64,000 bases of DNA from Saprospiraceae bacterium (lineage in GTDB: Bacteria; Bacteroidota; Bacteroidia; Chitinophagales; Saprospiraceae), in contig JAHDBJ010000012.1 in the NCBI GenBank assembly GCA_020630435.1, forward strand, positions 62,001 to 126,000, written 5' to 3'. Below the pieces are notes generated by a model. That model ran no database searches and was not told the DNA's origin. It worked only from the letters and a program-made list of their open reading frames with translations. Both the position numbers and the translations under genes were made by a program. Below are positions 1 through 64,000 of the stretch, piece after piece (the first letter of the stretch is position 1; each line of letters opens with the position of its first letter).

Positions 1-1
1 A

Positions 2-547
2 AAATTAGCCCTAGATAAATTGAAAAAAATGCATCCTAAAGCAAGACATTTTTGCTATGCGTATCGATTAGGCTTAGATGAAAGCACTTATAGAGCCAAT
101 GACGATGGTGAGCCCTCTGGGTCAGCAGGAAGACCTATATTAGGACAAATTGATAGTTTTGGTTTAACCAATAGCTTAATAGTTGTCGTGCGTTATTTTG
201 GTGGCACAAAACTAGGTGTGCCAGGTCTGATAAGATCATATAAAACAAGTGCTAAAGAGGCCTTACTAAATACCAAAATTATTGAAAAAACAGTTCAAAA
301 TTTTTATAAAATCTCTTTTGACTATAAGAGGATGAGTGATGTAATGGGGGCAATAAAATCTGCCCAGATTAATATAGTAGAACAAGTATTTGAAGAAAGT
401 GCTTTTGTTAATGTATCAATGCCTAGAGAATTGGCAGCCCGAAAAATGCTGAAATTTAAAGCACGTTTAGAAAAAATAAGTGAAGAACAAGTAGCAGCAT
501 TAAAAGAATTTGATGGTGTTGAAATTAAATATATAAATACAATATAG
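2..547 (+). CDS. YigZ/IMPACT family protein, 5'-truncated by window edge
   Basis: The reading frame is open to the left edge (codons continue from base 2), so the true start lies outside the window. The visible part carries the IMPACT-family core: the stretch HPKARHFCYAYRLG, then DDGEPSGSAGRPIL and the VVVRYFGGTKLG motif that define the UPF0029 N-terminal domain. A ferredoxin-fold C-terminal half follows (about residues 100-180). Family members (E. coli YigZ, eukaryotic IMPACT) are implicated in translation control, but the bacterial biochemical role is not settled. The next gene is 285 bp away with its own promoter, so no operon partner is visible downstream. Confidence 0.9.
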   Translation, partial: KLALDKLKKMHPKARHFCYAYRLGLDESTYRANDDGEPSGSAGRPILGQIDSFGLTNSLIVVVRYFGGTKLGVPGLIRSYKTSAKEALLNTKIIEKTVQNFYKISFDYKRMSDVMGAIKSAQINIVEQVFEESAFVNVSMPRELAARKMLKFKARLEKISEEQVAALKEFDGVEIKYINTI

Positions 548-644
548 TTTTATATGTTGTTGATTATTATAAAATTATAATTGATTTGTTTTTGTTTTTT
601 GAAATCAAAATTTTTATCAAAATTGTGAAAAGGATAAATCATTT

Positions 645-673
645 TTTGTTTTAATAATTTTTTTTACATTTGC
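645..673 (+). promoter_or_regulatory. Candidate Bacteroidota promoter for the DUF2795 gene
   Basis: TTTG at 645-648 is followed after 16 nt by TACATTTG at 665-672. This fits the Bacteroidota primary sigma pattern TTTG / TAnnTTTG, with slightly short spacing. It predicts a leader of about 150 nt before the start codon at 832. Confidence 0.5.
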
Positions 674-831
674 GGAAAATACGAGCAGGTAAAATATTCT
701 AAACCTTTAAAACAATTTTATGTTGATTTTTTTAGAATAATTTTACTAAAAATGAAACTTTTTATTTTTTTTGTCGTTTTCATTCAAAAATTAATAACCA
801 TTTCCTTTTTACCAGACAAATAAATTTTAGT

Positions 832-1053
832 ATGTATTGGACTTTAGAACTTGCTCACCATTTAGAAGAAGCACCTTGGCCCGCAACCAGAGATGAATTA
901 ATAGATTACGCTATTCGTTCTGGAGCGCCGCTTGAAGTTATTGAAAACTTACAAGCAATCGAGGACGATGGTGATTTATACGATAGTATGGAAGATATAT
1001 GGCCAGACTATCCAAGCAAAGACGACTTTTTATTTAATGAAGATGAATATTAG
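832..1053 (+). CDS. DUF2795 small acidic protein
   Basis: A 73-residue acidic protein starting at an ATG. The N-terminal part (MYWTLELAHHLEEAPWPATR, then ELIDYAIRSGAP, then VIENLQAIEDDG) matches the DUF2795 pattern seen in short Bacteroidota proteins. The C-terminus is a strongly acidic tail with repeated Asp/Glu and aromatic residues. No signal peptide or membrane segment is visible, so it is probably cytoplasmic. Function is unknown. It is monocistronic, with a promoter-like element about 160 bp upstream and a terminator hairpin just downstream that it shares with the convergent glycosyltransferase gene. Confidence 0.8.
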   Translation: MYWTLELAHHLEEAPWPATRDELIDYAIRSGAPLEVIENLQAIEDDGDLYDSMEDIWPDYPSKDDFLFNEDEY

Positions 1054-1086
1054 ATTCAAAATCTTCAAATTGTAGAACTTTTTAAT

Positions 1087-1132
1087 AAAATCTTGACGGG
1101 TATGAGGGAACTACTGGTCAAGATTTTTTTTA
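1087..1132. terminator. Bidirectional terminator hairpin
   Basis: AAAATCTTGAC at 1087-1097 pairs perfectly with GTCAAGATTTT at 1117-1127, with a 19-nt loop and a T-run on the plus strand (A-run on the other side). It sits between two convergent genes and overlaps the last codons and stop of the minus-strand glycosyltransferase. Confidence 0.75.
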
Positions 1133-1875
1133 TGTATTATAGCCTTTCCATACTTTAAATATTCAGAGTATGCAGAGATGATACTTATCATTAATCCTAT
1201 AAACCCATCTCTAAATCCCATTTTGAAAAAATAGCCTTTAACAAACCGAAAAAAAGGATTAAAGAGTAACTTAAAAAAGAGATAAACTATACTTTTCTGT
1301 TGTAATTCATGGGCTTTTATACTAGAAAATTTATTGACTTGGTTGACGTGTTGTTCTATGTTCTTTATGGTATAATGAAGTAAATCTCCTTCTAAGTGTG
1401 TAATCTCTACTGAAGGTTCTAGTATCAGATGCTCGTGAAGTGCATTGCCACCCCACTTGCCTTCAGCCTTATGCCATAGGCGTATTTTTTTATCGGGATA
1501 CCACCCATTATATTTTATCCATTTTCCACAATAATTATTGAGCCGATTCATAGAAAAGGCCTCACCTTTTTGCCATATTTTTTTCTTTTGAACTAGAGTT
1601 CTTCGTAATTCTGAACTTAGTACCTCATCAGCATCCATTGATAGGATAAAATCAAAAGCAGCTTGTTCATTGGCATAATTTTTTTGATCGGCATATCCTT
1701 GAAAGGGACGTTGTATAACCCTACATCCTAAAGCCTTACAAATCGATACTGTTTCGTCCGTAGAGTAGGAGTCAATGACAATAACTTCATCTGCGATACC
1801 CTCTAGGGATTCTACACAAGATTGTATATTTTGTGCTTCATTAAAAGTGATAATGGTGGCAGATATTTTTATCAT
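1111..1875 (-). CDS. Family 2 glycosyltransferase (LPS core type, WaaE/KdtX-like)
   Basis: A GT-A fold glycosyltransferase of about 254 residues. The N-terminus has the GT2 signature: ATIITFNEAQNI, then ADEVIVIDSYSTDET (nucleotide binding) and the metal-binding ILSMDADEVLS. A basic region with W-P-D-K-KIRLW follows, as in LPS-core WaaE/KdtX-type enzymes. A C-terminal hydrophobic segment (around FRDGFIGLMISIISAYSEYL) suggests inner-membrane association. The start at 1875 (MIKISATIITF) is preferred over an upstream TTG-type start near 1923, because a TATCTTTG promoter element at 1907-1900 lies between the two and because family members begin this way. The donor sugar cannot be inferred. Confidence 0.85.
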   Translation of the reverse strand: MIKISATIITFNEAQNIQSCVESLEGIADEVIVIDSYSTDETVSICKALGCRVIQRPFQGYADQKNYANEQAAFDFILSMDADEVLSSELRRTLVQKKKIWQKGEAFSMNRLNNYCGKWIKYNGWYPDKKIRLWHKAEGKWGGNALHEHLILEPSVEITHLEGDLLHYTIKNIEQHVNQVNKFSSIKAHELQQKSIVYLFFKLLFNPFFRFVKGYFFKMGFRDGFIGLMISIISAYSEYLKYGKAIIHKKNLDQ

Positions 1876-1899
1876 AAAAAAATAGGGAACTTCAAAGTA

Positions 1900-1907
1900 C
1901 AAAGATA
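1900..1907 (-). promoter_or_regulatory. Promoter -7 element of the GT2 gene
   Basis: CAAAGATA on the plus strand reads TATCTTTG on the minus strand, an exact TAnnTTTG match 25 nt upstream of the chosen start at 1875. No well-spaced TTTG box was found; candidates give spacings of 13 or 25 nt. Confidence 0.5.
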
Positions 1908-1939
1908 AGAATTCAATAAACAAAAATTAATTCAAGCCG

Positions 1940-2458
1940 ATGTCCATAGAGTTAATGTTGAGAAAAGAACATTCAAAAGAACAAACAAATTTAATTGCTC
2001 AGTATATTGACAATAAAGAAACGTTATTTAAAGAACTATTAGTTTTTTTCTTAGGAGAAGATGAATTATTAGCACAACGAGCTGCTTGGGCTATGAGAAC
2101 TTGTATTGAACGGAATCCTCAATGGCTAGAGCAGCGACTAGGTATTTTTATTAATAATTTAAAAAAAGAAAAAATCCATGTTGCAGTACAACGTAATACT
2201 TTAAAAATGCTAGAAACGGTTGAAATACCTGAAGAGCTAATGGGAGAGATTTATGATGTTTGTTTTAAAAATTTAGAAAATATAAAATCACCAATTGCTA
2301 TTAAAGTTTTTTCAATGCAAATCTTATGTAATATTTGTATGAAAGAACCTGAATTAGCAGAAGAATTGATAACAATAATCGAGGAACAATACCCACATTC
2401 TAGCGCAGGCTATAAAAGTCGTGCAAGAAAAGTATTAAAAGCCTTAAGAAAATTATGA
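1940..2458 (+). CDS. Small HEAT/ARM-like alpha-helical protein
   Basis: A 172-residue, entirely helical protein starting at ATG. The pattern of paired amphipathic helices (LLAQRAAWAMRTCIERNPQW; HVAVQRNTLKMLETVEIP; AIKVFSMQILCNICMKEP; a basic C-terminus SRARKVLKALRKL) resembles HEAT or armadillo solenoid repeats. Proteins of this kind are widespread single-copy hypotheticals in Bacteroidota. I see no catalytic motif, signal peptide or membrane helix, so a cytoplasmic protein-protein scaffold role is the most that can be inferred. It lies 64 bp divergent from the glycosyltransferase and 70 bp ahead of the next co-directional gene. Confidence 0.75.
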   Translation: MSIELMLRKEHSKEQTNLIAQYIDNKETLFKELLVFFLGEDELLAQRAAWAMRTCIERNPQWLEQRLGIFINNLKKEKIHVAVQRNTLKMLETVEIPEELMGEIYDVCFKNLENIKSPIAIKVFSMQILCNICMKEPELAEELITIIEEQYPHSSAGYKSRARKVLKALRKL

Positions 2459-2528
2459 TTTTGAAACTAAAACCGAATTGTGTTGTTTAACAATATAATG
2501 AAGATTGATAAGTGATAAAATGTAATAG

Positions 2529-2831
2529 ATGATGAAGCAGTTTATGTTCGATTTTACAATACCTTATGTCTTAGATGATGAGTTTATGGGTTTAATTCCT
2601 GCTCAACAAATGCAGATTGCTAAATTATTTCATAAAGGAGATTTGGTAACTTATACCCTAGCACAAGATAGACAAAAATTATGGGCAACAGTAAAAGCAG
2701 ATACTGAAGAAGCAGCTATCAATATCATAGAATCATTGCCCTTAACCTCTCGAATGGACTATATTATCCATGAATTGATGTTTAATGAATTGGGTAATTT
2801 AATTACCTTCCCTGCCATTTCTTTGAATTAA
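2529..2831 (+). CDS. Small protein, possible dimeric alpha-beta barrel (muconolactone-isomerase-like)
   Basis: A 100-residue protein. Its composition and order (beta: MFDFTIPY; helix: AQQMQIAKLFHKG; beta: VTYTLAQDRQKLWATVKA; helix: TEEAAINIIESLPL; beta: YIIHELMF) suggest a ferredoxin-like or dimeric alpha-beta barrel fold like muconolactone isomerase or YCII-related proteins. No catalytic residue set can be assigned. Two adjacent ATGs (2529 and 2532) are possible starts. It is co-directional with the upstream helical protein, 70 bp apart. Function unknown. Confidence 0.65.
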   Translation: MMKQFMFDFTIPYVLDDEFMGLIPAQQMQIAKLFHKGDLVTYTLAQDRQKLWATVKADTEEAAINIIESLPLTSRMDYIIHELMFNELGNLITFPAISLN

Positions 2832-3312
2832 TTTTTATCCAAGCATCAATCATAAAATAATTAAATTCTACAATTATAATTAGCAAGTCTAATTCAGGTT
2901 TTATCTTTAAAAAAGTATAGATAAATGTATTAATGTTTTCTTATGTGATCATTAAGATATTTTTGTATAATAAGACAGCATTTTTAATACAAAATGTATC
3001 TCAAAAGATGATGAAGCAACTTTTTTTAAAAATGTGGATAGTACTTTAGAAACAACTAGATCCTGTAGTTTAAAATTACGGGAGTACTAAATGAGACTGT
3101 TTAAGGATTAACACTAGATTCTAAAAATAAAATCTGAGGTATAAGAAAAGCTATAGATAATGAAAAAATATAACATCTATTTCAATAGCATTTTGCAGCC
3201 TCCACTAAGTTTTTAAGTGACATCTATACTGAAAATTGGAATGAAACTTTCCAAAACAAAGTCAAGTATAATAGAATATACTGCAATTGTAAATCAAAAA
3301 TGATTGGAACTA
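2832..3312. other. Intergenic stretch without recognisable gene
   Basis: About 480 bp, very AT-rich. No frame of credible length, no RNA structure and no strong hairpin was seen. It ends just before the 479-residue helical protein. Confidence 0.5.
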
Positions 3313-4752
3313 ATGGAAAAGAGCAAACCTGTACAATTACTAAGAACACTAACTAAAAAAGAAATCGTTGAATTAGAGTCATTTTTAAGAAGCCCATACC
3401 ATAATAAAGATGAAGAGGTCATAGAACTATTCTTGAGACTTAAACGCAGTTATCCCGACTTTACATCTTTAAAAGTTAAACGAGATTGGCTTGTCAAAGA
3501 TATGTATGGAGACAATAGTGCTAAAAGTGAAAGCAAATTTAAATATCCTGTATCTGGTTTAATACGTTGTATTGAAGATTTTCTATTGATTAAAGCATTA
3601 GAAAAAGAAAAGCGTTATAATGAGCTTTTGCGTTTAAGGTCTTTTATGGAACGAGGTCTAGATAAATTCTTTTTCAAGAGAGTAAGTGATATTGAAAAAA
3701 AAATTAAGAAAGCGCCCATAATTGATGCAGATCATTATCTTTTCAAACATATGCTTTATTCGATGGTGTATGAATATCCGAATATTGAATATATGTTGAA
3801 AGATTCAAAGAATATTCTAGAAAAACGAGAGGATAATCTTGATTTATATTATTATTCATCAAAGTTATATCAACATTTAATAAACATAAACCAAAATAGA
3901 GTTTTTCAATTAGAAAGTGAGGTTTCTAAAATAGATGAAATCATTAAAGATATTAAGACAAATGATTTGCATGATAAAGAAATTTTATTTTCAATACTAT
4001 TATTTTTTATAGAATATTTACCAGATAAAAAGGAGTTTAATGCGGAGGAGTTCAATAAAATCAAGGATACCTTGTTTAAGAATTATACATCCTTTGGGGA
4101 GAAGTTAAGAAAGTCTCTTACTATTCTTTTATTTAACTATACAAGTGATCAATATTCTTCAGGAAATATTGAATTAATAAAAGATAATTACGAAATAATT
4201 AAACTTGGTATTGAACACAAAATATTAATAGATCCAAATGGAAGTATTTCACCATTTATATTTTATGCTGCAATAGTCTCTGGTGGAGAACTCAATGACT
4301 TTAAATGGGTAGATCAATTGATTAAAAAAGAAAGTAAAAAGTTGCCTTCTGAGCATAAATATGTTTTACTTAATATCTCAACAGCTTTTATTGAGATATG
4401 TAAAGGAAATTTTGGGCATAGTTTACAACTATTAAATACAATGCAATATGCTAAATACTCTTACTTTTATGATGTTGTGGTAAAATGTTTGACGGTGAGG
4501 TGTTATTATGAAATGGATGAATCTATAGTTTTAGAAGATTATATCAATACTTTTAGTGCTTTTTTAAGAAGGCATAAACAAATGCCTGAAATCGAAAAAA
4601 AGCGTTTTATTAAGTATGTTCAATATGTTAATTTATTATCTAATTATCCTTATAAAGGAAATTCAAAGGAAGATATTAAAAATAAATTGAGCCAAGAACA
4701 AAGCAAAATATATGCTCGTTATTGGCTCAATCAAAAAGTTGAACAACTTTAA
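3313..4752 (+). CDS. Large alpha-helical Bacteroidota protein of unknown function
   Basis: A 479-residue protein with no signal peptide. The N-terminus (LLRTLTKKEIVELESFLRSP then YHNKDEEVIELF) is a recurrent motif in a family of long helical hypotheticals in Bacteroidota. Length and helix spacing suggest a TPR-like solenoid. A run of charged residues (KRDWLVKDMYGDNSAKSESK) at about 55-75 and further paired helices follow. No enzymatic motif is visible. ATG at 3313 is chosen over an upstream in-frame TTG at 3304. It converges on the T9SS cargo gene with only 3 bp between stops. Confidence 0.75.
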   Translation: MEKSKPVQLLRTLTKKEIVELESFLRSPYHNKDEEVIELFLRLKRSYPDFTSLKVKRDWLVKDMYGDNSAKSESKFKYPVSGLIRCIEDFLLIKALEKEKRYNELLRLRSFMERGLDKFFFKRVSDIEKKIKKAPIIDADHYLFKHMLYSMVYEYPNIEYMLKDSKNILEKREDNLDLYYYSSKLYQHLININQNRVFQLESEVSKIDEIIKDIKTNDLHDKEILFSILLFFIEYLPDKKEFNAEEFNKIKDTLFKNYTSFGEKLRKSLTILLFNYTSDQYSSGNIELIKDNYEIIKLGIEHKILIDPNGSISPFIFYAAIVSGGELNDFKWVDQLIKKESKKLPSEHKYVLLNISTAFIEICKGNFGHSLQLLNTMQYAKYSYFYDVVVKCLTVRCYYEMDESIVLEDYINTFSAFLRRHKQMPEIEKKRFIKYVQYVNLLSNYPYKGNSKEDIKNKLSQEQSKIYARYWLNQKVEQL

Positions 4753-4755
4753 AAG

Positions 4756-5649
4756 TTATCTTTTTATAATTTTATGAGTTTCTACTTGTAAACCATTACT
4801 TATTTGAAGAATATACATTCCTGTTTGAAGATGGTCAACTGGTACTTTATGAGTTCCAGCTTCAATATTTTCATTAAATATAATTTTACCATTTAAATCA
4901 ATCAATTTAACTTGTTTGTGTTCACTTAAATTAAGGTTTAAATCTATACTTACAGGATTTGGATATACACTAGTAGTCTTTTCATAATCACGAATTACTC
5001 TCTTATTACCGTCTGTATCATTTTCGTTATTATTGATTTGGTCAATAAAATCACAAGCTGATGAAGCATCCTCTGTAACAAAAGTAACAGTATTAAAATT
5101 ATTAGAAGTAACTGAAACATTATCGATAGAAATATCTACAGAATAGTCATAGGTATTTGAAGGAGGATTAAAATCTCCAGGAATTATGTAACCAAAAATT
5201 AGAATCGTAATGTCTGATTTAAATTCTGTCTTTGGCTCAAAATCCATTATAGTATAAGAACTTTCAGCTGGATTGTATACAAAACTATTACCGATATTCT
5301 TGTCATTAGAATTTAAGACTAATCTTAAGCTGGCACTAGTTGCATCAGAATCTAAAACTTCATAGCTCCCGTTTGAGAAGATATTAGGGGCTTCAGTTGC
5401 ATTATGAGATATGGTAAAATCAATAGTTAAAGACTGAATATTATCGATTTCCTCTTGCTCTATATTATATAAATGGAAGTTGAAACCAAATGAACCTGCA
5501 CAATCCTCTTCATAAAATTCGGGCTTTATTAGTGAATTAACAGAACCTTTAGATTGGTAAGTTGGAGATTGAGTAAATGTTCTTTGCCCCCACACGCTCA
5601 ACATCATCACTGTAAATACGATAGATAATAGTAATTTTAACGTCTTCAT
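4756..5649 (-). CDS. Secreted protein with T9SS C-terminal sorting domain
   Basis: A protein of about 297 residues. It starts with a clear Sec signal peptide (MKTLKLLLSIVFTVMMLSVW, cleavage around GQR), which fixes the start at 5649. A longer in-frame extension upstream is unlikely because the promoter and signal peptide argue against it. The middle is beta-rich with no recognised domain and contains two well-separated cysteines (EEDCAGSF; SSACDFID). The C-terminal 70 residues form a type A sorting domain: VYPNPVS, LIDLNGKIIF, LQTGMYILQI and a final basic KIIKR. The product is therefore exported across the outer membrane by the type IX system. Its biological role is unknown. Confidence 0.9.
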   Translation of the reverse strand: MKTLKLLLSIVFTVMMLSVWGQRTFTQSPTYQSKGSVNSLIKPEFYEEDCAGSFGFNFHLYNIEQEEIDNIQSLTIDFTISHNATEAPNIFSNGSYEVLDSDATSASLRLVLNSNDKNIGNSFVYNPAESSYTIMDFEPKTEFKSDITILIFGYIIPGDFNPPSNTYDYSVDISIDNVSVTSNNFNTVTFVTEDASSACDFIDQINNNENDTDGNKRVIRDYEKTTSVYPNPVSIDLNLNLSEHKQVKLIDLNGKIIFNENIEAGTHKVPVDHLQTGMYILQISNGLQVETHKIIKR

Positions 5650-6017
5650 TAATGTAATTTTTAATTTAGTAAAGTAAAAAATTAATAAGATAGATAGATG
5701 TAGCTCTCTAAACAAATTAGAATTTATTGAAATTCTGTCTCAAGATACTACGAATACAAAGGGGGACAAAAGACAAAAAAAGTGATTATTCAAAAGTATG
5801 TTTGATTTTTATAATGTATTTGTAGTTGATTAAAAGTAGAATAATTTTTAAGAGGGGATGCTTTAATATATAACTCCAACGATTTTTATCCTAAAAAACA
5901 AAAATTGTGCCATAGTAAATTGAATAAAAAAATAGAAATTAACGTTTTATTTTAGAATTAGAATTCAATATTTTGTGCTAACATACTACTGAAGATTTAG
6001 AATTTTGAATAGTACTA
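5650..6017. other. Intergenic stretch between T9SS cargo and symporter gene
   Basis: About 370 bp. It holds the candidate cargo promoter at 5741-5770. The rest, up to the stop of the symporter gene, shows no gene, strong hairpin or repeat. Confidence 0.5.
5741..5770 (-). promoter_or_regulatory. Candidate promoter of the T9SS cargo gene
   Basis: On the minus strand TTTG (5770-5767), exactly 19 nt, then TATCTTG (5747-5741). This is one base off the TAnnTTTG consensus with ideal spacing. It predicts a leader of roughly 85-90 nt before the start at 5649. Confidence 0.5.
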
Positions 6018-7646
6018 CTAATGAAAAACAAAATGCAAAACGACCAAAGAAAGGATCAATCCTATCCCTGCCCACATCACTAAGGGACTAGCAAACACGA
6101 AGATGTCTTTTAAGGATTTAAACCCAGCTTTTTGATGACTATCCATGCTAGGCTCTCGGATTAGGTTTAATCCTGTGGGAATAGCAATGAGTAAAAAGCC
6201 AATAATAATTACCCACATCGCACGCACAAAATAATTCATATCAGGGAATAGCCAAAGCGAAAAAGCAAATTGTAAGACAACTGTAGAGAAAAACGCAATG
6301 ACCGCTAATTGGCGTTTAGGAGCAATTAAAAATGCTGCGGCACATATCAAGACCACCAACCCACAATTTACATAATAACGGATTTCATTTAGTGTATGCG
6401 TAAAGGCAGATTGCTGATCAGCAAATTTATAGGATAACAATATCAAACCCATCGTTACCCCTGTAACGAAAGTAAATAGGATTGTTCTTCTTCCCACAGC
6501 AACCATTTGCTGATCGGTAGCAGCCTTATTGATATATTCTTTATAAATATCAACAGAAAATAAAGTCGCCAATGAGTTAAACGTAGAATCAATCGTACTC
6601 ATTAATGACGCAAATAAAGCGCATAATATAATCCCTCTCATACCCGTACCTAGATAGTTTTTGACCAAATAAGGAAACGTCATATCGGGTTCTTGAAGGG
6701 GATTATCGGCTAAGATACCTGCTAGGGCAATCCCTGGAATGATAATGATAATAGCCATGTAGTATTTCATTACACCACCTACTACTAATCCAATTTGAGC
6801 TTCTTTCAAGCTTCTTGCTGCTAGTGAACGTTGTACGACTGTTTGATTGGCACACCAATAATTTATATTTAATAAAAATAAACCAAACATAAACATCCAA
6901 GGTAATTTGGGATGATCTGTTGGAAGGTGTAGGTGCATCAAATTATCTACAGGGACAAATTCGTCCCCCCATTTCAATTGATAATCACCCGTATATAAAG
7001 CACTCCAACCTCCTAAGTGTTCCACGGCTACCCAAGTAATCACCGTTCCACCAATAAGTAGAATTGCAAATTGGATTAAATCGGTTTTTACAACGGCTGC
7101 TAATCCTCCTAAATAGGTATAAGTAGCAGAAAAAAGACCTAAGAATACTAATATACTTCCCGCACGAACCACTCGACTTTCTGACAAAAAGGAAAAATAA
7201 TCGCCAAAAACAACCTCCGCAGCATAGGCACCCCAAAATAAAGCTGCACCTAGCCCTACTGTAGATAGTAAAAATAAACTCGCCCCAGAATAGATCAAGC
7301 CTACATTATTTCCTAAACGTTTTTTGATAAACTGGGTGATGGTGATAACCCTGTCTTTGAGATACAACGGAACAAAGATGAAAGCCGCCATGAAAATTCC
7401 TTGTACCGCATTAATTTCCAATTGCGCCTGTGCTAGTCCATACAGATAAGCAGAACCCATCATCCCTAAGAATTGATAGCCATTGATGTTGGTTGCAATA
7501 CTAGAAATCGCAACGGAGTACCATCTCAGATTTCGATTACTTAGGAAATATTCTTCCTTTGTAACGTTTGTTCCTTGACGCCCTGTCAATGCCATCGAAA
7601 AGATGACAATAAAATAGATGACAACGATAGCTAAATCAATTCCCAT
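6018..7646 (-). CDS. Sodium:solute symporter (SSS/SLC5 family)
   Basis: A 542-residue polytopic membrane protein with about 13 hydrophobic segments and the SSS organisation. The N-terminal helix is followed by the loop GRQGTNVTKEEYFLSNRNLR and WYSVAISSIATNINGYQFLG, corresponding to the conserved sodium-site helix region. Later come NYWCANQTVVQRSLAARSLK and FASLMSTIDSTFNSLATLFS (the TM8-like Ser/Thr sodium-site motif). The fold predicts Na+-coupled uptake at the inner membrane; the substrate is not evident. It follows the SsuD-like monooxygenase gene in the same direction by 27 bp, suggesting that the pair imports and oxidises one compound. That is inference from context. Confidence 0.9.
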   Translation of the reverse strand: MGIDLAIVVIYFIVIFSMALTGRQGTNVTKEEYFLSNRNLRWYSVAISSIATNINGYQFLGMMGSAYLYGLAQAQLEINAVQGIFMAAFIFVPLYLKDRVITITQFIKKRLGNNVGLIYSGASLFLLSTVGLGAALFWGAYAAEVVFGDYFSFLSESRVVRAGSILVFLGLFSATYTYLGGLAAVVKTDLIQFAILLIGGTVITWVAVEHLGGWSALYTGDYQLKWGDEFVPVDNLMHLHLPTDHPKLPWMFMFGLFLLNINYWCANQTVVQRSLAARSLKEAQIGLVVGGVMKYYMAIIIIIPGIALAGILADNPLQEPDMTFPYLVKNYLGTGMRGIILCALFASLMSTIDSTFNSLATLFSVDIYKEYINKAATDQQMVAVGRRTILFTFVTGVTMGLILLSYKFADQQSAFTHTLNEIRYYVNCGLVVLICAAAFLIAPKRQLAVIAFFSTVVLQFAFSLWLFPDMNYFVRAMWVIIIGFLLIAIPTGLNLIREPSMDSHQKAGFKSLKDIFVFASPLVMWAGIGLILSLVVLHFVFH

Positions 7647-7673
7647 GAGTTTGTTTTTTTTTATATAAAAATA

Positions 7674-8822
7674 TCAACGACGCTGTCCTGCTCCTAGCGG
7701 ACTTTGGGGTTCTATTTGTGGGATTCTTCCCAATTCTTGTGGCAATGAGAAGGTCTTAATGTATGGTAAAACATATTTGGCAAATAGTTTGCACTCATCA
7801 AGATGTGGATAACCCGAAAAAATAAAAGAACGAATGCCCATATCCATATATCGCTGTAATTTTTTTAATACTTGGTCGGGATCACCAACGATCGCAGCAC
7901 CACAACCCGATCTTGCTCTTCCAATACCTGTCCAAAGATGATCTTCTACGAATCCTTCCATATCGGCAAGATTTCGCATTTCCGCTTGCCGTGCAACACC
8001 ATAAGATTTCGCATCTAAGGCTCGTTCTCGAATCTCTGTTCCTTTCTCTTCTTCGAGTTTAGACATGAGTTTTTGAGCATAGAGTCTAGCCTCGTTTTCG
8101 GTCTCTCGAACAATAACATGGACTCGTAATCCAAAATCAACGGTTCTCCCATAAGCGGCTGCTTTTTCACTCATGTTCTGCATTAAGCTTTGAATTTTTT
8201 CCTCTGTCTCAGGCCACATTAAATAGACATCACAATGTTCTGCACAAAGGTCAACGCCTGGCGGCGAATATCCACCAAAATATAACAATGGGCCACCATT
8301 TTGCTGATAAGGTTTTACAGGTTGACTATCTAGTTCAATGTTATAAAAATCGCCTTTAAAACGAATATGATCCTGTGTCCAGCCTTGTTTTAGAATCTCT
8401 ATAACTTCTCTGGAACGTTGGTAACGAGCAGTAGAGTCTAAATTTGTCCCAGGTAGATTAGAGGAAATAATATTGATGGTTAGACGACCTTTCAAAATAT
8501 GATCGAGTGTAGCAATAGCTCTTCCCAGCATAGGCGGATGAATTTCCCCACAACGAATAGCGGCTAATAAATTTATATTTTTAGTGAGTGGTGCAACAGC
8601 CGAGGCAAAAGTCATCGTGTCTTGCCCTACTTGATAGGAGGATGGACAGAGGATATTTCTATAGCCCAATTTATCGGCAGTTAGTAGGATGTTGGAAGCA
8701 TTGTTCCAATTGCTCTTATAATGATTGGGCATCTTGCCCAAAAAGTCGGTATCTCCGTTGCATATCGGTGCAAACCATGAGACTTCAGCTCCTTCTAGAT
8801 GTTTAGATTTTATTGGTATCAT
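7674..8822 (-). CDS. SsuD-like FMNH2-dependent (alkanesulfonate-type) monooxygenase
   Basis: A 382-residue LLM-class flavin-dependent monooxygenase, essentially the length of SsuD. Family features: EVSWFAPICNGDTDFLG at the start, AIRCGEIHPPMLGRAIATLD, LTINIISSNLPGTNLDS (flavin-phosphate region), RYQRSREVIEILKQGWT, LLYFGGYSPPGVDLCAEHCD, a GRARSGCGAAIVGDPDQV loop and the SsuD-typical FIFSGYPHLDECKLFAKYVL near the C-terminus. SsuD releases sulfite from alkanesulfonates using FMNH2 and O2. No SsuE reductase or Ssu ABC genes are adjacent; an SSS symporter follows instead. The start at 8822 is chosen because the upstream 29-residue extension is absent from the family. Confidence 0.85.
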   Translation of the reverse strand: MIPIKSKHLEGAEVSWFAPICNGDTDFLGKMPNHYKSNWNNASNILLTADKLGYRNILCPSSYQVGQDTMTFASAVAPLTKNINLLAAIRCGEIHPPMLGRAIATLDHILKGRLTINIISSNLPGTNLDSTARYQRSREVIEILKQGWTQDHIRFKGDFYNIELDSQPVKPYQQNGGPLLYFGGYSPPGVDLCAEHCDVYLMWPETEEKIQSLMQNMSEKAAAYGRTVDFGLRVHVIVRETENEARLYAQKLMSKLEEEKGTEIRERALDAKSYGVARQAEMRNLADMEGFVEDHLWTGIGRARSGCGAAIVGDPDQVLKKLQRYMDMGIRSFIFSGYPHLDECKLFAKYVLPYIKTFSLPQELGRIPQIEPQSPLGAGQRR

Positions 8823-8934
8823 TAGCGTTTGTCTAAGGTGAAAGCCTAAGTTATAAAAAAGTTTTGGTCTGGCAGAAAAAAAATGAATTGACCTTACATT
8901 ATTGTTCATAACTTCATTTAACTTCGTGTCTCAT

Positions 8935-9504
8935 ATGAAATCAAAGGAAGTCATTAAAGCAGTATTATTGGATTTGGGAGGTGTCGTTTTTCAATCGACA
9001 GGAATTTCTAATGAAAAGATCAATTGGACTGTTATTAGCCAATTGAACGAAAAATACGGATATGAACTAAACGTTGGGCAAGATAAGTTTCCTGATTTTT
9101 TAAAAGAATATAATGAACATACAAAACAAGATTTAGAAGGGCAGACTTTTTTAAAAGCAGTATTTGATACACTAGAAATTAACCAAACATTAATCAATCT
9201 CTTGAGTAGCAGATTTGAAATTATCATCGTAAGTGATAATTACAGAGAAAATATCAATTATATTTCTGAACGTTATCAGTTCTCAAAATGGGCAAAACAA
9301 CAAATTTATTCCTTTGATTATGAGATGGTAAAGGAAAATCCTAATTTTTTTATTCGATTATTAAAAGAGGTTGATATCAAGGCTGAAGAGTTGCTTTTTA
9401 TTGATGATAGTATCAAAAAATTAGAGAGTGCTAATAAGGTGGGGATTAAAGGAATTTTATATAAAAACAATGAACAAATAAGGAGATATTTGGAGCATGA
9501 GTAA
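8935..9504 (+). CDS. HAD-superfamily hydrolase (subfamily IA)
   Basis: A 189-residue HAD protein. Motif I is VLLDLGGVVF (the nucleophile Asp is present, while the usual second Asp is Gly, as in the YihX/epoxide-hydrolase-like group). Motif II is IIIVSDNY, the motif III Lys lies in YEMVKENPNFF, and motif IV is LLFIDDSIKK. A helical cap sits between motifs I and II. It is probably a small-molecule phosphatase; the substrate is unknown. ATG at 8935 is preferred over one at 8902 because homologues begin just before motif I. Its 3' end overlaps the helicase gene by 8 bp, so the two are co-transcribed and likely translationally coupled. Confidence 0.85.
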   Translation: MKSKEVIKAVLLDLGGVVFQSTGISNEKINWTVISQLNEKYGYELNVGQDKFPDFLKEYNEHTKQDLEGQTFLKAVFDTLEINQTLINLLSSRFEIIIVSDNYRENINYISERYQFSKWAKQQIYSFDYEMVKENPNFFIRLLKEVDIKAEELLFIDDSIKKLESANKVGIKGILYKNNEQIRRYLEHE

Positions 9505-11764
9505 ATATTTACAATCATTAAACGAAGTACAAAGACAAGCAGTCATAAATTCTCAAGGTCCTGTAATGGTAATTGCTGGACCAGGCTCAGGCAAAACGAG
9601 GGTATTGACTTACCGCATTGCTTATTTATTGGAGCAGGGCATACCACCACATGAAATACTAGCCTTGACGTTTACTAATAAGTCTGCAAGAGAGATGAAA
9701 GAACGTATCGCAAAAGTGGTTGGTAATGTAGCGAATCGAGTATGGGCGGGGACTTTTCACTCTTTATTTGCTAGAGTTTTACGAATTGAGGCGGAAAAAA
9801 TTGGCTTCCCCTCCGATTTTACCATCTATGATACGACAGATTCAAAAAGCCTTTTAACGACAATAATTAAAGGGATGAATTTGGATGGGAAAGTATATAA
9901 TGTAGGAGGTGTCCGTGCTAGAATATCTTCAGCAAAAAGCAATATTATCCCTCCCAAACTATATGCTGAAAACGAAGAATTACGTACAGAAGATAGACAT
10001 AGTAAGCGACCATATTTATATAAAATCTATGCAGAGTATGTGCGGCGGTGTAAGAAAGCAGGGGCAATGGATTTTGATGATTTATTGTATCAGTTATTTA
10101 TTTTATTTTATAAAAATCCTGATAATGTCCTTGAAAAATATCGAAGTCGATTCAAATATCTACTGGTAGACGAGTTTCAAGATACTAACTATTTGCAATA
10201 TGCGATTATTAAAAAATTGGTAAATTTTGAAGGAAGTCCTAGAAATATTTGCGTAGTAGGAGACGATGCTCAGAGTATATATGGGTTTCGTGGAGCAACG
10301 ATTGAGAATATTTTAAATTTTGAAACCGACTACAAAAAATTTGGCCTACAAACCTTCAAGTTAGAGCAAAACTATCGTTCAACGTATCACATCGTCCAAG
10401 CAGCAAATGAAATTATTACATTTAATAAAAATCAAATCAAGAAAGACATTTGGTCAGATAAAGGAAAAGGACATAAAATAAAGATCATCAAAACGATGAC
10501 TGATACAGATGAGGGGAAGCGAATAGTAGACCAGATACGGGAACAAAAAAATCGTTATCATCTTCAAAATTCAGATATTGCTATCTTATATCGAACGAAC
10601 GCTCAATCCCGTATCTTTGAAGAAGCCTTAAATCGACAACGAATCAAGTATAAAGTATATGGAGGAATGTCTTTCTATGAACGAAAAGAGGTAAAAGATT
10701 TAATAGCCTACTTGCGGATGAGCGTTAATCCAAATGATGAGGAAGCGTTAAAACGAGTCATCAATTTTCCCAAACGAGGCATTGGGAATACAACCCAACA
10801 AAAAATTATAGAATTAGCTATCAATACTGACCGACCATTATGGGAGTGTATTACAGAAGTGAATGTTGGGCCTAGAGCTAAAAATGCTTTAACTGAATTC
10901 AAGCAAATGATTCAAGTATTTATACAAAAACAAAAAGAATTAGATGCGGCTCAAGTAACAGACTTAATTTTAAGGCAGTCTGGTATGCTAAAATTACTTA
11001 AAGGTGACTTGAGTATTGAGGGGATGTCGAGAATGGAGAATATAGAAGCTTTATTAAATGGTATAAAAGATTTTGTAGATACAGATGTAGTATTAGAAGA
11101 GGAGAATGTGGAAGAAATTGAAAATAAATCGCTAGCACAATACCTTCAAAATATTGCATTGTTGACGGATTTTGACCAAGATGATGGAGATGACAATAAT
11201 TATATTACTTTGATGTCTACCCACTCTGCAAAAGGTTTAGAATTTCCTAGTATATTTTTAGTAGGTTTAGAGGAGAATCTATTCCCATCATATATGGCAT
11301 TACAATCGGATGATGTAGAAGAGGAACGCCGTTTGTTTTATGTTGCGATTACTAGAGCAGAGCAATTTTTAACCTTGTCATTTGCCAATAGTCGCTATAA
11401 ATTTGGAGATATTCGATATAACAACCCAAGTCGATTTTTGGAAGAAATTTCAGAACTGCATCTAGAAAAGAGTTATACTTCAAAATCTGAAAAAGTGAAC
11501 ACCGTTTCTCGCTCAGGAGTAAGTGGAAATTTCAAAAAAGCAGTCCCAAAAACATATACGACCAATATCGACCCTTCGAGTTTTGCGCCTAGTCCGCCAG
11601 CATCCATTCAGGCAGGTCATAAAGTCTTGCATTTACGTTTTGGAGAAGGAAAAGTATTACGGGTAGATGGTGCCAATGATAATCGGCTAGCAACCATCTT
11701 TTTTCAAGAAGCAGGAGAGAAACGTATTGCTTTGCGTTTTGCTAAATTACAAATTTTGAAGTAA
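9497..11764 (+). CDS. UvrD/PcrA-type superfamily 1 DNA helicase
   Basis: A 755-residue SF1A helicase with all motifs in order: Q-motif LNEVQRQAV (8-16), Walker A GPGSGKT (28-34), TFTNKSAREMKERI (Ia), Walker B DEFQDTN, motif III GDDAQSIYGFRGA, motif IV EQNYRST, motif V STHSAKGLEFPSIFLVGLEE and motif VI RRLFYVAITRAE. A C-terminal Tudor-like domain (VLHLRFGEGKVLRV) matches PcrA/UvrD, which bind RNA polymerase through it. The expected role is ATP-driven 3'-5' unwinding in nucleotide excision and mismatch repair or removal of stalled complexes. The ATG overlaps the preceding HAD gene. pcrA versus uvrD cannot be distinguished by eye. Confidence 0.95.
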   Translation: MSKYLQSLNEVQRQAVINSQGPVMVIAGPGSGKTRVLTYRIAYLLEQGIPPHEILALTFTNKSAREMKERIAKVVGNVANRVWAGTFHSLFARVLRIEAEKIGFPSDFTIYDTTDSKSLLTTIIKGMNLDGKVYNVGGVRARISSAKSNIIPPKLYAENEELRTEDRHSKRPYLYKIYAEYVRRCKKAGAMDFDDLLYQLFILFYKNPDNVLEKYRSRFKYLLVDEFQDTNYLQYAIIKKLVNFEGSPRNICVVGDDAQSIYGFRGATIENILNFETDYKKFGLQTFKLEQNYRSTYHIVQAANEIITFNKNQIKKDIWSDKGKGHKIKIIKTMTDTDEGKRIVDQIREQKNRYHLQNSDIAILYRTNAQSRIFEEALNRQRIKYKVYGGMSFYERKEVKDLIAYLRMSVNPNDEEALKRVINFPKRGIGNTTQQKIIELAINTDRPLWECITEVNVGPRAKNALTEFKQMIQVFIQKQKELDAAQVTDLILRQSGMLKLLKGDLSIEGMSRMENIEALLNGIKDFVDTDVVLEEENVEEIENKSLAQYLQNIALLTDFDQDDGDDNNYITLMSTHSAKGLEFPSIFLVGLEENLFPSYMALQSDDVEEERRLFYVAITRAEQFLTLSFANSRYKFGDIRYNNPSRFLEEISELHLEKSYTSKSEKVNTVSRSGVSGNFKKAVPKTYTTNIDPSSFAPSPPASIQAGHKVLHLRFGEGKVLRVDGANDNRLATIFFQEAGEKRIALRFAKLQILK

Positions 11765-11792
11765 GAGATATTAATTTTTTTTTAATTGAAAA

Positions 11793-13004
11793 TTATGGTT
11801 TCAGTTTTATAATTTGTACGTCTGTTCCGCCTTTCGTATTGTGCCATGTTTTTGCGAAGATGAAAACCTCACCTTGTTGGGTTTTAATAATCTGGCTTCC
11901 ATGTTGTTCACCTTCGATTTTTAGCTTTTCTTCCCAAAGCATATTTCCCTGTTGGTCTGTTTGAACAAGCCAAGTATCTAATTCCAAGGATATATTTTTA
12001 GACTTCCAAGGTTCTTCACCACTTGTACCTAATAGTAGATAACCATCTTCTAAATCGATAGCTCGTGTAATCCTATCAAAAAAATTGCTTGCTTTATGTT
12101 TATATGTTTTGGAGAATATCACTTTTCCAGTTTCTTCATCCAATAGAATTAGATTACCTCTATACCCAACATTTGATAATTTGTCATATCTCGTTCCTAC
12201 GATTAAAAGCTGATCATCATCAGTCAATAAAACTTGATAAGCTTCATCTCCACCGTAGTATTCATTGATGTTTTTTTCCCACAGAGTTTCTGCTTGTTGA
12301 TTTACCTTAGCAGTCCAAAAATCTGTTACCTTTTCAGAACTTGCATATCCTGTTACAATAATAGCTCCAGTAGCTGATATCATAATATCATTAGCTTCGA
12401 TTATAGCTGCTTGTACTTGTAGTAGACCTTCAGGATTTTTGAAAGAAGAGACATTTGGTATAAAAGTCTTTTCCCAGATACTATTAAATGATTTATCCAT
12501 CTTAATAATAATTCCTTCAGTAATGGAATGATTAGTATGGTGCTGTCGACTACCAGCTAAATACAAATGTTTCTGATATTTGACTATGGCGTTAATACGT
12601 AATCTCCTATCCATATTCACGGGATTTTGGTATAAAACGTTTCCATTTTTGTCAATTTCAATCAGTAAGATATTTTGCTGTTGTGCTACAAGATTATTTA
12701 CGACCACCAGATAACCTTCATTCCATTCGATGATATCAGAGACATTTTGGATGCCATGAGCAGGCAAGACCTTATCCCAAAGTACTTCTCCATTTTTGTT
12801 CATTTTGACCATCCAGAGATTTATCTCAAAACCATCATTTTGACTAAAACCTGCTAGGACTAAATTATGCTCAGCATCTTCAAGTATACTTGTAATGGCA
12901 TCATTTTTTTTAAATCCTATTGTTTTTTGCCATTCTATTTTAATGGATTGAGCGGTACAAAATATGTAGTAGAAAGAGAAAATGGTTGATATAAGAATTT
13001 TCAT
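11793..13004 (-). CDS. Secreted beta-propeller-like repeat protein
   Basis: A 403-residue protein with an N-terminal signal peptide (MKILISTIFSFYYIFCTAQS). The body is a series of repeats in which lines like LVLAGFSQ, GYLVVVNN, LYLAGSRQ, AIIVTGYAS, LLIVGTRYD and YLLLGTSGEE alternate with IKMD/VKMN-type and W-E-K/L-W-E-K segments. This suggests a 6-7 bladed propeller of the kind annotated as lipoprotein or secreted WQK-repeat proteins in Bacteroidota. It has no T9SS tail or lipobox, so it is probably periplasmic. Function unknown. It converges on the helicase gene, with no obvious terminator between. Confidence 0.75.
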   Translation of the reverse strand: MKILISTIFSFYYIFCTAQSIKIEWQKTIGFKKNDAITSILEDAEHNLVLAGFSQNDGFEINLWMVKMNKNGEVLWDKVLPAHGIQNVSDIIEWNEGYLVVVNNLVAQQQNILLIEIDKNGNVLYQNPVNMDRRLRINAIVKYQKHLYLAGSRQHHTNHSITEGIIIKMDKSFNSIWEKTFIPNVSSFKNPEGLLQVQAAIIEANDIMISATGAIIVTGYASSEKVTDFWTAKVNQQAETLWEKNINEYYGGDEAYQVLLTDDDQLLIVGTRYDKLSNVGYRGNLILLDEETGKVIFSKTYKHKASNFFDRITRAIDLEDGYLLLGTSGEEPWKSKNISLELDTWLVQTDQQGNMLWEEKLKIEGEQHGSQIIKTQQGEVFIFAKTWHNTKGGTDVQIIKLKP

Positions 13005-13114
13005 AGATAAATATTATAACTTGTTTATATCAAAAATACGAAAATGGTAATATTTTATTGTGAGGAAAAGTACGATCTAATTTGTAGTAAATTGAAACTT
13101 ATGGTAGAAGCAAC

Positions 13115-13236
13115 AACAGCGATTCCAGGCAATCTTCATAATCCAAGCACTTTGAAAAATATTTTTTCGTTTTGGTATTTACCTAGATAGAAGATATGAG
13201 TTTACTAATCTTTTTTCTAAACCAAGAATCGCTGTT
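13115..13236. repeat. 11-bp inverted repeat pair 100 bp apart
   Basis: AACAGCGATTC at 13115-13125 and its exact reverse complement GAATCGCTGTT at 13226-13236 flank about 100 bp between two secreted-protein genes. It could be a degraded mobile-element end or a terminator-like structure. No transposase is present. Confidence 0.3.
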
Positions 13237-13246
13237 AAAACGGATG

Positions 13247-13756
13247 TTAATTACCATCAATACCACAATCAACGGCAGCACAATATTTAAGACTCGTTAA
13301 GCCTGTTAAACTTCCAGTTGCATATATATTCCCAGGAGTGACTGTAAATGTTCCTATAATACAACCATTATTTTCACCAGATATAATGTATAATGTCTGC
13401 CCACAATAAGCATTTAAACAGTACAAGCACATTTGTAAAGAATTTAGTGAATAGGTAAATGCTTCTGTATTGGGATCAAAATCTATGTCCAAAGCGTCTG
13501 TAAGGCTATTTTCCCAATTTGGAGTATTACCTGTACTGAAAACCATTTGGCAATCTCCAGTTATAACGGAAATACCATCTTCTAGTTGGGAATAAACATT
13601 TTCAAAAATTGCTCCACTTGTTGTTATTGGTGGAGTCGATAAAAATAAATGTCCGCCACAAGCAGGAGCCTTCCTTTGAGTTATAGAATCTAAGGTTTCA
13701 TAAGAAATACTTTCTGAACAGGCACCAAACACAAGTGATAGCATAAATAAATACAA
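13247..13756 (-). CDS. Cysteine-rich lipoprotein, start uncertain
   Basis: A protein of about 169 residues from a TTG at 13756 (first ATG 13744). The lipobox SLVFGAC places the lipidated Cys near residue 13, but the usual positively charged N-region is missing. Reading the same frame upstream gives an ATA codon (13768-13766) followed by Lys-Asn-Val-Leu-Tyr, which would make a normal signal peptide if that codon were ATG. The start may therefore be mutated or unconventional. The mature part has at least nine cysteines (ACGG, GDCQM, MCLYCLNAYC, NNGCI, KYCAAVDCG). Two short beta motifs (NIYATGSLTGL) are present. No function is recognised. Confidence 0.6.
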   Translation of the reverse strand: MYLFMLSLVFGACSESISYETLDSITQRKAPACGGHLFLSTPPITTSGAIFENVYSQLEDGISVITGDCQMVFSTGNTPNWENSLTDALDIDFDPNTEAFTYSLNSLQMCLYCLNAYCGQTLYIISGENNGCIIGTFTVTPGNIYATGSLTGLTSLKYCAAVDCGIDGN

Positions 13757-14216
13757 TACATTTTTTATTTGTACAAGATTTTAATACGAAGTTGTCAATA
13801 TTTTATCAATCTAGTTTTTAACAACTTCTACGTTAATAAATAAGATTTTGTGATTCATAAATAGTTCTCAATTAAAAACTATTGTTTATGTCTCAATATT
13901 AATGTGCTTGAGATGGATAGAAAAGATCATTTATATAGTGTAGTATTTATTTATTAATTTTATTTAGTAGTGTATCTTTTTGTTTATTAAAAAATTAGAT
14001 GGTTTATGATATTTTTTTGTCGATAAAAAAATAGGTTTGATGAAAAAATAATTTTAGTATTTTTAAACAACTTTTTCATCAATAGGTATACTTTGTTCCT
14101 TCTAAGTCGAGAATTTTTGAAAAAATAATGTTCTTATAAAAAAAACTAATTATATTTCTTCTTTCGATAGTGAAAAAATGAAAATATTAAGGATTGTTTA
14201 AAAACGGACTCAACCT
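13757..14216. other. Intergenic stretch ahead of the EAD module
   Basis: About 460 bp, extremely AT-rich, between divergent genes. TATACTTTG near 14090 is close to a -7 box but has an extra base. No small frame, RNA gene or strong hairpin was recognised. Confidence 0.5.
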
Positions 14217-15392
14217 ATGCCATTGAATACAAAAGAAATAAGAGACCTTGTTAGTAAAAACCGCTTAAAAGAAGCTATAAAACAAGTTGAAGAATATACT
14301 CAAGCTCTTAGCGATACACACTTCAACGATATTATTACAGCAATTTCTCAAAAATATGAAGGTAATGAGCGAAGTAATTTATTAAATACTATTTCTTATA
14401 ACACCTACATAAGAGAACGTTCCAAGACAACGGTTTCCTTATTGGGTTTACTAACAAAAATGGATGAATACCAAGAAGAACAAACAAGGACTTCGAGTAA
14501 TCATGTTAGCATAGATGGAGATAATAACATTGTAATACAAGGTTCTAACAATAATCACATTACTATTGGGACTGAGAATGAGTCCGATGTTGATGATAAT
14601 GAAATAGTAAGTGGAAATAATGGAGGATATCTATTGTATTCAATACCTAACGAAATGACGTTAAATGTTCTCTATAAATGTATTATAAGAATTTCAATTT
14701 TAAAAGAAAAACTTCTAAAAGATTTTTTTGTTGAAACTGTTCGTATAAAAAATATTGAAAAAGTATCCGATGTAATGGAGGTTGATTTGATAAATATGGG
14801 AAACAAAAATTTCTTAATTGAAAAGCCTAATAGCAAAGATCAAATAGTAGATGGTGAAACTTGTACAGAATGGATTTTTTATGTAACGCCAATAAAATTA
14901 GGATTACATAAACTTATTTTAAAAATATCAACTGTAGCGTTTATAAATAATAAAGAACGGAAAAAAGAAATATTATTAGAAGAGAGTGTTAATATTTTAA
15001 CAATTGAATTATATGATGATAATCCTCCTAATTTTAAAATTGTGGAGGGGCTTATCATTGGAGATGAAAACCCTCCTGTTTCACCAACAACAAGTGAGCA
15101 AGACTTACTTACTGTACCCCACTTTGATACTTTAACTGGACAACAATTAGAGCAGTTTACAGATGCACTAATATCAGCATATCGAAATCGTCTAGCCTTA
15201 GAACGCTTTTGTAGATATAAATTAGATAAGAACCTTAATACAATAACAGGAAATAATAATTTAAATGATGTAGTTTTTCAGTTAGTAGAATATTTTGAGG
15301 CAAATGGACAATTGCATCAATTAGTAGAAGAAGCCTATAAAGATAAACCCAATAGTCCTCTACTTAAACAATTCGTTGAATCCTTATCGTAA
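14217..15392 (+). CDS. EAD11-beta domain-EAD1 adaptor of a conflict-type system
   Basis: A 391-residue protein with three parts. Residues 1-85 (MPLNTKEIRDLVSKNRLKEA, later ERSNLLNTISYNTYIRER) match effector-associated domain 11. Next is a short beta strand stretch VSIDGDNNIVIQGSNNNHIT (about 98-117). Residues 135-265 form an all-beta domain (YLLYSIPNEMTLN, VMEVDLINMGNKNFLI, TEWIFYVTPIKLGLHKLILK) that I associate with bacterial TIR and caspase-linked proteins. The C-terminal 90 residues (LTGQQLEQFTDALISAYRNR, LERFCRYKLDKNLNTI) are an EAD1 domain, the same type as the N-terminus of the downstream protease. No enzyme motif is visible, so it is probably an adaptor that bridges signal and effector by homotypic contacts. 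The downstream gene is 51 bp away on the same strand. Confidence 0.75.
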   Translation: MPLNTKEIRDLVSKNRLKEAIKQVEEYTQALSDTHFNDIITAISQKYEGNERSNLLNTISYNTYIRERSKTTVSLLGLLTKMDEYQEEQTRTSSNHVSIDGDNNIVIQGSNNNHITIGTENESDVDDNEIVSGNNGGYLLYSIPNEMTLNVLYKCIIRISILKEKLLKDFFVETVRIKNIEKVSDVMEVDLINMGNKNFLIEKPNSKDQIVDGETCTEWIFYVTPIKLGLHKLILKISTVAFINNKERKKEILLEESVNILTIELYDDNPPNFKIVEGLIIGDENPPVSPTTSEQDLLTVPHFDTLTGQQLEQFTDALISAYRNRLALERFCRYKLDKNLNTITGNNNLNDVVFQLVEYFEANGQLHQLVEEAYKDKPNSPLLKQFVESLS

Positions 15393-15443
15393 ATCGTCTG
15401 AAGTTAAAAAGCAAAATAACTGGTAAGACCCCAAAATAAAAAG

Positions 15444-16493
15444 ATGAAATTAAACCTGAAACTTACTCATAAACAGCTAGAACAATTTGAGATAGCCTTG
15501 CTAGATGCTTATCGTAGTTACGATGCCTATAAACGTATATTGCGTTATGGTTTAAATAAAAAACTACAAAATATTGTAGGAGAAGGAAAGCCTTTGAAAA
15601 ATATGGTTTATGATCTTCTAGAGGTTGCGGAGGCAGAGAATTGGCTAGGAGAACTGTTGATAGTAGCAAGAAAAGAAAATCCAGATAATCTTAAATTACA
15701 GGAGCTTGAAGAAGCTGTAGGAATTGCTACACGTGAAATCTCTAAAACTGCACTTGAGGCAAAGATTAAAGTCAAATCTAAATTTTATAGTCTTAACGAT
15801 TTTTTGACAAAGCTCAATCAACTTGAAAAGCAAATCTGTCGGATAAAAATCCCATTATCCGATACTAGAACTACTTATGGTACAGGTTTTTTAGTAGCAC
15901 CAGATATTCTTTTAACCAATTATCATGTCGTTAAAAGAGTAATTGATGGAGCAGTACCCGCTTCGAACATCGAATTACTTTTCGATTATAAAAAATGGCA
16001 TCCGAGCCAAGAAAAGCTAGGAGGGAGTCTGTACCGTACAGCAGAAAATTGGCTTATAGATCATAGCCCTTATAGTTCTTATGATATTAATAATACCATT
16101 AGCAAAGAACCTTCAATAGAAGAATTAGATTATGCATTAATAAGGCTAGAAAGAAAGCTAGAAGATAGAGGCTTTATCAAGCTCCCTAAGATAGATACTG
16201 CTATTGAAGAAAATTACAGAGTCAATGCTCCACTCTATATTATTCAACATCCAGAAGGGAAACCTCTAAAAATAGCTTTAGAGACAGAGAGTATTATTCA
16301 AATGAACGATAATAAAACCCGTGTATATCATCAAACTTTAACGGAAACAGGGTCTTCTGGTTCACCATGTTTTAATGCTGATTTAGAATGGATTGCCCTT
16401 CATCATAGTGGAGAAAAATATTATAAGAATGGAAGCATTCCAATAACAGCACTAGTCCAGCTATGGAAAAAAAGAGGGCTTGAAATAGTATAG
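15444..16493 (+). CDS. EAD1-trypsin-like serine protease effector
   Basis: A 349-residue protein. Residues 1-95 are EAD1 (LTHKQLEQFEIALLDAYRSY, YKRILRYGLNKKLQNIVGEG), clearly homologous to the C-terminus of the upstream adaptor. A linker helix leads to a trypsin-like domain: GTGFLVAPDILLTNYHVV with His161, ELDYALIRL with Asp229 and ETGSSGSPCFN with the nucleophile Ser305. The triad is complete, so it should be active. There is no signal peptide, so it acts in the cytoplasm. EAD-fused trypsins are known from bioinformatic surveys of NTP-dependent conflict systems, where the protease is the presumed effector. Targets are unknown. Confidence 0.85.
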   Translation: MKLNLKLTHKQLEQFEIALLDAYRSYDAYKRILRYGLNKKLQNIVGEGKPLKNMVYDLLEVAEAENWLGELLIVARKENPDNLKLQELEEAVGIATREISKTALEAKIKVKSKFYSLNDFLTKLNQLEKQICRIKIPLSDTRTTYGTGFLVAPDILLTNYHVVKRVIDGAVPASNIELLFDYKKWHPSQEKLGGSLYRTAENWLIDHSPYSSYDINNTISKEPSIEELDYALIRLERKLEDRGFIKLPKIDTAIEENYRVNAPLYIIQHPEGKPLKIALETESIIQMNDNKTRVYHQTLTETGSSGSPCFNADLEWIALHHSGEKYYKNGSIPITALVQLWKKRGLEIV

Positions 16494-16503
16494 AAGTTTA
16501 AAT

Positions 16504-17583
16504 CTAAAGACGTATCATTCGCTGACGAAGTAGATGATCCACTAAGACTAATGCCGTCATAGCTTCTACAATAGGTACAGCCCTTGGTAATACACAAGGA
16601 TCGTGTCGTCCTTTTCCGACAACCTTTGCGGGTTCTCCTACTTGATTAACAGAATCTTGTTCGGGTATAATGGTAGCAACAGGCTTAAAAGCAACATTAA
16701 AATAAATATCCATTCCGTTAGAAATCCCTCCTTGAATTCCGCCTGAATGATTGGTTTTTGTTTTTATCTTACCATTATCATTATAAAAAACATCATTGTG
16801 TTCAGAACCTTTCATACGAATACCACTAAACCCAGAACCATACTCAAACCCTTTACAAGCATTGATACTAAGCATTGCTTTAGCCAAGTCTGCATGAAGT
16901 TTATCAAATACGGGTTCTCCTAGACCAATAGGGCAACCTTTTACAAGCCCAAAAACAGTTCCACCAATTGTATCTCCCTGTTTTTTAATTTTTTTAATAT
17001 AATCAACCATTTGTGCTGCCATTTGAAGGTCAGGACAACGAACAGAAGTGTCTTCTATTTTAGACAAATCAAGTTCTTTATAAGGCGTTTCAAGTTTTAA
17101 ATCACCTACTTGATTAACATAAGCATAGGTTTGAATGCCTAGAGACTTTAAAAGTGTTTTAGCAATTGCCCCTGCCGCTACTCGTGCAGCAGTTTCTCTT
17201 GCTGAGGAACGACCGCCACCACGATAATCACGGAAACCATATTTTTGTTGATAGGTAAAATCAGCGTGTGAAGGACGGTAACTATTCGCAATATGCGAAT
17301 AATCTTTAGAGCGTGCATCTTGGTTAAAAATGACCATAGAGATGGGCGTTCCTGTACTTTTCCCCTCAAAAACTCCAGATAGAAGTTGAAAGGTATCAGC
17401 TTCTTTTCGTTGGGTTACTATCTTGGATTGTCCTGGACGCCTTCTTGATAATTCGTGTTGAATAAAGTCTTCGTCAATTTCTAATCCTGCGGGACAGCCA
17501 TCTATGATAACACCTAATGCCTTGCCATGAGATTCACCAAAAGTTGTAATTTTAAATGCTTGTCCAAATGAGTTGCCTGCCAT
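16504..17583 (-). CDS. aroC: Chorismate synthase
   Basis: A 359-residue protein that aligns over its full length with AroC. Signatures: [20 protein letters not shown] at the start (FMN/EPSP-binding His), [53 protein letters not shown] and [17 protein letters not shown] near the end. It catalyses the last step of the shikimate pathway, the anti-1,4-elimination of phosphate from EPSP using reduced FMN. The gene is transcribed alone, with a consensus promoter and a terminator-like hairpin in its leader. It is convergent with the EAD module, with 10 bp between stops. Confidence 0.97.
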
Positions 17584-17640
17584 AACTTATCCTAATGTAT
17601 AGATGAAAAGATTGTGAACAATTGTTATTTTTTATGTAAA

Positions 17641-17671
17641 ATTAAAAAAGCCATTCATAAAGAATGACTTT
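17641..17671 (-). terminator. Terminator-like hairpin inside the aroC leader (possible attenuator)
   Basis: On the minus strand AAAGTCATTC (17671-17662), loop TTTAT, GAATGGCTTT (17656-17647), then a run of T. The stem is 10 bp counting one T-G wobble. It lies between the aroC promoter and start codon, about 65-90 nt upstream of ATG, so it would act as an attenuator rather than a gene-end terminator. Confidence 0.55.
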
Positions 17672-17722
17672 CTTTCAAAACTAATTAATAAATGCCAATT
17701 TATTCAATTTTCTGGAACACAC

Positions 17723-17752
17723 CAAAGATAGTGTATTTTTTACAATAACAAA
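17723..17752 (-). promoter_or_regulatory. Promoter of aroC
   Basis: Minus strand: TTTG (17752-17749), 18 nt, TATCTTTG (17730-17723). This is an exact match to the Bacteroidota consensus with ideal spacing. Transcription would start near 17716, giving a leader of about 130 nt. Confidence 0.7.
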
Positions 17753-18027
17753 AGATGATTCTCAAAAAAATAGAAAATTAATAATTAATAAAATAAATAT
17801 TATAAAAAAACAGATGTTATATGCCTTGATCCCAGAAAATATAGAAAAATCCAAGTTCCGTCTCATATTTAACTTAAAAGAACTAGTTTTGTGAGTGAGA
17901 CAAAAATTGAATATAAAAGAGGAGACCAAAGAAAAATTATTAAGACAATAAGCGAAATATATTCTATTCTTGTTATGAAGAAAAAGAAGAGGAGAAGTCC
18001 AATTACAAATTTAAAAATGGTCTAAAA
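17753..18027. other. Remainder of the aroC-mpl intergenic stretch
   Basis: The whole gap 17584-18027 is 444 bp and holds the aroC promoter and hairpin listed separately. The remaining part upstream of mpl has a loose inverted repeat GTCTCA (17860-17865) / TGAGAC (17896-17901) but no gene or clear promoter. Confidence 0.45.
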
Positions 18028-19386
18028 ATGAGAATTCACTTAATCGCTATAGGAGGAGCGGCAATGCACAATTTGGCGATTGCCCTAAAAGAAAATGGAC
18101 ATGATGTTTCAGGATCGGATGATGAAATATACGATCCTTCTAGGAGTCGGTTAGAAAAAAATGGATTATTACCTGCACAGTTTGGTTGGGATGAGAATCG
18201 AATTTCTGAAGAGTTGGATATTATTATTCTTGGAATGCATGCTAGAAAAGATAATCCTGAATTGCTCAAAGCGCAAGCTTTAAAGTTGAGGATCTATTCC
18301 TACCCCGAATATGTATATAATGCTTCAAAAGATAAAAAACGAATTGTAATAGGCGGAAGTCATGGGAAGACGACGACAACTTCTATGATAATGCACGTAA
18401 TGCAATATCACAAAATGAATTTTGACTATTTAGTAGGAGCATCGATCGAAGGTTTTGAAAATATGGTGCGCTTATCCGATGCACCAATTATTGTGATAGA
18501 AGGTGATGAGTATTTATCGTCTCCAATAGACTTGCGGTCTAAGTTTTTGCATTATCATCCGCATACTGCTATCCTAACAGGAGTTGCTTGGGATCATATT
18601 AATGTCTTTCCTACCTTTGAAGACTATGTCAAACAGTTTGAAAAATTTGTAGCTTCTATAGATAAAGAAGGAGATTTATTTTATTATAAAAATGATATTT
18701 ATTTAGAAAAAATAGTTCGAGGTACGGAAATACCTAAAAACACTAAAAGTTATGGACTTCCTGAATATACTCTTAAAGCTAATCAAGTATTTTTAAATGT
18801 AGCTACTACAGCTTATGGCTTGAGTATATTTGGACAGCATAATCTAGAAAATTTGGAAGCTGCAAGGTTGGTTTGTGCGGAATACGGTATCGATTCAAAA
18901 TCGTTTGCTGAGGCAATACAACATTTTAAGGGAGCAGCGAAAAGACTACAAAGAATAGGAGGAAATGAGCAAGGAGAGCTATATATTGACTTTGCACATG
19001 CGCCTTCAAAAGTTAAAGCGACAACACAAGCCCTTAAAATAACAAATGAAAATTGCCTGCTTACAGCCTGTGTAGAACTACATACATTCAGTAGTTTAAA
19101 TAAAGTATTTTTACCTCAATATAAGGGTAGCTTAGAACAGGCAGATCAAGCGATTGTCTTCTTTAATGAACATACATTGAAGATGAAAAAATTAGAACCT
19201 ATAACATCAACAGAAATCATTGAGGCATTTGACCACCCCAATTTATTCGTTTTTACAGATAAAGAAACGTTGAAACAACATCTTTTAGAGCAAAAATGGG
19301 AAAAACACAATTTATTAATGATGAGTTCGGGAAATTTTAGGGGACTTGATTTTTTAAAACTTTGTAATACTATTTTTTCTGCTTAA
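18028..19386 (+). CDS. mpl: UDP-N-acetylmuramate:L-alanyl-gamma-D-glutamyl-meso-diaminopimelate ligase
   Basis: A 452-residue Mur ligase. The N-terminal Rossmann motif HLIAIGGAAMHNLAIALKEN followed by HDVSGSDDEIYDPSRSRLEK is typical of Mpl/MurC. The ATP loop is GGSHGKTTTTSMIMH and the catalytic middle domain has VIEGDEYLSSPIDLRSKFLH and LTGVAWDHINVFPTFEDYVK. GAAKRLQRI and DFAHAPSKVKATTQAL begin the C-terminal domain. The Mpl-type NLAIALK after GGAAMH and the DHINVFPT segment separate it from MurC. It recycles murein tripeptide onto UDP-MurNAc in the cytoplasm. It is followed 198 bp later by a histidine kinase with no evident functional link. Confidence 0.93.
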   Translation: MRIHLIAIGGAAMHNLAIALKENGHDVSGSDDEIYDPSRSRLEKNGLLPAQFGWDENRISEELDIIILGMHARKDNPELLKAQALKLRIYSYPEYVYNASKDKKRIVIGGSHGKTTTTSMIMHVMQYHKMNFDYLVGASIEGFENMVRLSDAPIIVIEGDEYLSSPIDLRSKFLHYHPHTAILTGVAWDHINVFPTFEDYVKQFEKFVASIDKEGDLFYYKNDIYLEKIVRGTEIPKNTKSYGLPEYTLKANQVFLNVATTAYGLSIFGQHNLENLEAARLVCAEYGIDSKSFAEAIQHFKGAAKRLQRIGGNEQGELYIDFAHAPSKVKATTQALKITNENCLLTACVELHTFSSLNKVFLPQYKGSLEQADQAIVFFNEHTLKMKKLEPITSTEIIEAFDHPNLFVFTDKETLKQHLLEQKWEKHNLLMMSSGNFRGLDFLKLCNTIFSA

Positions 19387-19584
19387 TTTTATAACATTGG
19401 AAAATTGGATTGAAATTTGTTATAAAAAAATAATCAAATATATTTTTATGTAAATATATTAGGCAGCTAGAAAATACCATTTTAAAAAAACAATATTTCT
19501 TATCCCTTTTCTCCTTTCAACACAAGACAAACACTAGGAACAATACTTATATTCTGATAGAAAACTGAAATATTACAAATATTG

Positions 19585-22161
19585 ATGAATGTCCTACAAC
19601 ATAAAATAGTAATAGTCTTTTTCCTTTCGATGTATACCTTTTGCAATACATCAAGTGCTAATCAATTAATTGATAGTTTGGAAACTGTATTGAGAAAATC
19701 TTCTAAAGAAGAAAAAGTAGATATACTGAATACTTTGTCAGGTATATATGTACTGAATAAAAAGACAGTAGAAAAGGCAAGAAACTATGCATTAGAAGCA
19801 GAGAAGCTAGCTAGAGGATTTGTTTATAATAAAGGCTTAGCTAATGCTATAGATAATCAAGGCTATGTATACCAGTTTAAACAGGATTATACCAATGCAC
19901 ATGAACGTTTTATTGCTGCCTTAAAACTAAGAACTGCCGAGCAAGATAAAACGGGTGAAGCAGCATCAAAGAATAATATTGGCCGTATTTTTTATTTACA
20001 AGAAGATTATAAAACGGCCGAAAAACAATTGGAAGAAGCGCTAAATTTAAGAAAGGAACTAGGAGATAAAAAAGGTCAGGCAGAAACTTATCAGAATCTG
20101 GGGGATATATTTATTGCTGAAAAGCGTTATTACCGATATGCTGATGAAAATTATACCAATGCTCTAGAATTACAATTGCAATTGGGAGATATGGAAAAAG
20201 CAGCTAAAATATCCAGCCAAATCGGTGATCTCAATTTTGATATGAAGCATTTTGATAATGCAGAAGTTTCTTATGAACACGCACTAGGAATTAACAGAGA
20301 TAGAAATGATCAAGCTAATATTGCTAAAAATTATAATAGCCTTGGAAATGTTAATTTAGCACAGTCTTATACAGAAGAAGCGGTAGAAAACTATAAAAAT
20401 GCCCTTTCTTTACGCCAACAATTAAAAGATACCTTAGGACAAGCCGAAACACTTAAAAATTTAGGCTTAACCTATTTAGATGCCAAGAAGAAGCGAGTAG
20501 CGATCGATTATTTTAAACAGAGTAGTGATTTGTTATTTGCTTTTCCTGCCAAAAAAGGAACACCAACAATTTTAAAAGAAATTGCAGATGCCTATAAGTC
20601 AATGGGAGAAACAGACTTAGCTTTAGAGAATTTGACGGCTTATGCACAACATAGAGAACAGGTTTTAAACCAAGAAAAGATTAATGCCTCCATTGACTTA
20701 CAGACAAAGTATGAATCGCAATTCCAAGCTAATGAGCTTAAAACACAAAATGAAGTCTTACAAAAAGAAAAAAGGACAAATCGCCTAATCCGATCCTTTT
20801 TATTGGCAATTCTAGGTTTAATAGGAATACTTGCTTTAGTATTATTTAATAGTAACCGCCGTAAGAAAAAAGCGAATGAACTTTTGACGGCTAAGAATAA
20901 TGAGATTGAAAATAAAAATCTTGAAATTCAAGATAAAAATAATGAATTAGATGGACTGAATCGTAAGTTGGTCAATGAGATGGCGGAGAGGGAGTCTATT
21001 GAACAGTCGTCTTTTGCGAGAGATAGATTCTTAGCAACAATGAGCCATGAAATGCGAACACCTATGAATATCATAAGTGGTTTAACGCATTTATTATTAA
21101 ATGAAAACCCAAGACCTGATCAAGTAGAACACTTGAGAACGCTTCAATTTTCAGCCAATAATCTTGTAGTCTTTATTAATGATGTTCTGGACTTTTCAAA
21201 AATTGAAGCAGGTAAACTTAGTTTTGATAATATTGCCTTCGAATCAAAGAATGTATTTGGTGAAATCAAGGAGCGTTTTTCATTAGCTGCTAAAGATAAG
21301 AAGTTAGATTTTGAGATCGATTATGACGAAAAACTTCCTTTAAAGCTACTAGGCGATCCAACAAGACTAAATCAAGTAATGACCAATTTAGTCAGTAATG
21401 CCATTAAGTATACCGATAAAGGGAGTATTAAATTAGATGTGAGTGTTCACGAATTATTTAAAGATGATATTACATTACTCGTTTCGGTTGAAGATACAGG
21501 TCGAGGGATTGAACAAGAAAAATTAGATGAGATGTTCAAGAAGTTTTCACGCTCATCAGAAGATATTTTTGAAGGCTATGGTGGTTCGGGCTTAGGTTTG
21601 GCAATAACGAAGCGTCTAGTGGATTTGCAAAATGGAAAAATAGAAGCAAAAAGCACTATAGGAAAAGGAACGAGCTTTAAAGTTTACCTTCCGTATAAAC
21701 TTGTTGACAAATCTAAAATAGAAGTTGCAAAAGTGACAAAAGAAGAAAAAAAGTCAACGAATTATACTCATCTAGAAGGACATAAGATATTACTAGTAGA
21801 AGATAATAAAATCAACCAACTGGTAGTCGCCAAAATGTTGAAAAAACTAGGAGTATTGGTTACTACAGCTAATAATGGTCAAGAGGCACTAGAAGCCTTT
21901 AATGAAAATTACTTTGATTTGGTGTTGATGGACATACAAATGCCCATTATGGACGGTTATCGTGCAACTGCTGAAATTAGAAAGTCCATTGACACTCGAA
22001 AACGAGATGTTCCAATTATCGCTTTGACAGCTTCAGCCTTTTTGACAGAAAAGGAAAAAGCCAAATTATTCGGAATGAATGATCATGTAGGTAAACCATT
22101 CGGTCCTGATGATTTACTAGGCAAAATTAGCCATTGTTTAACGACGGCTAAGATAGAGTAG
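19585..22161 (+). CDS. TPR-containing hybrid histidine kinase
   Basis: An 858-residue hybrid sensor kinase. A signal peptide (MNVLQHKIVIVFFLSMYTFC) is followed by about eight TPR units (residues 30-370, such as AASKNNIGRIFYLQEDYKTA and AKNYNSLGNVNLAQSYTEEA) in the periplasm. A transmembrane helix spans about 401-421 and a coiled coil follows. The HisKA domain has FLATMSHEMRTPMN with phospho-His488. HATPase motifs are NLVSNAIKYTDKG, VEDTGRGIEQ and GGSGLGLAITKRLVDL. A C-terminal receiver domain has LLVEDNKINQ and LVLMDIQMPIMDGYRA with Asp783. No output regulator is adjacent. ATG at 19585 is chosen over the TTG at 19582. TPR kinases of this type are common in Bacteroidota; the signal is unknown. 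Confidence 0.93.
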   Translation: MNVLQHKIVIVFFLSMYTFCNTSSANQLIDSLETVLRKSSKEEKVDILNTLSGIYVLNKKTVEKARNYALEAEKLARGFVYNKGLANAIDNQGYVYQFKQDYTNAHERFIAALKLRTAEQDKTGEAASKNNIGRIFYLQEDYKTAEKQLEEALNLRKELGDKKGQAETYQNLGDIFIAEKRYYRYADENYTNALELQLQLGDMEKAAKISSQIGDLNFDMKHFDNAEVSYEHALGINRDRNDQANIAKNYNSLGNVNLAQSYTEEAVENYKNALSLRQQLKDTLGQAETLKNLGLTYLDAKKKRVAIDYFKQSSDLLFAFPAKKGTPTILKEIADAYKSMGETDLALENLTAYAQHREQVLNQEKINASIDLQTKYESQFQANELKTQNEVLQKEKRTNRLIRSFLLAILGLIGILALVLFNSNRRKKKANELLTAKNNEIENKNLEIQDKNNELDGLNRKLVNEMAERESIEQSSFARDRFLATMSHEMRTPMNIISGLTHLLLNENPRPDQVEHLRTLQFSANNLVVFINDVLDFSKIEAGKLSFDNIAFESKNVFGEIKERFSLAAKDKKLDFEIDYDEKLPLKLLGDPTRLNQVMTNLVSNAIKYTDKGSIKLDVSVHELFKDDITLLVSVEDTGRGIEQEKLDEMFKKFSRSSEDIFEGYGGSGLGLAITKRLVDLQNGKIEAKSTIGKGTSFKVYLPYKLVDKSKIEVAKVTKEEKKSTNYTHLEGHKILLVEDNKINQLVVAKMLKKLGVLVTTANNGQEALEAFNENYFDLVLMDIQMPIMDGYRATAEIRKSIDTRKRDVPIIALTASAFLTEKEKAKLFGMNDHVGKPFGPDDLLGKISHCLTTAKIE

Positions 22162-22189
22162 GGGGATTTATATAGACATTTACAAATAA

Positions 22190-23443
22190 TCATCTTTTAA
22201 ATAAATCCTTTTTGTGTTTTTCAAAGAGTCTGATTATATTATCAATTGACTTATATTCTATAATTCTTGCGTTTGGGTGTTCAAATGTTCTTAATAAATA
22301 AGGAAGATCGTTCCTATCTTTTACAAAAACGATGCAACTTTTTTTAGTTCCTAATGCCCAACCGAGTTCGACAAGAACAGATGATAGAAGTTTGGTTGGA
22401 TAAATAAGAATAAACTTATCTAAATAGTCTATCATATATGTCGCTTTACTAAAAGAAATAGAGGGATAATCAAAATGCTCAATTGTTTCCTTATCAGAGC
22501 CGGCAAAATACACATCACAGTTAAATATTTCTTTCAATTTTTTAGCTAGCAAAATGATTTCTTTTCTAAAACTTTCATAATTTGAAACTGTACTCATAGG
22601 AGCAGAGATGAAAATTCCTTTCTTAGGTTTGGTAGGTCTTAGGTTTTGCTTTTTTTGTTCTTGGCGAATAAAGAATTCCTTTAGATCTTTTTGGTCAAAA
22701 ATCCCAGTAGTGACTTTCAAGTAGTTTTTCTCTTTCTGAATTAAAAAACGTTTGATATTTGCATCTAAACCTTCGAATTCTTTTGTACCTATTTTAAACA
22801 TTTTGGAAGTAAGATCTAAATCGGCAGCTTTATCTAATGAGCCAATGCTTTCGAGTACAAGAACACCTGCTACCAATGCACCTTTTTTATCAATATTAGA
22901 ATATTGACCAATTGCAATAGGGGGTATTTTTTCAGGACTAATAATGAAATTCATATATAAATTCTTCTCTCCTGTGTTAAGGGTGCGAAGTGTGAAAATT
23001 AAATGTTGACCTACAGGGTGAATATTAAATTCTCCTAGGTAGTCTGTGCTGAGCCTACTTTTAACATTCTTTATTTTTACGGTTTTATTTGAATTTCCGA
23101 TAGTTACTACTGCTCTTGAAATGCAATGCGTTTTGGTTTCAATATCTTCATCAAAAAAATACAAGTAGAATACTTGATTTAGATATAAGGCTAGTTTAGG
23201 ATCAGCAATAAGTTCTATAGAGCCTTCATTTTTACAAAAAGCGATGTACTCTTTAAGGTATTTAAGTAGCTTTTGGTATTTCAGGTCATCTGTATCGTGA
23301 GATTTTTTGATAATAGAAATCGAGGGAGTAGAATAACCTATTACATTATAGGTCGTTTTAATCCATTCACTTAAATCTGCTGCAGTTTTGCCATATTCAT
23401 TTTTTAATAGTTCAAGTGTGTTTGTCAATTTATCATTTAGCAT
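22190..23443 (-). CDS. Protein with C-terminal TIR/deoxyribosyltransferase-like domain
   Basis: A 417-residue cytoplasmic protein. Residues 1-95 are helical (AADLSEWIKTTYNVIGYSTP, KLLKYLKEYIAFCKNE). Residues 105-235 are beta-rich (ISRAVVTIGNSNKTVKI, HPVGQHLIFTLRTLNTGEKN, YMNFIISPEKIPPIAIGQYS). Residues 272-415 show a Rossmann-like domain starting with KKGIFISAPMSTVSNYESFR and containing SSVLVELGWALGTKKSCIVF, with Glu359 where TIR NADases and nucleoside deoxyribosyltransferases have the catalytic Glu. That order (ligand-type domain then TIR-like domain) suggests an inducible NAD+ or nucleotide hydrolase, as in bacterial defence proteins. The assignment rests on motif resemblance only. The gene stands alone behind a 1.1 kb noncoding region. 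Confidence 0.55.
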   Translation of the reverse strand: MLNDKLTNTLELLKNEYGKTAADLSEWIKTTYNVIGYSTPSISIIKKSHDTDDLKYQKLLKYLKEYIAFCKNEGSIELIADPKLALYLNQVFYLYFFDEDIETKTHCISRAVVTIGNSNKTVKIKNVKSRLSTDYLGEFNIHPVGQHLIFTLRTLNTGEKNLYMNFIISPEKIPPIAIGQYSNIDKKGALVAGVLVLESIGSLDKAADLDLTSKMFKIGTKEFEGLDANIKRFLIQKEKNYLKVTTGIFDQKDLKEFFIRQEQKKQNLRPTKPKKGIFISAPMSTVSNYESFRKEIILLAKKLKEIFNCDVYFAGSDKETIEHFDYPSISFSKATYMIDYLDKFILIYPTKLLSSVLVELGWALGTKKSCIVFVKDRNDLPYLLRTFEHPNARIIEYKSIDNIIRLFEKHKKDLFKR

Positions 23444-23691
23444 AAAAATATTTGGGTTTGAGTAAATTTTATAAAATTTAATAAATTGATTCAGTCTATT
23501 GATAAAATATATGAATTAATTTAAATTTGTAAGTAGATGAGTTATATGAAAGAGAAAACTACAAAATCCCTTTAAGAACTAACGTTAAACATAAAAAAGC
23601 AATATAAGTATTATTTAGTGATTTTATGAACTACGATTATGGGAAATATTGCAGAAAATTTAGTGGTGACTAAATAACTAGATTGAGGAAT

Positions 23692-23730
23692 AAAAAATCC
23701 CACAACTCCTATAGATAGGAACTTGTGGGA
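23692..23730 (-). terminator. Intrinsic terminator hairpin of the candidate small RNA
   Basis: Minus strand: TCCCACAA (23730-23723), then TCCTAT and its partner ATAGGA around a two-base loop, then TTGTGGGA (23705-23698), then TTTTTT. The stem is 14 bp with one small internal bulge. Confidence 0.7.
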
Positions 23731-23748
23731 AATATATAAATTAGTAAC
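23721..23748. repeat. Direct repeat copy 1 (28 bp)
   Basis: An exact 28-bp match to 24295-24322; with one mismatch the match extends left to 35 bp (23714 and 24288). This copy includes the 5' arm (in minus-strand sense) of the terminator hairpin. Confidence 0.8.
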
Positions 23749-23825
23749 TTCTTATGTCGGATTTGTAAGGCTCTGATTATTAGATTTTTACAACTAGAAT
23801 CAGTATAAGGTTTTGTGAGCGAGTG

Positions 23826-23856
23826 CAAAGATAGGGTTATAGTTTACATTTACAAA
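23826..23856 (-). promoter_or_regulatory. Consensus Bacteroidota promoter
   Basis: Minus strand: TTTG (23856-23853), exactly 19 nt, TATCTTTG (23833-23826). This is the best promoter match in the window and drives transcription towards the TIR-like gene. Confidence 0.7.
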
Positions 23857-24236
23857 ATACGTTCCAGTTTTGGAAACAATATATAATTGTGTTTTATCTT
23901 TTATTATAAAAATTAAATTTTATATAAATAAAGTTAAGTGAATTTAAATAAGTTTAATGGAATTAATTAGCAAAATATATATAAAGATAGACTGCAATTA
24001 ATATATTTTTTTTAAGCCAAACAAATTTTAATGAAAAAAATAATATTTTTTAACATTTCATTCTTTTTTCTAAAATTTTATATCTAAATTGCGTTTTAAA
24101 TTATGTTTATTAAAAAATTAAATATTAGTGAATTCTAAAATAAGGCATATAATAATATGTGGGTTTATCTCTACATATCTACAAAGATTAGATAATTGAC
24201 AATACTTTTGTTTTATACATATATAAATAAAATAAT

Positions 24237-24272
24237 AGCCTTGTCATAAATATGATGGGGCTTTTTTAATGA
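24237..24272 (+). terminator. Terminator-like hairpin, no obvious gene upstream
   Basis: AGCCTTGTCAT, loop AAAT, ATGATGGGGCT, then TTTTTT. The stem is 11 bp including three G-T wobbles. A TACTTTTG -7-like element at 24203-24210 lies just upstream, but no gene does. Confidence 0.45.
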
Positions 24273-24294
24273 AAATAAATTTGTTGGGATAGGC

Positions 24295-24322
24295 ACTTGT
24301 GGGAAATATATAAATTAGTAAC
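24295..24322. repeat. Direct repeat copy 2 (28 bp)
   Basis: An exact 28-bp match to 23721-23748. Here the second hairpin arm is missing; instead GGATAGGCACTT (24287-24298) can pair, with one mismatch, with AAGTTCCTATCC (about 24340-24352). Confidence 0.75.
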
Positions 24323-24370
24323 ACAATTCTTTCCTTTTTAAGTTCCTATCCTTTCAAATTTTCATGATTA

Positions 24371-24390
24371 CTCCTTATATATTTAAGGAG
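24371..24390. repeat. Short inverted repeat upstream of the envelope trio
   Basis: CTCCTTA (24371-24377) and TAAGGAG (24384-24390) around a 6-nt loop. A possible operator or small hairpin in the leader of the following operon. Confidence 0.3.
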
Positions 24391-24575
24391 ATGGTTTATG
24401 TCATTCTTATGGCACTTTAGATTGGTATGAAGTTATAAATACTTCCTCTACAACACTCATACGTATGTTCAAACAGATTGAATTTAACAAGGATAATTCC
24501 CTTTGTTGAATAGCCAGACGATTGCTATAACCTATGCTTGGAATCTATTTTGTAAACCTATTAAAACTATTTACG

Positions 24576-25406
24576 ATGCTTAAAAAGATAACTTATATTC
24601 TCTTGTTTACATTTATTGCTACTCTAGCAGTGATATTTTGGGATATTCTTCGACCAGAAGAAAAAGAACCAAATTTTTCACCTGTACCTGAAGTAGATAT
24701 AAGAGTAGAAGAAGAAGAAAAAACAAAAAATGCACGCATCAATGCTGCAATTGGTGCTATTGAAAAACAACCTCCTGTTAATCAAGATAAAGACTATGTC
24801 CAAATCTTAGGAGAACTGAAACAGTTTTTGAAAACACCTAATCTGAATATTGATGGATTAATATCTGCAAACAAAAAAATCACATCCTATCATGCTCAAA
24901 AAGGGAAGAAATCAGCCAACCTAGCAAAAATCCAAAATATCATTGTGACGGTATTGGATTCAGGAGAGGATTTTTGGTCTGAAGAGAAAGAGAAAGAAAT
25001 AAAAGATGCAATTGCAGATGCTTTAATTCGAGAATTAAATGCTCCTGCTGTTGAAGCTCCGACTAAGGATGAACCGAAAAGTCCAACTGCTAGTATTGAG
25101 AAAGAAGAGCGAAAAAATAAAGCTCTTCAGGTAGGACAAGAGCATATCCAGCATCTAAGCACTCAAATATTTAAAATACGAAGTGATATTTCTTATCAAG
25201 CAAGCAGAAGCAAGGACACATTTAATCTTGCTCGGAAGATACCTCCTCTCGAACGGGATATTTACCGTACTAAAGATGATTTGGAAAATATACGATTAGC
25301 CGAACGACAATATACAAATGGGATAATCAGCCTAGATAGATACAATGAAACTATTGAGAAAAGAATAAATCGAATTGTTAAAAGAGCAAAACCAATATCA
25401 TTATGA
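24576..25406 (+). CDS. Membrane-anchored protein with EAD11-like C-terminus
   Basis: A protein of about 276 residues starting MLKKITYILLFTFIATLAVI, a single N-terminal transmembrane anchor. An acidic linker (VDIRVEEEEKTKNA) and a helical middle with a Pro/Lys-rich spacer (PTKDEPKSPTASIEKEER) follow. The C-terminal helices end AERQYTNGIISLDRYNETIE, which has the same ER-x6-IS-x3-Y spacing as the EAD11 domain of the adaptor at 14217. An EAD11-like interaction domain is therefore possible. An upstream in-frame ATG at 24534 would add 14 residues. It overlaps the next gene by 4 bp (ATGA), showing co-translation. Function unknown. Confidence 0.7.
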   Translation: MLKKITYILLFTFIATLAVIFWDILRPEEKEPNFSPVPEVDIRVEEEEKTKNARINAAIGAIEKQPPVNQDKDYVQILGELKQFLKTPNLNIDGLISANKKITSYHAQKGKKSANLAKIQNIIVTVLDSGEDFWSEEKEKEIKDAIADALIRELNAPAVEAPTKDEPKSPTASIEKEERKNKALQVGQEHIQHLSTQIFKIRSDISYQASRSKDTFNLARKIPPLERDIYRTKDDLENIRLAERQYTNGIISLDRYNETIEKRINRIVKRAKPISL

Positions 25407-26398
25407 AAATACTATTACAAACTTGTATAGCACTATTTATTTTTGGGGGAGTAGTACAGGGACAACCGACACAATCTCCATTGAAACCTAACAGTATCTC
25501 AGTAAAAGGAGATGCTCCAATAATTGATAATATAACAGCCGAAAATGAATGGCTAAAACAAAGAATTCTTGATTTAGAGGAAAAATTAGTTAAACAAAGT
25601 CATGAAACTAAGAGATTACGAAAAAAATCTCAAAATGCATTATCAAAAATTTCTCAAATGGATACAGAAATTAAATCCAAAGCTAAGTTAACAACTGAAC
25701 TAAATTCTAAAATAAATGAATTAATGTTTCAAAATCAATTAAATGAACAATCCATTTTATCAATTCAAAGTGAAAAAAAAGTGTTTGAAACACTGTACAC
25801 AAACTCTGAAGAAATGAATGATGTCCTAAAAAATAGACTAAAGACCTATCAAAAAGACTACAATGATTTAACTAATAGAAATAGAATAATTTCTGATCAA
25901 TTAGATGAGAGTGTAAAAGAAATTGAAAGACTAGAACAAATAATTGTTTTGCAACAAAATACTATTGATAGCCAAGGAGTCGTGATTGTTTTAAAACAAG
26001 ATACTATAGATGCTCAGAAGGAAATAATTGAAAATTTGAGAACAGTAGTTGGCAAAGAGTGTTCTAATGTATCAATTATCAGAGGGAAAATGGAAATAAA
26101 ACTAGGTTCTTTCCCTAAAAGAAGAATAAAAAAGCTTTTAGTCAATGCTTGTTATAGTGAAGTAGCATCAACTGATAATACAAAGATTGCTTATTTCTAT
26201 TTGATAAAAAGAAATCCAAATGGCTCTAAAGAAACGGTTTATAGTAAGGAGTTCCCAATGCAGAAAGGAGAAGATGGTATATATAGAGGAAGTTCTACAA
26301 TAATATTAGAAAAAAGATTAGAAGATAATGCAAAATATCAATGTCTCCTGATGTACAGAGAAGGAGTCATCTTGAAAGCTGAATTCGATCAGCTTTAA
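25403..26398 (+). CDS. Exported coiled-coil protein
   Basis: A 331-residue protein with a signal peptide (MKILLQTCIALFIFGGVVQG, cleavage near GQP). Residues 45-210 are a long coiled coil rich in Glu, Lys, Gln and Leu heptads (ENEWLKQRILDLEEKLV, ISDQLDESVKEIERLEQIIV). The last 110 residues form a beta-rich domain starting MEIKLGSFPKRRIKKLLVNA. It probably sits in the periplasm and could form an oligomeric stalk. It overlaps the preceding membrane protein gene by 4 bp, so the two likely work together. No enzymatic motif is visible. Confidence 0.7.
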   Translation: MKILLQTCIALFIFGGVVQGQPTQSPLKPNSISVKGDAPIIDNITAENEWLKQRILDLEEKLVKQSHETKRLRKKSQNALSKISQMDTEIKSKAKLTTELNSKINELMFQNQLNEQSILSIQSEKKVFETLYTNSEEMNDVLKNRLKTYQKDYNDLTNRNRIISDQLDESVKEIERLEQIIVLQQNTIDSQGVVIVLKQDTIDAQKEIIENLRTVVGKECSNVSIIRGKMEIKLGSFPKRRIKKLLVNACYSEVASTDNTKIAYFYLIKRNPNGSKETVYSKEFPMQKGEDGIYRGSSTIILEKRLEDNAKYQCLLMYREGVILKAEFDQL

Positions 26399-26410
26399 AA
26401 ATTTAAAAAC

Positions 26411-26449
26411 AATCTGACCGAACTATTTAAAAAATAGTTCGGTCAGATT
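26411..26449. repeat. Perfect 18-bp inverted repeat between two genes of the envelope trio
   Basis: AATCTGACCGAACTATTT (26411-26428) and its exact complement (26432-26449) around a 3-nt loop. There is no T-run on the plus strand; TTGTTTTTAAAT follows on the minus strand. It could be a partial terminator or an mRNA processing or stability hairpin, 16 nt upstream of the next ATG. Confidence 0.65.
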
Positions 26450-26465
26450 ATAAAATATTAAAACT

Positions 26466-27821
26466 ATGATAATTAAATATATACTAACAGTATCAGCATT
26501 GCTTCTAGGGGGTCAACTAAATAATGATACACTATTCAAGCAAACTGATAAGACCCAAAATGTGTCGGTCTCATCGATTTTTACCGACAGCAATAACATT
26601 ATTTGGGCAGGCACTGAAAGTGGTGTAATTACAATAGATCTTAAGAAGAAAATAAATACAACTATTGAACGAGTAAGCGGGGGCGTCTATTCTCTTATGG
26701 AAGAAAAAGCGACAGGAAATATTTGGCTCGTTACCAGAACATATACGATGAACAACCATTCACGCAATGAAAGTGAAGCACTTAACGAAGTTAAATCTTT
26801 AGTGACAAAAGTAGTAGACATGGGTAAGGAAATCTGGATAGCTACTAAAGAAAACGGAATTATTCGATATGATAAGCATACTTCGGAAGAAGAAGTTTTT
26901 AATAAAAGAAATACAAAGCTACCGAGTAATTCGATTAATGATATTTTTGTAGATAGGGATAATCGTATTTGGGTAGCAACGGATAATGGCGTGTGTGTAA
27001 AATATGCTCACAAATGGAAAGTCGTCAAAAAGAAAGTCAAAGCAAATGCGATTAAATCTATTGATAATAGGATATGGGTTTCAGGGATTCGACAACTTTG
27101 GGAGATTAAAGACGATAGAGTAATGAAAACCATCCAGACAGATACCTTAATCCAAACCAAAAATATCTCTGATTTTGAGTTCGATAAAAATGGCAATATC
27201 TGGGTAATTACCAATAAAGTTTCTGTAAATAGAGATAATAAATGGCATCATTTTGGTAAAAATGATGGTTTTACGAGCATTCAGCCTACATGCATTACAA
27301 TCGATAAATACAATACCGTTTGGGTCGGAACGGCTGGTAGAGGTATTTTCTATTATAAACAAGAGGTTGAACGAGAAGGCGAAGATATTCAAACTAATAC
27401 CCAACAGTTATTAAAATACGATCCCTATAATTTAAAATTAGACAATCGTCCTATTGTTAAACAAGAAATCAATCAGCATATATTGAAGTCAACCTCCTTT
27501 AAGATTTTTGTTTTTGATTACAATGAATATGACAGAGATTCTGTAAATATTTATTTGAATGAAAAACCAATTCTCACTAATCATCTTTTAACCAAAGAAG
27601 GTTATACCTTCAATGTCAATGTTAATCCAGATTCAACAAATTACATCATTTTACACGCAATAAATCAAGGGAGTAAACCGCCTAATACGGCAGCCATTCG
27701 AATAAAAGAAAAAGACGAAGAGGGGCAGCCAACCGAAAAACGTTATAATCTACGTTCGGATCTAACATCTTGTGGAGCTATACAACTTAAATACCGCCCC
27801 ATAGAAATTGATGAAGACTGA
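26466..27821 (+). CDS. Secreted two-component-regulator-type propeller protein
   Basis: A 451-residue protein. After an N-terminal hydrophobic signal (MIIKYILTVSALLLGG) come repeats of the Reg_prop type: NIIWAGTESGVITIDLKK, KEIWIATKENGIIRYD, NRIWVATDNGVCVKY, GNIWVITNKVSV and NTVWVGTAGRGIFYY. These form a single beta-propeller (about residues 40-300) like the sensor of hybrid two-component systems, but no kinase is attached. The C-terminal 130 residues are a beta domain (FKIFVFDYNEYDRDSVNIYL, YNLRSDLTSCGAIQLKY) that I have seen on other Bacteroidota envelope proteins. It is the third gene of the trio, 67 bp after the coiled-coil gene. Confidence 0.8.
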   Translation: MIIKYILTVSALLLGGQLNNDTLFKQTDKTQNVSVSSIFTDSNNIIWAGTESGVITIDLKKKINTTIERVSGGVYSLMEEKATGNIWLVTRTYTMNNHSRNESEALNEVKSLVTKVVDMGKEIWIATKENGIIRYDKHTSEEEVFNKRNTKLPSNSINDIFVDRDNRIWVATDNGVCVKYAHKWKVVKKKVKANAIKSIDNRIWVSGIRQLWEIKDDRVMKTIQTDTLIQTKNISDFEFDKNGNIWVITNKVSVNRDNKWHHFGKNDGFTSIQPTCITIDKYNTVWVGTAGRGIFYYKQEVEREGEDIQTNTQQLLKYDPYNLKLDNRPIVKQEINQHILKSTSFKIFVFDYNEYDRDSVNIYLNEKPILTNHLLTKEGYTFNVNVNPDSTNYIILHAINQGSKPPNTAAIRIKEKDEEGQPTEKRYNLRSDLTSCGAIQLKYRPIEIDED

Positions 27822-27839
27822 TCCCAATAAATCAGCTAT

Positions 27840-27871
27840 GGTGGATGAGAGACTTCTCTCATTCACCTTTT
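27840..27871. terminator. Bidirectional terminator hairpin
   Basis: GGTGGATGAGAG, loop ACTT, CTCTCATTCACC (27840-27867; one G-T wobble), then CTTTTA. It lies between the convergent propeller gene and argH and overlaps the argH stop codon. Confidence 0.65.
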
Positions 27872-29196
27872 ACTAACTCTGCTATTTTTCTTATATGTTT
27901 TTTAAAGTGAAATTCTGTTAATATACCATCCAACTTCCTCCGAATTGCAGCAGTACACAGATTGCCTAGACTGCCCTCATGGCTGTGTTCAATTATCCCT
28001 TCAAATTGAAATGTTCCATTTTGAACGGACTGTCCGACGGCTTTATAAGCGTCCCTGAATGGAATACCTGTTAAGACTTGTTGATTGACCACTTCTACCG
28101 TATACAGATATTTATACTTTTTATCCTTCAATATATCCGTATTAATCTGGATCTGTCCTAGTGCAAAAGCAGCGATGTCTAATACATTTTTAAGGTCTTC
28201 AATAGCAGGAAAAACAGTCTCTTTAAGCAATTGAAAATCTCTATGATACCCACTGGGTAAACTAGACGTCATTAGCATTACATTTTGAGGTAATGCCATG
28301 AGTAGATTACATTTGCCACGTATCAATTCAAAGACATCAGGATTTTTTTTGTGTGGCATGATACTAGACCCTGTTGTCAGTTCATCGGGGAAAGCGATAA
28401 ACCCATAATTTTGATTCGTGAAAAGCGTAACATCCATCGCTAGTTTACTAATGGTATGTGCTAGCCCCGCAATTCCAAAGGCTACATTTAACTCACTTTT
28501 ACCTCTTCCCAATTGAGCATGAATAGAATTATAACAAAGGTCATCAAACCCTAGTAAGTCAGTCGTCATTTTGCGATTGAGTGGAAATGACGAGCCATAG
28601 CCCGCCGCTGATCCTAATGGATTTTGATTGATGATTTTATAGATGCCTTGTATAAGTTGTAAATCGTCGGTTAGGGCTTCAGCATACGCTCCAAACCACA
28701 TCCCAAAGGAAGAAACCATTGCAACTTGAAGGTGCGTATAGCCAGGCATTAATACTTCCTTATGTTGTTCGCTTAAGTTTTGTAAGACTTCAAATAATAT
28801 GATCGCCTTCTCTACGATAGACTGCAGTTCTGCTCGGAAAAATAAGCGTAGGTCAACCAAAACTTGGTCGTTTCTAGAACGTCCTGCGTGTATTTTCTTT
28901 CCAATATCTCCCAAAGCTCTTGTTGCCATCAATTCCACTTGAGAATGCACATCTTCAATGCCATCTTCAATAATAAATTGTCCCTGTTCTACCGTTTGAT
29001 AGATTTTTTTTAAGACTTTTTGAAGTGCTTGTAATTCATCAAAAGTCAATAATTGAATAGATTCGAGCATTTGAATATGAGCCAGTGAACCTTGAATATC
29101 ATATTTGGCTAATTCCAAATCCAATTCTCTATCTTTACCTACCGTAAAGTCTTCAATTTTTTGGTGAACAGTTGTATCTTTTTGCCATAGTTTCAT
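27859..29196 (-). CDS. argH: Argininosuccinate lyase
   Basis: A 445-residue fumarase/aspartase-superfamily lyase. Diagnostic regions: MKLWQKDTTVHQKIEDFTVG at the start, ALGDIGKKIHAGRSRNDQVL, MPGYTHLQVAMVSSFGMWFG and the superfamily signature TTGSSIMPHKKNPDVFEL with its catalytic Ser loop. It cleaves argininosuccinate to arginine and fumarate in the last step of arginine synthesis. The usual start MxLWxK supports the ATG at 29196. A lipoprotein gene of unknown role lies 3 bp upstream on the same strand, so the two are probably co-transcribed. No other arg genes are adjacent. Confidence 0.96.
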   Translation of the reverse strand: MKLWQKDTTVHQKIEDFTVGKDRELDLELAKYDIQGSLAHIQMLESIQLLTFDELQALQKVLKKIYQTVEQGQFIIEDGIEDVHSQVELMATRALGDIGKKIHAGRSRNDQVLVDLRLFFRAELQSIVEKAIILFEVLQNLSEQHKEVLMPGYTHLQVAMVSSFGMWFGAYAEALTDDLQLIQGIYKIINQNPLGSAAGYGSSFPLNRKMTTDLLGFDDLCYNSIHAQLGRGKSELNVAFGIAGLAHTISKLAMDVTLFTNQNYGFIAFPDELTTGSSIMPHKKNPDVFELIRGKCNLLMALPQNVMLMTSSLPSGYHRDFQLLKETVFPAIEDLKNVLDIAAFALGQIQINTDILKDKKYKYLYTVEVVNQQVLTGIPFRDAYKAVGQSVQNGTFQFEGIIEHSHEGSLGNLCTAAIRRKLDGILTEFHFKKHIRKIAELVKGE

Positions 29197-29199
29197 CGT

Positions 29200-29775
29200 T
29201 TATTGATTTTCTTGATGAATAAAGGATGCTAATTCTAATTCCAACTGAGCATATAATTCACTCATCCAATGTGGACAAGGGTAACAAGGCTCAAAATTCC
29301 CTCCCTTTCGAGTATCGTTAGGAAAGAACACTATTTGCTCAATATTAATTTTATTAATTTTTAAATATTTTTCAAAATCAATATCTTCAAGTGCTACAAA
29401 ATTATCTGCTTGTTCTTGGAAAATTCGTTTATCAGCAAGGGCTTTTCTCTGATCGTATCGGTTTGGTAGGTTAAAATATAATCGATTGTTCTTAATATTT
29501 ACAATGTCATATTTCCCCAAAGGTAAGTTAGAATTTTGAATTGTATAAACTTCACTTTTATTTTTATTAAAATAAAGTTCTAATAGCGAAGATTTTAAAA
29601 ATACTAAAACATTTACGGTTTGTTCTTTTATAATATCTTTTTCAATAACGACTGGATCCTCATGGGGGGCATTTTTACAAGCATGAAAAAATAAAATAGA
29701 GAGGCTAATACTGAAGAAGAACAGTCGTTGTATTTTGTTCCATATGATGCTAGGTAATTTCAATAAAATTGTCAT
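29200..29775 (-). CDS. Lipoprotein of unknown function
   Basis: A 191-residue protein with a lipoprotein signal: a basic N-region, a hydrophobic stretch FFFSISLSILFFHAC and lipid Cys33. The mature part has a region SEVYTIQNSNLPLGKYDIVN and RLYFNLPNRYDQRKALADKR that faintly recalls L,D-transpeptidase-like folds, but the HG-C/N catalytic motif is missing, so no enzymatic claim is made. Near the C-terminus is a CYPC motif (FEPCYPCPHWM). It is 3 bp upstream of argH in the same direction and likely shares its promoter. Confidence 0.65.
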   Translation of the reverse strand: MTILLKLPSIIWNKIQRLFFFSISLSILFFHACKNAPHEDPVVIEKDIIKEQTVNVLVFLKSSLLELYFNKNKSEVYTIQNSNLPLGKYDIVNIKNNRLYFNLPNRYDQRKALADKRIFQEQADNFVALEDIDFEKYLKINKINIEQIVFFPNDTRKGGNFEPCYPCPHWMSELYAQLELELASFIHQENQ

Positions 29776-29893
29776 TTTTTTAAACTAAGGTCTTTTTTAT
29801 TGACAAAAAATAATTAAAACTGTATTTTTACGGCAAGTTAATCAATTTTACCTTGAGTATAGGTAGTTAAACATAAAACTTAATTTTTGTATA

Positions 29894-30241
29894 ATGGCAA
29901 TATTTATTACAGACGAATGTATCAATTGCGGTGCCTGCGAGCCAGAATGCCCCAATAACGCAATATATGAAGGAGGGGTAGAATGGTCTATTGCTGAAGG
30001 AACAGGTGTGCAAGGAGACTATGAACTAGAAGATGGTAGTGTAACCGATGCAGAAACAGAACAATCGCCTGTTTCTGATGAATTTTACTATATCGTACCC
30101 GATAAATGTACAGAATGTAAAGGATTTCACGAAGAGCCTCAATGTGCAGCGGTCTGCCCTGTAGATTGTTGTGTGCCTGATCCAGATAGAGAAGAAACAG
30201 AAGAAGTACTCTTAGAGAGAAAAGATCGTTTGCATTTATAA
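29894..30241 (+). CDS. 2[4Fe-4S] ferredoxin
   Basis: A 115-residue low-potential-type ferredoxin with two cluster-binding sets: CINCGACEPECP (residues 9-20) and CTECKGFHEEPQCAAVCPVD, with an insertion between Cys3 and Cys4 of the second cluster typical of the Alvin/YfhL-like ferredoxins of Bacteroidota. Between them is an acidic loop of about 40 residues. It transfers electrons in the cytoplasm; the partner enzyme is not adjacent. A TTG-N20-TATTTTTA promoter-like pair (29800-29830) lies just upstream. A strong terminator follows. Confidence 0.93.
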   Translation: MAIFITDECINCGACEPECPNNAIYEGGVEWSIAEGTGVQGDYELEDGSVTDAETEQSPVSDEFYYIVPDKCTECKGFHEEPQCAAVCPVDCCVPDPDREETEEVLLERKDRLHL

Positions 30242-30258
30242 TTGTAAACGCATAGGAT

Positions 30259-30298
30259 AAAAAAATCCGTTATGCCTTCAGGTATAACGGATTTTTTA
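30259..30298. terminator. Strong bidirectional terminator
   Basis: A 17-bp stem (30260-30276 with 30281-30297, one G-T wobble) with TTCA loop, flanked by A-run and T-run. It separates the ferredoxin gene from the convergent M42 peptidase gene. Confidence 0.85.
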
Positions 30299-30321
30299 TT
30301 GAATAGAATAATTTATTAATA

Positions 30322-31410
30322 CTATATCTTATCAAAGTATTTAAAATTATGCCCATCTTCTATTTTGAGTAAACTCTCATAAATTAGTTTAATAACATTA
30401 TTAACATCATCTTTATGAGCCGTTTCAACGGTTGTATGCATATATTTTAAAGGTAAAGAGATTAGGGCAGAAGGGACACCACCGTTAGAATAGGCAAAGG
30501 CATCGGTATCTGTTCCAGTACTACGAGAAGCAGCTTCTCTTTGAATTGGTATTTCGTGTTCGTCCGCTGTGTCAATAATCAAGTTCAACAGCTTATTATG
30601 GACAGCAGGGGCATAGGTGACACTAGGACCTTTTCCTGCTTTTACGTCTCCATGTTTTTTCTTGGCAACTAATGGTGTATTTGTATCGTGTGTAACATCT
30701 GTACAAATGGCTACATTAGGCTTTATCGTATCGGCAACCATTGTAGCTCCTTTTAGCCCAATTTCTTCTTGAACGGAATTAACAATATAAAGGCTATAAG
30801 GTAATTTTATTTTATTCTCATGCAATAACCTAGCAACCTCTGCAACACAAAATCCACCCATTCTATTATCTAAGGCTCTCCCTACATAATACCGATCATT
30901 CAAAACCATAAATTCATCAGGGTAGGTTATTACACAGCCTACATGAATTCCCATTTCAAGAACTTCTTCTTTATCTTTAGCTCCAACATCAATGAATATG
31001 TTTTCAAGAGTAGGAGAGAGGTTAGCATCTTTACCTCTTCTAGTATGGATAGCAGGCCAACCGAATATTCCTGTAATAATTCCTTTTTTGGTATGAATAT
31101 TCACTCGTTTAGACGGTGCGATGATATGATCAGACCCACCATTTCTAATGACATTAATAAAACCTTCATCGGAAATATAGTTTACAAACCAAGAAATTTC
31201 ATCTGCGTGTCCCTCAATGACTACCTTGAAATCTTGTCCTGGATTGATGATCCCGTAAGCAGTACCATAGTTGTCTAATTGCCACTCATCTATATAGGGC
31301 TTTAAATATTCAAGCCACAATTTTTGCCCGGGTGCTTCGAAACCTGTTGGTGAGGCATTATTTAAGTAACGCTCTAGAAAAGCTTCCGATTTTTTAGTAA
31401 TAATTGACAT
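30322..31410 (-). CDS. M42 family metallopeptidase (glutamyl aminopeptidase type)
   Basis: A 362-residue protein aligning over its full length with M42 aminopeptidases. Key elements: SPTGFE near the N-terminus, the first metal His in VIEGHADEISWFV, VGRALDNRMGGF (bridging Asp), NSVQEEIGLKGA (catalytic Glu and metal Glu), AICTDVTHDT (metal Asp) and YMHTTVETAHKDDV (metal His at the C-terminus). All expected metal ligands are present. It is cytoplasmic, presumably forms a TET dodecamer and trims N-terminal residues from peptides. It is monocistronic, between a shared terminator and pyrE. Confidence 0.92.
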   Translation of the reverse strand: MSIITKKSEAFLERYLNNASPTGFEAPGQKLWLEYLKPYIDEWQLDNYGTAYGIINPGQDFKVVIEGHADEISWFVNYISDEGFINVIRNGGSDHIIAPSKRVNIHTKKGIITGIFGWPAIHTRRGKDANLSPTLENIFIDVGAKDKEEVLEMGIHVGCVITYPDEFMVLNDRYYVGRALDNRMGGFCVAEVARLLHENKIKLPYSLYIVNSVQEEIGLKGATMVADTIKPNVAICTDVTHDTNTPLVAKKKHGDVKAGKGPSVTYAPAVHNKLLNLIIDTADEHEIPIQREAASRSTGTDTDAFAYSNGGVPSALISLPLKYMHTTVETAHKDDVNNVIKLIYESLLKIEDGHNFKYFDKI

Positions 31411-31579
31411 TGTTTATTTGTGTTGTATAGAGATTTTAGTATTTTTAATATAAAAAATTTGACAATAATAATGTCACAAAGCGACATTTTCAACTTTTTT
31501 GGTCGATTTATTTATAAAATGTAACTTTTACTTTTCAATTTTCGGGCAAAAATATTGTTTAATTTTGAAAATCAAAACA

Positions 31580-32215
31580 TTAAACGAATTTTGTACCCCA
31601 TTCTTTTGGATTTTCTCGCCATGCTTTAAGTATGTTGAAATCCGATGCTTGAATATAATTACATTTTAAGGCCTCGTCTAGTAAAATATTATAATTGCTT
31701 AGCGCATAATAAGCACAATCTTCGGCTTCGAAATTTTCCTTTGCCTGAGGCAAATCGTAAGAAAAAATTGCTAATACACCTTCAATTTTACAGCCTTTAG
31801 CTTCGATAACACGTACAGCATCCAAAGAACTCCCTCCTGTAGAAATTAAATCCTCTATAATGAGTACCCTTTCCACACCTCGTACTTCACCTTCAATTAA
31901 GTTTTGTCGACCATGGGCTTTTGCCTTTGACCGAACATAAGCAAAAGGAATTCCTAAAGCATCTGCTAGTAAGGCACCATGTGGTATACCTGCGGTTGCT
32001 ACTCCTACAATCATATTTACACCCTCAAATGTTTTAGCTTTATCGATTAGACATTTTTTTATATAATCTCGTACTAAAGGGTAGGACAATAAAATCCTAT
32101 TATCACAATATATCGGAGATAAAATTCCAGATGCCCACGTAAAAGGTCTTTGTGGACTCAATTTAATTGCTTTTATTTGTAATAATTTCTTTGCAACTTC
32201 GGCAGCTACACTCAT
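31580..32215 (-). CDS. pyrE: Orotate phosphoribosyltransferase
   Basis: A 211-residue PRTase. The start MSVAAEVAKKLLQIKAIKLS fits the family, whereas a longer extension to 32332 would overlap the divergent Nudix gene. Signatures: FTWASGILSPIYCDNRIL, VGVATAGIPHGALLADALGI, AYVRSKAKAHGRQNLIEGEV (flexible catalytic loop with Lys and His) and the PRPP motif RVLIIEDLISTGGSSLDAV. It adds ribose-5-phosphate to orotate in pyrimidine synthesis. The -7 promoter element TACATTTG (32261-32254) overlaps the start of the divergent Nudix gene, 41 bp away. Confidence 0.95.
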   Translation of the reverse strand: MSVAAEVAKKLLQIKAIKLSPQRPFTWASGILSPIYCDNRILLSYPLVRDYIKKCLIDKAKTFEGVNMIVGVATAGIPHGALLADALGIPFAYVRSKAKAHGRQNLIEGEVRGVERVLIIEDLISTGGSSLDAVRVIEAKGCKIEGVLAIFSYDLPQAKENFEAEDCAYYALSNYNILLDEALKCNYIQASDFNILKAWRENPKEWGTKFV

Positions 32216-32253
32216 AACTATGACTTTAATATTGCTTGACTTAACAAAAACCA

Positions 32254-32261
32254 CAAATGTA
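32254..32261 (-). promoter_or_regulatory. Candidate -7 element of pyrE
   Basis: CAAATGTA on the plus strand reads TACATTTG on the minus strand, an exact TAnnTTTG match about 39 nt before the pyrE start. It covers the ATG of the Nudix gene on the other strand. No clear TTTG box was found. Confidence 0.4.
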
Positions 32262-32925
32262 CAAAATCTATATAAATCGAACACCCATATTTTTGTGCAA
32301 AAGAAAAGAAATTGATCAATTGAATGATCCAAAACTTGGAGGGCTTCGATATAATTTTGATAAACATCCAGGGCAACTTTTACAGTATATAGAAAAAGTA
32401 GAAAAAGATAAAACGGTAAGTAGCCTGACGATATACTCTGACAACTTAGAAAACCTTAAAGAGTCTTTCTTTGGGCATTTTAAAGTAGTTATTGCTGCTG
32501 GAGGGGTTGTTTTCAATAAAGAAAAAAAAGTACTGATGATTTATCGAAGGGGCGCATGGGATCTTCCTAAAGGGAAAGTCGATAAACATGAAACTATCGA
32601 AGCAGCAGCAGTTCGAGAAGTTAAAGAAGAAACAGGACTTAAACATGTGAAACGAAAAAAACTAATTTGTGTCACGTATCATGTTTATACAGTAGGGAAG
32701 GGGGTAAGAGCCATAAAGCCAACCTATTGGTATAAAATGAAAAGTAAAGACATAGACCTTACGCCTCAAATTGATGAAGATATTGAAATCGCCATATGGG
32801 ATGAACCCGAAAAATATGTGTCTGAGGATATTGCGGTGTATAGCAGTATAAGAGATGTTATTAATATTATTATAAATAAAAAAAAGGAGAAAAATACTAA
32901 GAAATTACTTTCTAAAAATAGGTGA
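32257..32925 (+). CDS. Nudix hydrolase
   Basis: A 222-residue protein with an N-terminal region of about 70 residues unique to a Bacteroidota group, then a Nudix domain: AAGGVVFNKEKKVLMIYRRG, WDLPKGKVDKHE and the Nudix box GKVDKHETIEAAAVREVKEE plus TGL. All box Glu residues are present. A Lys-rich C-terminus follows. It hydrolyses a nucleoside diphosphate derivative or diphosphoinositol-type substrate; the substrate is unknown. The gene overlaps the convergent 3-hydroxyacyl-CoA dehydrogenase gene at their 3' ends by 21 bp. It is divergent from pyrE with only 41 bp between the starts. Confidence 0.9.
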   Translation: MYKIYINRTPIFLCKRKEIDQLNDPKLGGLRYNFDKHPGQLLQYIEKVEKDKTVSSLTIYSDNLENLKESFFGHFKVVIAAGGVVFNKEKKVLMIYRRGAWDLPKGKVDKHETIEAAAVREVKEETGLKHVKRKKLICVTYHVYTVGKGVRAIKPTYWYKMKSKDIDLTPQIDEDIEIAIWDEPEKYVSEDIAVYSSIRDVINIIINKKKEKNTKKLLSKNR

Positions 32926-33801
32926 AACAACTAGCTCTTTAGTACCTTTTGTATATTTATAAAAACCTTCACCAGATTTTCTCCCTAATTTTCCAGCAGT
33001 TACCATATTTACTAGAAGTGGGCATGGAGCATATTTGGGGTTTCCAAAACCATTAAAAAGGACTTGTAAGATGGATAAGCATACATCAAGACCAATGAAG
33101 TCAGCTAGTTGTAATGGTCCCATTGGATGAGCCATTCCCAGTTTCATAACGGTATCTATTTCGGGAACTCCTGCTACACCTTCATATAAAGTATATATAG
33201 CTTCATTAATCATTGGCATTAAGATACGATTAGCTACAAAACCAGGGTAATCGTTGACTTCAACAGGGGTTTTGCCTAGTGTTTTAGACATTTCCATTAC
33301 TCGCTCACAAACTTTATCGTTTGTTGCATATCCTCTAATGACTTCTACCAACTTCATTATAGGAACAGGATTCATAAAATGCATACCAATTACTTTTTCT
33401 GGACGATTTGTAATGGCTGCAATTTTAGTAATAGATATAGAGGATGTATTGGTAGCTAAAATTGTATTTTCAGGTGCTAGAGCATCTAATTTTTCAAATA
33501 TTTTTAGTTTTAAATCCAAATTTTCTGTCGCTGCTTCTACAACCAAATCAGCATCTTTACAAGCTGTTTCAAGATCTGTCAAGGCATTGATGTTGAGTAA
33601 TGTTTGTACTTTATCATCAAGAGTGATTCTATCTTTGTCAACCATTCGATCAAGATTTTTGCTAATTGTTCCTAAGGCCTTGTCAAGAACTTCCTGAGAT
33701 AAGTCTACAAGAGCTACTTTAAAGCCTTTCATCGCAAAAATATGCGCTATACCATTTCCCATTGTTCCTGCACCAATAACCACTATGTTTTTGATCATCA
33801 T
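32905..33801 (-). CDS. 3-hydroxybutyryl-CoA dehydrogenase
   Basis: A 298-residue protein of the 3HCDH family. The N-terminal Rossmann domain has IKNIVVIGAGTMGNGIAHIF, DADLVVEAATENLDLKLKIF and ATNTSSISITKIAA. The catalytic His lies in VIGMHFMNPVPIMKLVEVIR. The C-terminal domain has DYPGFVANRILMPMINEAIY and GRKSGEGFYKY. It oxidises 3-hydroxyacyl-CoA with NAD+ in beta-oxidation or butyrate-type metabolism (Hbd/PaaH type). Two adjacent ATGs open the frame. Its 3' end overlaps the convergent Nudix gene by 21 bp. Confidence 0.93.
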   Translation of the reverse strand: MMIKNIVVIGAGTMGNGIAHIFAMKGFKVALVDLSQEVLDKALGTISKNLDRMVDKDRITLDDKVQTLLNINALTDLETACKDADLVVEAATENLDLKLKIFEKLDALAPENTILATNTSSISITKIAAITNRPEKVIGMHFMNPVPIMKLVEVIRGYATNDKVCERVMEMSKTLGKTPVEVNDYPGFVANRILMPMINEAIYTLYEGVAGVPEIDTVMKLGMAHPMGPLQLADFIGLDVCLSILQVLFNGFGNPKYAPCPLLVNMVTAGKLGRKSGEGFYKYTKGTKELVVSPIFRK

Positions 33802-33954
33802 GATGTGAATTTGAATTTATTTTAGGTTAGTTTGAATAAGTTGCGAAGTTAATTAGAAAAGAAAATATTACTACTTTTTTATTCAGTTTTGTTTAATTAA
33901 TTTAAAAATTAATAAAAAAAGCTATCTTAGTGTTAAGTTTACACGAAATAAATT

Positions 33955-33962
33955 TATATTTG
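33955..33962 (+). promoter_or_regulatory. Candidate -7 element of the sugar kinase gene
   Basis: TATATTTG is an exact TAnnTTTG match 17 nt before the ATG at 33980. No good upstream TTTG box was seen. Confidence 0.4.
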
Positions 33963-33979
33963 CTCAAATTAATAAGTTT

Positions 33980-34828
33980 ATGATTTTAGTTGGAGATGGT
34001 GGTTCTACAAAAGTTGATTGGAAATTGCAAACCCATAATGGGGTCAGGACTTTCTCTATGAGAGGTATCAATCCTTTTTTACATTCTGAGAATACGATTA
34101 TTTCTCATTTCGACGATACACAAGAGTTGCTTGAGATAAGAGAACATATAACTAAAATCCATTACTACGGAGCAGGTTGCTCTGAAAAAAGTAGATGCCA
34201 AACTGTTGAGAAGGCGTTTAAATATTTATTTGAAAATGCACATATCCACATAAATCACGATTTATTAGGTTCGGCTTTAGCAACCTGTCGGGACAATAAG
34301 GGCATTGCTTGTATATTGGGTACAGGATCTAATTCTTGTTTGTTTGATGGAACTAAAATTATTGCCAATATTACATCACTAGGCTACTTAGTCGGAGATG
34401 AAGGTAGTGGTAGTTACTTAGGAAAAAAATTGTTAAGAGGTTATTTTTATGATGAATTTCCAAGTCCGATAAAAATGGCGTTTGAAAGTAGATACCCACA
34501 TGGTAAAAAAGCAATTTTAGACGAATTGTATAATGGAGGTAAACCTAATGTCTTTTTAGCAAGTTTTGTGAAATTTATGAAAGCGAATATTTTTCATCCT
34601 TATATGAAAAATATGGTAAAAAGTGCTTTTGAAGATTTTTTAAAAATGCACGTTTTTAAATATGATAATTATAATAATTTAAATATTCATTTTGTGGGCT
34701 CTATTGCTTTTCATTTTCGCTCTATTCTAGAGGAGCTTTTTGAGCATTATGAATTAAAAATGGGCAAGATTGTTCAAAAACCTATTGATAGCCTTTTTCA
34801 TTTTCATAATAAAGAATACTCTATTTGA
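33980..34828 (+). CDS. BadF/BadG/N-acetylglucosamine kinase-type ATPase
   Basis: A 282-residue ASKHA-fold kinase. ILVGDGGSTKVDWKLQ is the phosphate-1 motif; AGCSEKSRC, NHDLLGSALAT, IACILGTGSNSCLFDG (phosphate-2) and SLGYLVGDEGSGSYLGKKLL identify the BadF/NAGK family. NIHFVGSIAFHFRSIL near the C-terminus is the adenosine-binding segment. Bacteroidota members of this group are probable GlcNAc or MurNAc kinases for wall recycling; the exact substrate is inferred, not shown. It is followed 75 bp later by pfkA, whose own -7 box lies between. Confidence 0.85.
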   Translation: MILVGDGGSTKVDWKLQTHNGVRTFSMRGINPFLHSENTIISHFDDTQELLEIREHITKIHYYGAGCSEKSRCQTVEKAFKYLFENAHIHINHDLLGSALATCRDNKGIACILGTGSNSCLFDGTKIIANITSLGYLVGDEGSGSYLGKKLLRGYFYDEFPSPIKMAFESRYPHGKKAILDELYNGGKPNVFLASFVKFMKANIFHPYMKNMVKSAFEDFLKMHVFKYDNYNNLNIHFVGSIAFHFRSILEELFEHYELKMGKIVQKPIDSLFHFHNKEYSI

Positions 34829-34864
34829 AAAGATTTGATTTACTGAATCTATTTTATATCATTG

Positions 34865-34872
34865 TAACTTTG
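34865..34872 (+). promoter_or_regulatory. Candidate -7 element of pfkA
   Basis: TAACTTTG matches TAnnTTTG exactly, 31 nt before the pfkA ATG. The upstream TTTG at 34834-34837 is 27 nt away, longer than usual. Confidence 0.4.
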
Positions 34873-34903
34873 TCATCAATATCATTTTAAATTATTTAAT
34901 AAA

Positions 34904-35887
34904 ATGTCTAAAGAAATAAAAAGAGTTGCCGTTTTTACCTCTGGAGGAGATGCCCCAGGAATGAATGCAGCCGTTCGAGCAGTCGTAAGAAATGCCACAC
35001 ATAAAGGATTACACGTCTATGGTATTTATAATGGTTATCAAGGGATGATTGAAGGCAAAATTGAACGTTTAGAAACCAAGTCCGTTCGGAATATTATTCA
35101 TCGAGGAGGAACGATACTCAAGACGGCAAGGAGTAAGGAGTTTATGACAAAAGCTGGACGTCAGCGAGCGTATGATTCGCTTCAAGCATTTGATATTGAT
35201 GGTGTAATTGCTTGTGGAGGTAATGGAACATTTACAGGAGCTAAGATATTTCATAAAGAATTTGGTATTCCTTTTATCGGCATTCCGGGGACAATTGATA
35301 ACGATTTATATGGTACAGATTTTACTATAGGATTCGATACAGCAGTAAATACAGCAGTAGATGCGGTAGATAAAATTAGAGATACAGCCGATTCGCACAA
35401 TCGACTATTTTTTATCGAGGTGATGGGAAGGCATTCTGGATATATAGCTCTATATACAGGTATAGGAAGTGGTGCAAGTGGTATACTCTTGCCTGAAAAA
35501 TCGACGGATACCAAAGAACTTACAGATGCCCTTAAAAAGGGCTTGAAGAGAAACAAATTATTCAGTTTAGTAGTGGTAGCAGAAGGGGATGAGTCAGGAG
35601 GTGCGATTCAGATGGCTGAAAAAATTAAGAAAGAGTTTCCACAATATGAGACAAAAGTCGCTATTATAGGACATTTACAAAGGGGAGGCTCTCCGACTTG
35701 TGCGGATCGTGTTTTAGCGAGTCGTCTAGGTTCAGAAGCGGTAAATGCCTTAATATCAGGAAAAACTAATATGATGCTTGGTATTATCAATAACGAAATT
35801 GCTTATACGCCTTTTGAAGATGCAATTAAGAAGGCAAAACCATTTAATAAGGACTTGATTCAACTTGCAGAAGTATTAGCTTCTTAG
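34904..35887 (+). CDS. pfkA: ATP-dependent 6-phosphofructokinase
   Basis: A 327-residue protein of standard PfkA length. Hallmarks: VAVFTSGGDAPGMNAAVRAV (ATP loop with the GGD of ATP-type enzymes), GGTILKTARSKEF, IACGGNGTFTGAKIF, PGTIDNDLYGTDFTIGFDTA (catalytic Asp), FIEVMGRHSGYIAL and GHLQRGGSPTCADRVLASRL. It phosphorylates fructose 6-phosphate in glycolysis; Gly at the GGNGT site fits ATP rather than PPi use. A terminator hairpin shared with the convergent rhomboid gene follows. Confidence 0.97.
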   Translation: MSKEIKRVAVFTSGGDAPGMNAAVRAVVRNATHKGLHVYGIYNGYQGMIEGKIERLETKSVRNIIHRGGTILKTARSKEFMTKAGRQRAYDSLQAFDIDGVIACGGNGTFTGAKIFHKEFGIPFIGIPGTIDNDLYGTDFTIGFDTAVNTAVDAVDKIRDTADSHNRLFFIEVMGRHSGYIALYTGIGSGASGILLPEKSTDTKELTDALKKGLKRNKLFSLVVVAEGDESGGAIQMAEKIKKEFPQYETKVAIIGHLQRGGSPTCADRVLASRLGSEAVNALISGKTNMMLGIINNEIAYTPFEDAIKKAKPFNKDLIQLAEVLAS

Positions 35888-35906
35888 AACCAATATAATG
35901 ATTTGA

Positions 35907-35950
35907 ATTCCCATATTGATGCCTAGTCCAGTATGGGAATTTTTATTTTT
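35907..35950. terminator. Terminator hairpin between pfkA and the rhomboid gene
   Basis: ATTCCCATA (35907-35915) pairs with TATGGGAAT (35932-35940); a T-run TTTTATTTTT follows. It overlaps the 3' end of the minus-strand rhomboid gene. Confidence 0.75.
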
Positions 35951-36707
35951 AAAATCTAGGGAGCTGTTGTTCCGCATCTGAATTCGTTAATTCGACTTGA
36001 TAACTTTGTCTCGCAATTAGACCAGCTAAAACACCAAACACGAATCCGCCTATATGTGCCCACCATGCTACTCCTGAAGTAGCTGCTGTTTCAGGACTTA
36101 AAGCTGCAAAACCTGCTATGAGTTGTTGGGCAATCCATAAACCTAAGAACCAAAGTGCTGCCATTTTAAAAGAACGGAAAAAATAGACAACAAGTACTTT
36201 AATTTTAGATTGAGGAAACATCACTAAATATGCTCCTAAGATGGCAGAAATCGCTCCACTTGCACCGACGCTAGGAATTGAACCCAAACAAGCCTGAATA
36301 CTTCCGTCGCAAGGAATTGTACTAGCACAAACTTGACAACAATTCATCAGTTCTCCTCCAGAATTAAAAAAGATATGAGCAGCAGATGCCGCTAAACCTC
36401 CTAGGAAATAAAAGATAACGAAATTGATATTTCCGATTGTCGCTTCTATATTATCCCCAAACACCCATAGAAATAGCATATTTCCAATGAGGTGCATCCA
36501 ACCACCATGCATAAACATACTAGTGAATAAAGTATAATAATCTTGACCATTAATAATTTCATTTGGAATAGAGCCAAACTCACAGATATAGGCATTTGGA
36601 TGCGTTAACTGTACTAAGAAAGCTATAATATTTAAACCAATAAAGGCATAACTAAAAATGGGTTTATAGCCACCAACTACTTGATCGTCACCAATAGGAA
36701 ATATCAT
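35949..36707 (-). CDS. Rhomboid family intramembrane serine protease
   Basis: A 252-residue protein with six core transmembrane helices. It has MFMHGGWMHLIGNMLFLWVF (the L1 loop HGGxxHLxxN motif), SIPSVGASGAISAILGAYLV with the catalytic Ser of GASGA around residue 150, and WWAHIGGFVFGVLAGLI with the catalytic His. An insertion between TM3 and the active Ser contains four cysteines (NCCQVCASTIPCDG), which is unusual for rhomboids. The protease cuts transmembrane substrates in the inner membrane. It follows the glycosyltransferase gene by 26 bp; the three minus-strand genes 38599-35949 form an apparent operon. Confidence 0.92.
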   Translation of the reverse strand: MIFPIGDDQVVGGYKPIFSYAFIGLNIIAFLVQLTHPNAYICEFGSIPNEIINGQDYYTLFTSMFMHGGWMHLIGNMLFLWVFGDNIEATIGNINFVIFYFLGGLAASAAHIFFNSGGELMNCCQVCASTIPCDGSIQACLGSIPSVGASGAISAILGAYLVMFPQSKIKVLVVYFFRSFKMAALWFLGLWIAQQLIAGFAALSPETAATSGVAWWAHIGGFVFGVLAGLIARQSYQVELTNSDAEQQLPRF

Positions 36708-36733
36708 TCTATATTACGTTTTATTTTGAATAT

Positions 36734-37336
36734 TTAGACAGCTTGATTATCTAGATGTTTGCCAAATTCCAACCAATCTTTTTCATAGTCAATATCTGAT
36801 AATTTGGGTAGGAGATAATAACTTTTTTCCAAAGATGCAATTTTTTCTAAAGTTTGAGGTAAAACTTTTTCAGTACTCCATTCAATATTTTCAAATAGAG
36901 AAGAGTGATAGTGTTTCATTCCAAGCAAATAATATCCTCCATCAAAGGTAGGTCCAATAACAAAATCATGTTGATCCAGTTTGTTAAGAGCCTCTTGAAT
37001 TATTTCAGGACTTAAATTAGCACAGTCACTTCCAATAATGACGGCTTTATCGTGAAGTTTTAACTGTTTCTGAAAAGCGACTGCCATACGTTGCCCTAAT
37101 GCTCCTTGAGGTTGAAGTTTTTTTGAAAAATAGAATTGCTCCCAATTATCAGTTTCATCAATAGAGTCACTATAGTACAAAGCACGTTTTACATCTATAG
37201 ACATTGAAATTGTTCTAGTATGTTGAAGTAGTAACTTGTAGATTCGTAAGGCTTCCTGATCACCTAAAGTTGAAGCTAATCGTGTTTTAACTTTTCCTAG
37301 AATAGGATTTTTTATAAAAATAATTAATACAGCCAT
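36734..37336 (-). CDS. TIGR04282-type nucleotidyl/glycosyltransferase (DUF2064)
   Basis: A 200-residue GT-A-fold protein. The N-terminal KxPxxGxVKTRL motif is present (IFIKNPILGKVKTRLAS). Further family features are ALYYSDSIDETDNW, QGALGQRMAVAF, KAVIIGSDCANLSPEIIQEA and HDFVIGPTFDGGYYLLGM. This family includes the transferase of arsenosugar and related pathways, but most members have no proven substrate, and no arsenic genes are adjacent. It lies in a run with the serine hydrolase (15 bp upstream) and the rhomboid gene (26 bp downstream). Confidence 0.88.
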   Translation of the reverse strand: MAVLIIFIKNPILGKVKTRLASTLGDQEALRIYKLLLQHTRTISMSIDVKRALYYSDSIDETDNWEQFYFSKKLQPQGALGQRMAVAFQKQLKLHDKAVIIGSDCANLSPEIIQEALNKLDQHDFVIGPTFDGGYYLLGMKHYHSSLFENIEWSTEKVLPQTLEKIASLEKSYYLLPKLSDIDYEKDWLEFGKHLDNQAV

Positions 37337-37351
37337 GGGTTATATAGTTTA

Positions 37352-38599
37352 TTAGTCTTTTATGATGCTAGAAACACCGCTAAGTATTCGACCATAATTT
37401 TTATCGGATTTCTCTCCTAGACGAATAACAATCAATTCTTTTTCTGGATCAATAAGGATGAGTTGCCCAAGGATACCTACCGCATAAAAATCAGTTTTAC
37501 AATAATTAATATACCAAAATGAAGGCTTCTTAGTACTTCTTTTTACTTGGTAACTGGCAAATTTTCTAGCTTTAGCAATTTCTTCTGCTTCTAGAGAATC
37601 TTGGTAATACGTAACCTTATTATTTTCACCAACAATCATATTTATGGAGTACCATTGATACTGGTAACAGTCATTCGCTGCATTGGGTGTTTTGGAACGC
37701 AATACCCAGTCTTTAGAGATGATTTGTTGTCCATTCCAATTTCCATCGTTTAAATACAATCGAGCAATCTTAGCCAAATCTCTTGCAGTCGTGTTTAAGC
37801 AGCAATAACCTTTAGTAGAGCGATTTTTCTTATCGTCTATACTCCAAGATGCAGGAAATTCCATTCCCATAGGAATCCATACTTTTTCCTCTAAATATTT
37901 TCCCATTTCCTTTCCTGTAACACGTTCTACGACCTCACCTAAGATAGCGGTCGAAATACTTTGATAATTTTGATAGCTATCAGGTGCTGCTTCAAATTTT
38001 AATTTTTGAATTTGTTTAAACTGATTTTTGCCATAGTATAATCGAGCAACGTGTGCAAATGGGTTGAGGTAGGCTTCCTTAAATTTAATCCCTGAACGCA
38101 TCTCTAAGAGATGTTCAATTGTTAGTGTTTTAAAAATGGGATCAGACTCGTTTAATTCAGTGAGATATTTGGTTACGGGATCATGCACACTTTCAATCAA
38201 ACCATCATCTACAGCAATCCCAACCATTAGGGAGGTAATAGATTTTGAAACGGAAAAGATATTGGATATTTGTGCGGCACTATAGCCTCGATAATACTTT
38301 TCAAAAGCGATACTATCTCGATGTATGACCAAAAATGCTGTTGTCGTTGTCTTTTTATCCAAATACTGATCTAGAGGAAGTTGTTGCTCATTATCAGAAT
38401 AGTTAGGTATGAAATCCGAAAGATCAAGACTAGCCCTTTCTGCAAACTGAAAAGTTTTATTGCCCGTGTTTATAGGGGTTGAAGGAAAAAATTTATGATC
38501 TGTAATATTTGCCTTGTTTCGAATAAAAAAACGCCCTATATGGCAGGACTGTAAGAAAACAAAGACTAGTAGTAGTAAAAATCTAAACTTGGGCTTCAT
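37352..38599 (-). CDS. Serine hydrolase (beta-lactamase class C family) lipoprotein
   Basis: A 415-residue protein. The lipoprotein signal MKPKFRFLLLLVFVFLQSC gives lipid Cys19. The beta-lactamase-fold domain contains the SxxK active site in NIFSVSKSITSLMVGIAVDD and the YxN-equivalent YQNYQSISTAILGEVVERVT (Tyr-Gln-Ser variant). The C-terminal VGILGQLILIDPEKELIVIR resembles the esterase/EstB-PBP4* type rather than true AmpC. It is likely a periplasmic or outer-membrane-anchored peptidase or esterase; the substrate is unknown. First gene of a three-gene minus-strand run. Confidence 0.88.
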   Translation of the reverse strand: MKPKFRFLLLLVFVFLQSCHIGRFFIRNKANITDHKFFPSTPINTGNKTFQFAERASLDLSDFIPNYSDNEQQLPLDQYLDKKTTTTAFLVIHRDSIAFEKYYRGYSAAQISNIFSVSKSITSLMVGIAVDDGLIESVHDPVTKYLTELNESDPIFKTLTIEHLLEMRSGIKFKEAYLNPFAHVARLYYGKNQFKQIQKLKFEAAPDSYQNYQSISTAILGEVVERVTGKEMGKYLEEKVWIPMGMEFPASWSIDDKKNRSTKGYCCLNTTARDLAKIARLYLNDGNWNGQQIISKDWVLRSKTPNAANDCYQYQWYSINMIVGENNKVTYYQDSLEAEEIAKARKFASYQVKRSTKKPSFWYINYCKTDFYAVGILGQLILIDPEKELIVIRLGEKSDKNYGRILSGVSSIIKD

Positions 38600-38702
38600 A
38601 TATTACTATTTTAGACTAAAAGTAGTGAAAATCTAAACTTTTGTAGTACTTGGAATATGATAAAGAGTAATTTTATGCATTTAGCGGTATCAAAAATTTC
38701 TA

Positions 38703-38741
38703 AAAATAAAAAACCCCCTAAGTCAATGACTCAGAGGGTTT
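38703..38741 (-). terminator. Intrinsic terminator of the tRNA operon
   Basis: Minus strand: AAACCCTCTGAGTC (38741-38728), 3-nt loop, GACTTAGGGGGTTT (38724-38711), then TTT and AT-rich DNA. The stem is 14 bp with two G-T wobbles. It lies just past tRNA-Pro. Confidence 0.8.
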
Positions 38742-38744
38742 AAG

Positions 38745-38819
38745 TCGGGGCGGCAGGATTCGAACCTGCGACCCCCTGCTCCCAAAGCAGGTACGCTAAC
38801 CGGACTGCGCTACGCCCCG
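38745..38819 (-). tRNA. tRNA-Pro (anticodon TGG)
   Basis: 75 nt on the minus strand. The acceptor stem is CGGGGCG/CGCCCCG with discriminator A. The anticodon arm CCTGCTTTGGGAGCAGG shows TGG, and the T-arm contains GGTTCGAATCC. CCA is not encoded. It lies 45 bp downstream of tRNA-Ser and is likely co-transcribed with it. Confidence 0.95.
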
Positions 38820-38864
38820 AAAATTAATCTTTAGGCTAAAAAACTTGCATCCAAGTTCTTGTGG

Positions 38865-38953
38865 CGGTGGAGGCGGGATTCGAACCCGCGGTACCTGTTT
38901 CCAAGTACGTCGATTTAGCAAACCGGTGGTTTCAGCCACTCACCCACTCCACC
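38865..38953 (-). tRNA. tRNA-Ser (anticodon GCT)
   Basis: About 89 nt on the minus strand, with the long variable arm of class II tRNAs (GTACTTGGAAACAGGTAC). The acceptor is GGTGGAG/CTCCACC with discriminator G. The anticodon loop TTGCTAA gives GCT, and the T-loop is GGTTCGAATCC. The bases after the discriminator read CCA, so the tail may be encoded. Confidence 0.95.
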
Positions 38954-38963
38954 AAAAGCGGCA

Positions 38964-38996
38964 CAAAGATAGTATCTTTTAAACGGAAAATCCAAA
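38964..38996 (-). promoter_or_regulatory. Promoter of the tRNA-Ser/tRNA-Pro operon
   Basis: Minus strand: TTTG (38996-38993), 21 nt, TATCTTTG (38971-38964), 10 nt upstream of the tRNA-Ser 5' end. It has the same -7 sequence as aroC and the candidate small RNA. Confidence 0.7.
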
Positions 38997-39300
38997 AAGA
39001 ATTTTATTTTTTTTAAATTATTTTTTCATTTTTGAATTTATCTAGATTATTAAAGATTTTTAGTGCAAATAATCAATGAGTTACAAATTATAAAATATAA
39101 TTAACGAAAAAAAAGTTCCTTCTTCTAACTATATTTTACCTTCTTAACTACGATTCTTTAAATTAATTGACGATTAAAATTAAACCTTCCTTGTTTTATC
39201 GAATTTTTTTTTTGCTTCGTAGAAAAAAAGAATTAAAAACTGTAATATCCTAAGTAAAACCTATACATTTATACGAAATAATCAAACAACATTCCTTTAT
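38997..39300. other. Intergenic stretch between the tRNA promoter and natA
   Basis: About 300 bp of AT-rich DNA, divergently placed. No gene, strong hairpin or clear consensus promoter for the ABC transporter was found. Confidence 0.45.
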
Positions 39301-40077
39301 ATGATAGTTATAAAAGATTTGATCAAGGAGTTTTCATTGAGTAAGAAACAACGAGTGGAAACAGGACATGACAGTCCTACCATTCGTGCAGTTGATAATA
39401 TTAGTTTTGAATGCAAACCTGGTAGGGTTTTTTCACTGCTAGGACCGAATGGGGCAGGTAAAACAACGACCCTAAGAATGATAGCAACCATCCTGAAACC
39501 CACTAGTGGTGATATTGAGGTAAATGGATTTAGTGTTAACACAAAGCCAAAAGAGGTTAGAGAAAGTATCGGTTTCTTAACGGGAAGTACTAAACTTTAT
39601 GATCGACTTACACCCAATGAAATCATAAAGTATTTTGCGGATTTATATAATGTTGATCCCACTACATTTAAACAACGAAAAGAAAAATACTTCGACCTCC
39701 TCGATATGCATGATTTTGCACACAAACGACTAGGGAAATTATCAACAGGAATGAAACAAAAGGTATCCATTGTAAGAACCATTATCCACGATCCAGAGGT
39801 GGTTATTTTTGATGAACCTACTTCTGGATTGGACGTCATTACGGCTGAAAATATTATTCAGTTGATTAAAGATTGTAAAGAAGAAGGAAAGACCGTTATT
39901 TTTTCTACTCATATTATGACAGAAGTAGATTTACTGTGTGATGACTTAGCTATTATCAATAAGGGTAAATTACTTTATAACGGAACGATGAACGATTTTA
40001 GAACAACAATGGAAGCCAGTTCGCTTACAGGAGAGTTTATACGAATTATAAAGGCACAGACGGCTCAATCTGCTTAG
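39301..40077 (+). CDS. ABC transporter ATP-binding protein (NatA type)
   Basis: A 258-residue ABC ATPase. Walker A LLGPNGAGKTTTLRMI, Q-loop IGFLTGSTKLYDRL, signature LSTGMKQKVSIVRTIIHDPE, Walker B VVIFDEPTSGLDV and the switch His in VIFSTHIMTEVD. The SGLD and SGMKQK variant is typical of Na+-efflux NatA proteins and related exporters. It partners the ABC-2 permease 62 bp downstream on the same strand. Natural substrates may be Na+ or a small molecule; the sequence does not decide. Confidence 0.92.
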   Translation: MIVIKDLIKEFSLSKKQRVETGHDSPTIRAVDNISFECKPGRVFSLLGPNGAGKTTTLRMIATILKPTSGDIEVNGFSVNTKPKEVRESIGFLTGSTKLYDRLTPNEIIKYFADLYNVDPTTFKQRKEKYFDLLDMHDFAHKRLGKLSTGMKQKVSIVRTIIHDPEVVIFDEPTSGLDVITAENIIQLIKDCKEEGKTVIFSTHIMTEVDLLCDDLAIINKGKLLYNGTMNDFRTTMEASSLTGEFIRIIKAQTAQSA

Positions 40078-40139
40078 GATACTATGTTTTTCTTACCTCT
40101 TTACTAATTATTTTATTACCACTATAACGAATATCCAAA

Positions 40140-41324
40140 ATGTACATTTTTACAATATTCAAAAAAGAGCTTTTAGACATCATTAGAGATAGAAGGTCTG
40201 TAATGACGATGATATTATTGCCTCTACTCATGATGCCCTTATTAATGGGGTTTATGGGGAAATTTATGGCATCCCAAAAACAGAAATCGGAAGATAAAAC
40301 GCTAAAGGTAGCAGTAATAGACAATAATAATGGGAAAGATTTTATCGAACGGTTGGACATCAATCAAAAGATGGACATTGTAAGAGGGATAACAGAGGAA
40401 GATATGGGGCAATTGATTAAAGACGATAGCCTAGACTTAGGCGTTGTAATTGCTTCTAATTTTGATCAACTTATCGCTGATAATAAAACGGGTAACATTA
40501 AGGTCTATTATAATTCTACATCCATTGGAATAAAGGAGCGCTTAGATATTATGGTGGATAGTCATAATGATAGAATCCTAGATTCACGCTTACAAAAATT
40601 AGGTCTAGATGAAGCCGTTATAAAGCCCATAAAAGTAGAAGAGAATAATGTTTATACCGTTGCAGAAACAGTCGGTAAAATGGCAGGGGGAATATTGCCC
40701 TATATGTTTGTACTCTTTTGCTTTTTCGGATGTATGTATCCTGCGATTGATTTATTTGCAGGGGAGAAGGAACGGGGTACGCTTGAAACCATTCTTTCAA
40801 CACCTGTTAATCGCTTCCAATTGCTTATTGGGAAACTGTTAGTTGTAACCCTTGGAGGGGCAATTTCTGGAACACTCGCTATTATTGGTTTGGCAATTTC
40901 TGGGCAAATTACAGATGCTCTACCTCCAATGATGGCAAACATGGTTGCGGGGATTTTATCGCCTAGTAATATTTTGATGTTTGTTTTGATGCTGATACCA
41001 TTGGCAATGTTTTTTGCTTCAATGATTATTATGTTATCCATCTATGCTAAATCGTATAAAGAAGCTCAAAGTTTAATCATGCCTTCTCAGTTTGTCGTAT
41101 TTGTTCCGTTAATACTAGGGATGCTACCAGGTATCAAATTGAACATCTTTACAGCGATGGTTCCTATCCTCAATGTTGCCCTGACGAGTAAAGAAATTGC
41201 AGCAGGCACAATTGATCCTGTCCTCTTTATCGTTACAATTGTATCAATGATAGTTATTGCTTTATTAGGAATCTATCTGTGTACCTTCTGGTTTGATAAA
41301 GAAAGCAATATTTTAAGAACATAG
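40140..41324 (+). CDS. ABC-2 type permease (NatB-like)
   Basis: A 394-residue membrane protein. One N-terminal helix (SVMTMILLPLLMMPLLMGFM) precedes a large extracytoplasmic domain (about residues 50-185). Five C-terminal helices follow, with the ABC-2 motif PAIDLFAGEKERGTLETILS and TPVNRFQLLIGKLLVV. This layout matches NatB/YhaP-type permeases that pair with NatA ATPases. It follows the ATPase gene directly and is presumably the transmembrane half of the exporter. Convergent with the Roco gene, 15 bp between stops. Confidence 0.9.
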   Translation: MYIFTIFKKELLDIIRDRRSVMTMILLPLLMMPLLMGFMGKFMASQKQKSEDKTLKVAVIDNNNGKDFIERLDINQKMDIVRGITEEDMGQLIKDDSLDLGVVIASNFDQLIADNKTGNIKVYYNSTSIGIKERLDIMVDSHNDRILDSRLQKLGLDEAVIKPIKVEENNVYTVAETVGKMAGGILPYMFVLFCFFGCMYPAIDLFAGEKERGTLETILSTPVNRFQLLIGKLLVVTLGGAISGTLAIIGLAISGQITDALPPMMANMVAGILSPSNILMFVLMLIPLAMFFASMIIMLSIYAKSYKEAQSLIMPSQFVVFVPLILGMLPGIKLNIFTAMVPILNVALTSKEIAAGTIDPVLFIVTIVSMIVIALLGIYLCTFWFDKESNILRT

Positions 41325-41339
41325 CAAGGGGCTGCCCAT

Positions 41340-43814
41340 TTAGTCTATATCTAGACGATTATCCGTAGCATCGTTTAAATAAGTGTTATGATCTCCAATG
41401 ATTGTAATTCTGTGTTGCTCTTTATCGGGTCTACTTTCGTGAAGGATGCGCTGTTTTAGGGCTTGATCAAATAGGTTATCTATCAAGGCAAAAACAGAAA
41501 CAGCCTCGTAGGAGTTATCACATTCAATGGTGTCTTTTCGCTTTTCGATTCGCTTAGTGATGCTAGAAAATTTATAAAAATGCGGTTCGTATTGGCGTTC
41601 ACAGCTGTCGCAGTTGCAAGGGATAAACTTTTGGACTTTAATCCCTTCATACGTACGGTGTAGCTTATCCATTTCTTCGGAGATAATGGTCATCAATTCC
41701 TTTTGATAAATCCCGCTTATACGAATGGAAATCTCGTTTCTAGCATAGGTCTCTGTGACTAAGGCAAAAGTCTTATTGCGTTCCAATACAACGCCTTTTT
41801 TCCAGGCTTTGTCCAAGTCTTTTAACAGATGGTGGGTTCGAACCACCAAGCGGCTTAAAAGTCCTTTTGGCATGAAGATATATCGGTATCGAAGTTGAAT
41901 ATTCTGTTCTCTATCCCAACTGAAATCGTCAGGCTCACTTTCGGAGAGCAATTGGGGGATAAGGTATTCGTCCGAACGCCCGTCTTTTTGATAGCATAAC
42001 TCAAATTTTATCATCAATTGCAGGAGTTCAGGAATCATATCTTGGTAGCTGCTTTCTGTCCATATGTTTTGAACGTCTTCTTTAGAAAAATGCCCATATT
42101 GTCCTTTGATATTCTCATCATCAAGGACACGATAAACCGCATTCGTGACCCACTCGTTTTGTAGGATGATCGTCTTTCTTAGTAAATCGTCTTTTTGAAA
42201 ATGTAGGCAAGTCCCCAAGTCATGGAGGTATTGGCTTAACTCTAAGGCTTTTTGCTTTTCGGTAATCTGTTGTTTATGACAGATTTGATAATAGCCTTCT
42301 AGACTGATATAGGGCTTTGTTTTAGCTTGTTCGAGTAAATCCTCTCGGACTTTTATCCAGAATTTGGGCAGCTTTTGACCAATATGCGGCAATTTTTGTA
42401 TGTAATGCTCTATATCTTTTTGCAATTCGTCCAATCCCCGATTGCTTAGGAGGTTAGTAGCATATTTTTCCTTAATAAAATCAAATTGTCCTTGCATACT
42501 CTTCAAGTCTAGGGCTTTGCTTCTGTCTCCTTTTTCGTTTTGAACAAGGAGTAGGGGACTGCCTCCTCCAAACAACTCTACCGTTTGTAGCCAATAATTA
42601 AAAGAAGCATCGTTCAGGGATTTATCGTCTTTGCGGGTATCATCTACTAGGATATACAAGGATCGTTTTGTCAAAAAAAACTGATGTGTAGCATGGTAGA
42701 TCTCTTGCCCACCAAAATCCCAAAGATTGATTTTAAATTCTTGCCCATCGACACAAGGGAAGTATAATGGCTGTATATCGATTCCTCTGGTCGTCTCTTC
42801 CTCTTTGGGCATTTCGGACTGGCGATTTTGCAATTTACGAGCAAGACTCGTCTTTCCTGCCCCTCCTTCTCCTAATATTAATAATTTGGCTTCGTATAAG
42901 TATTCAGAACCTTGTTTTTCTAAATCTTCAAAATAGGAGAGAATGGCTTCGTTGCCTTGTTGTATGATTTCTAATGGGGGGTTGGAGATGGGATTATTGA
43001 AGAGGTTTATTGTATTTGATTTAAACCTATCTTCCATAGATACTTTAAGCCCTTTTTTAATGAGTGGGAGAATTGGAGAAATGTCTTGGATTTTATTATC
43101 ACGCAAGTTAAGGGTTGTTAAATTTGTAAGATTTTTTAGTGAGCTTATATCTGATATTTGATTATGATTAATCCGAAGACTCTCTAAATTCGTAAGATTT
43201 TTTAGTGAGCTTATATCTGATATTTGATTATGATTAACTGTAAGACTCTTTATCTTTGCAAGATTTTTTATAGACTTAATATCTGATATTTGATTATGAT
43301 TAATCCAAAGACTCTTTAAATTCGTAAGATTTTTTATTGGACTTATATCTGGTATTTGGTTATTACTAATCCGAAGACTCTCTAAATTCGTAAGATTTTT
43401 TATAGACTTAATATCTGATATTTGATTGCCAATTAAGCTAAGTGAAGTTAAATTAATAATAGTAGCTATTGAATTAATATCAGTAATACTATTTAGACTT
43501 AGACTTAATCTTGTAAGATTTTTATAATTTTCTAATTGCTTTATATCTGTTATGTTATTATGGCTTAAATCTAAATACATTAAATTTTCAGGAAAAATAG
43601 AATCTTGTTTCTTTATCCATCCTAAATAATGTATCAATTTTTTATTTGTTTCTAAGATGTTTATTTTGTTGTGACGTAAACTTAAAGAGTCCAAATGCTC
43701 CAATTCGTGCAATCCAGTAGGAATAGAGGTTAATCCCAAATTACTTAGATCCAACCTTTTACTTTTATTTTTTTTAGCTTCTGCTATTCGTTGTTGAGCG
43801 ATTTTTTTTGACAT
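41340..43814 (-). CDS. Roco protein: leucine-rich repeats, Roc GTPase and COR domain
   Basis: An 824-residue protein. LRRs span about residues 18-275, with five nearly identical 22-residue units at 121-230 (LTNLESLRINHNQISDIS type). The Roc GTPase begins at about 308: Walker A LGEGGAGKTSLARKLQ (about 314-322), switch II NLWDFGGQEIYHATHQFFLT (about 366) and LLLVQNEKGDRS as the NKxD-equivalent. The COR domain follows (FWIKVREDLLEQAKTKPYIS to about 700), then a Cys motif FIPCNCDSCERQYEPHFYKF. The tail has ITIIGDHNTYLND. Such proteins are dimerising GTPases. The partner and role are unknown. There is no signal peptide. The start codon lies in a 22-bp hairpin. Confidence 0.93.
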   Translation of the reverse strand: MSKKIAQQRIAEAKKNKSKRLDLSNLGLTSIPTGLHELEHLDSLSLRHNKINILETNKKLIHYLGWIKKQDSIFPENLMYLDLSHNNITDIKQLENYKNLTRLSLSLNSITDINSIATIINLTSLSLIGNQISDIKSIKNLTNLESLRISNNQIPDISPIKNLTNLKSLWINHNQISDIKSIKNLAKIKSLTVNHNQISDISSLKNLTNLESLRINHNQISDISSLKNLTNLTTLNLRDNKIQDISPILPLIKKGLKVSMEDRFKSNTINLFNNPISNPPLEIIQQGNEAILSYFEDLEKQGSEYLYEAKLLILGEGGAGKTSLARKLQNRQSEMPKEEETTRGIDIQPLYFPCVDGQEFKINLWDFGGQEIYHATHQFFLTKRSLYILVDDTRKDDKSLNDASFNYWLQTVELFGGGSPLLLVQNEKGDRSKALDLKSMQGQFDFIKEKYATNLLSNRGLDELQKDIEHYIQKLPHIGQKLPKFWIKVREDLLEQAKTKPYISLEGYYQICHKQQITEKQKALELSQYLHDLGTCLHFQKDDLLRKTIILQNEWVTNAVYRVLDDENIKGQYGHFSKEDVQNIWTESSYQDMIPELLQLMIKFELCYQKDGRSDEYLIPQLLSESEPDDFSWDREQNIQLRYRYIFMPKGLLSRLVVRTHHLLKDLDKAWKKGVVLERNKTFALVTETYARNEISIRISGIYQKELMTIISEEMDKLHRTYEGIKVQKFIPCNCDSCERQYEPHFYKFSSITKRIEKRKDTIECDNSYEAVSVFALIDNLFDQALKQRILHESRPDKEQHRITIIGDHNTYLNDATDNRLDID
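43126..43455 (-). repeat. Five 66-bp LRR-encoding tandem units
   Basis: Tandem 66-bp units inside the Roco gene, each encoding 22 residues. The first two share an identical 46-nt stretch starting at 43126 and 43192. The others differ by a few substitutions. The period matches the leucine-rich-repeat length. Confidence 0.85.
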
Positions 43815-43864
43815 AACATTATATTCCTTATATTTATATTTGAATATAAGGAATATAATGTTAT
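43813..43864 (-). promoter_or_regulatory. 22-bp perfect hairpin covering the Roco start codon
   Basis: 43813-43834 is the exact complement of 43843-43864, with an 8-nt loop (43835-43842). On the mRNA the stem includes the first two bases of the ATG at 43814. It should hide the start codon unless opened. No T-run follows. Confidence 0.75.
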
Positions 43865-43920
43865 TGGCTTGTCAAGGAAAGATGAAAAGGGAAGGATTGG
43901 TGATATTTCGGCTTAAGGCA

Positions 43921-43961
43921 TAAAAAAAGCGGCCGATTCAAACTGTATTGAATGGCCGCTT
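43921..43961 (-). terminator. Intrinsic terminator of secDF
   Basis: Minus strand: AAGCGGCC + ATTCAA, loop, TTGAAT + GGCCGCTT with one bulged base, then a T-run. Stem arms lie at 43961-43948 and 43941-43927. It follows the secDF stop codon. Confidence 0.85.
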
Positions 43962-43979
43962 CAAAATTTAATACGATGA

Positions 43980-46900
43980 TCATTTCAACGCTTTCGAAAA
44001 GCGTTTCTTTTCTTTTTTAATATCTGTTTTAATATCTCCTGTCAAGTCGTGTGCAATCGGTGATGCGATGAATACCGATGAGTATGTACCTACTAAGATA
44101 CCAATTACTAGCGCAAATGCAAAACTTTTTATACTTCCACTACCAAAAAGGAACAACATTAACACCACAAAGAGGGTTGTTAAAGAGGTAATGATGGTAC
44201 GACTTACAGTACTGTTAATCGCCATATTGAAGATTTCAGTCTTACTACGTCCTGTATAAGTATCTAAGAATTCTCGAATACGGTCAAACACAACTACGGT
44301 ATCGTTAATCGAATAGCCCACTACTGTCAGCAAGGCTGCGATGAAGGCTTGGTCAATCTCTAGAGACCAAGGCACAATGCCCCATAATAAAGAGAATAAG
44401 GATAAAACGATTAAGACGTCGTGGAACAATGCTGCAACGGCACCTGCACTAAATTGCCATCTTCTAAATCGGATAAAGATGTATAAGAAAATAAGCAATA
44501 AGGCAAAGAAGGTCGAATAATACGAACTCGTCGTAATATCATCCGCAATTGTAGGTCCTACTTTAGAAGCACTACTAATATGCGTTCCTTTGCTATCTGG
44601 ATTTTTAAACTGATCAATACTCAAATTTCCACCAACTAACTGGTTGATGCCCGAATGTAAAGCAGCAATAACTTCGTTGACCACTTCTTTTCCTTGCTCA
44701 TCAATCTTATAGGCAGTAGTAATAGAGTATGTATTTGTAGCATCAAACGTTTTTACAACAGGCTCTTCACCACCAAAAGGTGTGCTTAAAGCTGCTCTAA
44801 TATCTTTTGCACTTACATTTACTCCTTCATCAAATTGTACGGTATAACTATATCCTCCTCTGAAATCTACTCCTAAGTCAAAACCTCTCATAAACATCGA
44901 ACCTAAGCCCAATAAAATAATGACTCCAGAAATCATATAAGCCGTTTTACGCTTACTCATCCAGTCGATATTTACATTAGAGAACATATTCTTAGAACCG
45001 CCAGTCCAGAACGACAAGTTTCTACCTTTATCGCCTACCCACCAGTCGATAATCAAGCGACCAATCAATACAGCAGAGAATACAGAAGATAAAACTCCAA
45101 TCCATAATACCGTAGCGAAACCTTTAATTGGTCCAAGACCGAAGTAAAGTAAGACGAATGCTACTAAGATAGTCGTTACGTTGGCATCAATAATAGCTGA
45201 ATAAGAATGCTTAAAACCATCTCGAATAGCGGCTTGAAGGGCTTTGCCCTCTCTCAATTCTTCTCGTATACGCTCAAAGATGATTACATTGGCATCTACT
45301 GCCATACCTATCGTCAATACGATACCTGCAATACCTGGTAAAGTCAGTACCGTACCCCAAGAAGCCAAAGCTCCGAAGATGAAGATTAAGTTTGCTAATA
45401 GTGTAATGATAGAAACGACACCACCACCACCGTAGTAGAAAACCATAAATAAGAGAACCAGTATAAAACCAATGGCTAATGCCCACAAACTATTTGAGAT
45501 GTTTTGAGCTCCTAGTGTTGGTCCTACGATAGCCTCTTGAATGATATTCGTTTCGATAGGTAACTTTCCAATCTGAAGAATGGTCGCTAAGTCCTGTCCT
45601 TCTTGCGTCGTAAAGTTACCTGTGATTGCGGTGTTTCCTGTCAAAATAGGCTCGTTCACCCCTGGAGCAGAAACGACTTCATTGTCCAATACAATCGCTA
45701 CTTGACGATTATTATCTCTAGCAGCTTCTGTTGTCATATCACCCCATATCTGAGAGCCAGTTCCATCCATTCTCAAGGATACTTGAATTTCTCCTGTATT
45801 GGGATCTGGTGATACACTAGCGTCTGTGATATGATCACCTTGTAAAGGCGCTTTACCATTCGCTTCTGTCTTTATTGCATATAAATAATAATCTCTTGTT
45901 TTATCACCTGCCTCATCTTTAGTCGGTTGATCACTCCATAAGAATTTTAAATCATCAGGAAATAATTCTGCGACTTCAGGTTTTGCTAATAATTCAGAAA
46001 TGGTCTTCTTTTTATTTTTATCGGCTAGACCAACAACAGCACCTTGCCCAACAATAGAAAGATCTTTAAATAAAGGACCTCTTTGTTGCTCTGGAGATAA
46101 TGAACCAGGAATGGTATCATAACTTACTGTAAATTTCGTAGAATCAACGATATTACCTAGTGAATCTTTCGCTTCAGGTAAGTAATTTTTTATCTCATTG
46201 ATGATCGGCTCTGCTTCTACAACAGCTGTATCGCCCATCATCTCCTTCAACTTAGAATCTGCTTGTTGTAAAGAGGCAAAAATATTGGCCTCATTCATTC
46301 TATAGACTTTGAAAAACTCCAAAGCGGCACTTTTCTGTATAAATGTTCTAGCACGTTCTGGGTTGTCTATACCAGGCAGTTCTACTAAGATCAAATCTCT
46401 AGCAGCATCTAAAGATACATTTGGTTGCGTAACACCAAACTTGTCGATTCTTTCTTTTAACATTTTGAAGGTCAAATCAACGGTCTCGTCTGATTTTGTA
46501 CGAAGGATGTCAATCACTTCAGAATCGGATGTTTGAGAGTTGATTTTATCACGTAACCCTTCATTCAACATGAAGATATTAGAGAGCTTTGCGCCATTAG
46601 AAACTTCGCTCCAAGCTCTAGCAAATTGGGTTACATAATCAGACTGAGCATTTGTCATATACTCAGATGCTTTATTCAATGCAGCGTTAAAGGTAGGGTC
46701 TTTACTATCGTTGGCTAGTGTTTTTATAAAATCTCTTAAGTTGACTTGAAGTACAACACTCATTCCACCTTTCAAGTCTAGTCCCAATGCTAATTGTTGA
46801 GCCTTTAATTCTTGATAAGTGTAATCTTTCAATAATGGTATTGAAAATACCTTTTCGCTGGATACAGAATCCAGATAAGCCACACGAGCTTGCTTACGTA

Positions 46901-47060
46901 CGAAATCCTTACTGTTGTCGCTAACATTTTTAGCAGCAGCTTCACCATATGCCTCTGCATTATTCTCTACCTTATTGGCAGGAAAAATAAGCATGAATTG
47001 GTAGGCTGCAACCGCCAAGAGCAAAAACAGAAAGAATTTAATTAAACCTTTCCCTTGCAT
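43980..47060 (-). CDS. secDF: Fused protein translocase subunit SecDF
   Basis: A 1026-residue fusion of SecD and SecF, as is usual in Bacteroidota. The SecD half has TM1 (FFLFLLLAVAAYQFMLIF), GLDLKGGMSVVLQV, a large periplasmic P1 domain with a long insertion (about residues 150-430) and the TM block AIGFILVLLFMVFYYGGG through GIVLTIGMAVDANVIIFERI. The SecF half starts at about 695 (KRKTAYMISGVIILLGLGSM) with DLGVDFRGGYSYTV and GYSINDTVVVFDRIREFLDT. It uses the proton gradient to help SecYEG-exported proteins complete transfer. A TATATTTG element lies just upstream. Confidence 0.96.
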   Translation of the reverse strand: MQGKGLIKFFLFLLLAVAAYQFMLIFPANKVENNAEAYGEAAAKNVSDNSKDFVRKQARVAYLDSVSSEKVFSIPLLKDYTYQELKAQQLALGLDLKGGMSVVLQVNLRDFIKTLANDSKDPTFNAALNKASEYMTNAQSDYVTQFARAWSEVSNGAKLSNIFMLNEGLRDKINSQTSDSEVIDILRTKSDETVDLTFKMLKERIDKFGVTQPNVSLDAARDLILVELPGIDNPERARTFIQKSAALEFFKVYRMNEANIFASLQQADSKLKEMMGDTAVVEAEPIINEIKNYLPEAKDSLGNIVDSTKFTVSYDTIPGSLSPEQQRGPLFKDLSIVGQGAVVGLADKNKKKTISELLAKPEVAELFPDDLKFLWSDQPTKDEAGDKTRDYYLYAIKTEANGKAPLQGDHITDASVSPDPNTGEIQVSLRMDGTGSQIWGDMTTEAARDNNRQVAIVLDNEVVSAPGVNEPILTGNTAITGNFTTQEGQDLATILQIGKLPIETNIIQEAIVGPTLGAQNISNSLWALAIGFILVLLFMVFYYGGGGVVSIITLLANLIFIFGALASWGTVLTLPGIAGIVLTIGMAVDANVIIFERIREELREGKALQAAIRDGFKHSYSAIIDANVTTILVAFVLLYFGLGPIKGFATVLWIGVLSSVFSAVLIGRLIIDWWVGDKGRNLSFWTGGSKNMFSNVNIDWMSKRKTAYMISGVIILLGLGSMFMRGFDLGVDFRGGYSYTVQFDEGVNVSAKDIRAALSTPFGGEEPVVKTFDATNTYSITTAYKIDEQGKEVVNEVIAALHSGINQLVGGNLSIDQFKNPDSKGTHISSASKVGPTIADDITTSSYYSTFFALLLIFLYIFIRFRRWQFSAGAVAALFHDVLIVLSLFSLLWGIVPWSLEIDQAFIAALLTVVGYSINDTVVVFDRIREFLDTYTGRSKTEIFNMAINSTVSRTIITSLTTLFVVLMLFLFGSGSIKSFAFALVIGILVGTYSSVFIASPIAHDLTGDIKTDIKKEKKRFSKALK

Positions 47061-47379
47061 GAATAAAAAATTTGTTAAAAAAAATTGATTTTAAAAAACG
47101 GATGCAAATATAGATATAATTATTTGTACTTTCCCTGTTCTTTTGAATTTATAAAGAAATAATTCTACGAATCCCTTTTGAATTTTCGATTTCTAATGAA
47201 AGTGGAATAAATTTTATGTGTATTTTCCTGTTTTTTAATAAAAAAATAAAATGAACAAGGATTGAGCAACTTATAAAAATGGAGATTTTATACGACTGAA
47301 GCGAACTAAGAAAATAGAATCACTAAAAAGTAAGAGGATACTAGAAAAAGCCACTATTATAATGGGGCAAAGTAAATCG
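47061..47379. other. Intergenic stretch upstream of secDF
   Basis: About 320 bp. It holds the candidate secDF -7 element (47105-47112). The rest, up to the stop of the GT-C-like gene, shows no frame or hairpin. Confidence 0.5.
47105..47112 (-). promoter_or_regulatory. Candidate -7 element of secDF
   Basis: Minus strand TATATTTG (47112-47105), an exact TAnnTTTG match 45 nt upstream of the ATG. No TTTG partner at good spacing was seen. Confidence 0.4.
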
Positions 47380-48777
47380 TTAATCGGTCTTTTGTTTATT
47401 AAAAAAATCTATTGTAATTCGTATGAGACTATGATATAATTCCTTTCCATTATGAAGTATAATTAAGCATAAACAAAAGATAATGATCCAACTGATTCTA
47501 GCTTGTAATCTATCATAAATATTTGCAAGAGAAGCAACGATAAGCGCATTCCAAAATAGACCGATCATAAAAGTGATGGCCATTAGTTTGATGGGGGAGG
47601 CTATCGTTTTTAATAATGATTTTGATAAAAAAATAAGGAATAGTAAAAATGTAGCAATACATAGAAGAATACGATAAACCCCGTTAATATATGTTAGTGT
47701 TTGTTCCAGTCCTTGATGCCATAAATTAACGTTTTGTCTCGATTGGATATATTGATTAAACTCTATGCCAAAGTGTTTAGAAATTTGCACATAAGGAGGG
47801 CTGTCTTTAGTTTTATACCAAGTTGATACAAGTCCTGAACCAACTTCATTTTGAAACAACTGTGCAATCGTTGATGTTGCTGAGTTATAACCATAAAAGA
47901 ATAGGTATTTAGGACTGGTAAAAATATCCCATAATAATGTTCGATATGTTGTTTTAGAACCCTTCCAACCGCCATCTTTGTATAATGGACTATTAGTATC
48001 CCATAAAAATGCTCTACTATCAGATGGTAAAGCCTCTTTATATGCACATAAACTATAGTTTTTATCTGGACAATGCTCGTCCAAATAGGATTTCAAGATA
48101 CCACTATCAAGCATTTTACCCATTAAAAATACATGACTTCCTTGACTAACGCTAAAGGTTTTACCAATAATGAAATTACTTAAAGAACTGATGCCTAATG
48201 AAAGTACAAGTACTAGGATAGGAATAGAAAATGTTAAATTGAATTTTTTTCTAAAAAATAAAAATAAGCATAATAGGGTAAGCGAGGTGATGACAATATT
48301 TGAGAAATGGACATTAATAGATAAAACCAATATGATGGCTATAATGATTTGTTGGGATTGACTTAATCTACTTGGTAGGGCTAGAAGTAGCATTGCACCG
48401 AGTGCTGTAAAGGTGAAGATATCGGGCATTATTTGGCTGGTATACCAGCCTAAACCTGAAAACCAACTCAAAGGCAACAAGATAAGAACAAAAAGATTCA
48501 AGGAGCTGTTTTTAAGCACAGTTTTTGTTAGATGCCAGAGTATATAGCTAACAATTGCGGCTTGAATATATACAACCAGCCATAATGAAAACCCTAAACT
48601 AAAGAACCGAATAAATAAGCCATAGAACACAGGACGATCCTGTGGTATAAACAAGTCAAATCCACTTTGGATATAGGTGCCTGAATCGGAATAGACTAGA
48701 GGATAAGCATTATAAAATGCAGGGATTAAGAGGATTAAAGGAACTAGAATTAGGTATATTAATTTAGCATAATTCAT
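47380..48777 (-). CDS. Polytopic membrane protein, GT-C glycosyltransferase-like
   Basis: A 465-residue protein with about ten hydrophobic helices. The first extracytoplasmic loop, NAYPLVYSDSGTYIQSGF, carries an Asp in the position of the catalytic Asp of GT-C fold enzymes. A large soluble loop (about residues 215-340) contains DEHCPDKNYSLCAYKEALPS and WKTKDS-like segments. No sequence signature for a known GT-C family is recognised, so the call is by layout. Its ATG directly follows the lspA stop codon (TAA/ATG junction on the minus strand), so translation is probably coupled and the two genes share an operon with the EEP-family gene. Confidence 0.6.
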   Translation of the reverse strand: MNYAKLIYLILVPLILLIPAFYNAYPLVYSDSGTYIQSGFDLFIPQDRPVFYGLFIRFFSLGFSLWLVVYIQAAIVSYILWHLTKTVLKNSSLNLFVLILLPLSWFSGLGWYTSQIMPDIFTFTALGAMLLLALPSRLSQSQQIIIAIILVLSINVHFSNIVITSLTLLCLFLFFRKKFNLTFSIPILVLVLSLGISSLSNFIIGKTFSVSQGSHVFLMGKMLDSGILKSYLDEHCPDKNYSLCAYKEALPSDSRAFLWDTNSPLYKDGGWKGSKTTYRTLLWDIFTSPKYLFFYGYNSATSTIAQLFQNEVGSGLVSTWYKTKDSPPYVQISKHFGIEFNQYIQSRQNVNLWHQGLEQTLTYINGVYRILLCIATFLLFLIFLSKSLLKTIASPIKLMAITFMIGLFWNALIVASLANIYDRLQARISWIIIFCLCLIILHNGKELYHSLIRITIDFFNKQKTD

Positions 48778-49287
48778 TTATGGTTCGATTGTTGTCTCCT
48801 GTTTGGGTTTTAGGGTTAAACTTGAAATTAAGATGATTATCATACCTAAAGTTACAGAGACATCAGCGATATTGAAGATGCCTGTTTGTAAACTACCATA
48901 TTTTAAATGCATAAAATCAGTAACAGACCCCAGTAATATTCTATCGTATATGTTACCGATACCACCACCAATAGCAAATGAAAGTCCTATCCAAAGCCCT
49001 TTACTTAGCTTTTTATCATACAAAACATAAATCAATAAGAATAATAGTAAAATAGTAGGGAGTCCTAGTAATAATATATTTTTCATCAAAGGAGATAATT
49101 CAGCACCTAAGCTCATAAATGCACCCTTGTTTTCTACTTTCATTAAGGTGAAACAATTTTCTATGATGGCAATTTGTTCATTGTCTTGTATCCTTTCTCG
49201 GACAATGTTTTTAGAGACTTGATCAAAACCAAAATTGATTAATATCAAGACAAGAATAATACTATTTCGAATAAATGCAGTGGACAT
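48778..49287 (-). CDS. lspA: Lipoprotein signal peptidase (SPase II)
   Basis: A 169-residue protein with four transmembrane helices and the LspA catalytic features: FGFDQVSKNIV in TM1, VENKGAFMSLG (the N-x-GAxF-like box), GGGIGNIYDRILLGSVTDFM with the first catalytic Asp and FNIADVSVTLG with the second. It cleaves prolipoproteins at the lipidated Cys in the inner membrane. The preceding frame extends to 49311 only through a TTG, so ATG at 49287 (MSTAFIRNSIIL) is chosen. It is directly coupled to the downstream GT-C-like gene and preceded by an EEP-family gene. Confidence 0.95.
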   Translation of the reverse strand: MSTAFIRNSIILVLILINFGFDQVSKNIVRERIQDNEQIAIIENCFTLMKVENKGAFMSLGAELSPLMKNILLLGLPTILLLFLLIYVLYDKKLSKGLWIGLSFAIGGGIGNIYDRILLGSVTDFMHLKYGSLQTGIFNIADVSVTLGMIIILISSLTLKPKQETTIEP

Positions 49288-49315
49288 ATAATGGTATAAT
49301 CTTATGTTCAAAAAC

Positions 49316-50470
49316 TTAGGACAACTTATCGTAATATTGAGTGTCGTCTAAATCATCATCTGTCAAACGAATATCTTTTTCTCGTAGTCCTTCTACTTCA
49401 AAAGGGATAGCGAGTTTGCTCAAATAATCCTTACTACGATCTATAGGAAGCTGTATCCACATCGGTAGATGGTCAGACATTTGATGGGTGCGCCAATACT
49501 GACGATAATAACGAGCTTTTCCTCTATCTGTTCTCAAGTCATCATCACTATCGTGATAATAAGAACGTCCCATATTATCAATAAACGTTTCTTCGTCATC
49601 TAAGGTATATACATAATCAAAGAAATTAAAAACACCTGCATTGGCTTTCTCTCCTCTTTCTAAAAAAGATTTTAAATAAGGAGAGCGAAATGCAATCTGA
49701 TCATAGTGTTTATTTTGAGAAACGTTACTTGGTAAAGATTGGAGACTTTCAGGGATATAGAAGTTTTTGACTATTTTATTGAATGTTGCATTATTGGGTT
49801 TGAAAATATTAAAATCTCCTAGTAATACCATCGTATTGCTCCAAGCTGTTTTATGATCGCATTTATCGGCAAGGAAGTCGGATAACATTTCAGCTTCTTT
49901 TACTCTTTCAGGAGCCTCTGCACCACTTTTACCGTATATTAAGTGGACGGTTACAATAGTAAAACGATACCATCCTGCCATAAACCCAACCATAAACGGA
50001 GAGCGAGCTAATTGTTTAATGGGTTTTAAGTGACCGTTTGCATCTTTCTTTTCAGGTAAGACTACTTCACCAACTAAACCACCAAATTTCACTTTTCTTT
50101 TATCATATACAAATGCCATTCTTTCTCTATTGCCAGGTCTACCTTCGGTGACATCTGTAAAAATAACATCCCAGTCACTACCGAGTACGGCCATCAATCG
50201 TCGAAGTCCTTCTAGGTTATCCCTAACTTCTTGTATGGCTACCAAATCAAAATGATCAATAATTTCGGCAATATAATATATCGCTTCAACCATTCGGTCA
50301 CCATAGGCTCTGGAATCAAATTCTCGAATATTCCAAGTTGCCAAAAGAATATTATCTAATGTCTTTTTGGGAATTTGTTCAGCTAAGGCTTCTTTTAAAT
50401 CCAATAATCTACTGGCTATTCGGGTATGATCTTTAGAAGGAAGTTTTTTGAGTTTTTTATAAAAAGGCAT
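49316..50470 (-). CDS. Endonuclease/exonuclease/phosphatase family protein
   Basis: A 384-residue EEP-fold protein: LLATWNIREFDSRAYGDR (Asn and metal site), DLVAIQEVRDNLEGLRRL (metal Glu), YRFTIVTVHLIYGK (catalytic His region), MVLLGDFNIFKPNN (GDFN) and THQMSDHLPMWIQL (SDHxP). All five motif blocks are intact. There is no signal peptide, so it acts in the cytoplasm on a nucleic-acid or phosphodiester substrate. It is the first gene of a minus-strand run with lspA and the GT-C-like gene, 28 bp apart. Confidence 0.9.
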   Translation of the reverse strand: MPFYKKLKKLPSKDHTRIASRLLDLKEALAEQIPKKTLDNILLATWNIREFDSRAYGDRMVEAIYYIAEIIDHFDLVAIQEVRDNLEGLRRLMAVLGSDWDVIFTDVTEGRPGNRERMAFVYDKRKVKFGGLVGEVVLPEKKDANGHLKPIKQLARSPFMVGFMAGWYRFTIVTVHLIYGKSGAEAPERVKEAEMLSDFLADKCDHKTAWSNTMVLLGDFNIFKPNNATFNKIVKNFYIPESLQSLPSNVSQNKHYDQIAFRSPYLKSFLERGEKANAGVFNFFDYVYTLDDEETFIDNMGRSYYHDSDDDLRTDRGKARYYRQYWRTHQMSDHLPMWIQLPIDRSKDYLSKLAIPFEVEGLREKDIRLTDDDLDDTQYYDKLS

Positions 50471-50787
50471 AGTTTACTATTATTAAATGAGTATCTTTTT
50501 TATTATACTAAATATCTATTCTATTAAGGTTATCTATGAAGTGGTTTAATAATGAAGGTTTAGTTTAGTTATAAGTGCTTGTATATCAAGACGAAGCTCC
50601 ATTCTTTTTTCGTAGCCTTAGCTACAGTGAAAAGAATTAGCTGAAATATTGAGATACAATGGCTTATAAATAGTTGAGCATTCTATTTTTAAACAGCTTC
50701 TATAATTATATTTTGATTTTAAATATACTTTGAACCATTTTAAAATCAAAATGTGCATTCACTTTTTCATTGAATATTAATAAAAAA
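50471..50787. other. Intergenic stretch between the EEP gene and small membrane protein
   Basis: About 320 bp between divergent genes. It contains a long imperfect hairpin (50595-50642; listed separately). Otherwise AT-rich with no gene. Confidence 0.45.
50595..50642. repeat. Imperfect long hairpin
   Basis: AGCT...ATTCTTTT...GTAGC, loop CTTA, GCTAC...AAAAGAAT...AGCT: three paired blocks (4, 8 and 5 bp) separated by small internal loops. It could be a terminator for an unseen transcript or a remnant inverted repeat. Confidence 0.35.
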
Positions 50788-51186
50788 ATGAGAAAACAAA
50801 TTTTATACTTTTTTATACTAATTTTTCCTTTTGTTGTAATGATAATAATAAATGAATGTGTACGATTAAATACAACTGATGCAGGATACAATAAGCAAGG
50901 GAGCTTGGCTATAAATTCAGGCAAGGCATTTATTGAAAAATGCTCTTGGCTTTGCCATAATAATACAGAACATTGTAAAGTGCATCATGTAAAGTGGCTC
51001 AAACCCTATTTTGATGTAGTTGATCCACTCTATTTTGGAATAATTAATACCTTTAAATTAACAGGAGAATATAATCTAGCAAATATTCTAATTTTAGGGG
51101 TTTTCGTTCCGCTCATATTGTTTTTTCTATTGGTAAAATCAATAGATATCCAATTCAAAATTCGGGATATAAAGCAAGCTCATTAA
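50788..51186 (+). CDS. Small membrane protein with Cys/His loop
   Basis: A protein of about 132 residues with two transmembrane helices (residues 5-23, ILYFFILIFPFVVMIIINEC; and near the C-terminus, NILILGVFVPLILFFLLV). The extracytoplasmic loop has CSWLCHNNTEHCKVHHVKWL, with three Cys and several His residues in a possible metal- or disulfide-binding motif. An ATG at 50788 is used; the longer frame begins only at a TTG. I do not recognise the family. It is 3 bp upstream of the next small membrane protein and forms a three-gene run with it. Confidence 0.65.
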   Translation: MRKQILYFFILIFPFVVMIIINECVRLNTTDAGYNKQGSLAINSGKAFIEKCSWLCHNNTEHCKVHHVKWLKPYFDVVDPLYFGIINTFKLTGEYNLANILILGVFVPLILFFLLVKSIDIQFKIRDIKQAH

Positions 51187-51189
51187 GGT

Positions 51190-51378
51190 ATGGACGATTT
51201 TATAAATAAATTATATGTGTATTGTACGGATTTTATTATAAATCTAGCGAATATTCTAAATTTATCCTACTACGAGATAAATACAGCAATATTTTGCATA
51301 TTATATCCTTTGTTAATCATAAGTTTGGTATTGATTTATATAATCCAAAAGAAAAGATTAAAAAAATTAAAAGGATAA
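51190..51378 (+). CDS. Small single-pass membrane protein
   Basis: A 62-residue protein: a hydrophilic N-terminus (MDDFINKLYVYCTDFIINLA), NILNLSYYEINTAIFCILYP and a long hydrophobic helix ending in a basic KKRLKKLKG tail, i.e. type-II-like or tail-anchored in the inner membrane. Related short proteins with an NLS-YYEIN motif occur in Bacteroidota next to similar membrane genes. It lies 3 bp after the Cys/His membrane protein and overlaps the following DUF1801 gene at TAATG, supporting translation as an operon. Function unknown. Confidence 0.65.
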   Translation: MDDFINKLYVYCTDFIINLANILNLSYYEINTAIFCILYPLLIISLVLIYIIQKKRLKKLKG

Positions 51379-51806
51379 TGAATAATCTTACGATAAATAC
51401 GAATCCAACAGTCGAAATGGTTTTAAACAATTATCCAGACGAAATGAAAAATAAAATTCTTTATTTGAGAAGATTAATTGTAGAAACTGCTAGAGAAATA
51501 GAGCATATAACAGCAATTGAGGAAACCTTAAAGTGGGGAGAACCTAGTTATTTAGTCAAAAAAGGGAGTACTATTCGAATCGCTTACAAAACAAAATATC
51601 CCAATCAATATGCTATGTATTTTAAGTGTACCAGCAAACTTGTACCAACCTTCAAAGAAGTATATGGAACTATATTTAAATATGAAAAAAATCGAGCAAT
51701 AGTATTTGACAAAAAGGATAAAGTACCAGAAAAAGAATTGAAAGAATGCATTGAAATGGCACTAAATTATCATAGTTTGAAGAATCTCTCTAGGTTAGGA
51801 AAATAA
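51378..51806 (+). CDS. DUF1801 domain protein
   Basis: A 142-residue protein starting at the ATG that overlaps the upstream stop (TAATG). It shows the DUF1801 (YdhG/SRPBCC-like) pattern: LRRLIVETAREIEHITAIEE, TLKWGEPSYLVKKGSTIRIA and YKTKYPNQYAMYFKCTSKL. Members have been linked to iron-chaperone-like folds (frataxin-like), but their role is unsettled. The longer reading frame starting further upstream overlaps the membrane protein gene and is not credible. Confidence 0.85.
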   Translation: MNNLTINTNPTVEMVLNNYPDEMKNKILYLRRLIVETAREIEHITAIEETLKWGEPSYLVKKGSTIRIAYKTKYPNQYAMYFKCTSKLVPTFKEVYGTIFKYEKNRAIVFDKKDKVPEKELKECIEMALNYHSLKNLSRLGK

Positions 51807-51857
51807 AAGTTGGCTTATTTCCTGAAAATGTATTATTTTTGTTAAAAATAAAATTGC

Positions 51858-53768
51858 TTGTTCAATCCTTCTGACATATTAAAAAAATATTGGGGATACG
51901 ATACTTTTCGACCACTACAAGAAGATATTATCAATGCGGTATTATCAGGTGAAGATGTGCTGGCATTACTTCCAACGGGCGGGGGAAAATCGATTTGTTT
52001 TCAAGTACCTGCTTTATGTGAGGAGGGTATCTGTTTAGTGATTTCTCCGCTTATTGCTTTAATGAAAGATCAAGTTTATAATTTGTTAAAAAGAAATATT
52101 CCCGCAACAGCTATTTTCTCAGGGATGAATTATAAAGATATTGATCGTATTTTGGATAATTGTGCCTATGGACAATATAAATTTTTATACCTATCACCTG
52201 AACGATTAAAGACGGAACTAGCTATTGAGCGCATCAAGAAAATGAACATTAATCTGATTGCAGTAGACGAGGCGCATTGCATCTCGCAGTGGGGGTATGA
52301 CTTTAGACCGCCCTATTTAGACATTGCAGAGATTCGGGAACTGCATCCTGATGTACCAATAATTGCACTTACGGCTACGGCTATACCTAAGGTTGTCGTT
52401 GATATTCAAGAGAAATTAAATTTTAATAAGGAAAATGTACTTCAGAAAAGTTTTCAGAGAAGTAATATTTCTTATGTCGTCTTACAAGAAGAGGGGAAAC
52501 CAGAAAAGCTGATAGATATACTTAAAAAAGTACAAGGAACAGGAATTGTATATGTAAGGAATAGAAGAAAAACAAAAGAAATCGCCTATTGGTTAAATAA
52601 AAAAGGGATTCGTGCGGATTATTACCATGCAGGATTAAGTGCTGATGGGCGATCTAGAAAACAAGAAGATTGGATTAATAATAAGATAAGAGTTATTGTC
52701 TCGACGAATGCTTTTGGGATGGGTATTGACAAACCCGATGTAAGAATCGTGGTGCATATGGATTTGCCAGATAACTTAGAAGCCTATTTTCAAGAAGCGG
52801 GACGAGCTGGACGGGATGAAAAAAAGTCTTATGCCGTCTTGTTATACAATGAAAAAGATAAAGCAAATTTACAGCGACAATTCGAATTGAGCTTTCCTAA
52901 GATGGCTAGTATTCGACAAATATATCAAGCACTAGGGAGTTATTTTCAATTGGCTATTGGAAGTGGAGTAGGGGATACGTTTGATTTTGATATTGTAGAC
53001 TTTTGTAATAACTATAAATTAGATGTTTTTAAAACGTATAACTGTCTTCGAATACTAGAAAAAGAAGGCTGGATAACAATGAGTGAAGCCATGTTTTTGC
53101 CAAGTAGTTTGATGTTCACAATAGAAAAAGAGCAGTTGTATGATTATCAATTAAAAAATAAGGAATTAGACCGAATTATTCGAGCTTTACTTCGAGCTTA
53201 CCAAGGTGTTTTTACGAATTATGTATACCTTCGAAATGAACAACAATTAGCAAAAGGATTAAAGATTACGATTGGGCAGTTACACAAATCTTTTGAAACA
53301 TTACATCGAGATAAAATTATTGATTATCGTCCTCAAAAAGATAAGCCGCAACTAATGTTTTTACAAGAAAGAGTAGAAGCCAAAAACTTGGTGATTGATA
53401 TGAAAATGTATAATTTTCGAAAAGAACGACAAGCCTATCGAATAGAAAAGGCCATAGAGTATGCTGAATCTAAAAAGTGTAGAAGCCGTCAATTATTATT
53501 ATACTTTGGTGAAAAGCGTGCAGAGACTTGTGGTATTTGTGATGTGTGTCTAGGACGACATAAAACAGATTTAAGTAATCAGGATTTTAATAGATATGCA
53601 GAGAAAATTAGACTCTTAGTTATAAAAGAGAAACTAACAATGGAGCAAGTACTGGAATCATTTTCACCTAAACGAAAAAATACCGTCATAAAGACCTTAG
53701 AATTTTTAATGGATGAAGAGATTATTTCTAAAACGGAACAAAATCAATTAGAATGGATGACCAATTAA
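51858..53768 (+). CDS. RecQ family ATP-dependent DNA helicase (TTG start)
   Basis: A 636-residue SF2 helicase. Motif 0 WGYDTFRPLQEDII, Walker A ALLPTGGGKSICFQVPAL, SPLIALMKDQV, DEAH box at about 137 with CISQWGYDFRPPYL (RecQ aromatic loop), ALTATAIPKVV, the motif IV-VI region including TNAFGMGIDKPDVRIVVHMD and FQEAGRAGRDEKKSYA. A zinc-binding region CRSRQLLLYFGEKRAETCGI precedes a winged helix; an HRDC-like tail is weak. It acts in recombination repair and fork restart. The first possible codon after the in-frame stop at 51849 is the TTG at 51858, and no Met occurs before the helicase core, so TTG is the required start. Confidence 0.93.
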   Translation: MFNPSDILKKYWGYDTFRPLQEDIINAVLSGEDVLALLPTGGGKSICFQVPALCEEGICLVISPLIALMKDQVYNLLKRNIPATAIFSGMNYKDIDRILDNCAYGQYKFLYLSPERLKTELAIERIKKMNINLIAVDEAHCISQWGYDFRPPYLDIAEIRELHPDVPIIALTATAIPKVVVDIQEKLNFNKENVLQKSFQRSNISYVVLQEEGKPEKLIDILKKVQGTGIVYVRNRRKTKEIAYWLNKKGIRADYYHAGLSADGRSRKQEDWINNKIRVIVSTNAFGMGIDKPDVRIVVHMDLPDNLEAYFQEAGRAGRDEKKSYAVLLYNEKDKANLQRQFELSFPKMASIRQIYQALGSYFQLAIGSGVGDTFDFDIVDFCNNYKLDVFKTYNCLRILEKEGWITMSEAMFLPSSLMFTIEKEQLYDYQLKNKELDRIIRALLRAYQGVFTNYVYLRNEQQLAKGLKITIGQLHKSFETLHRDKIIDYRPQKDKPQLMFLQERVEAKNLVIDMKMYNFRKERQAYRIEKAIEYAESKKCRSRQLLLYFGEKRAETCGICDVCLGRHKTDLSNQDFNRYAEKIRLLVIKEKLTMEQVLESFSPKRKNTVIKTLEFLMDEEIISKTEQNQLEWMTN

Positions 53769-54418
53769 TAGATTTAAGCCATACTATTTTTGATGGTTTG
53801 GTTACCTATAAAGGTTTACCTGCACCCATTATTTGCGACTATTTAAGTCGGGAGGTTTCAAAAAAACATTATGTAGAGGGAACAACGTTCCAGATTGGAA
53901 AAATAGAAATGGTAGCGAATACTGGTACTTATATTGATTGTCCATTCCATCGTTTTGAAAAAGGAAAAGATTTAGCTGAAGTAGGACTTAGTGCTTTTGT
54001 AGATTTAGAAGCAATTTGTATTGATGTTCAAGGAGTTGATGTGGTAGATGTTGAGTATTTTAAAGGATATCACCTAAAAGATAAAGCCGTTTTGGTTTTT
54101 ACAGGTTGGTCAAAACATTGGGATACAGCAACCTATTTCTCTGAACATCCTTTTTTAACAGAAAAAGCAGCGTTATTTTTAAAAAAACAGGGTGTGAAAT
54201 TAGTTGGTATAGATAGTCATAATATTGATGATACATCTGGAAACGCTCGCCCTGTTCATTCTGTATTGTTAGGGAATGAAATTTTGATTGTTGAACATTT
54301 ATGCAATTTACATTTGCTTCCTAAATCAGGATTCAAATTTACAGCAGCCCCCCCAAAGTTTAAAGGTGTTGGTACTTTCCCTGTGAGAGCTTATGCCAAA
54401 GTTTCTAATCAAAAATAA
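53753..54418 (+). CDS. Cyclase/kynurenine-formamidase-like protein, variant metal site
   Basis: A 221-residue protein of the cyclase family (DLSHTIFDGLVTYKGLPAP at the start, LVGIDSHNIDDTSG, RPVHSVLLGNEILIVEHLCN). The family metal motif HxGTHxDxPxH reads NTGTYIDCPFH here: Asn56 replaces the first His and Tyr60 the second; Asp62 and His66 remain. A subgroup with Tyr in place of His exists, so this may be another chemistry rather than decay. The ATG overlaps the RecQ 3' end by 16 bp, and the 3' end overlaps purU, which is convergent. Confidence 0.8.
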   Translation: MDDQLIDLSHTIFDGLVTYKGLPAPIICDYLSREVSKKHYVEGTTFQIGKIEMVANTGTYIDCPFHRFEKGKDLAEVGLSAFVDLEAICIDVQGVDVVDVEYFKGYHLKDKAVLVFTGWSKHWDTATYFSEHPFLTEKAALFLKKQGVKLVGIDSHNIDDTSGNARPVHSVLLGNEILIVEHLCNLHLLPKSGFKFTAAPPKFKGVGTFPVRAYAKVSNQK

Positions 54419-55262
54419 TTGTACGATTATTGTATGCTAAGGTTTTGTATTGAATCTCATACCATAAGGCTCTTGATAAAGCAACCTTCTCTGCATCTTT
54501 TCCTTTTCGAATCAAATCCTTTATAGTATCTCTATGACTAACCTGCACTATCTCTTGGGCTATGATAGGACCTGCATCAAGATTAGTAGTAACATAATGA
54601 CTAGTTGCACCTATGATTTTCACGCCCCGTTTATAGGCTTGGTGATAAGGTTTTGCTCCGATAAATGCAGGAAGAAAAGAATGATGAATGTTGATGATTT
54701 TATTAGGATATTTATTGATTAGTTGATCAGTTACAATCTGCATATACCGAGCTAAAACAATAAAATCTACGTCTTGTTCTTTTAATAGTTGAAGTTGTTT
54801 GGCTTCTTGCTCTAGTTTATTTTCTTTTGTAATTGGAAATACGTAAAAAGGTACATTAAAATGATCTGCGATGTATTTTAAATCTGGATGATTGCTGATA
54901 ATTAATGGAATATCTACATTCCATTCTTTCGAATTAGCTCTATATAATATGTCATGAAAGCAATGAGAAAATTTAGATACAAAAATTGCCATTCTTGGTT
55001 TTTTATCTGTAAAATGAAGTGTCCACTCCATCCCAAATTTATCTCCAATAAGTGTTTTAAAATAATCCTTAATTTTATTTTTCTCTATTGCGAATCCCTC
55101 TAGCTCCCATTCTACACGCATAAAAAAGCGGTTGATTTTTCGATCAACATACTCATCAATATCAATAACATTACCATTGTTTTTGTATAAAAAATCGGTA
55201 ACAGCAGCAACGATTCCTTTTTTATCAGGACAATGGATCAATATAATCGCAGTATTTTTCAT
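54405..55262 (-). CDS. purU: Formyltetrahydrofolate deformylase
   Basis: A 285-residue protein. An N-terminal ACT domain (AIILIHCPDKKGIVAAVTDF) is followed by the formyltransferase-fold domain: MAIFVSKFSHCFHDILYRAN, PLIISNHPDLKYIADHFNVP, FIVLARYMQIVTDQLINKYP and INIHHSFLPAFIGAKPYHQA with catalytic Asn/His and the downstream Asp (TTNLDAGPIIAQ). It releases formate from 10-formyl-THF. The overlap of 14 bp with the convergent cyclase gene is at the 3' ends. A B12 riboswitch starts 88 bp beyond its ATG on the opposite strand. Confidence 0.95.
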   Translation of the reverse strand: MKNTAIILIHCPDKKGIVAAVTDFLYKNNGNVIDIDEYVDRKINRFFMRVEWELEGFAIEKNKIKDYFKTLIGDKFGMEWTLHFTDKKPRMAIFVSKFSHCFHDILYRANSKEWNVDIPLIISNHPDLKYIADHFNVPFYVFPITKENKLEQEAKQLQLLKEQDVDFIVLARYMQIVTDQLINKYPNKIINIHHSFLPAFIGAKPYHQAYKRGVKIIGATSHYVTTNLDAGPIIAQEIVQVSHRDTIKDLIRKGKDAEKVALSRALWYEIQYKTLAYNNRTIIFD

Positions 55263-55336
55263 GTAGAGATTAGATTCTAGTTTTTTAAAGCGTGCAAAAT
55301 TAATTAAATATGATAAGATATTTGTAATGAAAAGAT

Positions 55337-55344
55337 TAATTTTG
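55337..55344 (+). promoter_or_regulatory. Candidate -7 element of the B12 operon
   Basis: TAATTTTG, an exact TAnnTTTG match ending 6 nt before the riboswitch aptamer. The nearest TTTG (55321) is 12 nt away, shorter than the ideal, so support is partial. Confidence 0.4.
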
Positions 55345-55350
55345 TGCTAG

Positions 55351-55509
55351 ATTTCGGTTTCTGAGAAGAATTAATAGGGAATTTGGTGAAAATCCAAGAC
55401 AGTCCCCGCTGCTGTAAGTTCTTGCATACTTTTGAATTTAATGCCACTGTTTATGATCAAAATGGGAAGGTATTCAAAAGAGAACAAGTCAGAAGACCTG
55501 CCGAAAATT
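55351..55509 (+). promoter_or_regulatory. Cobalamin riboswitch
   Basis: This contains the conserved aptamer elements in order: a P1 arm ATTTCGG, GGGAATTTGGTGAAAATCC, the core CAGTCCCCGCTGCTGTAAG (B12-box region), GCCACTG, GGGAAGG and the closing AAGTCAGAAGACCTGCCG, ending in CCGAAAAT, which pairs with the first arm. It precedes a TonB-dependent receptor and a BtuG-type lipoprotein, so when B12 is bound it should reduce their expression. Class (Cbl-I or II) was not determined. Confidence 0.93.
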
Positions 55510-55649
55510 AAATCTATTTTCATACTCTTCGGGTGAAAAGATGTGAAAACAACACATTTGTCAACGAGTTATTATAGAATAAAACTGTCCTATGATAGCA
55601 GTTGATATAAGTTTGTTTTCCTACAAGATATCCGAAAAAAACGGCTCAT

Positions 55650-57545
55650 TTGACTCGGATAATTTTATATCTTTTGCTGCTCTTTTTTCCTGCTATTTTG
55701 CTAGGACAAGATACACTTAAAATTTCGACAATAGAAACAATCACTATTGTAGAAGAAAGGGGGGGGATTGCAAAAAATGGAAAAAATTCAACTTATGATA
55801 TTCGGTCTTCTAATGAAACCAATATAGTTGAAAGTTTAGAACAACAATCGACGATTTTTATTAAATCCTACGGTCTAGGGAGTTTAGCAACTATCTCTAC
55901 AAGAGGCACAGGAGCAGGTCATACGGCTATGCTATGGAATGGTTTTAATTTACAAAGCACTATGAATGGTGTAGTAGATATGGCATTACTATCGCCTGTT
56001 TTTATTGATAAAATAAATGTAGAATATGGAGGAGGTGCAGCCAATTGGGGAAGTGGTGCTATTGGAGGAACTATTCATCTAAATAATGATAAAAATGAAA
56101 ATAAAAATCTAGTAGAATTAGGATTGACAATTGGAAGTTTTAGTCGATACAATACCTATCTAAAGTATTTTAAAAAATGGAAAAATGTACAGTCAGGCAT
56201 TAGAATTCTAGGAGCAAAAGCCAAAAATGATTTTTATTTTATTAATCGAACTAAAATTAATACACCTAAAGAACGACAACAAAATGCGACTTCACAGCAA
56301 GTCGGTTTTTTACAAGAAAATTATATTCAATTTAAAAATAGTCAATTATCGACCTGGTTATGGTGGCAAGCCAATCAAAGAGAAATTCCTGCAACATTGA
56401 CTGAAGGCAGAAGTATTGCTCATCAAAAAGATAAAAATTGGCGAGTAGCAAGCGAATGGAAACATTGGTTTAATAAAGATATTTTAAAAATTAGAGCAGC
56501 ATATTTACAGGAATACATTTATTTTGAAAATCGGTTTATACAAGCAGATAATTTAGCAAAAACATTTATACTAGAAAGCGAGTATACCCATTCTATACAA
56601 GAGAATCATTATATAAATGTAGGAATACAAAATACCTTTGCCAATGCCGAAGTAGATGATTATGATAGCATTGTTGATGCCCGTAAAAATAGATTGGCGT
56701 TTTTTGCTGGATATAAGGGACTTTTATTTCAAAAGATGGATATTAGTTTTAGTGCTAGATATACTTTATTTAGCGAAAAATATCGTCCAGTTACAGGTGC
56801 ATTCGGTGTGCATTACCCTATCCATAAACAATTAGGGATTAATGCCCATATTTCAAGGAATTTTAGAGTACCCACCTTCAATGATTTATTTTGGTCAGGA
56901 CAAGGCAATCCTCATCTAAAGCCTGAGTTGGCTTGGAACCAAGAAGTAGGGGGATATTACCATTTTCATACAAATCTAAAATTAGTAGTAACAGGATTCA
57001 ACACATATGCAAAAGATTGGATTCTTTGGTCGCCTAATCACTTAGGAATATGGCGTCCTAATAACATCAATACAGTTTGGTCTAGGGGGATTCAAACTAG
57101 ACTAGAGACTAAGAATCTAGCTATATGGCAACAGCCTTTATATATCTTGTTGAATTATCAATACGTATTATCTACTAATGAAGAGGTGGCTACTAACGCT
57201 GTAAATAGTTTAGGCAAACAGCTCATTTTTGTACCGAAGCATACCTTAAAATCGATTTTTCGGTATGCCATCTTAGATCTGTTTGAGATTAGTTATAACC
57301 ATCGTTTTTTTAGTAAACGGTATACAACTACAGATAACAGCCATGCTTTACCTTTTTATCATATTGCTGATGCTAGACTAACCATTAATGTAAAAAATCA
57401 AACGGTAAAAGGAAATATATTTTTAGAGATTAAAAATATATGGAATAGTGAATATGAATTAATAGAATGGCGCCCAATGCCTAGACGGTATTTTGATATA
57501 GGATTTAAAATTAACTTTTATAACAATAATATTAACAATGAATAA
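55650..57545 (+). CDS. TonB-dependent vitamin B12 receptor (BtuB-like)
   Basis: A 631-residue outer-membrane receptor. The frame begins at a TTG (no ATG is available after the in-frame stop at 55608) giving the signal peptide TRIILYLLLLFFPAILLG. The plug domain has NIVESLEQQSTIFIKSYGLG, TISTRGTGAGHTAMLWNGFN and NVEYGGGAANWGSGAIGGTI. The C-terminal barrel ends in RRYFDIGFKINFY. The B12 riboswitch 140 nt upstream and the BtuG-like partner immediately downstream (8-bp overlap) assign it to cobalamin uptake. It works with TonB/ExbBD, which are not encoded here. Confidence 0.9.
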   Translation: MTRIILYLLLLFFPAILLGQDTLKISTIETITIVEERGGIAKNGKNSTYDIRSSNETNIVESLEQQSTIFIKSYGLGSLATISTRGTGAGHTAMLWNGFNLQSTMNGVVDMALLSPVFIDKINVEYGGGAANWGSGAIGGTIHLNNDKNENKNLVELGLTIGSFSRYNTYLKYFKKWKNVQSGIRILGAKAKNDFYFINRTKINTPKERQQNATSQQVGFLQENYIQFKNSQLSTWLWWQANQREIPATLTEGRSIAHQKDKNWRVASEWKHWFNKDILKIRAAYLQEYIYFENRFIQADNLAKTFILESEYTHSIQENHYINVGIQNTFANAEVDDYDSIVDARKNRLAFFAGYKGLLFQKMDISFSARYTLFSEKYRPVTGAFGVHYPIHKQLGINAHISRNFRVPTFNDLFWSGQGNPHLKPELAWNQEVGGYYHFHTNLKLVVTGFNTYAKDWILWSPNHLGIWRPNNINTVWSRGIQTRLETKNLAIWQQPLYILLNYQYVLSTNEEVATNAVNSLGKQLIFVPKHTLKSIFRYAILDLFEISYNHRFFSKRYTTTDNSHALPFYHIADARLTINVKNQTVKGNIFLEIKNIWNSEYELIEWRPMPRRYFDIGFKINFYNNNINNE

Positions 57546-58587
57546 ATTAACAAAATTACTCCTTCTACTAGGAGGCTTTGCTATCATAGCAGCTTGTAAT
57601 GATGATGATGAACCAACTTCAAAAGGAGATTATGAGAAGGGACTTTTTATTTGTAATCAAGGTCCATTTCAAACAGGAACAGGATCAATTAGCTATTTGA
57701 ATTTGGAAACAAACACCATTGAAAATGAGATTTTTCAAAAAGTAAATAATCGTCCTATTGGGAATATTGTTCAATCATTGGCTTTTCATAATGAAAAGGG
57801 ATATATTATGGTCAATAATGCGGAGAAAGTTGAAGTTGTAAATGCGAATACTTTCGAATCTTTAGCAACTATTGAAGGATTTGCTCAACCAAGGTATTTT
57901 ATTGGAGTTTCTTCAGAAAAAGGCTATGTATCTCAGTGGGGAGCAGATGGCGTGACTGGTAGTATCAAAGTCTTAGACTTGAATAGCAATACAATAAGTA
58001 AGACGATTGCGACTAACTCAGGGCCAGAAAAAATGCTATTAGATAATGGTAAAGTATATGTAACTTGTACTGGAGGATTTTCTAGAGATTCAGTTGTACA
58101 AGTTATTGATATTAGTACCGATGAAATTGTGGATAAACTCTATGCTAGTGATGCACCTAATAGCTTGGTGAAATTAGGCAATGAGTTGATTGTGTTATCA
58201 AGTGGTTACTTTGATTGGATAGAGCCTTCAAATAGTACTGTTGGCTCAATCACAAATTATAATTTAATAACGGGTACTAGAAAGAATAATATTTTAGATG
58301 GAAGAGGTGCTTCTCACTTAGTGACGTATGATAATGAATTATATTTCAATAGTTCTTATGCTAGAGGAATTATAAAATCTAATACCAATTGTGATAATAA
58401 GCAACTGATAATTGATCATGGTTTATTATATGGAATGTATATCAATCCAACTACTGGTTTGGCTTATGGTGCAGATGCTAAGGATCTTATATCTAACGGA
58501 TTGCTTTACAGTTATAATATTTCTACAGGGGTATTATTGGATAGCTTTGAAGTAGGGATTATACCAAGTGAAATATTGGTTAAATAA
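57538..58587 (+). CDS. BtuG-like surface B12-binding lipoprotein (YncE/DUF5074 propeller)
   Basis: A 349-residue protein. The lipoprotein signal LLLLGGFAIIAACNDDDEPT gives lipid Cys20 followed by acidic Asp residues, a surface-export signal in Bacteroidota. The rest is a seven-bladed-type propeller with YncE-like repeats: GKVYVTCTGGFSRDSVVQVI, NELIVLSSGYFDW and GLAYGADAKDLISNGLLYSY. This matches BtuG, which binds cobalamin tightly and hands it to BtuB. It overlaps the receptor gene by 8 bp and shares the riboswitch. A perfect hairpin follows the stop codon. Confidence 0.85.
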   Translation: MNKLTKLLLLLGGFAIIAACNDDDEPTSKGDYEKGLFICNQGPFQTGTGSISYLNLETNTIENEIFQKVNNRPIGNIVQSLAFHNEKGYIMVNNAEKVEVVNANTFESLATIEGFAQPRYFIGVSSEKGYVSQWGADGVTGSIKVLDLNSNTISKTIATNSGPEKMLLDNGKVYVTCTGGFSRDSVVQVIDISTDEIVDKLYASDAPNSLVKLGNELIVLSSGYFDWIEPSNSTVGSITNYNLITGTRKNNILDGRGASHLVTYDNELYFNSSYARGIIKSNTNCDNKQLIIDHGLLYGMYINPTTGLAYGADAKDLISNGLLYSYNISTGVLLDSFEVGIIPSEILVK

Positions 58588-58590
58588 GAT

Positions 58591-58633
58591 AATACATATC
58601 CTGCCTATTATGAATTTAGGCAGGATATGTATT
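58591..58633 (+). terminator. Hairpin after the B12 operon
   Basis: A 17-bp perfect stem (58591-58607 with 58617-58633) and 9-nt loop, 4 bp after the stop codon. The following sequence is AT-rich (ATTAATT) without a clean T-run, so termination efficiency is uncertain. Confidence 0.6.
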
Positions 58634-58829
58634 ATTAATTGCCCCATTACCCCATTATCTCCTATTACAAATGTCATATATGTTGCAGATAAAGTAGCTT
58701 TGATAATAAGGCGGGATAAAAAATTAAAATTTAATGTTATATTTAATTAAAATTTTAGATATGTGACTGTATTAAACATTAATAATATCTATTATCACCT
58801 TAAATATATTTTTACTAAAATTTTAGCAA

Positions 58830-61826
58830 ATGAAAAGAAAATTACAAACACACTTACTTTTACTCATTCTATTTTTTGGATTTTCTCAAATAACTTATAG
58901 TCAAACAGAGAAAAAAACCCTTGTACAAGGGTTCTGGTGGGATTATAAAAACGATAATTACCCAGGTAGTTGGGCAAATTATTTAACAGAATTAGCACCA
59001 CGTCTAAAAGCGATGAAAGTTGATGCTATTTGGATTCCTCCTTCCTATAAAAATAACGATCCTGCGTGGGTTGGATATTCCCCTTTTGACCATTATGATT
59101 TAGGAGACAAATACCAAAAAGGCTTTGTAAATACTGCGGTAGGCACAAAAGATGAATTGCTTCGTATGGTAGCGGTTATGCATGCAAATGGAATCGAAGT
59201 TATCCAAGATGTCGTATTGAATCACGTCGATAGAGCTGGAAGTCAAACAGGTGCAGGTGGGCAAGACCCAGAAGCGACATATTCCGTACAAACAGCGAGT
59301 GGTTATAAAAATTTTAGATATACTTGTTTTGCGACTCCTGCTGTTGATGAATCGGAGTGTGACTATTTTGCAAGAGAAGGGCGATGGCCCAAAAACTATC
59401 ATAATTTTCATCCACATGCTGGACATAATGCAACTTCGGGTGATTGGGAAGCTAGCCATTGGGGACCAGATATTTGTTATGGATACCAAAATGATGGGAC
59501 AGGAAATGGATTCGGTCAAAGTTCCAATTGTTCTACATCTTGTAGTGCCACCTGTCATGATCCAACACAAGGTTCAGGCTATATGCGAGAGAATGCTAGA
59601 GAGTGGCTAATGTGGATGAAAAAACAGACTGGAGTAGATGGTTGGCGTTTTGATGCAGTAAAACACTTTCCGCATTTTGTACAAGAAGATGTTTTATACA
59701 ATACCCAACATGAGAATGGCTGGGCAAATGGAGGCAATGGTATGTTTGCTGTAGGAGAGTGGGTTGGGGGTAAAGCAGATTTAGATGCTTATTGTGGAAA
59801 TGTGAATAATCGGGCTGGAACATTTGATTTTGGTCTACGTGCTTTCGATGGTAGTGGTGGATTGTATGGAATGATATATGGTAGTGGTGGCTATGATATA
59901 GGCGGTTCAACTCCTGGTGCTCAACAAAATGTCCGTTTTATTGATATTTCGGGAAGGAGAATTCACCGTACAGTTCCTTTTGTAAACAATCATGATACGT
60001 ATAGACCACAAGTAGATGGTTCAGGGAATATAACAGGATGGAATACAGGAGATGAATTATCGGCTCATATTGACCCGAAAGAGCCAAGATTAGGAGCAGC
60101 TTATGCCATTATTGCTGCGGTAGATGGAAATCCACAATTCTTTTTTGAAGATCTTTTCAATATTCACAATCAAAGCAATCGTTGGTCTCATGATCCTAAA
60201 AATACATCTCAATTAGTTGCTCACTCTGATTTAGTCAACATCCTTCAAGCACATAGTGCTTTAGATTTTAAAGGAGGGGATTATCGAGTGAGAAGTGCAG
60301 AGGCAAGCCATTGGAATATAGTAACTTCTAGCAATAATGATGATGATCATATTGTAATAGAGCGTAGTGGAAAAGCTATAATCGCCGCTACGGATGCTTG
60401 GAATACTGACCAAGAGTCTTGGGTGGATTCTGACTTTGCACCAGGTACAGTACTAGTAGATTATTCAGGAGGAATAACAACGACCTCTACTGTTCAAGCG
60501 GATCAAAGAGTAAATATTAAAACAAGAGCCGTTGGATATCCTGCTTATTCTTATTCGACTTCATATGGGGATCATGGTGCTCAATATCATGGTTATTCTA
60601 TCTGGGCGCCACAAGGGATTAATATTACCAATAGAATTGCTTTTAATGCACCTATCCCTACAACACAAGAGTGGGAAATGGCAAATGATTTGGGGGATAG
60701 CCATTGTTCTTCTTTAGTACAAGGCGGGCCACTACCCGCAGCCTCTACAACCTATCGATTGGTTGGTAAAATATTTCCTGATGGAGGGTCAACGGTTTCC
60801 TATGATTTGAATCCTGAAATAGGAGGCTCTAACGTTATACTAGAATTTTATAGCTTAGGGGGAACTTTATTACATTCTGATTCTGGTTCGGGGAGAATTG
60901 AAGGCTCTTTTACAGCTCCAGCATCAACAGATTGGATGTCTATCAAAATTCATTATGATGGATTTGATGGTTCTTTTTCTTGTGAAAATACAGCAGCTTC
61001 GACACCACCAGTTGAACAAAAAGTATGGGTGAAGGTAACTTATGATGCCCCTGAAGTGGTCAATGTCTCTGCTTTTCCTGTTGCTACAACGGTATCTTTC
61101 TGGACAGGAGCTGCGGGGGATGCCGATTGGACAAATCCTGCGAATTGGCTAGAATGTAATAATCCAACAAGCAATACGGATATGGTAGTTATACCAGAAT
61201 GCCCTTCTGAAATGCCAACAAATATTCCTACAGATTTTCCCGTTGCCAATATAGATAACCGCTCTGAACATCCACTTCCTGTTGAGTTATTATCTTTTGA
61301 AGGAGAAGTGAGTAGGGGGAATGCTTTCCTTACATGGACTACTGCATCGGAAACCAATAATAAAGGTTTTGAAGTAGAAAAATCATTAGATGGTTCTACA
61401 TTTAGAAACATCGGGTTTGTAGTTGGTAAAGGAACAACAACTGCGGTTAGTAACTATGAATTTACAGACGAAACCTTTTCTAATGCAGCTTATTACAGAT
61501 TGAAGCAAGTAGATTTAGACGGTTCTTTTGAATATACAAATGTGGTCTACCTAACAGAAAGAGATAAAGCGATAACATTTACCTTGTATCCTAATCCTAC
61601 TAGGGAAAATATCAGCCTTCTTTCTGGTGGAAATTTTGATTTGAATCAAGATTTAGATATTCAGATTTTGGATATCAAAGGGCGTACGATTTCGACGCTT
61701 AAGGGCAAAATTGATCAAATCAATGAAGCGTTAAGAGAACAAACCAACGAATTTGTTGCAGGTATGTACCTTGTAAGAATTATTTATAATAATGAAAGTT
61801 ATGCTTTAAAATTTGTTAAAGAATAA
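58830..61826 (+). CDS. Secreted GH13 alpha-amylase with T9SS sorting domain
   Basis: A 998-residue exported enzyme. The signal peptide (LLLLILFFGFSQITYSQ) precedes a GH13 catalytic domain: DVVLNHVD, GWRFDAVKHF with nucleophile Asp275, VGEWVGG with acid/base Glu310 and FVNNHDTYRP with Asp389. A Cys-rich loop (SSNCSTSCSATCHDPTQ) lies between. After about residue 600 there are beta domains, one like a carbohydrate-binding jelly roll (residues 640-760). An FN3-like domain follows (PLPVELLSFEGEVSRGNAFL). The last 80 residues are a T9SS type A signal (TLYPNPTRENISLL, ILDIKGRTIS, FVAGMYLVRI). It should degrade starch or glycogen outside the cell. Confidence 0.94.
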   Translation: MKRKLQTHLLLLILFFGFSQITYSQTEKKTLVQGFWWDYKNDNYPGSWANYLTELAPRLKAMKVDAIWIPPSYKNNDPAWVGYSPFDHYDLGDKYQKGFVNTAVGTKDELLRMVAVMHANGIEVIQDVVLNHVDRAGSQTGAGGQDPEATYSVQTASGYKNFRYTCFATPAVDESECDYFAREGRWPKNYHNFHPHAGHNATSGDWEASHWGPDICYGYQNDGTGNGFGQSSNCSTSCSATCHDPTQGSGYMRENAREWLMWMKKQTGVDGWRFDAVKHFPHFVQEDVLYNTQHENGWANGGNGMFAVGEWVGGKADLDAYCGNVNNRAGTFDFGLRAFDGSGGLYGMIYGSGGYDIGGSTPGAQQNVRFIDISGRRIHRTVPFVNNHDTYRPQVDGSGNITGWNTGDELSAHIDPKEPRLGAAYAIIAAVDGNPQFFFEDLFNIHNQSNRWSHDPKNTSQLVAHSDLVNILQAHSALDFKGGDYRVRSAEASHWNIVTSSNNDDDHIVIERSGKAIIAATDAWNTDQESWVDSDFAPGTVLVDYSGGITTTSTVQADQRVNIKTRAVGYPAYSYSTSYGDHGAQYHGYSIWAPQGINITNRIAFNAPIPTTQEWEMANDLGDSHCSSLVQGGPLPAASTTYRLVGKIFPDGGSTVSYDLNPEIGGSNVILEFYSLGGTLLHSDSGSGRIEGSFTAPASTDWMSIKIHYDGFDGSFSCENTAASTPPVEQKVWVKVTYDAPEVVNVSAFPVATTVSFWTGAAGDADWTNPANWLECNNPTSNTDMVVIPECPSEMPTNIPTDFPVANIDNRSEHPLPVELLSFEGEVSRGNAFLTWTTASETNNKGFEVEKSLDGSTFRNIGFVVGKGTTTAVSNYEFTDETFSNAAYYRLKQVDLDGSFEYTNVVYLTERDKAITFTLYPNPTRENISLLSGGNFDLNQDLDIQILDIKGRTISTLKGKIDQINEALREQTNEFVAGMYLVRIIYNNESYALKFVKE

Positions 61827-61847
61827 TTTCAGCAATTGCTATGCCGA

Positions 61848-61887
61848 ATTGCCCATATTGAATAGTTCAATGTGGGCAATGTTTTTT
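61848..61887. terminator. Terminator after the amylase gene
   Basis: ATTGCCCATATTGAA (61848-61862) pairs with TTCAATGTGGGCAAT (61866-61880; one wobble), loop of 3 nt, then GTTTTTT. Confidence 0.8.
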
Positions 61888-61943
61888 AAACAGGTTCACC
61901 TAATTAATCGAATAATTTATGCTATCAATTAAGTTAACCCATC

Positions 61944-62801
61944 TTATAGGATTTTATTAAAAAAAACAATACATAAAAAATGAATGATCATTGTACCGTC
62001 TAATAGCCCAGTAAAAAAATAGTCATCTTCTTTTTCTTCTGCAATAGAAATAAAATAGGCGGTTATTCCTAGAGCTAGAAATATTCCAAGTTGGATTCCG
62101 AAAGAGTTATGACCATAATTCCAAATGCTTAGAATTTGTACTACAGCTAAAAGAAAAAAAGCTAATTTTTTAGACTGTTTTATACCTAGTATTACAGGTA
62201 TTGTTTTTACACCAGTATGCTTGTCCACTTTCCAATCTCTAATATCAAATGGAAGGGTAATCGCAAAAATAAAGCAGGCTCGCTCTAAGAAAACTGAAAT
62301 AATGATTTGCCAGTCTATAATATTTGATTCAATTAAGGGCAATAAGACCGTTACCCAAGCCCAAACAAGCGCTACTAGAAAAATTTTAATCGTATTAATA
62401 TCTCTCAATCGTTTTTTCCCTTTTAAAAAAGGAAGTACATAGCCCAATGAAATCAGAGCAGGCAAAATAATAGCAAGCTGAACAGCAAGGGAGACATAGA
62501 AAAAACAAATAACACTACCAACAAATCCTAGAAAAGCATAAAAGAAAATATGGTGTTTGTATTTGGATATTACAAGAAAACGACCTTTGTCAGAAAATGC
62601 TTTCACCTTTTGCAGACCAATGATTCTATGAGCCGCATATATGAATAGCGTGGCAAAAAAGACCAATCCTATTAGTGGAGTGAAATTAGGTTTTATTTCA
62701 AATAAATACTGTGTTTGGAAAGTCATGGCGACTGCTCCAAAGGCTATCCAAAAATTACCATATAAAATTAGATTAATAAAATCTGTAAGCAATTTCCCCA
62801 T
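61944..62801 (-). CDS. UbiA-superfamily-like membrane protein with degenerate first motif
   Basis: A 285-residue protein with about eight transmembrane helices. The second UbiA aspartate region is kept (LPFDIRDWKVDKHTGVKTIP), with its Asp residues in DIRDWKVDKHTG. The first (NDxxDxxxD) motif is replaced by FIYAAHRIIGLQKVKAF, so prenyl diphosphate chemistry at that site is doubtful. It may still bind a prenyl or polyprenyl substrate or have lost activity. It is 3 bp downstream of a small four-helix membrane protein on the same strand. UbiA-like proteins of this shape are common hypotheticals in Bacteroidota. Confidence 0.7.
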   Translation of the reverse strand: MGKLLTDFINLILYGNFWIAFGAVAMTFQTQYLFEIKPNFTPLIGLVFFATLFIYAAHRIIGLQKVKAFSDKGRFLVISKYKHHIFFYAFLGFVGSVICFFYVSLAVQLAIILPALISLGYVLPFLKGKKRLRDINTIKIFLVALVWAWVTVLLPLIESNIIDWQIIISVFLERACFIFAITLPFDIRDWKVDKHTGVKTIPVILGIKQSKKLAFFLLAVVQILSIWNYGHNSFGIQLGIFLALGITAYFISIAEEKEDDYFFTGLLDGTMIIHFLCIVFFNKIL

Positions 62802-62804
62802 CGC

Positions 62805-63221
62805 TTAGAAATTATCGTCTTCTTGTTTAAAATAGGCTATAAGCGTTCGTATCAAGCGCATAATGGATAAAAAGACCAAATAACTAATCGTTAATACAAA
62901 AAATATCCATTTTATGGAAGCCGCATCTCGTACAGAAATACCTGAGACAAGGCTCGCAACTGTTCCCAAAGCAAAAAGAAGTAACATATAATAACTTATT
63001 GATCTACTCCAATAATGATTTAAATCTGGTGTCTCTAAGCTTTTGATACTATTCAGAATAGAGTATAATAAAAGAAAAGTTGCTGCTGTAATCCAAGGTG
63101 TTAAAGGAGCTGAAGAAAAAGCAAGCCCAAAAATCATAAATAGAATGCCTAGAAAAAATACAGCGATAGCTTGATAAAGAGGAGGAAAATGTTTTTCAAA
63201 AATAGATTGTTTATGTTTCAT
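62805..63221 (-). CDS. Small four-helix membrane protein
   Basis: A 138-residue protein with four hydrophobic segments (residues 15-35, 39-58, 70-95, 105-125). It starts MKHKQSIFEKHFPPLYQAIA and ends in an acidic FKQEDDNF tail. I recognise no family. It lies directly upstream of the UbiA-like gene (3 bp) and follows the gene running off the right edge; all three are on the minus strand and probably form an operon. Confidence 0.6.
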   Translation of the reverse strand: MKHKQSIFEKHFPPLYQAIAVFFLGILFMIFGLAFSSAPLTPWITAATFLLLYSILNSIKSLETPDLNHYWSRSISYYMLLLFALGTVASLVSGISVRDAASIKWIFFVLTISYLVFLSIMRLIRTLIAYFKQEDDNF

Positions 63222-63260
63222 TGCTTAATATATTGTTTAATCTTCCTCTTTGAAATCGCT

Positions 63261-64000
63261 TTATTCTACACTTTGTTCTGAAACTGCTGGAGCAAATTCG
63301 TTATCAATTCTGATGATTTGACTAGCCAGCTTTCGTGCTTCTTGAGCTGGATTTTTCCACCAATCATAAGAATTAGTATGTAGTATCTTATATGCCTGTT
63401 CTTCTGCCAATCGTACAATTTCCTTCTCCCAATGATATGCTCCCGTTTTAGCCTCAAATTGAATACCATCACATAAGATAACAATTGTAGGTTGATTATC
63501 ATACAAGGGGTAGACCATAAAAGAGGTCTTAGTGGTATTATCCAAAACAGACTCATTAGTCAAACGATTTTTTTCTAGATAAGGTTGAAGATAATGGATA
63601 ACTTCTTCTACAAATATTGAATCGCTCGGAGGAGATAAAGGTAAAATTCGTTGTTTCATCCTTTCGAGAATATATTTTTTATTCTCAAAAGATTCAGCTT
63701 GCAGATATTTTGTCAAATTAGAAATAATATATAATCCTTCATGTTCATTATGTTGGCTAAAATATTCTGTAAAGTCTCTAGATAAGGAAGAGCAAATATA
63801 TATATCTTCCTTGCTGCTGCTCAATAATAAATTTGTATTATTTTTGTTTAAGGCTTGATTCAATAAATTGATTTGAACGGTATCGTTCTCATCAACTTCA
63901 AACCCTCCAAATGTTAAAGAGATATAAGAAATGTCAAAAGCATAGGATTCTATTTCACCAATATGTAAGATTTCAAGACCACTTTTTTGTAAGTTCAACA
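63261..64000 (-). CDS. C-terminal fragment of a larger protein, restriction-endonuclease-like tail (5'-truncated)
   Basis: The frame is open to the right edge; the first codon in view is a TTG (63998), not a true start. The visible 245 residues contain FVEEVIHYLQPYLEKNRLTN followed by VYPLYDNQPTIVILCDGIQF, an alpha-beta order with an Asp in a position compatible with a PD-(D/E)xK type fold, then YKILHTNSYDWWKNPAQEAR. This resembles the C-terminal nuclease-like domain at the end of large SF1 helicase or AAA proteins (DUF559/MTES_1575 type). The evidence is weak because only the end is present. Confidence 0.4.
   Translation of the reverse strand, partial: LNLQKSGLEILHIGEIESYAFDISYISLTFGGFEVDENDTVQINLLNQALNKNNTNLLLSSSKEDIYICSSLSRDFTEYFSQHNEHEGLYIISNLTKYLQAESFENKKYILERMKQRILPLSPPSDSIFVEEVIHYLQPYLEKNRLTNESVLDNTTKTSFMVYPLYDNQPTIVILCDGIQFEAKTGAYHWEKEIVRLAEEQAYKILHTNSYDWWKNPAQEARKLASQIIRIDNEFAPAVSEQSVE

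Follow-up and report, generated by a model that had tools for sequence, protein, structure and literature searches.

The 64,000-nt stretch of a Saprospiraceae bacterium genome analyzed here (GenBank assembly GCA_020630435.1, contig JAHDBJ010000012.1, positions 62,001 to 126,000; hereafter "the window") carries a promoter and an intrinsic terminator in close succession on the minus strand. These elements probably delimit a stand-alone gene, with its own promoter, an AU-rich body, and an intrinsic terminator, whose product would be a noncoding RNA of ~130 nt. Tentatively, the best explanation we can offer for the locus is that the most likely job of this RNA gene would be antisense control of its divergent neighbor, and that it is not primarily an attenuator. 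Small RNA targets are hardly known in this kind of bacterium, and here the sequence itself points to one target and one pairing site. If true, the locus shows the birth of an antisense pair from a short duplication.

Anatomy of the minus-strand RNA gene

The promoter consists of a -33 box, TTTG (23853–23856, identified by sequence pattern), and a -7 box, TATCTTTG (23826–23833), separated by a spacer of 19 nt on the minus strand. TTTG/TAnnTTTG is given as the -33/-7 consensus of the Bacteroidetes primary sigma factor in the section of PMC7366714 used here. The excerpted text of PMC6847099 refines the -7 box to TAHHTTTG, which TATCTTTG fits, and finds the -33 element much less evident. About 95 nt beyond TATCTTTG on the same strand lies a terminator hairpin (23730–23698) whose 14-pair stem has one bulged base and is capped by a CUAU loop; six T follow it (23697–23692). 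RNA folding gives -15.7 kcal/mol for its core and -18.2 kcal/mol with the closing pair. This hairpin was absent from the output of a simple consensus terminator scan and was recovered by RNA folding. According to the same excerpt of PMC6847099, the transcription start in F. johnsoniae is separated from the -7 box by 4–5 nt, so the RNA would start at 23821 or 23820 and be ~130 nt long. With the 4-nt spacing and an end at the T6 run, the predicted noncoding small RNA spans 23692–23821 on the minus strand.

The original prediction had described a promoter, a hairpin, and no coding frame in an otherwise gene-free region. Sequence and folds confirm TTTG-N19-TATCTTTG followed by the 14-pair hairpin and T6, all on the minus strand. 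The region is indeed free of genes, as no ORF of 60 aa occurs in the 1,090-bp interval that separates the two flanking ATGs, and within the RNA no ORF of at least 20 aa has both its start and its stop. One long minus-strand frame does cross the RNA (39 aa, from a TTG at 23828), and it begins within the -7 box, ahead of the predicted transcript. The expected small RNA of 125–130 nt holds up as far as promoter and terminator anatomy goes, and it is from this anatomy that we infer the transcript itself.

The RNA matches no established Rfam family. In an Rfam search of the window at gathering scores, no family, including 6S, SRP, tmRNA, and others, reached its cut-off in the RNA, and at E up to 10 the sole match there was RF02589, with 18.7 bits against a cut-off of 67. 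Its 5' part is G-poor (9 G in 90 nt) and mostly unstructured, folding at -5.8 kcal/mol compared to a shuffle mean of -7.0, with 339 of 500 shuffles folding at least as well. The whole 141-nt stretch has a z score of -2.1, and 3 of 200 shuffles are equally stable, with the terminator as the main contributor. One can draw a pseudoknot (CTGATT/AATCAG with TTGTAA/TTACAA), which we rejected because 60 of 1,000 shuffles allow one too.

It is unlikely that chance alone brought promoter and terminator together. The window holds four TTTG-N18-20-TANNTTTG promoters and 12 terminator-like hairpins, and exactly one promoter and terminator lie 40–200 nt apart on the same strand, namely those of the RNA gene; 30 dinucleotide shuffles produced no such same-strand pair at that distance. 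The strictest form, TTTG-N18-20-TATCTTTG, has two occurrences in the window versus 0.2 expected (60 shuffles, largest count 2), the second of which stands 139 bp ahead of an ORF. Enrichment in the window is slight or absent for looser forms: TTG-N17-21-TANNTTTG occurs 17 times versus 9.9 expected, TTNG-N17-21-TANNTTTG 26 times versus 26.8, and TANNTTTG alone 104 times versus 97.

We also surveyed a 464-kb sample of the bacterium's own genome, made up of the window and a further 400 kb. TTTG-N18-21-TANNTTTG occurs 24 times in this sample: 10 sites fall inside ORFs, 8 precede an ORF by at most 300 bp, and 6 lie elsewhere. Three of the 14 sites outside ORFs have a terminator within 40–260 nt. These are the RNA gene's promoter, a promoter at 38996 that precedes the window's two tRNA genes, and one elsewhere in the genome (C36:119931) with an ORF right behind it. 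The unit at C36:119931–120130 comprises a promoter, a hairpin of -21 kcal/mol with a T-run at 126 nt, and an ORF at 173 nt, and from its sequence could be either a small RNA or an attenuated leader. Its promoter part gave nothing in Rfam, and its hairpin part gave only sub-threshold small-RNA matches (best 27.2 bits versus 90). The -7 box TATCTTTG itself is found 45 times in the 464 kb: 35 times in ORFs, 9 times at most 400 bp ahead of an ORF on the same strand (the RNA gene's own box is counted here, at 381 bp), and once elsewhere. Its reverse complement, which served as control, is found 35 times in ORFs, 4 times upstream, and 6 times elsewhere. Thus, 9 of 10 non-ORF copies lie upstream of a same-strand ORF versus 4 of 10 for the control, in a sample where 55% of all noncoding positions already fall within that 400-bp range. 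A relative at the order level has a similar stretch (39 bp, 85%) with the weaker box TATCTTCG ~230 bp before a gene start.

A 35-nt repeat and the divergent neighbor

A 35-nt sequence is present in two direct copies in the intergenic region. Copy 1, the proposed pairing region, lies wholly within the RNA (23714–23748, minus strand), and copy 2, the proposed target site, lies at 24288–24322 on the plus strand. The copies differ at 1 of 35 positions, and searches of the 5.1-Mb genome found the repeat at these two places and no third. Among 50.9 kb of noncoding sequence, the only other case of direct repeats of at least 22 bp, with both copies noncoding and at most 1.5 kb apart, is a tandem array with a 258-bp unit. 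A 111-bp direct repeat at C36:253188 was left out of this count because one of its copies is mostly in an ORF. The tandem array sits at about 18408–18990 of the piece C47:20001–40000 (L122), and its neighboring units share 219 bp that are nearly identical. Separately, a reading frame in the window contains overlapping direct repeats of 27–53 bp at 43119–43430, with spacings that are multiples of 66 bp.

Because the copies are in direct orientation and the RNA is read from the minus strand, any plus-strand transcript that crosses copy 2 would be complementary to the RNA at all but one of the 35 positions. Downstream of copy 2, the nearest plus-strand gene is the divergent ORF at 24534–25406 (290 aa), the first of a three-ORF block (24534–27821) and the proposed regulated neighbor. 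No Pfam, PADLOC, or NCBIfam match was found for this ORF at the limits used. The second ORF of the block had no match in 198 other genomes of the family (E ≤ 1e-5), and judged from this second ORF, the block looks orphan.

A candidate -7 box for the divergent transcript, TAAATTTG, is present at 24276–24283 on the plus strand, with a weak -33 (TATG at 24251, spacing 21). With a 4-nt spacing, it would place +1 at 24288, which is the first base of the repeat. The chance of this coincidence is ~0.002 for that single site, but it was noticed after the fact, so we estimate that a fair figure is nearer 0.01. Together with its -33, the promoter scores 9/12, which is weak, and TAAATTTG is the last TAHHTTTG box before ORF 24534. 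The plus strand of the region has three TAHHTTTG boxes (expectation 1.06), and the minus strand has one, at the RNA's own promoter. A better plus-strand match, TTTG-N22-TATCTTTT (23869–23902, 11/12, spacer N22), stands back to back with the small RNA promoter. A terminator-like hairpin with a T-run (24237–24262, plus strand) falls between this promoter and the target, just upstream of the latter, and would end transcripts from 23869. The 23869–23902 promoter and the plus-strand hairpin 335 nt on from it possibly form a second AT-rich noncoding transcript.

A plus-strand transcript toward ORF 24534 would start with, or include, the 35-nt stretch complementary to the RNA. Pairing with the RNA would cover the 5' end of the message, and coverage would presumably reduce translation of the message or its stability. 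A directly repeated 35-bp piece is common to the small RNA and the proposed target site. The predicted target leader forms an imperfect stem-loop (GGATAGGCACTT/AAGTTCCTATCC, 24286–24352) whose loop holds 16 nt of the repeat, and 24280–24360 folds at -22.3 kcal/mol. Co-folding of the RNA and the target leader gives -61.0 versus -50.9 kcal/mol, a predicted net gain of ~10, since both partners form stable hairpins. The leader would be some 250 nt long; an average leader of 33 nt is given for F. johnsoniae in the excerpted text of PMC6847099. On the strength of the repeat and its position, we regard an RNA antisense to the divergent transcript as a guarded possibility.

Possible partners were ranked by duplex energy, with the RNA paired to the 350-nt stretch around every start in the 464 kb (342 ORFs of 120 aa or more). 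ORF 24534 ranked first at -71.9 kcal/mol (mean -38.8, sd 6.8), a rank that is due to the repeat and so is not independent support. The TIR-like gene on the other side of the RNA came second at -58.7, followed by -57.3. It was set aside as trivial, since the RNA's own hairpin lies within its upstream 300 nt.

Alternatively, the RNA could stand alone and act elsewhere, either on distant messages in trans or on a protein, and the 35-bp repeat could be the scar of a local duplication. The promoter and terminator anatomy by itself speaks for such an RNA, and a mostly unstructured, G-poor 5' part is also seen in several B. thetaiotaomicron intergenic sRNAs described in the section of PMC7366714 used here. 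However, the repeat lies wholly in the RNA, and in the sole orientation that gives complementarity to the divergent transcript, while the 5' part alone found no outstanding partner among the 342 ORF starts. We rate action elsewhere as rather unlikely.

Returning to antisense control of the divergent neighbor, its origin may lie in a local 35-bp duplication that made both a new small RNA and an antisense site at the first base of the message. The product would be a recent, lineage-specific switch of the three-ORF block or of a hidden toxin peptide, located beside an effector-like gene in a bacterium that uses the TTTG/TATCTTTG type of promoter. We offer this scenario as speculation that is unlikely to hold in full. 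The plus-strand ORFs of at least 20 aa in the intergenic region are 23–26 aa long, all have GTG or TTG starts, and none is convincing as a toxin.

The TIR-like gene, its upstream region, and conservation of the locus

The ORF downstream of the RNA on the minus strand (22190–23443, 417 aa) had been labeled TIR-like. The label stands at the level of fold, in alignments to solved structures, but no Pfam TIR family matched; Pfam gave a sub-threshold match to Nuc_deoxyrib_tr (14.4 bits versus a cut-off of 28.8). The structure model (mean pLDDT 65.7, four sequences, moderate confidence) suggests a helical N-terminus, a small β-barrel, and a C-terminal domain with a nucleoside deoxyribosyltransferase/CMP N-glycosidase fold. 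The C-terminal domain (residues 274–417) is nearest to the MilB CMP N-glycosidase (4jem_B; Z score 15.3, R.M.S.D. 3.2, 139 residues aligned) and in the model also appears close to DNPH1. The SPARTA TIR domain (8qlo_A) aligns to it with a Z score of 11.3 and an R.M.S.D. of 2.9 over 126 residues. The middle of the protein is modeled as an eight-stranded barrel (pLDDT 76.1, three sequences), which matches Cap15 with Z scores of 9.7 (R.M.S.D. 2.7, 98 aligned) and 9.5. The comparison does not single out a Cap15-type receptor, as Cap15 tied with avidins, OmpA, and designed barrels. From the model, it is plausible that the product is a nucleotide-cleaving kind of effector.

Homologs of the TIR-like protein were found in 4 of 198 other genomes of the family at E ≤ 1e-5, and they are only 21–29% identical over parts. 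One (L075) has the same C-terminal domain behind an apparent TIR domain, judged by eye, and another (L077) has it behind a hydrophobic N-terminus. No named relatives of the protein were found in the genome contigs searched. Elsewhere in the window, two adjacent genes at 14217–16493 encode effector-associated domains (EAD1 with EAD11, and EAD1 with a trypsin-like peptidase), a gene pair that we take to be of the conflict-system type. A cobalamin riboswitch (55338–55519, plus strand, 111.5 bits) precedes ORF 55650.

The original prediction also allowed for an attenuator leader ahead of the TIR-like gene. On the leader reading, the promoter at 23856 would drive the gene and the hairpin would be a point of read-through or attenuation. 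The RNA promoter is on the same strand as this gene, the hairpin is 250 bp upstream, and C36:119931 in the same genome has the same order of promoter, hairpin, and ORF. Furthermore, the statement that the TIR-like gene has no other promoter proved correct for this promoter type. Between 23690 and 23444, the minus strand has no match of at least 9/12, and from 24600 to 23444 the only minus-strand TAHHTTTG is at the RNA's own promoter; other promoter types were covered only by a sigma-70 scan, which was at chance level. As the gene is without a recognizable housekeeping -7 box of its own, read-through into it may occur. The attenuator itself fared poorly. One point against it is the weak folding of the RNA's 5' part, which is no better than that of shuffles. 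The 5' arm of the terminator pairs upstream at just -3.4 kcal/mol and the 3' arm at -11.9, compared to -20.5 in the hairpin, which leaves no competing antiterminator, and the terminator has a pair probability of 0.998 within the full 380-nt leader. No strong antiterminator was found in the RNA, Rfam gave no match to a known aptamer or leader family, and no leader peptide of at least 20 aa was found. A leader of ~378 nt would be unusual as well. The promoter-plus-terminator unit is absent within 700 bp upstream of all four distant homologs (first ATG as reference), in a scan whose positive control recovers both promoter and terminator at the gene's own locus. Overall, the leader reading is improbable.

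A further alternative is a relic, in which a decayed gene or mobile element left behind a promoter and terminator and the RNA is made but has no function. The region is AT-rich and has scattered partial repeats, among them GATAGGAACTT, which is present at 23714, at 24288 with one change, and at 24352 in inverted form, and the neighbors are lineage-specific in the sampled genomes. No relatives were found either, as described below. A relic nevertheless seems quite improbable to us, given promoter boxes that fully match the consensus, an intact terminator, the near identity of the repeat copies, and the lack of any coding remnant of at least 60 aa between the genes. We found no support for a mobile element bounded by the 35-bp direct repeats or by 11-bp inverted ends, as no flanking target duplication was visible by eye and genome searches gave no further copies.

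We searched for relatives of the RNA among 397 other genomes of the family and 395 others at the order level and found none. Any match at all was obtained in 2 of 39 relatives (E 0.01), 33 of 198 genomes (E 0.05), 52 of 397 (E 0.001, 1,090-bp query), and 1 of 395 (E 1e-4). Because few candidates were scored per genome (20 for the 39 genomes, 4 for the 198, and 2 for the 397 and the 395), weak relatives could be missed. Matches in the 39- and 198-genome searches were pieces of 19–37 bp. The surroundings of 16 of the 20 retained loci (L009, L010, L017–L034) were inspected, and several lie inside ORFs. No promoter-plus-terminator unit was found in those 20 loci, nor in 19 loci (L053–L071) from the 397-genome search. 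The matches listed in the latter search cluster in AT-rich 23874–24134, and none of those listed overlaps the RNA; the single match of the 395-genome search is promoter sequence. Plasmids and phages gave no match, and a 16-base core had 14 exact matches in viral contigs, none longer than 20 nt. In a genome of the same genus (64% complete), the contig stops inside a histidine kinase, before the RNA site. The palindrome AATCTRATAATCAGA was dropped as a shared element, as the contexts inspected in relatives are unrelated; in the bacterium's own genome, it occurs at 11 places with up to two mismatches, versus 5 for a reversed-pattern control. Among the titles listed in literature searches, none was on this locus.

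Comparison with known small RNAs

The predicted RNA shares several features with intergenic small RNAs of Bacteroides. The section of PMC7366714 used here reports, for B. thetaiotaomicron, a TTTG/TAnnTTTG promoter for most intergenic sRNAs, an intrinsic terminator for the high-confidence ones, and AU-richness. The same section gives a length of 78–128 nt for the DonS family of B. fragilis, and describes GibS as targeting distant messages and DonS-type RNAs as cis-antisense. Promoter type, intrinsic terminator, and AU-richness place our RNA beside GibS and DonS by description, not by sequence. It differs from them in that no Rfam family match was found for it.

The arrangement with the divergent neighbor also recalls the E. 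coli type I toxin-antitoxin systems dinQ/agrB and tisB/istR-1, in which, as predicted for this locus, a small RNA flanked by a promoter and a terminator of its own runs opposite to its neighbor within one intergenic region. As excerpted from PMC3567139, AgrB runs opposite to dinQ and is complementary over 30 of 31 nt, and tisB and istR-1 are divergent, with 21 nt complementary for IstR-1, in the excerpted text of PMC4147584. Pairing is near-perfect in dinQ/agrB (30/31) and would be so here (34/35), where the plus-strand transcript is a candidate and the complementarity stems from a direct DNA repeat. Unlike dinQ/agrB, our locus has no convincing toxin peptide among its plus-strand intergenic ORFs of at least 20 aa, and it is therefore not classed as a type I toxin-antitoxin system. 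The pairing region of AgrB is at its 5' end, whereas here it would lie in the 3' half of the RNA and take in the 5' arm of the terminator. The layout is that of dinQ/agrB, and from this one genome we infer that the RNA may function as a divergent antisense RNA of that kind.
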